Positions 1-28,260 of a DNA stretch of 28,260 nt are shown here, in pieces (position 1 is the stretch's first letter; every line of letters starts with the position of its first letter). The notes beneath the pieces were generated by a model, which saw nothing but the letters and a program-made list of their open reading frames with translations, searched no databases and had not been told where the DNA came from. A program made the position numbers and the translations under genes. This DNA is from a virus. Location: the IMG/VR virus record IMGVR_UViG_3300007760_000074, positions 1 to 28,260 of that record; one strand, 5' to 3'.

Positions 1-2303
1 GTTCCGAGACCCCCACTCCGATAACTGCTACAGCCGGTGAGGCCCAGGGTCGCTCTCCACTGGAGCTTCCCCAGTTTTATGCGAATGCCATCGAAGGAGG
101 CTTCGATCCTCTTAACTACTTGGCGGTCTCTCACTCCACTTATCCTACGCTGGCGAATCGGTTCGGCTTGGACTCTTCTGGGGCTGACGATGGCCTGCAG
201 GAAGAGGAGCCCAAGCTGGTCTCGTGGGACAATATTTTGGTGAGGCGTTCCTTGTCGGAAGTGAGAAAGGGCTTCGAAGACCCGCCAGTTTCACCGTACG
301 TGACTGAGGATGAGGTGTCAAAGCAGATCAACTTAGCAGAGATCGTTTCGAATAACACCGACGTAGATCCTCAAGATAGCGTTACTCTTGGGTATGCGGC
401 CGTAGTAAGAAATTACTCTAAAAGAATACGTCGGCGGATCGACGTAGAGAAGGATATCCTCCAAGGTGCAGAAGTGTTTTTTGTGTTGATGACGCCGATC
501 CTCAAGCCTGGAGAGGATCAGGAGCCTGGTCAAATTCGCTTGGGCCTGATTACTAGCTTCACTGTCAACCATCAAAACGGCGTCATGGACATCCTCCTGC
601 CGATGGTCAAACCCGGACTCACGCTGGTGAGGAACGCTCCGGGCCATGTCGTGCTGAAGATGGAGCAGAGGGATCCGGCCGGCAGGAGGATGATGCTCTC
701 CAGAAGCTTTTATTCTCCTTACAACGATCCACCGATCTCACCTTCCGTGGAAGTCTGGAAAAGCATCACGCCGCCCGGAGAAGAGCTTCACCTGTTCGAA
801 GATGCCGGCGTGCCCAACATACATCCAAACAGAGTTACGTATAGGCTGGCCGCTGTCGGCGCGAACGGCCGCCAAGGCCCTGCAGAAGGTTTGGTCATTT
901 CTAGTCACGAAGCGGCCGTTCCGATTCGAGAATCTGCTAGAGGAACTCTGGCCATAGTGACCAAAAATGAGCCGAGTCGGGTGGTAATAGAAGTAGAAAA
1001 TGTGCCCAATGCTGCTACGATCAGGGTGATGAGGGAGGACCTAGCAGCCCACGGCAGCACGTACGATCGAGTGGTCACGCTGGAAGACATCAACGGTAAT
1101 ACAGAAAATCTGGCAGACGGGAACGATCTGATCTTTCACGACTATGGTACTGTTCCAGGCCGGCACTATCGGTATTTTGCAGCCATCCGAACGGGCTTAG
1201 GGCCTGAAGTATTGACGTCGGAGGACGAGTCGTTCGTTAGGGTCCAACCATCGAAGACGTTGCCGGTGGACGTCTCCCTGGGAGAAATCAACGCTGTACT
1301 GACCCCCGCGGGGTGGAGCATCAGCTTTGACATCGTCTCGACGCCCAGGAACGACGATATGAACTTTGTGTTGGACCTGTTGAGGGACACCGGCGTTTCT
1401 GCAGAGTTCATTCAGGAGATCGAGAGACAAAAGTCAGATTTTGCTGAACTGGTAGTGTTCATTGTTGAACGGGTGTCTAGAAAGACCGGCGCGAGGGTCT
1501 CCTTTGAAGTACAGCCGGCCGGTACCTTTGTAGATGACCCAGCAACGGCGCGCCGATTGGGTCTGCCTCCGCCGCTCTCCGGCCAACGATACACTTATTT
1601 TGTGAAAGTCTGCTTGAAGGATCCACAAGCACTACTCATGGATGTGTACACGCAGTTCTCCAGTCCGAGCCAACCCGGCATCAGAGATCGGAAGGCTTTG
1701 GCTCAGAGATTTATGAGTGCATGGTCCACTCAATTTGGAAACAGCCCGGGCGGCGCGCTGCCTGCTACTTCGGATCTCATAAAAGGCGTCCCAATCCAAG
1801 ATAATCTGCGTGCTGGGTATACGGGGATAGAATTAGCGACTAGCCTGACGCTCCAAGGCGTGCTAGCACAACCGACGTCTTTAGTGGGTCGCCGGCTGTC
1901 TTCGGTAACACACCACATGGTGCTCTTACGATGGCAAGTAGGAGGCGATCTGACCACTGTGGATCAGTGCGTAGTTTTTGTGGAGTATGCCGGTGGCAGA
2001 GCAGTGGTCGGTGCTGTGCCGGTCAACGGTGAACAGTCCATGTTTTGGTATCATGATTACCGCTTCGGCCGCTCTCCCGGCACGCTAAAGTACAGCGTGA
2101 GGCTCATATATACAGACATGACTCTGTCGGCAGAGAGCCCGGCTTTCATCATACGAAACGTGTCTTACACACCTGAGCCGATGCTGAGAGGTACCTACTT
2201 GGGAACATCACGGCCGACGTATAATGGCCCTAATCCCCCCCGAGAACGCGCCCCGGGAGCAGATATTAGAGATCGGCTAGCTAGTCGTTTAGAGGACCTA
2301 TAA
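1..2303 (+). CDS. Large virion structural protein with fibronectin-III-like repeats, 5' end outside window
   Basis: The frame is open from base 3 with no stop before TAA at 2301-2303, so the gene begins upstream of the window; at least 766 residues are visible. A TTG at 120 is only an internal codon. The product looks like a chain of beta-sandwich modules. Fibronectin-III-like signatures, with a turn of the form D-x-x-V/G-x-x-Y-x-Y before the last strands, are seen near bases 740-930, 945-1220 (HYRYFAAIRTG), 1550-1650 (YTYFVKV) and 1890-2165 (LKYSVRLIYTD). No signal peptide or membrane segment is visible in the portion present. It is followed directly by another large gene and lies in a run of structural genes, so a tail, baseplate or fibre role is inferred. 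The exact position in the virion is not determined. The domain call rests on pattern only. Confidence 0.75.
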   Translation, partial: SETPTPITATAGEAQGRSPLELPQFYANAIEGGFDPLNYLAVSHSTYPTLANRFGLDSSGADDGLQEEEPKLVSWDNILVRRSLSEVRKGFEDPPVSPYVTEDEVSKQINLAEIVSNNTDVDPQDSVTLGYAAVVRNYSKRIRRRIDVEKDILQGAEVFFVLMTPILKPGEDQEPGQIRLGLITSFTVNHQNGVMDILLPMVKPGLTLVRNAPGHVVLKMEQRDPAGRRMMLSRSFYSPYNDPPISPSVEVWKSITPPGEELHLFEDAGVPNIHPNRVTYRLAAVGANGRQGPAEGLVISSHEAAVPIRESARGTLAIVTKNEPSRVVIEVENVPNAATIRVMREDLAAHGSTYDRVVTLEDINGNTENLADGNDLIFHDYGTVPGRHYRYFAAIRTGLGPEVLTSEDESFVRVQPSKTLPVDVSLGEINAVLTPAGWSISFDIVSTPRNDDMNFVLDLLRDTGVSAEFIQEIERQKSDFAELVVFIVERVSRKTGARVSFEVQPAGTFVDDPATARRLGLPPPLSGQRYTYFVKVCLKDPQALLMDVYTQFSSPSQPGIRDRKALAQRFMSAWSTQFGNSPGGALPATSDLIKGVPIQDNLRAGYTGIELATSLTLQGVLAQPTSLVGRRLSSVTHHMVLLRWQVGGDLTTVDQCVVFVEYAGGRAVVGAVPVNGEQSMFWYHDYRFGRSPGTLKYSVRLIYTDMTLSAESPAFIIRNVSYTPEPMLRGTYLGTSRPTYNGPNPPRERAPGADIRDRLASRLEDL

Positions 2304-5300
2304 ATGGCTGTCAAAAACGTTTCTGAGAATGTAGTCATTTCTTTGAACGCTGGCTCTGAAGCTTTGGACGATGCGGCTCAATCAACTGGAAACATGCCGA
2401 TCACCGTCGACGACAACTCTCCGGATGTGATCATAGCTGGGTTGAGTCTGGTTGACACCCTCCAGGTTCTGTCCGCGGATGACCCGGGTGATCCGCCGTT
2501 AGGCCGATACAGAATAGAACCAGATCGCGTAGTGCCGTTTTACACAGTGAAGTTGCAAAACACTGCAATTCCTAGCCTCAAGGAACTGTTACAGGCCAGA
2601 AAGCTGGAGAGTCAACTGGACGACGATACTATGGAATGGCTTTATTCTGTGGCCAACGGAGAGGAGGGCAATCCGGATCTCATAGCGGCTCTCTTGGCCC
2701 AAGTTGCAGAGCAGATAGAGGATGCAGAGAAGATGATAAGTGCTGTTGAGGGCCTTAAGTTGGCCTACGAACAGATATCTGATGTGTATCCTAGGTGGAA
2801 GCTCCAAGATGAAATGACGGCGTTATGGGTAAAAAACACTAAAAAGTTCGGTCTCGATCCTATTTCTGCTATTCGTATTGAAGGGGCTGCAGATTACCAG
2901 CGGGCCATGAATGATTTTACGTCCATCAAGTTGCAAACGCTACTGGATAGAAGCAGCTCCGGGCTGTACATACAAGCCTTGTCTGATGCAGAGTGGTCAA
3001 CTTACGTAGGCATCAGTCCGTCGATGTTGTTGAATCCTGAGAGCAGGTCTGCAAAGCCAAGCGATAACAACAGGACTACTTCTCACCCTTGGTCTTCTCC
3101 GGCTGAAGGTCGAACAAAAGGGCTCCAAGCGAAGCACCCCAAACTAAAGTCTTTGAACTCCATGGGCATCGGGAGTGACCCCAATTACGAAGGGATCTTT
3201 GGCAAGAATCCGCACAGCAAGATGGTCGCATTACAAGATGTTCATCCGATGAAGAGGGTGGAGGTTGCATGCTGCCAACTGTCTAGGGAGTTTTTGTTGT
3301 CTGCCGGCTTGGGACGCTTAGCCGGCACTTCGCTCGGTGCGCTCTACGGGCCCACTGTGGGCCGAAATGCTCTGAGGAACCTGTTTGGCGCTTCGGCGGT
3401 AAAATGGGTATCCAATACAACGATGCCCCCCCGCGCGCTTACAAACATTATAATAGCTGATGCCAATGGGGACTTCGATGCAGCAGGCTCCGACCAATGG
3501 CGGGTGTTCGTTTTAGAGGACCTAAAGGGATACAACGCTACCAAGCACATCACCACTGGAAAGAGGGAGTGGGTGGATTCAATCAAGCGCCGTCCTTTCA
3601 CCAATACGATGGGAGTATACGATACCGTTTTGGCCAAAGCCATGGTGAGCTTCGGTAGCGCAGAAGAGTACCTCACCACACTCTATTGCAGGGATGCCGA
3701 AAGGGTGCTCACGACACCGCGCGGTCTGTTCGTGCGCATCCTCAAAGATTTTTCTTCTTACCTAGAGACCGTCACCACGGAAGCGGATCACAACATCAAG
3801 AGGAATGCCTTGGGCGAGATGGCAATGTTGAAGCTGATCGGCGATCGCCCTCCTGTTGACGGAACCTCTCAAAGTACGATAAGGAGACGGCTCACTCAGC
3901 TGACCATCCTGGAGGGCATATGGACCCGGGCTGCTACTCTAGGACTCGATTCGGCTGAAACCAGGGGTTCTTCCATCCTGGGGGCCGGTGATGCACCCAT
4001 GCTGAGGTTCAGCGGACTGGATGCACAGTCCATAAACTCTTTGACTCCCAAAGTGGAAGGGATCAAAAAGGATTTGGCTCAAGCAATAATCACATCGTGT
4101 GGGGACTTCACTATAACCGGCTATAAGCAGCAGCTGCGCACCGGCAAGCAGATCGTGAACACGTTTGCTGACATTCGTCCGCAGGCCAAGAAGAACTTAG
4201 AGGGCATCATCATTGCCATCTTCGAAGACCTGCAGGCCGAAGCAGCCACTTTAGCACAGACCGACGATGAGTCCGGAACCTACTTGCGGCCTGGAGCGAC
4301 CACTAGATTCAGCGGTTGGGACGGGGCCATCACCATCGCCATGATCCTGAACTGCTTCGTGGATCTCGTGCAGACTTTTGTGGACACTGCGCTAGCGGTG
4401 GATAAGACCGGATTCGACGTCGACAGTGACGCCTTGGAGGCAGAGGTCCAGGCTGCTGCTCGACAAGCCATGAACGAAATCGTTAGCTCCTCCACGACCC
4501 GCGAGGGCCCCTCGGAGGGGGACTTCGACTTCAGCGAATTTGAGAAGGATTTGGCTGTCAACTTTACAGACAACCGAACTGGCCGGATTGAGATCCGCCG
4601 GCGCGAGGTCACGATTCGAGATGGCCTGCGGCGCTTCGGGGAGTGGGAAACGGTGAGTGTTGTGGAGATCAGTCGGCCAGATGTTGTATCTATTTTTTTA
4701 TCGACCAAGCACCGAGTGTACCACAAGGGGGGTTACGGCAGCAACAATCGCACCAATCGAGCTCGCAAGTTCCTCAAAGAGCTGGCTGCAGCTTCGGACC
4801 GAGACGACCTCTCGACTCTGATCGACTCCCAAAATAAAGTGCCATCGGTAACGGGTTTGTCGGCCAATGCCGATCTTTCTGCGCCCAGCACCGCCGCCTG
4901 GCGCCCCAGCTCCCTGATCGCCCAAGTGCAGCGGCTGGCATTAGAAGATGACATTCCCTTGGCGTTGTTTTCGGTCGCCAAGACCTTCGTTGAATCCCTG
5001 CAACAGAACTCTAGGCCTTTGAGCCAAAAGGCGGCCGCGCTCCGAGGAGAGATGCTCGATAACGAACCGGAAGATGCAGCCATATTGAGGGAGATGCAAG
5101 CCGAAGCATCCACCCGGGAATTTTTGAGATCCATGTCTGACATGCAAATCAAGTGGGCGAAAAAGAGGGCTCAACTGTTGAAGGGCACTTCGGATTCGAC
5201 GTATCTCACCAACAAGACGAATCCGAGCATGTTCAGGGCTTACCAGATGCTGTTAGACAAAAGACACGGCGAGTTTTTAGAGGCTGCAATCATGTTCGTA

Positions 5301-6275
5301 GGCCTGCCTAATTCTTCCGTAGAGAAAGAGTTGTTAGATAAAGGGTGGGCTGCACACGAGTCTTCGATAAAATTGACAATCGATAAGGTGGATGCTGCAA
5401 CCCCAGGCTTGCGCTTTGACCCCATTGAGAGGGAGTTCTTCGTCAACGTTAACGTCAGAGAAGAGTCGGTGTCTGCAGCATTCGAACTAGCCGAACCTCC
5501 GGAGAACTTTGATGATTTGTTGAATAAGCTCAGGTACGATGTTAGCTTACCGGCAGGCGCTGGCTCAGACTACAACCGAACACCCTTGACCGGAGCAGAA
5601 TTACTAGATCGGAGCAGGAACCCCACACGGACCAGAAGCATGTTGGTTAACGAGCTAGAGTCATTCTTGCTCAAGGCCATGTATCAAGCGACCACCGGCT
5701 TTGCGTTTCGCGAGGAGTGTGTCCAGTTGCAGCCGTTGGGGACTCGCAGTGTAAACACGCTGCCGCTAGCAGAAGAGTTGGGGAAGCAAGCTGGTCTTCC
5801 TTCCAACGTCGTTCCTCGCTTCTTCCGCGAGACTCTCAGCGCAGACGATCGACCGGCTTTGAGCTTTCCCACTCGAGCGGTGCTCGGCCAACTGATGCAA
5901 CCGCAATCTATGTACCTGTCAGGCGCACAAGCATGGGCTACTCCGCTGTTAGACCCCGCTCGCGCATCGCTCTTGTACAACGCATGCTCTACCAGGCCAT
6001 TTTTTGTCGATAATGTGAACGATCTAGTTTTTTCTAGCCTAGCGTTTGATCGTGTGGTGGCAGTGTTCGTGGATTTACACGAATTCGCTATGGACAGTGA
6101 CGGCTCATCTGACAGCCACGACGCATGGAACGAGCGACGTGCTCTTGATGGGGTTCCCAGGTCTTTGCCTTGGGTGGAAGTTCATGATGCAATTTTAAGA
6201 GCTGAGCCCACCGATTGGTTTTCTATGCCTTCACTGTACGTAGCTGCTGAATTATTTAGAGCAGGGCAAAACTGA
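2304..6275 (+). CDS. Very large (1323 aa) protein of unknown function, probable virion component
   Basis: The ATG follows the previous stop with no gap (TAAATG), with AGAGGA at 2291-2296 as ribosome binding site. I do not recognise the family. The first ~60 residues are acidic and low in structure. Residues ~95-170 and much of ~480-800 look alpha-helical (for example a run around ELLQARKLESQLDDDTMEWL and the region near LKDFSSYLETVTTEADHN). The C-terminal ~250 residues are mixed. There is no catalytic signature, signal peptide or clear membrane segment. The stop overlaps the next start (TGATG at 6273-6277), suggesting coupled translation with the neighbouring fibronectin-like gene. Candidate roles are a baseplate or neck structural protein or a tape measure. 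The lack of obvious hydrophobic segments argues mildly against tape measure. Existence of the gene is certain; its role is not. Confidence 0.8.
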   Translation: MAVKNVSENVVISLNAGSEALDDAAQSTGNMPITVDDNSPDVIIAGLSLVDTLQVLSADDPGDPPLGRYRIEPDRVVPFYTVKLQNTAIPSLKELLQARKLESQLDDDTMEWLYSVANGEEGNPDLIAALLAQVAEQIEDAEKMISAVEGLKLAYEQISDVYPRWKLQDEMTALWVKNTKKFGLDPISAIRIEGAADYQRAMNDFTSIKLQTLLDRSSSGLYIQALSDAEWSTYVGISPSMLLNPESRSAKPSDNNRTTSHPWSSPAEGRTKGLQAKHPKLKSLNSMGIGSDPNYEGIFGKNPHSKMVALQDVHPMKRVEVACCQLSREFLLSAGLGRLAGTSLGALYGPTVGRNALRNLFGASAVKWVSNTTMPPRALTNIIIADANGDFDAAGSDQWRVFVLEDLKGYNATKHITTGKREWVDSIKRRPFTNTMGVYDTVLAKAMVSFGSAEEYLTTLYCRDAERVLTTPRGLFVRILKDFSSYLETVTTEADHNIKRNALGEMAMLKLIGDRPPVDGTSQSTIRRRLTQLTILEGIWTRAATLGLDSAETRGSSILGAGDAPMLRFSGLDAQSINSLTPKVEGIKKDLAQAIITSCGDFTITGYKQQLRTGKQIVNTFADIRPQAKKNLEGIIIAIFEDLQAEAATLAQTDDESGTYLRPGATTRFSGWDGAITIAMILNCFVDLVQTFVDTALAVDKTGFDVDSDALEAEVQAAARQAMNEIVSSSTTREGPSEGDFDFSEFEKDLAVNFTDNRTGRIEIRRREVTIRDGLRRFGEWETVSVVEISRPDVVSIFLSTKHRVYHKGGYGSNNRTNRARKFLKELAAASDRDDLSTLIDSQNKVPSVTGLSANADLSAPSTAAWRPSSLIAQVQRLALEDDIPLALFSVAKTFVESLQQNSRPLSQKAAALRGEMLDNEPEDAAILREMQAEASTREFLRSMSDMQIKWAKKRAQLLKGTSDSTYLTNKTNPSMFRAYQMLLDKRHGEFLEAAIMFVGLPNSSVEKELLDKGWAAHESSIKLTIDKVDAATPGLRFDPIEREFFVNVNVREESVSAAFELAEPPENFDDLLNKLRYDVSLPAGAGSDYNRTPLTGAELLDRSRNPTRTRSMLVNELESFLLKAMYQATTGFAFREECVQLQPLGTRSVNTLPLAEELGKQAGLPSNVVPRFFRETLSADDRPALSFPTRAVLGQLMQPQSMYLSGAQAWATPLLDPARASLLYNACSTRPFFVDNVNDLVFSSLAFDRVVAVFVDLHEFAMDSDGSSDSHDAWNERRALDGVPRSLPWVEVHDAILRAEPTDWFSMPSLYVAAELFRAGQN

Positions 6276-8164
6276 TGAGCTTTAAAGATTCACGATACAT
6301 AGGGCTGTTTGATGTGCCGGATCCTAAATCTTTGGTGGTTAGGTTCGTCTATAATTTTTTTGTTCCTGACGAGCGCACCAATGCTTCCGGCGCTCCCACG
6401 TTTCAGGGCATTCCGAATGAAGACATCCAGAGGGAGGTTAGTGACAAGACCCTCGAGACGTCTCTTCCACGATACGTTGAGATACAGTTTTCCGCCACTC
6501 ACGCTGGATACGATGACATCAAAGATCTGCCGCCAAATTTCTTAGCTAATAACAGCACAATGATACAGACGGAAGAGACCATTACTACCCCTAGAGATTC
6601 TTATATCAAGCTTCAAGATCCGCTCTTGACTACACGCATACGACAGAAGGCGGCACTGCTTTCATCCTTTTTGGGCGTTGATTCTGAAGTAGGCCTAGGA
6701 GTCACTGATGTTATAATTGCACGAGATCCTAGCATCGATGCTGATCTGCTAGAGAACGTCTTGTCCGATAGCGATATTCCTGGCATACAATTTGTCAACG
6801 AAGTCGGAGACGTCTTTACGCCTCCCGTCTTTGCAAAAGCATCGACGACCATGATCGACATGCTGGCCGACAGAAGACTGCTTAGACCGATCTTTGGGGG
6901 CAATTACGATGCTGAAAATTCCACAAAAACGGAACTGCTTCGCCAAGCCGATCTAGATGCGTTGGCTTTTCTGCCTAACTCATCTGATGATTCCGGCGAG
7001 AGCTCGAACCACCCACGATTGACCACGCTATCAGCAGAGAAGCTAGAAGGCGAGGTCGACCAACCAGGACCTGTTAAGGCGATGACTGTTGGATATGTCA
7101 TAGAGAGATCAGAGAAGAAGGCTGATGGCTCTAGAGGAGAAGACGCGCAGTATTTCATCGAGGGAGCCGAAAATACCAATTTCCTTGACACTCGGGTCTT
7201 GTATGGAAGCACGTACAAGTACACGGTCCGGACTGTTGCTTTGATAGAGACAAGAGTTCCAATTGCATCGGGCCCTCTTGCGACTGCTTATGGTGTTGGT
7301 TGGTACAAAATTCAAGCGCTCATAGCCTCTCGACCGACTCCCCAAGCGATAGTGCTGGCCACTGAGACGATCGCGCCCAATCCGCCCGACGGCGTGTTCT
7401 ATCATTTTGATTACGATAACGGATCCGGCCTGTTCATTAGATGGCAGATTCCCACCGGCAAACAACGCGACGTGAAGTACTTCCAAGTATTTAAAAGAAA
7501 ATCCATATACGAGCCTTTTACATGCATCGCAGAACTAGACTTCGACGATTCTGTAATCAGATCGCCTAATGCCGAGAGGGTCAACCCGGATAAAAGACAA
7601 GCATTCTCGGGGCCTGTCACCATTTTTTATGATCCGGCCTTCAAAAGAGAGTCCAGTGAGATCTATGCGGTAGTTGCCGTGGACGCCCACCGGCTCTCTT
7701 CCGGTTTGAGCGCCCAGTCTTTGGTGTCTTTTGACAAGGTAAAAAACGTTTTAAAGCTCAAAAGTATTTCTAGGGCCGGGGCACCCAAGCAGTATCCGAA
7801 TTTTTTTGTCGATCCCAAGCTAGATGATAACACGTTTGTGGACAGCCTGACGCAAGACTCCATGCAGTCTAGCAAGAAGTTTTCGGTGAAAGCATATTTC
7901 GATCCCGATGCTCACACGTACTCCTCGGCCGGCGGCGCTACCCAACCTCTTGTCATGGATCAAAATTCGAATGGGGTCTACAAGTTGCACCTCTTGAACA
8001 CCGATAGGCAAAAAGGGACCGTGCTTGAGTTGAGAGTTAACGACATCCAAAAGCATCCTAGGATGGTCGACGCGTCGACTCCCAACCCGGCCGGCGGTGT
8101 CAACACCATGGATGTCACGGATCCTCGCTACACACGCCAGCCGCATAAGGGAGAAGCAAAGTGA
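6275..8164 (+). CDS. Virion structural protein with two fibronectin-III-like domains (629 aa)
   Basis: The start ATG overlaps the upstream TGA (TGATG). Residues ~265-330 and ~368-485 look like fibronectin-III folds. The second opens with a PPDG proline turn, then LFIRWQIPTG (Trp on strand B), VKYFQVFKRKS (strand C) and a closing strand YAVVAVDAHRLSSGLSA, the typical arrangement of this fold. The first has the Tyr pattern YGSTYKYTVRTVAL. The N-terminal ~250 residues are unassigned. The style matches the first gene of the window, so the two may be paralogous structural proteins flanking the 1323-aa protein. A tail, baseplate or fibre role is inferred from context. It is the last gene before a 99-base gap that may contain a promoter. 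Confidence 0.75.
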   Translation: MSFKDSRYIGLFDVPDPKSLVVRFVYNFFVPDERTNASGAPTFQGIPNEDIQREVSDKTLETSLPRYVEIQFSATHAGYDDIKDLPPNFLANNSTMIQTEETITTPRDSYIKLQDPLLTTRIRQKAALLSSFLGVDSEVGLGVTDVIIARDPSIDADLLENVLSDSDIPGIQFVNEVGDVFTPPVFAKASTTMIDMLADRRLLRPIFGGNYDAENSTKTELLRQADLDALAFLPNSSDDSGESSNHPRLTTLSAEKLEGEVDQPGPVKAMTVGYVIERSEKKADGSRGEDAQYFIEGAENTNFLDTRVLYGSTYKYTVRTVALIETRVPIASGPLATAYGVGWYKIQALIASRPTPQAIVLATETIAPNPPDGVFYHFDYDNGSGLFIRWQIPTGKQRDVKYFQVFKRKSIYEPFTCIAELDFDDSVIRSPNAERVNPDKRQAFSGPVTIFYDPAFKRESSEIYAVVAVDAHRLSSGLSAQSLVSFDKVKNVLKLKSISRAGAPKQYPNFFVDPKLDDNTFVDSLTQDSMQSSKKFSVKAYFDPDAHTYSSAGGATQPLVMDQNSNGVYKLHLLNTDRQKGTVLELRVNDIQKHPRMVDASTPNPAGGVNTMDVTDPRYTRQPHKGEAK

Positions 8165-8263
8165 CCAGTATGATTTACGGCAAAAAATGCTGGCATATAT
8201 TTACACTCAGAGGTGTGATGTGAGATCTTTAGTTAAGCGGTGCATCACCCGTGGAGATGAATA
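8165..8263. other. Non-coding gap between structural genes
   Basis: The longest non-coding stretch in the window. It holds the promoter-like element at 8194-8209, a small inverted repeat GGTGCATCACC at 8239-8249 and the ribosome binding site of the next gene. No T-tailed hairpin terminator is present. Confidence 0.6.
8194..8209 (+). promoter_or_regulatory. Candidate late promoter element upstream of the 236-aa structural gene
   Basis: CATATATTTACACTCA lies in the 99-base non-coding gap 8165-8263, 54 bases before the ATG at 8264. It matches 14 of 16 positions of a sequence just upstream of the major capsid gene (27582-27597). Its AT-rich 5' half loosely resembles the T4-type late octamer TATAAATA. 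No T4-style -35 box is needed for that promoter class. The function is inferred from position and similarity only. Confidence 0.35.
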
Positions 8264-8974
8264 ATGGGTTTTCTTGATCATTCCACTAATAACATCATTA
8301 TTGATGCTGTATTGACCGATACAGGCAGAAAGATGCTAGCAAACAATCAGGGCAATTTTAGGATCGCCTTTTTTTCGCTGGCAGATGATGAGGTGGACTA
8401 TTCGATAATTGCTAAATTCGGTCGGGCTGTAGGCAAGGAGAAGATTTCGAAGAACACTCCTGTGTTTGAAGCCCAAACGCTCGGTTCAGTGGCAGTCAAG
8501 CACAGGATGCTGACGCTACCTAATCCGACCATAGTCAGGCTGCCGTCTTTGTCCTTGGGAGAAGATGTAGCCAGCGATGCGCTAGCATTCTCCGTTCAAG
8601 GCCAAAATCAGACCAAGACCGTGTCTGTCAACCAACAGATCTCTGGCGAGGCCAAGGTGCCCGACGGCGTTTCTGATGCTACGTTCACAGTCTTGGTACC
8701 AGATCGGTTCGTGACCGTCGTCGGTAAAAACAAGATATCGGTAGAGGCAACGACTCGCATTGCTACATACTCGATCACTAGAGATGAACGCGACCCGAAT
8801 ACGAATGCTGCCAAGGCAAGCTTCAGCATGACGGTGCAACCTGGCCTGGACGATACGATATTTAGCATATACGGCGCTTCCAACAATCCGAACGTCATTC
8901 ATGACGTCTGTTCGGTGATCGGGGACCAGTCTGGCATTCGCAAAGACTTTACAATTACCATTAGCAAAACGTAG
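8264..8974 (+). CDS. Phage structural protein of the T4-like marine phage type (236 aa)
   Basis: ATG with GTGGAG at 8251-8256 as ribosome binding site. The N-terminus MGFLDHSTNNIIIDAVLTD, followed by GRKMLANN, an F-x-L-A-D-D-E-V-D-Y segment and NTPVFEA, is a pattern I associate, from memory, with a structural protein common in T4-like marine phages. The C-terminal half (about residues 110-236) looks like a beta-rich, immunoglobulin-like domain. It is followed 12 bases later by another structural gene, and a candidate promoter lies upstream, so it probably opens a transcription unit that continues through the LamG-domain gene. The exact place in the particle (neck, tail or baseplate) is not shown by the sequence. 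Confidence 0.7.
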   Translation: MGFLDHSTNNIIIDAVLTDTGRKMLANNQGNFRIAFFSLADDEVDYSIIAKFGRAVGKEKISKNTPVFEAQTLGSVAVKHRMLTLPNPTIVRLPSLSLGEDVASDALAFSVQGQNQTKTVSVNQQISGEAKVPDGVSDATFTVLVPDRFVTVVGKNKISVEATTRIATYSITRDERDPNTNAAKASFSMTVQPGLDDTIFSIYGASNNPNVIHDVCSVIGDQSGIRKDFTITISKT

Positions 8975-8986
8975 AAGAGGAAGTAG

Positions 8987-10297
8987 ATGGCAAGATTAAC
9001 GGGTGGTAGTTTTAAGAGGTTGAGTCCGGAGGACATTCGAGTCCGCCGGTCGACTCTCAACCAGCTGGTGGACGTCATCCAAGAAGACGTGTCCGGGTCT
9101 GCGACCAGACGGAAGTACCAAGTGTTCGTGACCGGTGGCGTCGGCCCGGGCGTCACTAGCTCCTTGTTCCAAACTGTATACGACCAAGACTTCTCTCTGC
9201 AGACGGCCAATCCGCTGTTCGATCTGACTGTCGGCTGCTACGTATCAAGCTCGCTAGTAGTGGCTGCCGGCAACAATCAGAAGGATTCGGCAGATAAGCT
9301 TCTTTTCCCGTCGCAATCTCTGATGATGAGAGAGAAGGTCGACATCTACAAGCAGTTTGCGGCTAACCTGTTGGGCGATGCAGGGGCTGCATTTTTCGCT
9401 CCGTTTGGCAGCACTGCCACCAGCCCATACTACAGCACGTCAGTAGCCAGTGGAAGCGTCAGTAATCAGATCGACGAAGCTTTGTTCATGACGTTTAAAC
9501 GGCTCTTCGCCCGCGACCGCCTCAAGCGAGAGACTTTTGCATGCAGAATATACGCCAGTGCTTCACGCGCACCAGCTAGCCCAGGCGGCGCGCTTGGCCC
9601 ATCGGGCCGGCCGCCAGTTTATTATGGGCCCAATCTGAGCGTCACGTCGGTCACCGGAGCCACTGTATACAGCGACATCGGATCGAGTGAAAACGTGAGG
9701 AGCACGTTCGGCGGTGGAGTTGGCAACATCGTCAATGCAGCAAACACGGCATTGACGGTCGGTCTGATATTCTATGATCAGGGCACCATCGTTTGGGACA
9801 TGAAGAAGATCTTCGCTGCAGATCAGCACGTCAGTGGCGTCATCGATGCCATGGCAACTGCTGGCCGGGTCCCGACTGGCAAGATGGTCATCGGAGGTGA
9901 GAATGGTGGAAACTATAGCGCTGTGTTTATCCCAGATCTAATAGTATCAGCCTCGATCGACGACCTCGTGGACCACATTGCAGCCACCAGGTTCCAATCT
10001 GGTTCTTTGACGGCCGCGACCTTCCAAAACATCACTAACATCAATTCGACTCTGATCTTCTGTAGAGCGACCGCTGATGAGTTCAATTATTCTACGAATC
10101 CTACTTATACCGATAATAACGGTCGAATTCAAGTGATCGATCAAGGCCAAGAAGACGTCCAGCGATCGTTCACTTTTCCGACCACTGTGGGGTTGCACGA
10201 TGAATTTGGAAACTTGTTAGCCGTCGCAAAAATGTCCAGGCCGATAGAGAAAAACGACGAGAAGGACATAACGTTCAGAATACGGTTGGACTTCTAA
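8987..10297 (+). CDS. Phage structural protein (436 aa) sharing a C-terminal module with the next gene
   Basis: Start ATG with AGAGGAAG at 8976-8983. The N-terminal third contains LFQTVYDQDFSLQTANPLFD, then a short LTVG and a run of small residues; I recall this style from T4-like marine phage virion proteins. The last 40 residues (397-436, around VGLHDEFGNLLAVAKMSRPI and ending RIRLDF) align without gaps to the last 40 residues of the next gene product, 14 identical. Both modules are preceded by the tetrad NPTY. There is no enzyme motif. The shared tail suggests that the two proteins dock on a common partner or on each other. The tail or baseplate location is inferred from neighbours. It is not recognisable as a sheath or tube protein. 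Confidence 0.7.
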   Translation: MARLTGGSFKRLSPEDIRVRRSTLNQLVDVIQEDVSGSATRRKYQVFVTGGVGPGVTSSLFQTVYDQDFSLQTANPLFDLTVGCYVSSSLVVAAGNNQKDSADKLLFPSQSLMMREKVDIYKQFAANLLGDAGAAFFAPFGSTATSPYYSTSVASGSVSNQIDEALFMTFKRLFARDRLKRETFACRIYASASRAPASPGGALGPSGRPPVYYGPNLSVTSVTGATVYSDIGSSENVRSTFGGGVGNIVNAANTALTVGLIFYDQGTIVWDMKKIFAADQHVSGVIDAMATAGRVPTGKMVIGGENGGNYSAVFIPDLIVSASIDDLVDHIAATRFQSGSLTAATFQNITNINSTLIFCRATADEFNYSTNPTYTDNNGRIQVIDQGQEDVQRSFTFPTTVGLHDEFGNLLAVAKMSRPIEKNDEKDITFRIRLDF

Positions 10298-10312
10298 AGC
10301 GAGGCCATCCAA

Positions 10313-12748
10313 ATGGCCATCATTAGGCTGACAGCTGATAACTTTGAGTCGATAGAGCTCTTAGCAAATCCGGCGAGGACATTCTCTTCTTCTTCTTCTG
10401 GGATCACTGGTTCGGTTGCTCTGTTTGCTGATTCCGGCCCATCCATCAAGGATTTAGAACCCACCTTTGGTGCTGCCGGAAGGATAGCTAACGAAGATCA
10501 AATAGATCTGATTCGTAACGCGACCGTCATGACAGCTTCGTCTTTGACGAACGTAGAAAGTTCCATCTCGAATTACTTGAATCTAGTGGGCAGTGCATCT
10601 GTGCCCGTTAGATCTTCGAAGCGGCAAGAGATCCTAAGGTTCACTCCTGGTGTCACGCTAGAGGAGAATTTCTTCAGAAAGGGAGTCGTCAAAAACAGCT
10701 TATTTCCTTACTATAGGAACCAATATCCGACGGCTCAATGGGCTTATCACAATTACAACTGTCTAAACTTCGTCACGGGCGGCAACTTACCGGCTTCTTC
10801 GGTCTTGATATATCCGGCCGGCACAGGAACAGTGGCTAACGAAAACTTCAACCCACTCGGCGCCGCAAATGCATTCACATTTGATTTTTACATCAATCCT
10901 AGGTACAGTTCTGTGAACCCAGGTGGAGAATTCAAGGCAGGCACTATACTGCACATGTCGTCGTGCTACGCTCTGAGCCTGATCACTGGAAGTTCGATGG
11001 GCATCGACGGAAAAAAGGACGGCTATCGGATACTGCTTCAACTGAGTGCAAGTGCCGACATTCCGCCCAGTTTGTGCTCAGTTGTTGGAAACTCTGTTAC
11101 GACGTCACAAGTGGGAGCGGATGCCGGTTATCTTTTCGCTTCCTCGGATAATTCTTTGCGACGAAATCGCTGGCATCACGTTGTGGCCCGTTGGGGTGGG
11201 CCGTCTGTCAACAACGGCACCGGCTCTTTTGTCATAGATGGAGTTTCTGATAATTCTTTTGTCATAAACTCTTCCAGCTGTATGCAAGTGAGTGCGACAG
11301 CGCCAGACACTTTGGACCCTGATGCACTTTTTGTCGGCAATTTTTACGAAGGTTCCAACTCGGGTTTAAATGCGATTGCGTTATTTTTTAATCCGGCGGC
11401 CAGTCGTGACGAAGGGGTCTTGAATTTCAGCGATAACTATCCTAGCACCGATCCCATGAATTTTACGTTTGCGCATCCGTTGAATGCAGAAATACACGAT
11501 GTAAAGATCTTTAATTCGTATAAATTGATGACCAGAATCCAAACCAATTCGACTAAAGGCTCGTCTCTGACGAGTGATCTGCTGTTTTATTTGCCTCCAT
11601 TCTTTACTAAAGACACTAGGAAGCGGTTAATACTACAGACGCCATTTTTTGATGCGAAGGGTTCGACAGAGGATCCATTTAACGTTGCGTTGTCTTTCGG
11701 TATCGGTGCCATGAGCATCAACTTAGAGAATTTTACCAAAGACTTCGTTACAAACCAATTTCCCAGGCTTCTAGATTTGACAGCCTCTAGGATAGATACA
11801 CAAGTCAATGTTCCGCAAACTGCCAATTATCTGTTGTATGAATCCGGATCGACGAGAAAAAGAAACCTCACAGTGGTGCCGTGTGATAACGGAAAATTCT
11901 TTCCTAATTTTGATCTGTTAAAGACAATTCCAGGCCAAGGGATCACCAACGCGGCATCTGGTACTTCATCAACTGCATCTTACAGCGGATCTTATGATGA
12001 CAGATTCGTCGATGATTTTGGGCAGAAGAACTACAGCTGGATCAACCTCAGGAACATGGTTTCGATGAGTAATCTAGTGCCAGGAACTGTGTCTGCTACT
12101 AGAAACGAGGATGGCTCTTTATTAGCGTCTCTAGAGGGGGCAACCCCTGAAGACCCTGGCGTCTCGCCAGGTAACATACTTTGCGTTTTACAGAGGACTC
12201 ACGATCCGAGTTCGAATGAAGTGGTGTTTTTTGACGTCTCCAACATGTTCTACGGCGACAGAATAGAGCCGGGCACGCTAGTAGTGGAAGATTTGAAGGT
12301 ATCGGGTTCTGCAGATCGGATGACCTTCAAGCTCAAAGATGATAAGAGAGGCAATCTATATAGAGCCGACTGTGATACGAAGCATGCAACCTGGGCCTCT
12401 GTGGGTAACGTGATTTACGAAGAGGGGATCATTGTGATCAAGTCGCCAAACATGCCTTTCTTTGGCCAAGACTCCTTTAGGATCACCTTCGAAGGCCAGA
12501 AATCGGTATATACATTAGAAATGCTAATTCCGGCCACCACATCACTTTTCAACTCTTCTAGCAATCCTACCTATCGAGAGCTCGCCCCCACGGATTACAA
12601 TAATGAGACTGCAGATAAATTTACTTACCTGACAGGGATTACTCTTCACGATAACAATCTTAATGTCATTGGCCGGGCCAACCTAGCCCAGCCCATCATA
12701 AAGAGGGAAACAGACAGGGTAACGATTCGTTTGAGGATGGATTTTTAA
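10313..12748 (+). CDS. Structural protein with LamG/concanavalin-like domain (811 aa)
   Basis: ATG 15 bases after the previous stop, with GAGG at 10301-10304. Residues ~185-410 have the layout of a laminin-G/concanavalin A-like lectin fold: AFTFDFYINPRY, then GTILHM, YRILLQLS, the hallmark NRWHHVVARW (W287, H288, H289), GSFVIDGVSDNSFVIN and ALFVGNFYEG. Such domains in phage tails often bind glycans or act as structural beta sandwiches. Residues ~105-170, around RKGVVKNSLFPYYRNQYPT, form a separate region. The C-terminal 40 residues repeat the module of the upstream 436-aa protein. An early run of five TCT codons (10385-10399) encodes penta-serine. The TAA overlaps the start of the resolvase gene. 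A tail, fibre or adsorption role is likely but not proven. Confidence 0.72.
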   Translation: MAIIRLTADNFESIELLANPARTFSSSSSGITGSVALFADSGPSIKDLEPTFGAAGRIANEDQIDLIRNATVMTASSLTNVESSISNYLNLVGSASVPVRSSKRQEILRFTPGVTLEENFFRKGVVKNSLFPYYRNQYPTAQWAYHNYNCLNFVTGGNLPASSVLIYPAGTGTVANENFNPLGAANAFTFDFYINPRYSSVNPGGEFKAGTILHMSSCYALSLITGSSMGIDGKKDGYRILLQLSASADIPPSLCSVVGNSVTTSQVGADAGYLFASSDNSLRRNRWHHVVARWGGPSVNNGTGSFVIDGVSDNSFVINSSSCMQVSATAPDTLDPDALFVGNFYEGSNSGLNAIALFFNPAASRDEGVLNFSDNYPSTDPMNFTFAHPLNAEIHDVKIFNSYKLMTRIQTNSTKGSSLTSDLLFYLPPFFTKDTRKRLILQTPFFDAKGSTEDPFNVALSFGIGAMSINLENFTKDFVTNQFPRLLDLTASRIDTQVNVPQTANYLLYESGSTRKRNLTVVPCDNGKFFPNFDLLKTIPGQGITNAASGTSSTASYSGSYDDRFVDDFGQKNYSWINLRNMVSMSNLVPGTVSATRNEDGSLLASLEGATPEDPGVSPGNILCVLQRTHDPSSNEVVFFDVSNMFYGDRIEPGTLVVEDLKVSGSADRMTFKLKDDKRGNLYRADCDTKHATWASVGNVIYEEGIIVIKSPNMPFFGQDSFRITFEGQKSVYTLEMLIPATTSLFNSSSNPTYRELAPTDYNNETADKFTYLTGITLHDNNLNVIGRANLAQPIIKRETDRVTIRLRMDF

Positions 12749-13311
12749 TGATAGTATTAGGGTTAGATGTATCCACGGCCATTACCGGTTACTGTCTTTT
12801 AGATTCTACAGCGTCTGCAAAAGATAGGCTGTTATTAGCTGATGCTATAGTAACTTCTCAAATAAAAGACCCTTACTCCAAGGCGACAGCGGTTCGCTGT
12901 ATTTTCAATGATTTAAAAGATCAGTTCGACATCGACAAGATAGTAGTAGAAGAAAATCTACAAGCTTTTCGACGCGGACTTTCATCTGCTAAGACTCTAT
13001 CAACTCTGGCCAGATTTAACGGAGTTGTTTCTTTTTTGGCTGAGGACGTGATAAGAGCACCAGTGACTATGGTAAATGTCAATAACGCCCGCTCATTGGC
13101 TGGAGTAAAGATAGACAGAAAAAGCGACCTGTCCATTAAGGAACAGGTTCTAAACTGTGTCAAAACCCGCTCAGAATTTCAAGGCTTTTTTTGGCCCACT
13201 AAAACTATGAAATCCGGCCCTCGTAAGGGTAAAACGATTGATGCACCTGAATGTTTTGACATAGCGGATGCAGCTGTGGTCTGCTTAGCAGCCATCAAAC
13301 TTGAACAATGA
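12748..13311 (+). CDS. RuvC-like (RNase H-fold) Holliday-junction resolvase
   Basis: 187 aa, close to the usual RuvC length. It shows the acidic set of this nuclease fold: D7 in GLDVSTAITGY, E68/E69 in KIVVEEN, and D171/D174 in CFDIADAA. A conserved-looking MVNVNNARSLAGV strand-helix precedes the C-terminal part. This family cleaves branched DNA as a dimer using two metal ions. In phages such enzymes trim recombination and replication junctions before packaging, the role taken by the unrelated endonuclease VII (gp49) in T4. The ATG overlaps the TAA of the LamG gene (TAATG), so translation is probably coupled. Primase and the Mre11-Rad50-like fusion follow. A different nuclease of the same fold cannot be excluded. 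Confidence 0.78.
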   Translation: MIVLGLDVSTAITGYCLLDSTASAKDRLLLADAIVTSQIKDPYSKATAVRCIFNDLKDQFDIDKIVVEENLQAFRRGLSSAKTLSTLARFNGVVSFLAEDVIRAPVTMVNVNNARSLAGVKIDRKSDLSIKEQVLNCVKTRSEFQGFFWPTKTMKSGPRKGKTIDAPECFDIADAAVVCLAAIKLEQ

Positions 13312-13329
13312 TTCATTGCATTGTAAATT

Positions 13330-14289
13330 TTGAACGTGAGCGTTGATCAGAACGTAAAAAGATTACTGAATAAAGCATTCGGCACAGGCCAAATGTCTAG
13401 AGATGGCATAAACTATGCCATCAAGTGCCCGTCGTGTACTGCCAATAATTCTGGGAAAAAAAAGTTGATCGTCCGTCTAGACGACGGAAGGTATCAATGT
13501 TGGATCTGCGGAATGAAGGGCTCGAATGTGGCCGCGCTCGTCGGCAGCTTTCGGCCTGACCTAGTAGACTACGCCCAGAGGTTTAGGTTAAAAAAAATTG
13601 ATAAGGAGCCAGAACAGAAGCCAGAAGTGGTTCTACCTAAGGGTGCTGTGCTTCTCGGCGTCAATCGTAAAAGGTTAGACCCGGATGTGAAGGCTGCAAT
13701 CAATTACCTTACTAAGCGTGGAATAAACCGCAAAGACATGTTACGCTGGCGCATGCTTTCATGTACTAGCGGAAAATTCAGACGACGCATCATCGTCCCA
13801 TCGTTCGATTGTGATGGCAACCCCAACTATTTCATCGCCAGAAGCATCGATGAAACTGCAAAAATAAAATACTTGAACGCCCATACTCCCAAAGTGGGAG
13901 TCATCTTTAATGAAATAGACATAGATTGGGAAAACGAAGTAACACTAGTTGAAGGCGTATTCGACGCCATTAAATGCTCAGAAAATACAATTCCTATTCT
14001 AGGCTCGAGTTTGTCTACTCGATCTGAGCTGCTTAAGAAGCTAATGAGGCACCAGACACCGTGTGTTGTATCCCTAGATCCTGATATGAAACAAAAAGCA
14101 CACAAATTAGCCGATCTGCTAGTTTCGTCTGGTTGTTCGGTCAGAATTGCTTTTGCGCCAACAAACAAGGATTTAGGGGATTTGACGAAAGAGGAAGCAT
14201 CGAGAGTCTTATCTAGTGCGGTTCCTTATACTGACATAATGAGGATAACACATAAGATAAATGAGATAAAATCAGGCTCTCTGCTATGA
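13330..14289 (+). CDS. DnaG-type DNA primase (T4 gp61-like role)
   Basis: 319 aa. The N-terminal zinc-binding domain has C33-x2-C36 (KCPSC) and C57-x2-C60 (CWIC). The Toprim catalytic domain has E208 in LVEGVFDAIK and the D-x-D pair D250/D252 in VSLDPDMK, followed by KDLGD (280-284). These are the elements of bacterial and phage primases that make RNA primers for lagging-strand synthesis. The start is uncertain: TTG at 13330 or GTG at 13336, neither with a clear ribosome binding site. Both lie upstream of the zinc domain, so the functional protein is unaffected. It is shorter than bacterial DnaG and lacks a visible helicase fusion, so a separate phage helicase should exist outside this window. 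It is followed 7 bases later by the recombination fusion gene. Confidence 0.88.
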   Translation: MNVSVDQNVKRLLNKAFGTGQMSRDGINYAIKCPSCTANNSGKKKLIVRLDDGRYQCWICGMKGSNVAALVGSFRPDLVDYAQRFRLKKIDKEPEQKPEVVLPKGAVLLGVNRKRLDPDVKAAINYLTKRGINRKDMLRWRMLSCTSGKFRRRIIVPSFDCDGNPNYFIARSIDETAKIKYLNAHTPKVGVIFNEIDIDWENEVTLVEGVFDAIKCSENTIPILGSSLSTRSELLKKLMRHQTPCVVSLDPDMKQKAHKLADLLVSSGCSVRIAFAPTNKDLGDLTKEEASRVLSSAVPYTDIMRITHKINEIKSGSLL

Positions 14290-14296
14290 GATAACA

Positions 14297-17200
14297 ATGA
14301 AATATAAATTTGCTCACTTTGCTGACGTGCATTGGCGCGGCTTAAGCCGTCACGATGAATACCGTAGGGCTTTTAAAAACGCTTTTGATGATCTACGAAA
14401 AGTAGATGTCGATGCAATTTTCGTCGTAGGAGACATCGTTCACTCTAAGACCCAAGGGATTTCTCCTGAACTGATAAATGCTATTTGCTGGTGGCTGCGA
14501 GAGATGAATGATATAGCACCAACTTATATCACTTTAGGGAATCACGACGGCCTGATTTTAAATAAAGATCGAGAGGATGCAATCAGCCCCATCGTACGAG
14601 CTCTTGACTTGCCCAACTTGCATCTGATAAAAATGACTGAGAAGGTTGCGTTTAATGACGAGGTCGAAATTAGTAATTTTTCTTGTTTTGACGAAGCTTC
14701 CTGGGGAGACTTGGGGCCTACTGATGGAAAAATAAACATTGCTCTCTTTCATGGAGCCGTTAGAGGCAGCAAAACAGACATCGATTGGGAACTAGATGGC
14801 GAAGTAGATGCTAGCATGTTTCAAGGGTATGACTTTGTTTTTTTGGGAGATATTCACAAGCACCAATACCTGGATGAAGAGAACAGGATAGCGTACTGTG
14901 GTTCCACCATACAACAGAATTTTGGAGAACTCCCTGGGAAAGGATTCGTGATTTGGGAGATAGATTCTAGCGATCATTATCGTTCCTACCACGTAGAAGT
15001 GCCACACGATAGGCCTTTTGTAACTGTCGACTGGATGGGAACTGTCTCAGAGACGCTGGATGCGGCTGACATGTACCCAGATCATGCACGGTTTAGGATA
15101 AAGACTTCTATTCCAATTAACCAAGGAGAGATAAAACAGCTTTATGCATCTCTCAAGGAATTTAAAAACGCTGCCGAGATCGTGATGAAACACGAGTCCT
15201 CCAAGGCCGATACTCAGCTGGAGGACGGCCACACGATCAAGCAGCTTAATTTGAGGGATCCGAAGTTTGTTTCTCAAATGATCCTAGGTCGTTTTAGCAA
15301 GGCTGGATTGAGTGATAGGATGAATTCCAGGCTGGATGAACTGGTTCATCGCCTGTGGAAATCTGCCGTCAAGGCTGACTCTTCTCCTGCATGCAGGTGG
15401 TCCATAAGATCACTGGAGTTCGATAACACGTTTGGTTTTGGTAAAGGTAACGAGGTGAATTTCGATGCCGCTGAAGGGATCGTTGGGATTTTTGGTAAAA
15501 ACAGAATAGGGAAATCTTCCATCTGCGGCACACTAATGTACAACTTGTTCAACACCACAGATCGAGGCCCGATATCGAATCTACACATAATAAATACTAG
15601 AAAAGGGCACTGCAAAACCAAAGCTCTTATTAGCAAATCAGGAAAAAATTATTTAGTTGAACGTCAAACGGTCAAAAAACAAGCCCGTTCTGGTAAACTT
15701 AGCGCTGCAACTCACCTTAATCTTTTAGAAGTTGATGAGAATTTAAACGTTCTTAAGGACCTGTGCGGGGATCAACGACGGGAAACTGAGAAGACGCTAA
15801 AGAAGATAGTAGGGACTCCTGAGGACTTTCTTCTGACGTCTTTAGCTGCTCAAGGAGAGATGAACAATTTCTTAAAGCAAAAAGCTTCATCTCGAAAAAC
15901 CGTTTTGTCCAAATTTTTAGAGCTAGACGTTTTTGAGAGGCTTCACGAGGCCGCTAAGGAGGAGTCTGCTGGTGTTAAACAATTGCTAAAAAGCGTTCCA
16001 GATCGCGACTTTGATGTTGCCATCGTGGATTTTAAAAGTAAATTGGCTGCTCGAGAGGCTGAGCGCGAGCTTCTATGGGAGCGGTTGGAGCAAGTTCGTC
16101 GTAAAGCAAGAGAGCTAGAACTGATGCTGGCCACACGATCGGACGGCAATCTAGTGACTCAACAAGACGTCGACGAGCAAGAACAGGTGGTGATCAATTT
16201 AAAGGCAGAGATAACTCGAAGAGAAGTCAGGGTGCAGCAGCTTTTACAGGAGGGCGCAGAACTAAAAGAAAAGTCTGATAAGTTGTCTGCTTTTAAAGCT
16301 GAGTTTCCTGTCGATAATCTAAAATCTTCGCTGGGAGAACAGCAGCAGCTAGAAACTGCCTTGTCATCCATAAAGCACAATGTCGAAAAAGAAAACCAGA
16401 GATTTAAGAATTTTAAGAAGCAAGTAGAAAGATTGACTGATGTCCCCTGCGGAGATTCCTTTCCAGGGTGCCAGTACATCCTCAGCGCTCAAAAAGCCAA
16501 CAAGAAGCTGAGCGCGCAAAATACTAAGATAGAAGAGCTAAAAGATGATCTCAAGGAGACGCGAAAGTATCTTAAGAAGCTTCTCGATCAAGGCCTCGAA
16601 GCAAAATTGGATCGCTATGGCGAGTTAATTGCTAAGCACAATGATGTTGAAATCGAAAAGAGCCAACTAGCATTGAAAATAAGCACAGAACAGGCTAGCT
16701 TAAAGAATGCCAAAGAAACACTGGATGCTGAAGATGCAACTTTGGACGAGATGAAAGCTAATTTATCCACTGACGATGCTGCTATGCAGATAAAACAACT
16801 AAGGCACAAGCTGAGCACTCTTAAAAAAAGAGCTAGTACGTCCGAGACGAAACACGCAGCTCTCTCGGAGTCAATAGGCCTCTTAAATTCGGATATTGCC
16901 AAGCTCAGAAGTGATAAGGAGCAGTTCAAGAGCTTGATCGAACAGTGGAAAGTTTTTGAGTTGTTTTTACAGGCGACTTCTAAGAACGGGATCCCGCTAG
17001 AAGTGATCAGATCTAGGCTTCCGGATATCAATAAGGAGATATCGAGCGTTCTCCAAGGGGTTACGGGGTTTACGGTTGAATTAGAATCCGACGAAGGCTC
17101 GAACGAAATGTCGATTTACATCAACTACGGAGACTCTAGGCGTATCATAGAATGCTGTAGCGGAATGGAGAAAATGATGTCTGCCCTTGCGATTCGAGTG

Positions 17201-17431
17201 GCTCTCATAAACGTTTCTTCTTTGCCTAAATCTGATATATTGATTATTGATGAGGGGTTCGGAACGTTAGATGGAGTTAACGTTGAAGCCTGTGGCAGGT
17301 TCTTGGAGGCACTAAAAAAATGGTTTAAAACCATACTTATCATTTCGCATGTAGATGCCATCAAGGATAACGTTGACAACATTTTGGAGATAGAGCGTAA
17401 AGGCATTGACTCGCATGTCGTATTTAGTTAA
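14297..17431 (+). CDS. Fused Mre11-like nuclease and Rad50-like ATPase (gp47-gp46 / SbcD-SbcC fusion)
   Basis: 1044 aa in one frame. Residues 1-240 are a calcineurin-like phosphoesterase with all motifs: D10-x-H12 (ADVHW), G45-D46-x2-H49, G81-N82-H83-D84, H152 and G184-D185-x-H187-x-H189. Residues ~240-365 form a cap and linker. Residues ~366-540 are the Rad50 N-lobe with Walker A GKNRIGKSS (400-408) and Q-loop Q519. Residues ~545-880 are coiled coil, interrupted by a hook-like C718-x6-C725. The C-lobe has signature CSGMEK (954-959), Walker B ILIIDEGFGTLD (981-992) and H1018. In T4 and bacteria these are two proteins. The complex resects double-strand ends for recombination-dependent replication. 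There is no internal stop or obvious start at the junction. The last 17 bases overlap the zinc-ribbon gene. Confidence 0.92.
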   Translation: MKYKFAHFADVHWRGLSRHDEYRRAFKNAFDDLRKVDVDAIFVVGDIVHSKTQGISPELINAICWWLREMNDIAPTYITLGNHDGLILNKDREDAISPIVRALDLPNLHLIKMTEKVAFNDEVEISNFSCFDEASWGDLGPTDGKINIALFHGAVRGSKTDIDWELDGEVDASMFQGYDFVFLGDIHKHQYLDEENRIAYCGSTIQQNFGELPGKGFVIWEIDSSDHYRSYHVEVPHDRPFVTVDWMGTVSETLDAADMYPDHARFRIKTSIPINQGEIKQLYASLKEFKNAAEIVMKHESSKADTQLEDGHTIKQLNLRDPKFVSQMILGRFSKAGLSDRMNSRLDELVHRLWKSAVKADSSPACRWSIRSLEFDNTFGFGKGNEVNFDAAEGIVGIFGKNRIGKSSICGTLMYNLFNTTDRGPISNLHIINTRKGHCKTKALISKSGKNYLVERQTVKKQARSGKLSAATHLNLLEVDENLNVLKDLCGDQRRETEKTLKKIVGTPEDFLLTSLAAQGEMNNFLKQKASSRKTVLSKFLELDVFERLHEAAKEESAGVKQLLKSVPDRDFDVAIVDFKSKLAAREAERELLWERLEQVRRKARELELMLATRSDGNLVTQQDVDEQEQVVINLKAEITRREVRVQQLLQEGAELKEKSDKLSAFKAEFPVDNLKSSLGEQQQLETALSSIKHNVEKENQRFKNFKKQVERLTDVPCGDSFPGCQYILSAQKANKKLSAQNTKIEELKDDLKETRKYLKKLLDQGLEAKLDRYGELIAKHNDVEIEKSQLALKISTEQASLKNAKETLDAEDATLDEMKANLSTDDAAMQIKQLRHKLSTLKKRASTSETKHAALSESIGLLNSDIAKLRSDKEQFKSLIEQWKVFELFLQATSKNGIPLEVIRSRLPDINKEISSVLQGVTGFTVELESDEGSNEMSIYINYGDSRRIIECCSGMEKMMSALAIRVALINVSSLPKSDILIIDEGFGTLDGVNVEACGRFLEALKKWFKTILIISHVDAIKDNVDNILEIERKGIDSHVVFS

Positions 17432-17630
17432 GTCAAAAGTAATTTTTTTAGGAGATAAACAGCCTTATGTATGTGGTGTGTGTAAATTTGTTTTGCGTGA
17501 CTTAGAAGACGTAAAATCCGTCAACACTCATACCGCGTGTACTAGCTGCGTGTCTAGCTTCAAATATACCAACTATGTTAAATGGGAAAAAGGGTGGCGG
17601 CCTAACGTAGAACAAGCAAGGTCGGTATAA
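17415..17630 (+). CDS. Small zinc-ribbon-like protein of unknown function (71 aa)
   Basis: The best start is ATG at 17415, inside the end of the fusion gene. An in-frame TTG lies at 17406, and no strong ribosome binding site is seen for either, so translational coupling is likely. Two CxxC pairs, C20-GV-C23 and C42-TS-C45, spaced 18 residues apart, fit a small treble-clef or zinc-ribbon fold. The rest is basic and aromatic (YTNYVKWEKGWRP). Small zinc proteins in phages serve as transcription factors, anti-sigma factors or nuclease accessories; nothing here chooses among them. It sits between recombination and packaging genes, a place where a late-gene regulator or packaging accessory would be plausible, but this is inference. 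Confidence 0.65.
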   Translation: MSYLVKSKVIFLGDKQPYVCGVCKFVLRDLEDVKSVNTHTACTSCVSSFKYTNYVKWEKGWRPNVEQARSV

Positions 17631-17658
17631 GCATGATAATTATCTGTGGAGGTTTATG

Positions 17659-18027
17659 ATGAATCTAGAGACAGTACGAGAGATTGGACAGGTATTAGAA
17701 AATTCGTGGGGACGTGAATCCAGCCCGGATGGCACATTTTCTATCAAGTATGCGATGGATCAGGATCAACTAACACTCAAGTTTACGACCGTGGTTCACT
17801 TTGCAGAACAATCTACGTTGGCGCCGCAGGTTAACGCCGCAAATGATCAAGCCATTCAACTGATCGATGCAAAGATCGGAAAGCTGAAGAACGAGTACCG
17901 GGAGTCCTTAGGGGCGACTCTGCAGCTAGAGGACCTAGGTGGCCAAGACAACTTAGAAATAATAATGCCAGTTGGACCTAGGAAGGTAGCTTACTATCGT
18001 TACAACCACGTATTCAAAGTTCAGTAA
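17659..18027 (+). CDS. Conserved-looking hypothetical protein upstream of terL (122 aa)
   Basis: GGAGG at 17648-17652 fits the second of two adjacent ATG codons (17659) better than the first (17656). I do not recognise the family with confidence. The predicted pattern is strands (TFSIKYAMDQDQLTLKFTTV), a long helix (NDQAIQLIDAKIGKLKNEY), then strands ending AYYRYNHVFKVQ. It lies 5 bases before terL, where T4 has the small terminase gp16. However, it has no visible helix-turn-helix and does not look like gp16, so that role is not claimed. The gene is short but has a good ribosome binding site and fits the gap between its neighbours exactly. Confidence 0.62.
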   Translation: MNLETVREIGQVLENSWGRESSPDGTFSIKYAMDQDQLTLKFTTVVHFAEQSTLAPQVNAANDQAIQLIDAKIGKLKNEYRESLGATLQLEDLGGQDNLEIIMPVGPRKVAYYRYNHVFKVQ

Positions 18028-18032
18028 CGATT

Positions 18033-19622
18033 GTGGCAAAAATAAGTAAACAAAAGCAGATCAAAGAAATAATCAAGTGTGGTAAAGATCCTGTTTACTT
18101 TGTCAATAAATACGTTCAAATACAGCATCCTACACGGGGGCTAATCCCTTTCGATACATACGCCTTTCAAGACGACTGTTTTAAAGATTTTGTTGAACAT
18201 AGATTTAATATAATTCTCAAATCAAGGCAGTTAGGAATATCCACGTTGACTGCTTGTTATGCGGTTTGGTTAGCCTGTTTCTATAGAGACAAAAACATCC
18301 TAGTCATTGCAACCAAATTGGCTGTGGCACAAAACTTTATTAAAAAAGTAAAAACTGCAATCAAGAGCATGCCGCCATGGTTGACGATTCCTGAGATAAC
18401 TTCTGCCAATAAACAAGGAGTGGAATTCAGCAATGGATCCACCATTAAAGCTGTCCCTACTTCGGACGATGCTGGACGTTCTGAGGCGCTATCTTTGCTG
18501 ATAGTTGACGAGGCTGCGTTTATTAGAAATTTTGATGAGTTATGGATGGGGTTGTATTCTACGCTTTCTACCGGTGGCCGAGCTATAGTTTTATCAACGC
18601 CTAATGGCGTCGGTGACAAGTATCACGAACTGTGTATGGGCGCTGAAAATGGGGAAAATGAATTCAATTTCATTAAACTATTATGGGATGTGCACCCTGA
18701 GAGAGATGCGGAGTGGTTTGAGCTTGAGACCAAAAATATGAGCAGAAAACAGATCGCTCAAGAGTTGATGTGTGACTTCGCTGCTTCTGGAGACACGTTT
18801 TTGTCTCCTCCTGATTTAGAAAAAATTGCAATGCAAACTCAAACGCCGCTAGAAAGGTGGGGCCCCGAGATGGGAGTATGGGTGTGGAAGTATCCGCTTT
18901 CTGAGCACAAATATGTCATCTCGGCCGACGTATCGCGAGGGGACGCGGCAGACTATTCTGCGTTTCATGTATTCGACACAGCTACCTCCGAGCAGGTCGT
19001 CGAATACAAAGGTAAGCTTCCGCCCGATCATTTTGCGGTTCTTTTGGCAGAAGCTGGGAAAAGGTATGGAAATGCACTCGTGTGTCCTGAAAACAACACC
19101 TACGGTTATGCTACAATCATGAAGCTGGTGGAATTAGGATATCCCAACCTATATTTCAAGAACGAAAAAGATAGATTCGCCGCGCTTTACGGTACTGGCC
19201 CTCAAGATGTATCAAAAATCGGATTCCAAACCAACTCCCAGACCCGAGGTCAGGTACTAACAAAATTAGAAGAGGTTATAAGGACAGGGGCTGTAAGATT
19301 CTACTCCCACCGCTTTTATAATGAGCTCAAAACTTTTATATGGAAAGGAACCAAGGCTCAAGCTCAAAAAGGTAAAAACGATGATTTGGTAATATCGGCC
19401 GCTATTGGAGTATGGTTGTTTGATTCCAGTCTTACGCACAGTTCTCAATCGCACGATTTAAACAACGTGATGCTAGCAGGGTTCGCCATGAACAAGAGAG
19501 ATTTCGAAAAATTATCAAACCCGTGGAGTAAGATGGCTTTTAATCCGTTTAGGCCGTACGAAATGTCGAATATGCCACTCTCTGGATCCAGTGATGAAAT
19601 AGATTACAGCTGGGTTTTATAG
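18033..19622 (+). CDS. terL: Terminase large subunit (gp17-like packaging ATPase-nuclease)
   Basis: 529 aa with GTG start 5 bases after the previous stop; no clear ribosome binding site, so coupling is likely. ATPase: Walker A-type loop LKSRQLGIST with K63 at its beginning and isoleucine (I69) where T4 has lysine; Walker B SLLIVDEAAF with D159/E160; motif III IVLSTPNG (185-192). Nuclease (RNase H fold): D299 in YVISADVSRG, E353 in CPENN and D450/D451 in KNDDLVIS, matching the three-acid site of T4 gp17. It cuts concatemers and pumps DNA into the prohead through the portal encoded next. In T4, tail sheath and tube genes separate it from the portal; here only 46 bases do. Confidence 0.95.
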   Translation: MAKISKQKQIKEIIKCGKDPVYFVNKYVQIQHPTRGLIPFDTYAFQDDCFKDFVEHRFNIILKSRQLGISTLTACYAVWLACFYRDKNILVIATKLAVAQNFIKKVKTAIKSMPPWLTIPEITSANKQGVEFSNGSTIKAVPTSDDAGRSEALSLLIVDEAAFIRNFDELWMGLYSTLSTGGRAIVLSTPNGVGDKYHELCMGAENGENEFNFIKLLWDVHPERDAEWFELETKNMSRKQIAQELMCDFAASGDTFLSPPDLEKIAMQTQTPLERWGPEMGVWVWKYPLSEHKYVISADVSRGDAADYSAFHVFDTATSEQVVEYKGKLPPDHFAVLLAEAGKRYGNALVCPENNTYGYATIMKLVELGYPNLYFKNEKDRFAALYGTGPQDVSKIGFQTNSQTRGQVLTKLEEVIRTGAVRFYSHRFYNELKTFIWKGTKAQAQKGKNDDLVISAAIGVWLFDSSLTHSSQSHDLNNVMLAGFAMNKRDFEKLSNPWSKMAFNPFRPYEMSNMPLSGSSDEIDYSWVL

Positions 19623-19631
19623 GATAAAATT

Positions 19632-19648
19632 CATAAATACTATATGAC
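19632..19648 (+). promoter_or_regulatory. Candidate T4-type late promoter before the portal gene
   Basis: CATAAATA (19632-19639) matches 7 of 8 bases of the T4 late octamer TATAAATA and is followed by CTATATGAC. A near twin, CATAAATAATAATATGAC, lies before the gene at 23891. It falls in the 46-base gap between terL and portal, 29 bases before the portal ATG, a natural place for a late start. The sigma and co-activator genes that would use it are not in this window. Confidence 0.45.
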
Positions 19649-19668
19649 CACACAGCAATGAGGATAAG

Positions 19669-21606
19669 ATGCCAAGCCAACCTAGTCTTTTCAATCGGCT
19701 GACCCGCCTTTTTAGGTCCGGGCCTGTTGTTAAACGACGCGTCAAAAATTACCAGCAGCCTGCAGCATCTTCCGCTCTTGAGGTTTTCAAGAGAGCTCAT
19801 AGCGATGTGTATAGCAATACTCTTAGCGCTTACGGATCTTATGATAGAATGTCTCGCTACAGCGATTTTAGCGAGATGGAGACCACCCCAGAGATTGCTG
19901 CAGCCCTAGACATCTATGCTGAAGAAACCGTTTCTTCTGATGAACACGGCGGAGTACTACACATCTACTCAGAGAATAGAAAGATCCAAGAACACTTAGA
20001 GCACTTGTTTCAAGACGTATTAAACGTAGAATTTAATCTAGTAATGTGGGTTCGAAACCTCTGTAAATACGGAGATTTTTTTCTTTTCAACGACGTGTCT
20101 CCGGAGTATGGAGTCGTTGCAGTCTACCCTGTTCCAATCAGTGAGATAGAACGAGAAGAGGGTTTCGATCCTGATGATCCGATGGCGGTGAGGTTTCGGT
20201 GGGTAACTCAAGGGAATCAACTTTTAGAAAACTGGCAAGTGTCACACTTTAGGCTCCTAGGCAACGATGCTTTTTTACCATATGGTAATTCTGTCCTGGA
20301 AGCAGCCAGAAGGATTTGGCGCCAGCTGATCCTCATAGAGGATGCCATGTTAGTATACAGGGTGATCAGAGCACCTGAGCGTCGAGTCTTTTATATCGAT
20401 GTTGGCAATGTGCCACCCGAGGACGTTGCTAACTATCTTGAGCAAGCTCAATCTTCGTTGAAAAGGAATCAAGTCGTAGACAGAGACAACGGAAAAGTCG
20501 ACTTGCGATACAATCCGTTGAGTGTTGATGAGGATTACTTCCTCCCAGTGCGAGGCGGCGAATCCGGCACGAAGATTGATACCTTGGCCGGCGGCCAAAA
20601 TACAGCGGCAATTGAGGACGTCGAGTATATCCAAAAGAAGCTGTTTGCTGCGTTGAAGATCCCTAGGGCTTATCTGGGGTATGACGAGGATGTTGGAGCT
20701 AAGGCGACGTTAGCACAGGAAGACATTAGGTTCTCTAGAACGATTCAAAGGATCCAAAAAACTGTTATTTCAGAGTTGAATAAGGTTGCCATGATCCACC
20801 TATATTGCCATGGGTACGAAGGCGAAGAACTAGCAGATTTCGAATTACGATTATCGAATCCTTCTACCATTGCACAACAACAAAAACTCGAGCTTATCCG
20901 CACTAGGTTCGAAATTGCGGGTACCGCTCCCGAAGGCACTGTTAATAGAGGGTGGATACAAAAAAATGTTCTGGGCTTGACGAACGAAGAAATCAAAGAT
21001 GTTTTCAAGGGGCGCATTCAAGATAAGATAGATGATGCCGAAATCGAGAGTACTGAAGTTCCTGGTGGTGCTGAAGCTGGCGGGGAGATGGGTGCTCCGC
21101 CCGGAGAAGAAGAGGGCGGCGGCCTCTTCGCTGCAGACAATCCGCGGGGAGAGCTGCTGACTGCGCTACCATCCTCTGAGGAAGGCCTCGTTGATGAGTT
21201 CGAAGAAGAAGAGGACTTCGTTTTAAATCTATCAATTGACGATGACGACGCTCCTATTAAGGCACAGAATGCTATCATGAACGCATTTGGCGAGCCAGTT
21301 ACAAAGAGGAGGGTCTCTCGCCACGGACCGGCTAGTACTCACACTCCTGATTTTGCAAAGATGACCATGGTCGGCCGTGCGGGCCGCGGCCAAGACAGTC
21401 TCAACAAGCCTTTTGATGACGATTATATGAAGTCTCCGTTTAAAGAGGCGCAGGAGTCAGCTTCAACGCCTCCCAGGTTGACAGTCGACCTAGTTAAAAC
21501 GCTTGGACGCATGACGAGCAAGATAGGTATATCTAAGCAGACTCTACTTTCTGAGTCTGGCGAAGAATCAGATTTAGGGAGCGAAGACCAAAATGGCGAA
21601 GCATAA
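19669..21606 (+). CDS. Portal protein (gp20-like)
   Basis: 645 aa; ATG with GAGGATAAG at 19660-19668, close to the start. The conserved portal core runs from about residue 55 to 460 and includes DAMLVYRVIRAPERRVFYID (225-244), GGESGTKIDTLAGGQN (296-311) and the helix DVEYIQKKLFAALKIPRAYL (317-336), all with clear counterparts in T4 gp20. Twelve copies would form the ring at one vertex through which TerL pumps DNA; the portal also starts prohead assembly. After residue ~460 there is a tail of ~185 residues absent from T4 gp20 (524 aa). It begins with a Gly/Glu-rich stretch, then a Glu/Asp-rich one (507-527), then a basic region (545-575). The last 14 bases overlap the next gene. Confidence 0.95.
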   Translation: MPSQPSLFNRLTRLFRSGPVVKRRVKNYQQPAASSALEVFKRAHSDVYSNTLSAYGSYDRMSRYSDFSEMETTPEIAAALDIYAEETVSSDEHGGVLHIYSENRKIQEHLEHLFQDVLNVEFNLVMWVRNLCKYGDFFLFNDVSPEYGVVAVYPVPISEIEREEGFDPDDPMAVRFRWVTQGNQLLENWQVSHFRLLGNDAFLPYGNSVLEAARRIWRQLILIEDAMLVYRVIRAPERRVFYIDVGNVPPEDVANYLEQAQSSLKRNQVVDRDNGKVDLRYNPLSVDEDYFLPVRGGESGTKIDTLAGGQNTAAIEDVEYIQKKLFAALKIPRAYLGYDEDVGAKATLAQEDIRFSRTIQRIQKTVISELNKVAMIHLYCHGYEGEELADFELRLSNPSTIAQQQKLELIRTRFEIAGTAPEGTVNRGWIQKNVLGLTNEEIKDVFKGRIQDKIDDAEIESTEVPGGAEAGGEMGAPPGEEEGGGLFAADNPRGELLTALPSSEEGLVDEFEEEEDFVLNLSIDDDDAPIKAQNAIMNAFGEPVTKRRVSRHGPASTHTPDFAKMTMVGRAGRGQDSLNKPFDDDYMKSPFKEAQESASTPPRLTVDLVKTLGRMTSKIGISKQTLLSESGEESDLGSEDQNGEA

Positions 21607-22420
21607 CAAAAAACGCAACGTCGGTCTGTTACACGAACAGCTAGTAAGACACATTAGCGAAAATATCGTCCGAGGTAACAAAAAAAGGGCCGAGCAAGCA
21701 ATTTTAATTTTACAGCACCACTTTAGAGAAGACGCAGAATTATATCGTGAATACAGGCTGTTTAATGCCTTGGTGCACACCAAGGTGCCCGATAGGACTT
21801 TAGCCAGGCAAATCATCACTGAAAGTAAAACTGCTAGCAAAAATCATGATGCAAATAAGTTACGAGTTGAAAAATCTGGTTTGATCAAAGAGATCAATCA
21901 CAAACTGGATGAAGAGAATTTTTACGCCCGAAAGATTGAGAAATACAAGATATTTGCAACTGTCCAAGCTCTTTTAAACGAGTGGCGTGGTGCACAAAAA
22001 CTATCTCCTCACGAGATCGTTAGTTATGAAAGAGTTCTAGAAGATTGGCTCGTTAGGGAGGTAGAAGAGCCTACGCTTAAGTGCAGGTCGAATGCTAATC
22101 CACTGACGCTAAAGATCATGACGGAAAAATTCAATAAAAGATATAAGGTATTTTTAAACGAAGAGCAGCAATCGATGATAGAGAATTGTTTGCGCGGCGA
22201 CGAGGCTGAGTTGAATCGGCAAATTGAGTCTATAAAGCACCGTGCCTTGCGCGCCCTGACCAGCTTCTACCAAAGTTGTGATAACAGTATCCTGCTAGAA
22301 AAAAGAGATCAACTAGAGAAAAAGGTGATGTCCATGGAGTCTAGCTCTACTGGTGAATGTATTTCTAGGGCAATGGTGATTTCAGCTCTAATCAAAGAAC
22401 TGGAGGGTGATGATGAATAA
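21593..22420 (+). CDS. Basic helical protein of unknown function between portal and protease (275 aa)
   Basis: The ATG lies inside the end of the portal gene, with AGGGAG at 21576-21581 (11-base spacing). The product is rich in Lys, Arg and Glu and looks largely alpha-helical (for example RGNKKRAEQAILILQHHF, a long Lys/Glu helix near residue 100, and an EKRDQLEKKVMSME-like run near the end). No catalytic motif is seen. T4 has the small prohead core genes 67 and 68 in this slot, so an analogous core or assembly role is possible. This protein is much larger, and I see no sequence relation. The stop overlaps the protease start. Confidence 0.68.
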   Translation: MAKHNKKRNVGLLHEQLVRHISENIVRGNKKRAEQAILILQHHFREDAELYREYRLFNALVHTKVPDRTLARQIITESKTASKNHDANKLRVEKSGLIKEINHKLDEENFYARKIEKYKIFATVQALLNEWRGAQKLSPHEIVSYERVLEDWLVREVEEPTLKCRSNANPLTLKIMTEKFNKRYKVFLNEEQQSMIENCLRGDEAELNRQIESIKHRALRALTSFYQSCDNSILLEKRDQLEKKVMSMESSSTGECISRAMVISALIKELEGDDE

Positions 22421-23024
22421 AAGAAAGCTTTTGACTGAATGGCTCGCGTTCGAGTACACGCCCGAAATGATTAACGAATCCAGAGAGCAAAACGGCGGCA
22501 AAGTATTGATGAACGGCATCTTGCAGAAGGCTGATACGCTCAATCAAAACGGCAGAATATACCCTGGTCCAATTCTAGAGAGGGAAGTTCGTAACTACCA
22601 AAAGTTTATTCAAGAGAATAGAGCTCTCGGAGAGTTAGATCATCCCGATTCTTCCGTGGTGGAACTCAAGAATGCGTCTCACATAGTGCGCGAAGCATAT
22701 ATGAACGAAGGGGTGTGCTATGGTATTGTTGAATTGTTAGACACGCCGGCCGGTAAAATATTGCAAAGCTTGGTGGAGTCAGGGGTGACTCTAGGGATTT
22801 CCTCTAGGGGAGTCGGAAGCACGAGCCGCGACGGGGACCACGATGTGGTTCAAGATGATTTTCAATTGATCTGTTGGGACTTTGTATCCGAGCCTTCCAC
22901 TCCTGGTGCTTTCATGATGACTGAGGGGAAAGAGTTTACTAACGAAGATCTGCGCAGACACTTTAACAAAACTGATCGCATCGATAGACTCATCAATGAT
23001 GTTTTGGCTTGGGAGGACAACTAA
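22413..23024 (+). CDS. Prohead maturation protease (gp21-like)
   Basis: GGAGGG at 22402-22407 points to ATG at 22413 as the start; an upstream in-frame GTG (22407) and ATG (22410) are too close to it. This gives 203 aa, near the T4 gp21 length of about 212. Motifs: LQKADTLNQNGRIYP near the N-terminus, RALGELDHPDS with catalytic His77, and TLGISSRGVG with the catalytic Ser in the SSRG block (130/131), then an acidic WDFVSEPS segment (D156). This is the serine protease fold of phage and herpesvirus assembly. It is packed in the prohead core, activates itself and cuts scaffold and capsid proteins after (L/I)xE. Candidate substrate sites are seen in the capsid protein, the scaffold and the 134-aa gene at 23428. 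Confidence 0.93.
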   Translation: MNKRKLLTEWLAFEYTPEMINESREQNGGKVLMNGILQKADTLNQNGRIYPGPILEREVRNYQKFIQENRALGELDHPDSSVVELKNASHIVREAYMNEGVCYGIVELLDTPAGKILQSLVESGVTLGISSRGVGSTSRDGDHDVVQDDFQLICWDFVSEPSTPGAFMMTEGKEFTNEDLRRHFNKTDRIDRLINDVLAWEDN

Positions 23025-23428
23025 TGGGACAATGGGTATCATCTAACCACAACGACGCAGATGCATATGTGGGCTCGCCGTTGCCGCACGTAACCGGCTC
23101 GGTAGCCCTCACGACTGCCCCAATGCAATTTAACTTTCCGTATGTGACTAGGTGGGTTCGAGTAATAAATGACGGTGGCGCAGACATCAGAGTGGGATTC
23201 ACAGCAAACGGTGTTAACGCTAACCCTGCTGTAAATTCCAATTATTTTTTATTAGCTGATGCAGCTGGAGATAGGGATTCTGGGGTCATGCCTTTGAAGG
23301 TAGACAGGTTGTTTGTACGAGCCGATGCAGGGACCAGCGCTTGCTCAGTGATAGCCGGGTATACTGCTATTCCGAAAAATCAATTTCTTAAGCTGACTGG
23401 CTCTGAAGGCTTTGAAGGCATAGGATAA
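23024..23428 (+). CDS. Small beta-rich hypothetical protein, possible head decoration or virion protein (134 aa)
   Basis: TAATG overlap with the protease; GGGAGG at 23011-23016 is 7 bases from this ATG, so it is preferred to the in-frame TTG at 23009. The composition is Asn, Ala, Gly, Val and Thr rich with alternating hydrophobic residues (WVRVINDGGADIRVGFTANG, then SACSVIAGYTAIP), which suggests an all-beta fold. There is no signal peptide or membrane segment. By size and place, between protease and scaffold, it could be a capsid decoration or head protein, but I do not recognise a family. The stop overlaps the next start. Confidence 0.65.
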   Translation: MGQWVSSNHNDADAYVGSPLPHVTGSVALTTAPMQFNFPYVTRWVRVINDGGADIRVGFTANGVNANPAVNSNYFLLADAAGDRDSGVMPLKVDRLFVRADAGTSACSVIAGYTAIPKNQFLKLTGSEGFEGIG

Positions 23429-23832
23429 TGGCAAAAATTAGCAAATCCCAACTCAAGGCCGTGGTAAAAGAGTGTCTAGTAGAGATATTGGCCGAAGGCC
23501 TTAACGAAAATTCTATTGCACTAAACAACAAAAAACAAGCTAAAAAGAGGCACCGCGCCGAAGAGAGGCGTTTGGTGGAACATCGTAAAAAGTTTGAGAC
23601 CACGGTAGACACTACAGTGGCACACGTTACTGACGATCCCATCATGCAAAGTATTTTGCAAGACACTGCAAGGACTACACTTCAGGAACAGATTGCGAAT
23701 GAAGCATCTCCTTCCGCTGCAGGCCACTCTATGGCTGCTCCCGCCGTAGGCGGTTCGGCTGCTGGAATCGACTTAGATAATATATTTTCGGGTACTAGCG
23801 ATAATTGGTCTAAATTAGCTTTTAATGAGTAA
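23428..23832 (+). CDS. Hypothetical protein with capsid-targeting-like N-terminus, possible internal head protein (134 aa)
   Basis: ATG overlaps the upstream TAA (TAATG); weak AGGA at 23422-23425. Residues 1-23 form a short amphipathic basic helix ending L21-A22-E23 before G24 (VEILAEGLNE). This matches the (L/I)xE|(A/G) rule of the gp21 protease and recalls the N-terminal capsid-targeting peptides removed from T4 internal proteins. After it come a very basic helical stretch (NKKQAKKRHRAEERRLVEHR) and an Ala/Ser-rich, then acidic C-terminus. The combination fits a DNA-associated internal or core protein. I know of no sequence family for it. The role is inferred from motif and place only. Confidence 0.66.
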   Translation: MAKISKSQLKAVVKECLVEILAEGLNENSIALNNKKQAKKRHRAEERRLVEHRKKFETTVDTTVAHVTDDPIMQSILQDTARTTLQEQIANEASPSAAGHSMAAPAVGGSAAGIDLDNIFSGTSDNWSKLAFNE

Positions 23833-23861
23833 GCAATCTAGTTCGTTTGCGCGGGCAGTGA

Positions 23862-23879
23862 CATAAATAATAATATGAC
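23862..23879 (+). promoter_or_regulatory. Candidate T4-type late promoter before the 94-aa gene
   Basis: CATAAATA at 23862-23869 followed by ATAATATGAC, in the 58-base non-coding gap 23833-23890. It is almost the same as the element before the portal gene (CATAAATACTATATGAC) except for one substitution and one extra base. It lies just ahead of a strong ribosome binding site. It would drive the small genes, the scaffold and perhaps the capsid gene. Confidence 0.45.
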
Positions 23880-23886
23880 AGGAGGG
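23880..23886 (+). promoter_or_regulatory. Strong Shine-Dalgarno sequence
   Basis: AGGAGGG, 4 bases before the ATG at 23891, is the most complete ribosome binding site in the window apart from GGAGGG before the protease. It suggests high expression of the small basic gene that follows. Confidence 0.7.
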
Positions 23887-23890
23887 TAAC

Positions 23891-24175
23891 ATGTCGCGAC
23901 GAGTAAGAAGGATAACCCCAGCAGTACTAAAAAAGATGATCGTTGACGAGGCTCGCAAGCTTAGAACCGAGGTTCTAGAGACCGGGCAGTCAGATGTAGA
24001 AAAGGTGGCTAAGGCAGCTCCGGAAGTTGATGCCGGAGACTTGGCTGATTCGTTAGAGAAAGACATTGATTTTGTTAAAGCACTTAAAATCAAAGAAGCT
24101 CGCTTGGCTCGTAGATTACGAGAAGTTAGAAAGACCAAGGATCAGCTTCGTAAGCGCATCACTAAGAGGATATAG
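23891..24175 (+). CDS. Small, highly charged helical protein of unknown function (94 aa)
   Basis: Strong ribosome binding site. The N-terminus (MSRRVRRITPAVLKKMI) and C-terminus (a run of Arg/Lys with heptad-like spacing after residue 70, ending RKRITKRI) are very basic, while the middle (~45-60) is acidic. It is almost entirely predicted helix, probably coiled coil. No family is recognised. T4 prohead core proteins are similarly small and charged, so a core or DNA-binding head role is possible. It is the first gene after the second CATAAATA element, followed by five more head-region genes. Confidence 0.68.
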   Translation: MSRRVRRITPAVLKKMIVDEARKLRTEVLETGQSDVEKVAKAAPEVDAGDLADSLEKDIDFVKALKIKEARLARRLREVRKTKDQLRKRITKRI

Positions 24176-24177
24176 AA

Positions 24178-24654
24178 ATGCCTACTCACACACAGAACAT
24201 GGTGGAAATAACTCCCACTGAGTATGCAAAAGGAAGATCCTCTACTGCACGCTTGCAGGGTATTTACGGTAGCAGCCCCATCTACGCCGGCCAAGTATCG
24301 GATGCAGAACTTCGTGCGCTGTACCAAGATGACGTGTTGGATGCAGTCATTAACGATGGCGGTCATACTTTCGGGACTTTTGATACTGCATTCGTGGATG
24401 CTCCTAACTTAGAAGAAGTCAAGACCGGCGGCGGCGGCCTCCCGGCTACTCCATACGTACCCAACCCGACATCGCCAGGAGAAGGAAGCGTTCTCGCTTC
24501 CGATCAGGCAGAAGCACCTGAAGGATTCGGCGAGAATCCGAATGACCAATGGGGATCGGGAGTAGGCCACGCGTTGCAGCCCAAGGAATCTTCTGAGAAG
24601 ATATCTGGCCAAAAACTCGGCGACTACATCATGGGCAAGTCTTCTCAAGAATAA
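24178..24654 (+). CDS. Hypothetical protein in head gene block (158 aa)
   Basis: ATG two bases after the upstream TAG, with AGAGG at 24164-24168. Residues ~20-75 include a possible folded part (GIYGSSPIYAGQVSDAELRA, then ALYQDDVLDAVINDG). The second half is Pro/Gly/Glu-rich and probably disordered (GGGGLPATPYVPNPTSPGEG). No motif or family is recognised. Its composition is like the two genes that follow (Pro, Gly, Ala, Asp-rich), which suggests that the three belong to one structural set. Confidence 0.6.
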   Translation: MPTHTQNMVEITPTEYAKGRSSTARLQGIYGSSPIYAGQVSDAELRALYQDDVLDAVINDGGHTFGTFDTAFVDAPNLEEVKTGGGGLPATPYVPNPTSPGEGSVLASDQAEAPEGFGENPNDQWGSGVGHALQPKESSEKISGQKLGDYIMGKSSQE

Positions 24655-24659
24655 GATAG

Positions 24660-25304
24660 ATGGCTGTTATCCAAAAAGGGGCTCACATGACGCATGTGAC
24701 CACTACTGCAGATCGCAGCATGCGCTCCTCAGCCGCCTTACGATCTGGTGGCGGACCAGAAGCTGATACTGCGCAGCTTGCGCGATCTGATGAAGCTAGC
24801 CTGATTGCATCTTTTCCCGCTTCTCCGATGATGGGTTCAAAGGCAGATTATGATGCCTCTATAGTAAGTACATATAAATTCAAGCTCATGACTAATTCTG
24901 TGAATAGCAGTGATATTGCAAAGGCTGCAGGATATTGGGGATTTCCTACGCCGATACCCACGATCGATTCGCCTTCCTCAGCCGATCTATCCTTCCTTGG
25001 TGCTCCGGATATAAGTGGCGATCCTGGTAGCGATTCTGCCGGCAACGTTTTAGCTAGTTATTACATGCCCAACTTGAATCCACCCCCAATTGGTGCTCCG
25101 GAGACGAACGTGAAGGATGTTGTCGTTGGGACTCCGTCTCTAACGCCTGGCGTAGGTAATAACTTAGCAAATCCATTAGCAGGTCAAGCAGCTATCTACA
25201 ATAATATTGTGGAATCGCAACTGGATGCTAACGTTCCGACCGTAACCGGAGGCGCACCTGAGGTCATAGCAGGTGGTGAAGCTGTACAACTGCCTAAGCC
25301 ATAG
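24660..25304 (+). CDS. Hypothetical Pro/Gly/Ser/Ala-rich protein in head gene block (214 aa)
   Basis: ATG at 24660 has only a weak AAGATAGA upstream. An alternative ATG at 24687, residue 10, has an AAAGGGG upstream, so the start is uncertain by 27 bases. The protein is low in charge and rich in Pro, Gly, Ser and Ala throughout, with only a short possible helix near residues 75-90. There is no hydrophobic membrane segment and no catalytic motif. It may be an extended virion component or assembly protein. No family is recognised. Confidence 0.58.
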   Translation: MAVIQKGAHMTHVTTTADRSMRSSAALRSGGGPEADTAQLARSDEASLIASFPASPMMGSKADYDASIVSTYKFKLMTNSVNSSDIAKAAGYWGFPTPIPTIDSPSSADLSFLGAPDISGDPGSDSAGNVLASYYMPNLNPPPIGAPETNVKDVVVGTPSLTPGVGNNLANPLAGQAAIYNNIVESQLDANVPTVTGGAPEVIAGGEAVQLPKP

Positions 25305-25313
25305 TTCTATTGC

Positions 25314-25949
25314 ATGTGGCCTAATACTCAAATAAACAAGAACATCGGCCCAATCATTCCTGCGCATGGAGATGATCGTCTAGGCTTAGGTTATGGCCAG
25401 CTGGATCAGAGATTTCGTGGGCCGTGGAAGCTAGGTGCCACCTTTCCGTTCCGAGCACCAGATCAGTTAGAACAGGAAGTAGCCGAAGACGAAGAAGAGG
25501 ATCCGAATCCTGAAAGCCAGCAGGCCGTAATATCTAAAGTGCCATTATTTCGAAAGTTCGATCCCTGGGCTTACAAAAAAGCGAATCGCCTATATTACGC
25601 CGGCGCCTCGACGCAGTTAGCAGCGTGTTTCGAAAGGCCTGAAGATGTATTGGCTGAGATTATCGGCGTCGGACGCGGGCTTGCCCCGATTCCCAGATTG
25701 TACACTCCGAGCCCCGACGGCCCAGCGATAGGAGGATTTAGTTCTTCTAAAGCTTTTGATGAGCGGCCGTTTAAACGTACGGGAACAACTCAAGGTTGGG
25801 CCGGGAGCCCCCCTCAGAGCGCTGCACAAGCCGAAGATGAATATGAAGATGGTGACGACGATGGAGAGTTTTACGATCTTTTAGATCTAGCACGGTTACA
25901 AAGACCGCCTTTGGGCGAGTGTTTCCTCTTTAGAGATGATACTTACTAA
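25314..25949 (+). CDS. Hypothetical protein with acidic linkers in head gene block (211 aa)
   Basis: ATG 9 bases after the upstream TAG, without a clear ribosome binding site. An N-terminal Gly/Pro region is followed by a Glu/Asp-rich linker (~residues 54-66). Next comes a segment that may fold (FRKFDPWAYKKANRLYYAGA, then QLAACFERPEDVLAEIIGVG) and then a second acidic run (~170-185). The arrangement of folded patches joined by acidic linkers is like scaffold-associated proteins, but no family is recognised. It lies 20 bases before the scaffold gene. Confidence 0.6.
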   Translation: MWPNTQINKNIGPIIPAHGDDRLGLGYGQLDQRFRGPWKLGATFPFRAPDQLEQEVAEDEEEDPNPESQQAVISKVPLFRKFDPWAYKKANRLYYAGASTQLAACFERPEDVLAEIIGVGRGLAPIPRLYTPSPDGPAIGGFSSSKAFDERPFKRTGTTQGWAGSPPQSAAQAEDEYEDGDDDGEFYDLLDLARLQRPPLGECFLFRDDTY

Positions 25950-25969
25950 AAGGTCATAATAGGTGATAT

Positions 25970-27580
25970 ATGAGCAAAACACTTTATGAAGAGGCAGTTG
26001 CTGACGCTCGAAAGCTAAGAGAGTTAGCCGAAGAGACGGCAAAAAATCGTGTTGTTGAAGCAGTAATGCCGCAAATCCGAGACCTGGTCAACAGGCGCAT
26101 TTTGGGCGAGCAGTTAGACGAATTCGCTGAAGAAGACTTGGCGGCCCCTGAAGACGAGTTTGCTCCTTCTGTAATCGTGGATCTGCCACAAGAGGACGAA
26201 GTCGACACAGCATCCGAGGAAGCCGGCTCAGAATCAGAAGCCCGGCATACGCACGTCAGCGTTGCTGCTGACGGCTCTGTTAAGGTCGACGTTGACTCTA
26301 CTGAAGAAGAAGGCGTGTCTGACGAATTTGTGCTCACGGATACGATGGCCGAAGCTTTAGGAAGAATCATTCGCGGAGAATCGTCTGAGAGTGAGCGATT
26401 ATATGCCGTAGAAGAAACGGTCGCAAAAATAAAGAAGTTGTTAAAAACTGTCAATGAGAACCAGTTGACAGTGCACCAACGAGAAAAACTACATTTTTCT
26501 TTCAACCGGTGTCTAAAAGAAGTATTGAGTTTACGTGGTTCGATCATACTTAGTGAATTGAATACTCAAGAAAAGCTTGAGCAAAGGTTGACAGAGGTTA
26601 TTAAGGAGATGAAGGACATGTCAAAGTCAAACCGGCAAAATATTTTTGATTTTCTCTTCGAGGCAGATGATGATCACCTCGGCGAGGCTGATATTGCATT
26701 AACACTAGCAGACGACGAGGTCGAAGACCTGGTAGCTGCCGAGGATGCTGATGCAGTAGATGCAGCTTTAGATGATATTCTAGCTGCAGCCGAACTCTCT
26801 CTTGGCGAGCCCGAAGAGGTCGACGTCGACGTTGAAGAGGAAGAGGTCGAGGTTACCGATGAAGAAGGCGGAGAGGCTGTAGCGGTTGAAGACGAGTTTG
26901 CTTTCGAAGAAGGCTCCGGGCCCGTCTATGAAATCGATGAGAGCATGCTCCGTCGAGAGATTCGTCGCATGCGGCAGCTGCGTGAGCAAGATGCCGGCCG
27001 AGCAACTGAAGCAGATCCTGCATTAGCTCATGGCGGCGAAGACCTCGGTGACGTAGTATTAGACGTTGATGAAGACGATCTCATTAATGCACTCGCTGAC
27101 GAGCTTGGCGATCCGGGCGTGCCGGCGCCGGTTGTTGAGCGTCGACGTCGCCGTGCTCCTCGTCGCCGTGCTCCTCGCCGATCGAATCGCACCGCCATGG
27201 CCGAGTCGCGTCGAGCGCGCAGCCAAGTTGGACAGTATCGCAATGCGCTGTCCGGCATGAAGAAGCAGTTGGTAGAAATGAACCTTTTCAATGCCAAGCT
27301 CCTCTATGCTAACAAGCTCATGCAAAATAAGAACCTTTCTGTGAAGCAGCAACGAGCAATTGTCGAGGCTTTAGATAATGCCAAGACGCTTCGTGAAGCC
27401 AAGCTTCTCTATAAGAGCCTGTCGGAGTCCCTCTCCCGACGCGTTCGCGGCAATAAACTTAATGAGGGAGCTTTACGGACGCTCGGATCGTCTTCCAGAT
27501 CAACCCGGTCGGCTCAGCCGGCTTCTAGTGGAGTTGAGGTAGATCGATGGGCAGTCCTCGCTGGTATCAGCAATGACTAA
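25970..27580 (+). CDS. Prohead core scaffold protein (gp22-like), long form
   Basis: 536 aa, about twice T4 gp22 (269 aa); ATG with AGGTGA at 25961-25966. It sits directly before the capsid gene, as gene 22 does in T4. An N-terminal helix (ARKLRELAEETAKNRVVEAV) leads into a strongly acidic body. The C-terminal part, residues ~420-490 (MNLFNAKLLYANKLMQ, LREAKLLYKSLSES), has the style of scaffold C-termini in T4-like phages. Several (L/I)xE sites are candidate cuts for the protease: LFEA and LGEA near 231 and 238, and LNEG near the end. A basic island of two RRRAP repeats lies at 393-402. An internal ATG at 26618 with its own ribosome binding site may give a 320-aa product. The scaffold shapes the prohead and is degraded on maturation. 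Confidence 0.82.
   Translation: MSKTLYEEAVADARKLRELAEETAKNRVVEAVMPQIRDLVNRRILGEQLDEFAEEDLAAPEDEFAPSVIVDLPQEDEVDTASEEAGSESEARHTHVSVAADGSVKVDVDSTEEEGVSDEFVLTDTMAEALGRIIRGESSESERLYAVEETVAKIKKLLKTVNENQLTVHQREKLHFSFNRCLKEVLSLRGSIILSELNTQEKLEQRLTEVIKEMKDMSKSNRQNIFDFLFEADDDHLGEADIALTLADDEVEDLVAAEDADAVDAALDDILAAAELSLGEPEEVDVDVEEEEVEVTDEEGGEAVAVEDEFAFEEGSGPVYEIDESMLRREIRRMRQLREQDAGRATEADPALAHGGEDLGDVVLDVDEDDLINALADELGDPGVPAPVVERRRRRAPRRRAPRRSNRTAMAESRRARSQVGQYRNALSGMKKQLVEMNLFNAKLLYANKLMQNKNLSVKQQRAIVEALDNAKTLREAKLLYKSLSESLSRRVRGNKLNEGALRTLGSSSRSTRSAQPASSGVEVDRWAVLAGISND
26618..27580 (+). CDS. Possible nested scaffold product from an in-frame internal start (320 aa)
   Basis: ATG at 26618 (codon 217 of the long scaffold frame) is preceded by AAGGAG at 26603-26608 with 9-base spacing. 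Its N-terminus, MSKSNRQNIFDFLFE followed by A, looks like a short targeting peptide ending in a gp21-type cleavage site. The resulting length is close to T4 gp22. It could be a second, shorter scaffold as in the nested lambda C/Nu3 pair, or the original gene to which an upstream gene became fused. The reading frame is certain; use of this start is inferred. Confidence 0.4.
   Translation: MSKSNRQNIFDFLFEADDDHLGEADIALTLADDEVEDLVAAEDADAVDAALDDILAAAELSLGEPEEVDVDVEEEEVEVTDEEGGEAVAVEDEFAFEEGSGPVYEIDESMLRREIRRMRQLREQDAGRATEADPALAHGGEDLGDVVLDVDEDDLINALADELGDPGVPAPVVERRRRRAPRRRAPRRSNRTAMAESRRARSQVGQYRNALSGMKKQLVEMNLFNAKLLYANKLMQNKNLSVKQQRAIVEALDNAKTLREAKLLYKSLSESLSRRVRGNKLNEGALRTLGSSSRSTRSAQPASSGVEVDRWAVLAGISND
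27146..27175 (+). repeat. Two perfect tandem 15-base repeats coding RRRAP-RRRAP
   Basis: The unit CGTCGCCGTGCTCCT occurs twice head to tail without mismatch inside the scaffold gene. It encodes an Arg-rich patch (continuing as Arg-Arg after the repeat) in an otherwise acidic protein. Identical codon choice in both copies points to a recent duplication. Confidence 0.85.
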
Positions 27581-27581
27581 C

Positions 27582-27597
27582 CATCTATTAACACTCA
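27582..27597 (+). promoter_or_regulatory. Candidate late promoter element upstream of the capsid gene
   Basis: CATCTATTAACACTCA lies directly after the scaffold stop. It agrees at 14 of 16 positions with the element before the gene at 8264. The capsid ribosome binding site AAGGAG (27597-27602) follows at once, so a transcript from here would have a very short leader. This could give extra capsid mRNA, but the element may also be only a leader sequence. Confidence 0.33.
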
Positions 27598-27609
27598 AGG
27601 AGAAAACAA

Positions 27610-28260
27610 ATGTCTAAGTCATTCAATTTGGATCAGCTGACTGAAGGCATCCGCCAGAGAAATCTTGGAGGACAGAATAAGCAGCTGGTTGAAAAGTGGT
27701 CCCGTACGGGCCTGCTTAGAGGCCTCGACGGAGTTCACCGCGAGAACATGGCTCGAATCCTGGAAAATCAGGCCGGCCAAGTTCTTAAGGAGGCTTCTTC
27801 GATTTCGACCGGTGGCGGTAACCTGACTAGCTCGGGCGACCTCCGCGGTTTCACCAATATCGCATTTCCGATCGTGCGCCGAGTTTTCGGCGGTTTGATC
27901 GCGAATGAGCTCGTTTCCATCCAGCCCATGAGCCTGCCTTCTGGCCTGCTCTTCTATCTGGATTATACCTACGGCTCGACGCAGGGCACCGGCGGTCTTA
28001 CCGGCCAGGGCGCTGCATATAACACTGGTTCGTCCATTTACAGTTTGCCTACGGGCAAGGGTGTTCGTTCTGGTTCGAAAGCCGTTGGCGGCCTTTATGA
28101 CCTTGCCGGTCAGGGCTACTCGCGCGTGTACTCGTCCTTCGCTTGCACAGCGATAGCAGACCTGTTGCTTTCTGGCGCAGTTCGTGGTACGAACGGCCAG
28201 ATTACTGCTGGAAATGTTGCAGAGGCAACCGGTTCTGATGGAAAGTACTTACAGTTCGAT
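27610..28260 (+). CDS. Major capsid protein (gp23-like), 3' end outside window
   Basis: ATG with AAGGAG at 27597-27602 (7-base spacing); 217 codons are visible, open to the right edge. It is recognised by ILENQ at 50-54, the block PIVRRVFGGLIANELVSIQP (residues 87-106; T4 has MVRRAIPNLIAFDICGVQP) and MSLPSG. The N-terminal region ends in VLKE61|A62, a gp21-type cleavage site at nearly the T4 position (E65|A66), so the first 61 residues should be removed on maturation. A Gly/Ser-rich stretch at 123-160 follows the conserved block. It assembles around the scaffold into the HK97-fold shell. Compared with the upstream genes, synonymous choices lean to C-ending codons, as expected for the most abundant protein. 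Confidence 0.95.
   Translation, partial: MSKSFNLDQLTEGIRQRNLGGQNKQLVEKWSRTGLLRGLDGVHRENMARILENQAGQVLKEASSISTGGGNLTSSGDLRGFTNIAFPIVRRVFGGLIANELVSIQPMSLPSGLLFYLDYTYGSTQGTGGLTGQGAAYNTGSSIYSLPTGKGVRSGSKAVGGLYDLAGQGYSRVYSSFACTAIADLLLSGAVRGTNGQITAGNVAEATGSDGKYLQFD

What the first reader, a model, noticed from the sequence alone, without database searches (positions are those of the whole stretch)
23428..23499. Capsid-targeting-like N-terminus on an unknown 134-aa protein
The first 23 residues end in L-A-E|G, the prohead protease rule, ahead of a very basic helix. T4 internal proteins use just such a short leader to be packed in the prohead, then cut and delivered with the DNA. This gene may encode an injected protein that acts in the host.
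Basis: inference. Interest (0 to 1): 0.6.

Follow-up and report, generated by a model that had tools for sequence, protein, structure and literature searches.

The report
Prohead-targeting leader on phage head protein
An unknown protein beside the head protease gene of an uncultured T4-like phage begins with a strictly conserved 23-residue leader that looks like a "pack me into the head, then cut here" tag, and related giant phages put the same kind of leader on dozens of otherwise unrelated proteins.

Summary
The 134-aa gene (23428-23832) begins MAKISKSQLKAVVKECLVEILAE|G, just downstream of a gp21-type (S77) prohead protease in a T4-like head cluster. A single L-x-E|G proves nothing, but 61 of 63 distinct homologues keep [LI]-x-E there, followed by Gly or Ser. 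The leader is the most constrained part of the protein (pN/pS 0.11, against 0.47 for the linker behind it). Prohead targeting is therefore well supported, though unproven. The 'injected effector' reading of this gene is weaker: it is single-copy, syntenic and universal in the clade, so I favour a cleaved prohead-core protein. The wider discovery: the adjacent 94-aa gene carries the same leader in the same register, and giant relatives place it (MKITKRQLRRIIKEEKARLLxE) on up to about 30 unrelated proteins per genome, often in tandem arrays (95 proteins, 72 body families in the contigs read). Every leader-bearing viral contig tested that includes a head cluster also has the S77 protease and the 134-aa family. 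Many array leaders (about half) lack a nearby L-x-E, so cleavage is not universal. This resembles the T4 capsid-targeting strategy, with an unrelated tag, in an uncultured lineage and on a larger scale. Virion mass spectrometry is missing.

The parts
23428..23832 (+). 134-aa gene carrying the leader; no Pfam or PHROG family
   Evidence: ORF; no family at E<=1e-3 for it, only weak inconsistent hits for the family; homologues in 81 ORF records, 63 distinct, syntenic
23428..23496 (+). leader, residues 1-23, MAKISKSQLKAVVKECLVEILAE
   Evidence: most conserved part of the family; invariant K10 K14 E15 C16 L17 E19 L21; pN/pS 0.11
23494..23499 (+). predicted prohead-protease bond E23|G24
   Evidence: [LI]-x-E in 61/63 homologues, P1' Gly 59 and Ser 2; fits the T4 gp21 rule L/I-X-E (PMC9026906)
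23524..23592 (+). basic linker, residues 33-55; hypervariable in length and sequence
   Evidence: alignment; mean charge +4.5 in the family
23629..23691 (+). conserved middle motif TDDPIMQSILQDTARTTLQEQ
   Evidence: alignment; predicted helix 71-92
23803..23823 (+). C-terminal motif NWSKLAF (family NWAxLAF)
   Evidence: W127 invariant, A131 and F132 at least 90%; found on no other gene of the contigs read
22407..23024 (+). S77 prohead protease (T4 gp21 type), the enzyme expected to cut the leader; its own MTE173|G is kept in 66/66 and MINE24|S in 65/66
   Evidence: PF03420 3.6e-23; PHROG 207 head maturation protease
23891..24175 (+). 94-aa neighbour with the same leader type (RITPAVLKKMIVDEARKLRTE at its N-terminus)
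   Evidence: same register, L/I/V/M-x-E at +7/+8 in about half of the family; found by the array-leader HMM
25970..27580 (+). acidic scaffold-like protein (gp22 position) with many conserved L-x-E sites; predicted docking partner of the leader
   Evidence: position and composition; IVE466|A, LRE476|A, LNE499|G/S kept in nearly all
27610..28260 (+). gp23-like major capsid protein, cut by the window end; LKE61|A matches the place of the T4 gp23 cut
   Evidence: [LIVM]-x-E in 41/41, P1' Ala 32
19669..21606 (+). portal protein (T4 gp20 type)
   Evidence: PF07230 7.4e-79
18033..19622 (+). large terminase position, upstream of the portal
   Evidence: sequence and synteny with annotated terminases of Mel-JY01 and immuto

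Best explanation
Residues 1-23 are a capsid-targeting-type propeptide. During head assembly the basic-amphipathic helix binds the scaffold core (inferred), which brings the 134-aa protein into the prohead. The S77 protease then cuts after E23 (inferred from a conserved rule), releasing the G24 fragment from the core. The protein itself is most likely a constant prohead-core or internal head protein, by position like T4 gp67/gp68, rather than a variable host-acting effector. The same leader type is reused by the adjacent 94-aa protein and, in larger relatives, by tens of unrelated accessory proteins that would be the packaged and injected cargo.
For: The head cluster holds an S77 protease and T4-type portal. 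Site kept in 61/63 homologues. Leader under the strongest purifying selection. The clade's capsid protein, scaffold and protease keep L-x-E sites, including a C-terminal protease site like the autocleavage reported in SPN3US. Unrelated bodies share the leader: 95 proteins, 72 body clusters. An HMM built from array leaders alone, run over 6591 head-locus ORFs, picks at E<=0.1 only the 134-aa family (17), the 94-aa family (6) and 4 array-type genes. [LI]-x-E after the array leaders is enriched: 45/95 against 23.4 +/- 3.8 shuffled and 16/95 just downstream, with E at the same +8 register as E23 in 22. All 13 strict-leader viral contigs carrying a head cluster have both the S77 protease and the 134-aa family; the 9 without the protease also lack portal and capsid genes. 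The leader is almost absent from 257 Gb of cellular genomes: 2 hits, one in a genome that also holds the 134-aa gene. As positive control, the unsupervised N-terminus scan recovers the T4 ipII/ipIII leader pair. In T4, Asp in place of the Glu blocks cutting but not targeting, and 2 of 63 homologues have exactly Asp.
Against: No proteomics or experiment. 41 of 95 array leaders continue without a second Glu, and only 7 of these have a nearby [LI]-x-E (background level), so cleavage is not a property of the whole leader class. P1' after array leaders is not restricted to Ala/Gly/Ser. Association with the S77 protease cannot be separated from shared ancestry of the clade. AlphaFold2 puts the bond inside one long helix (residues 6-67), not in a flexible loop. 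Invariant K14, E15, C16 and E19 exceed what a cut site needs. Closest relatives G001-G003 (about 106-113 kb, possibly incomplete) have at most one array-type gene.
Confidence: 0.6

Rival explanations
1. The leader is an uncut docking helix. The 134-aa protein is a structural or scaffold-associated protein whose N-terminus binds core or shell, and L-x-E|G is part of the helix surface, not a cut site.
For: Helix residues around the site (K14, E15, C16, E19) are as conserved as L21/E23/G24; AlphaFold2 helix runs through the bond; many array leaders lack L-x-E.
Against: Gly or Ser directly after the Glu in 61/63, with hypervariable sequence two residues later, marks a boundary. In a giant relative with many leaders about five residues longer, the L-x-E moves outward and is kept (G035). 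The same rule holds in capsid, scaffold and protease.
Confidence: 0.2
2. One reading: the 134-aa protein is itself an injected protein that acts in the host, like T4 IPI or Alt.
For: Leader like the T4 strategy; basic linker; small size.
Against: Single copy per genome, fixed place just downstream of the protease in all relatives, and conserved C-terminal motif, whereas T4 internal proteins vary and lie outside the head cluster; mature protein not basic overall; no enzyme or effector family.
Confidence: 0.15
3. The recurring leader is unrelated to the head, for example a nucleic-acid or membrane-binding helix or a recombination and translation module that spreads by gene shuffling.
For: Arrays are tandem with short overlaps, and some ORFs hold a second internal leader copy, as if neighbouring genes had fused; leader DNA is partly similar.
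Against: Same-residue codons differ in about 40% of comparisons, so the protein sequence is what is kept. The two constant bearers sit in the head cluster. L-x-E is enriched at the leader end.
Confidence: 0.05

Closest known systems
T4 capsid-targeting sequence of internal proteins IPI/IPII/IPIII and Alt (PMC9026906, PMC3012670)
   Same: Short N-terminal leader shared by unrelated bodies, ending in L/I-x-E, in a phage with an S77 protease; targeting part upstream of the cut part.
   Different: No sequence relation shown; 23 residues instead of 10-19; also present on two constant head-cluster genes; up to about 30 bearers per genome instead of a handful; cut site missing from many array bearers.
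T4 gp67/gp68 prohead core proteins
   Same: Small proteins next to the protease gene in the head cluster, with L-x-E sites.
   Different: No detectable homology; in T4 they precede the protease gene, here the gene follows it.
SPN3US/phiKZ head-protein propeptides (PMC5694885)
   Same: N-terminal propeptides cut after Glu, thought to target head proteins; identical N-termini on two diverged paralogues; C-terminal protease autocleavage.
   Different: Longer propeptides, A-x-E or S-x-E rule, ejection proteins of other families.
154-aa protein after the protease of Microcystis phage Mel-JY01 (WWT39310.1)
   Same: Directly downstream of the protease; leader region aligns (YQKIVQEVVREVIAE|N against LKAVVKECLVEILAE|G, pairwise E 0.004).
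   Different: No similarity beyond the leader and hhalign probability only 8%; a lead only.

Membership tests
T4-type capsid-targeting sequence (as a mechanism) | Short N-terminal propeptide shared by proteins with unrelated bodies | tested here: met
   95 leader proteins in 72 body clusters, plus 134-aa and 94-aa families
T4-type capsid-targeting sequence (as a mechanism) | Ends in L/I-x-E, the gp21 cleavage rule | tested here: met
   61/63 for the 134-aa family; only part of the array class (45/95)
T4-type capsid-targeting sequence (as a mechanism) | Phage encodes an S77 prohead protease | tested here: met
   PF03420 in the window and in all 13 leader contigs that carry a head cluster
T4-type capsid-targeting sequence (as a mechanism) | Protein is packaged in the prohead and cut there | not testable with these tools
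   needs virion or prohead mass spectrometry
T4-type capsid-targeting sequence (sequence family) | Sequence homology to the T4 CTS | tested here: not met
   window leader has no counterpart among the T4 N-termini read; only the G007 variant MKLLREYIRELLKE resembles it by eye
T4 gp67 or gp68 | Profile homology | tested here: not met
   hhalign probability below 1%
T4 internal protein (injected effector) | Basic mature protein, variable among relatives, outside the head cluster | tested here: not met
   mature net charge -2, syntenic in the head cluster, conserved motifs
T4-type S77 head cluster | T4-type portal, protease, scaffold and gp23 in order | tested here: met
   PF07230 and PF03420 hits; gp23-like and scaffold-like genes by sequence and synteny

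The most novel reading that the evidence does not exclude
A lineage of uncultured, largely marine T4-like giant phages runs a modular address-tag system: one leader type, fixed on two head-cluster proteins, is grafted onto dozens of small unrelated proteins kept in tandem arrays, which are packaged in the head, in part cut, and delivered with the DNA. The leader alone would then read out the injected protein repertoire of these phages from sequence.
Probability: 0.42. Interest if true: 0.82.

Novelty: new variant of a known kind. Interest (0 to 1): 0.6.

Why it matters
T4 uses a leader to pack a handful of internal proteins, at least one of which disarms a host defence. If the leader described here does the same, one sequence motif would mark the head cargo of a large uncultured phage group, some genomes with about 30 such genes of unknown function. 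Those would be prime candidates for anti-defence or takeover proteins, and the leader would be a new tag for loading proteins into phage heads. It also suggests a role for a so far nameless, universally kept head-cluster gene.

Tried and rejected
Family searches with the protein and its 39-member alignment gave nothing usable. No nucleotide or translated match in 50,697 phage records for the gene; short leader queries there returned one marginal record or none, probably because of low-complexity filtering. Homology to T4 gp67/gp68 rejected. The idea that the C-terminal NWAxLAF motif is also a shared tag was rejected: it occurs only in this family among the contigs read. Body annotation of ten array proteins gave only sub-threshold hits such as EF-hand. 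A scan from the most divergent homologue added only two distant relatives. Literature searches for the leader letters found nothing in the open-access library, and targeted searches found no report of such arrays.

Full report
What is there. The window is a 28-kb fragment of an uncultured T4-like phage. From 18033 on it carries terminase, portal (PF07230), a 275-aa protein, an S77 prohead protease (PF03420), a 139-aa protein, the 134-aa protein of the finding, a 94-aa protein, three further unknowns, an acidic scaffold-like protein and a gp23-like capsid protein cut by the end.

Is the site more than chance? Alone it is weak, since the protein has four [LI]-x-E tripeptides. But relatives of the protein were found just downstream of the protease in IMG/VR contigs (81 ORF records, 63 distinct). 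The leader MAK[IVL][TS][KR]xxLKxxVKECLVEILxE|G is their best conserved part. [LI]-x-E is kept in 61/63, followed by Gly (59) or Ser (2); the two exceptions have Asp. Directly behind it lies a hypervariable basic linker. pN/pS is 0.11 in the leader, 0.47 in the linker, 0.19 in the middle motif and 0.34 at the C-terminus, with saturated and similar pS, so selection acts on the leader protein sequence.

Does the rule hold in this clade? Scanning all head-cluster families for conserved [LIVM]-x-E columns recovers a site at the place of the T4 gp23 cut in the capsid protein (E61|A, 41/41), a C-terminal MTE173|G in the protease (66/66) and several sites in the scaffold. T4 gp21 cuts after L/I-X-E (PMC9026906), and C-terminal protease autocleavage is known in SPN3US (PMC5694885).

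The unexpected part. Reading large contigs that carry the 134-aa family showed the same leader on many other genes, typically MKITKRQLRRIIKEEKARLLxE: 32 in G016, 19 in G035, 17 in G015, 12 each in G009 and G024, few or none in the others. The 95 bodies fall into 72 clusters. In G016 they form a near-continuous array at about 146-161 kb. An unsupervised comparison of N-termini between genes with unrelated bodies gives 474 pairs in G016, 205 in G035 and 170 in G015, against none for internal segments; in T4 it recovers ipII/ipIII, which share the known capsid-targeting sequence. G007 uses a second leader, MKLLREYIRELLKE, on eight genes.

Are the leaders one thing? An HMM built only from array leaders and run over 6591 ORFs of the head loci returned, at E<=0.1, 17 members of the 134-aa family, 6 of the 94-aa family and 4 array-type genes, nothing else; the window's own copy scores weakly (E 0.31). 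The registers agree to the end: Glu lies 8 residues after the core KE in the 134-aa family, in 22 array leaders and in 19 of 62 sequences of the 94-aa family. In G035 many leaders are about five residues longer and the L-x-E lies correspondingly further out.

Limits. [LI]-x-E follows 45 of 95 array leaders (shuffled 23.4 +/- 3.8). In leaders with core+E it is 38/54, in the others 7/41, which is background. So cutting is likely for the 134-aa protein and part of the arrays, not for all. In T4 targeting and cutting are separable, so an uncut targeted class is possible.

Distribution. A strict DNA pattern for the array leader hits 54 stretches in IMG/VR and two in 257 Gb of cellular genomes, one of which lies in a genome that also holds a 134-aa homologue. 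Of 22 viral contigs tested, 13 have both the S77 protease and the 134-aa family; the other 9 lack protease, portal and gp23 and so do not contain a head cluster. One of those nine has a marginal 134-family hit covering the leader region only (G029, E 7.6e-4). Linkage to the protease is therefore complete where it can be seen, but shared ancestry would produce the same picture.

Mechanism. Shown: conservation, register, recurrence on unrelated bodies, synteny with the protease. Inferred: the helix binds the scaffold core, delivers the protein into the prohead, the protease cuts E23|G24, and the mature part stays or leaves. Because the 134-aa protein is single, universal and syntenic, has conserved middle and C-terminal motifs and is not basic overall, I place it as a core or internal head protein rather than an injected effector. 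No homology to T4 gp67/gp68 was found. AlphaFold2 (mean pLDDT 78) gives a helix 6-67, a helix 71-92 and a short C-terminal helix; the linker of other homologues is often Pro/Ser-rich, so the long helix through the bond may not be general.

Verdict. Observation confirmed; interpretation partly supported; a new variant of the capsid-targeting strategy, with a larger cargo system as the interesting, still unproven, extension.

Noticed in passing
G016 contig (IMGVR_UViG_3300020477_000013) about 146-161 kb, loci L137-L138: Near-continuous array of small ORFs, most starting with MKITKRQLRRIIKEE-type leaders and carrying different bodies.
   Followed up: partly
L138:1296-2948, L217:12981-13757, L241:10677-11354, L127:12941-13906: Some leader ORFs hold a second, internal copy of the leader at the start of a second module, as if two neighbouring array genes had fused in frame.
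   Followed up: partly
G007 contig (IMGVR_UViG_3300020473_002200) about 150-156.5 kb, locus L127: A different shared N-terminus, MKLLREYIRELLKE, on eight genes with unrelated bodies; by eye nearer to the T4 IPII/IPIII leader.
   Followed up: partly
Flavobacterium phage immuto NC_055915.1, loci L270-L278: Several genes with unrelated bodies share N-termini such as MENFDLKKFLVENKLTxNSKLLKE or MKKQILSEQFxRMQxLAGIITES, suggesting other lineage-specific leaders in T4-like phages.
   Followed up: no
window 18033-19622: The terminase C-terminal part contains NPWSKMAF, similar to the C-terminal NWSKLAF of the 134-aa protein; no other gene of the large contigs matched the motif.
   Followed up: partly
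L279 (NHDW01000006.1, 306-kb contig in a Methylococcaceae MAG): The leader pattern and a 134-aa homologue occur in the same metagenome bin, probably a giant phage binned with a bacterium.
   Followed up: partly
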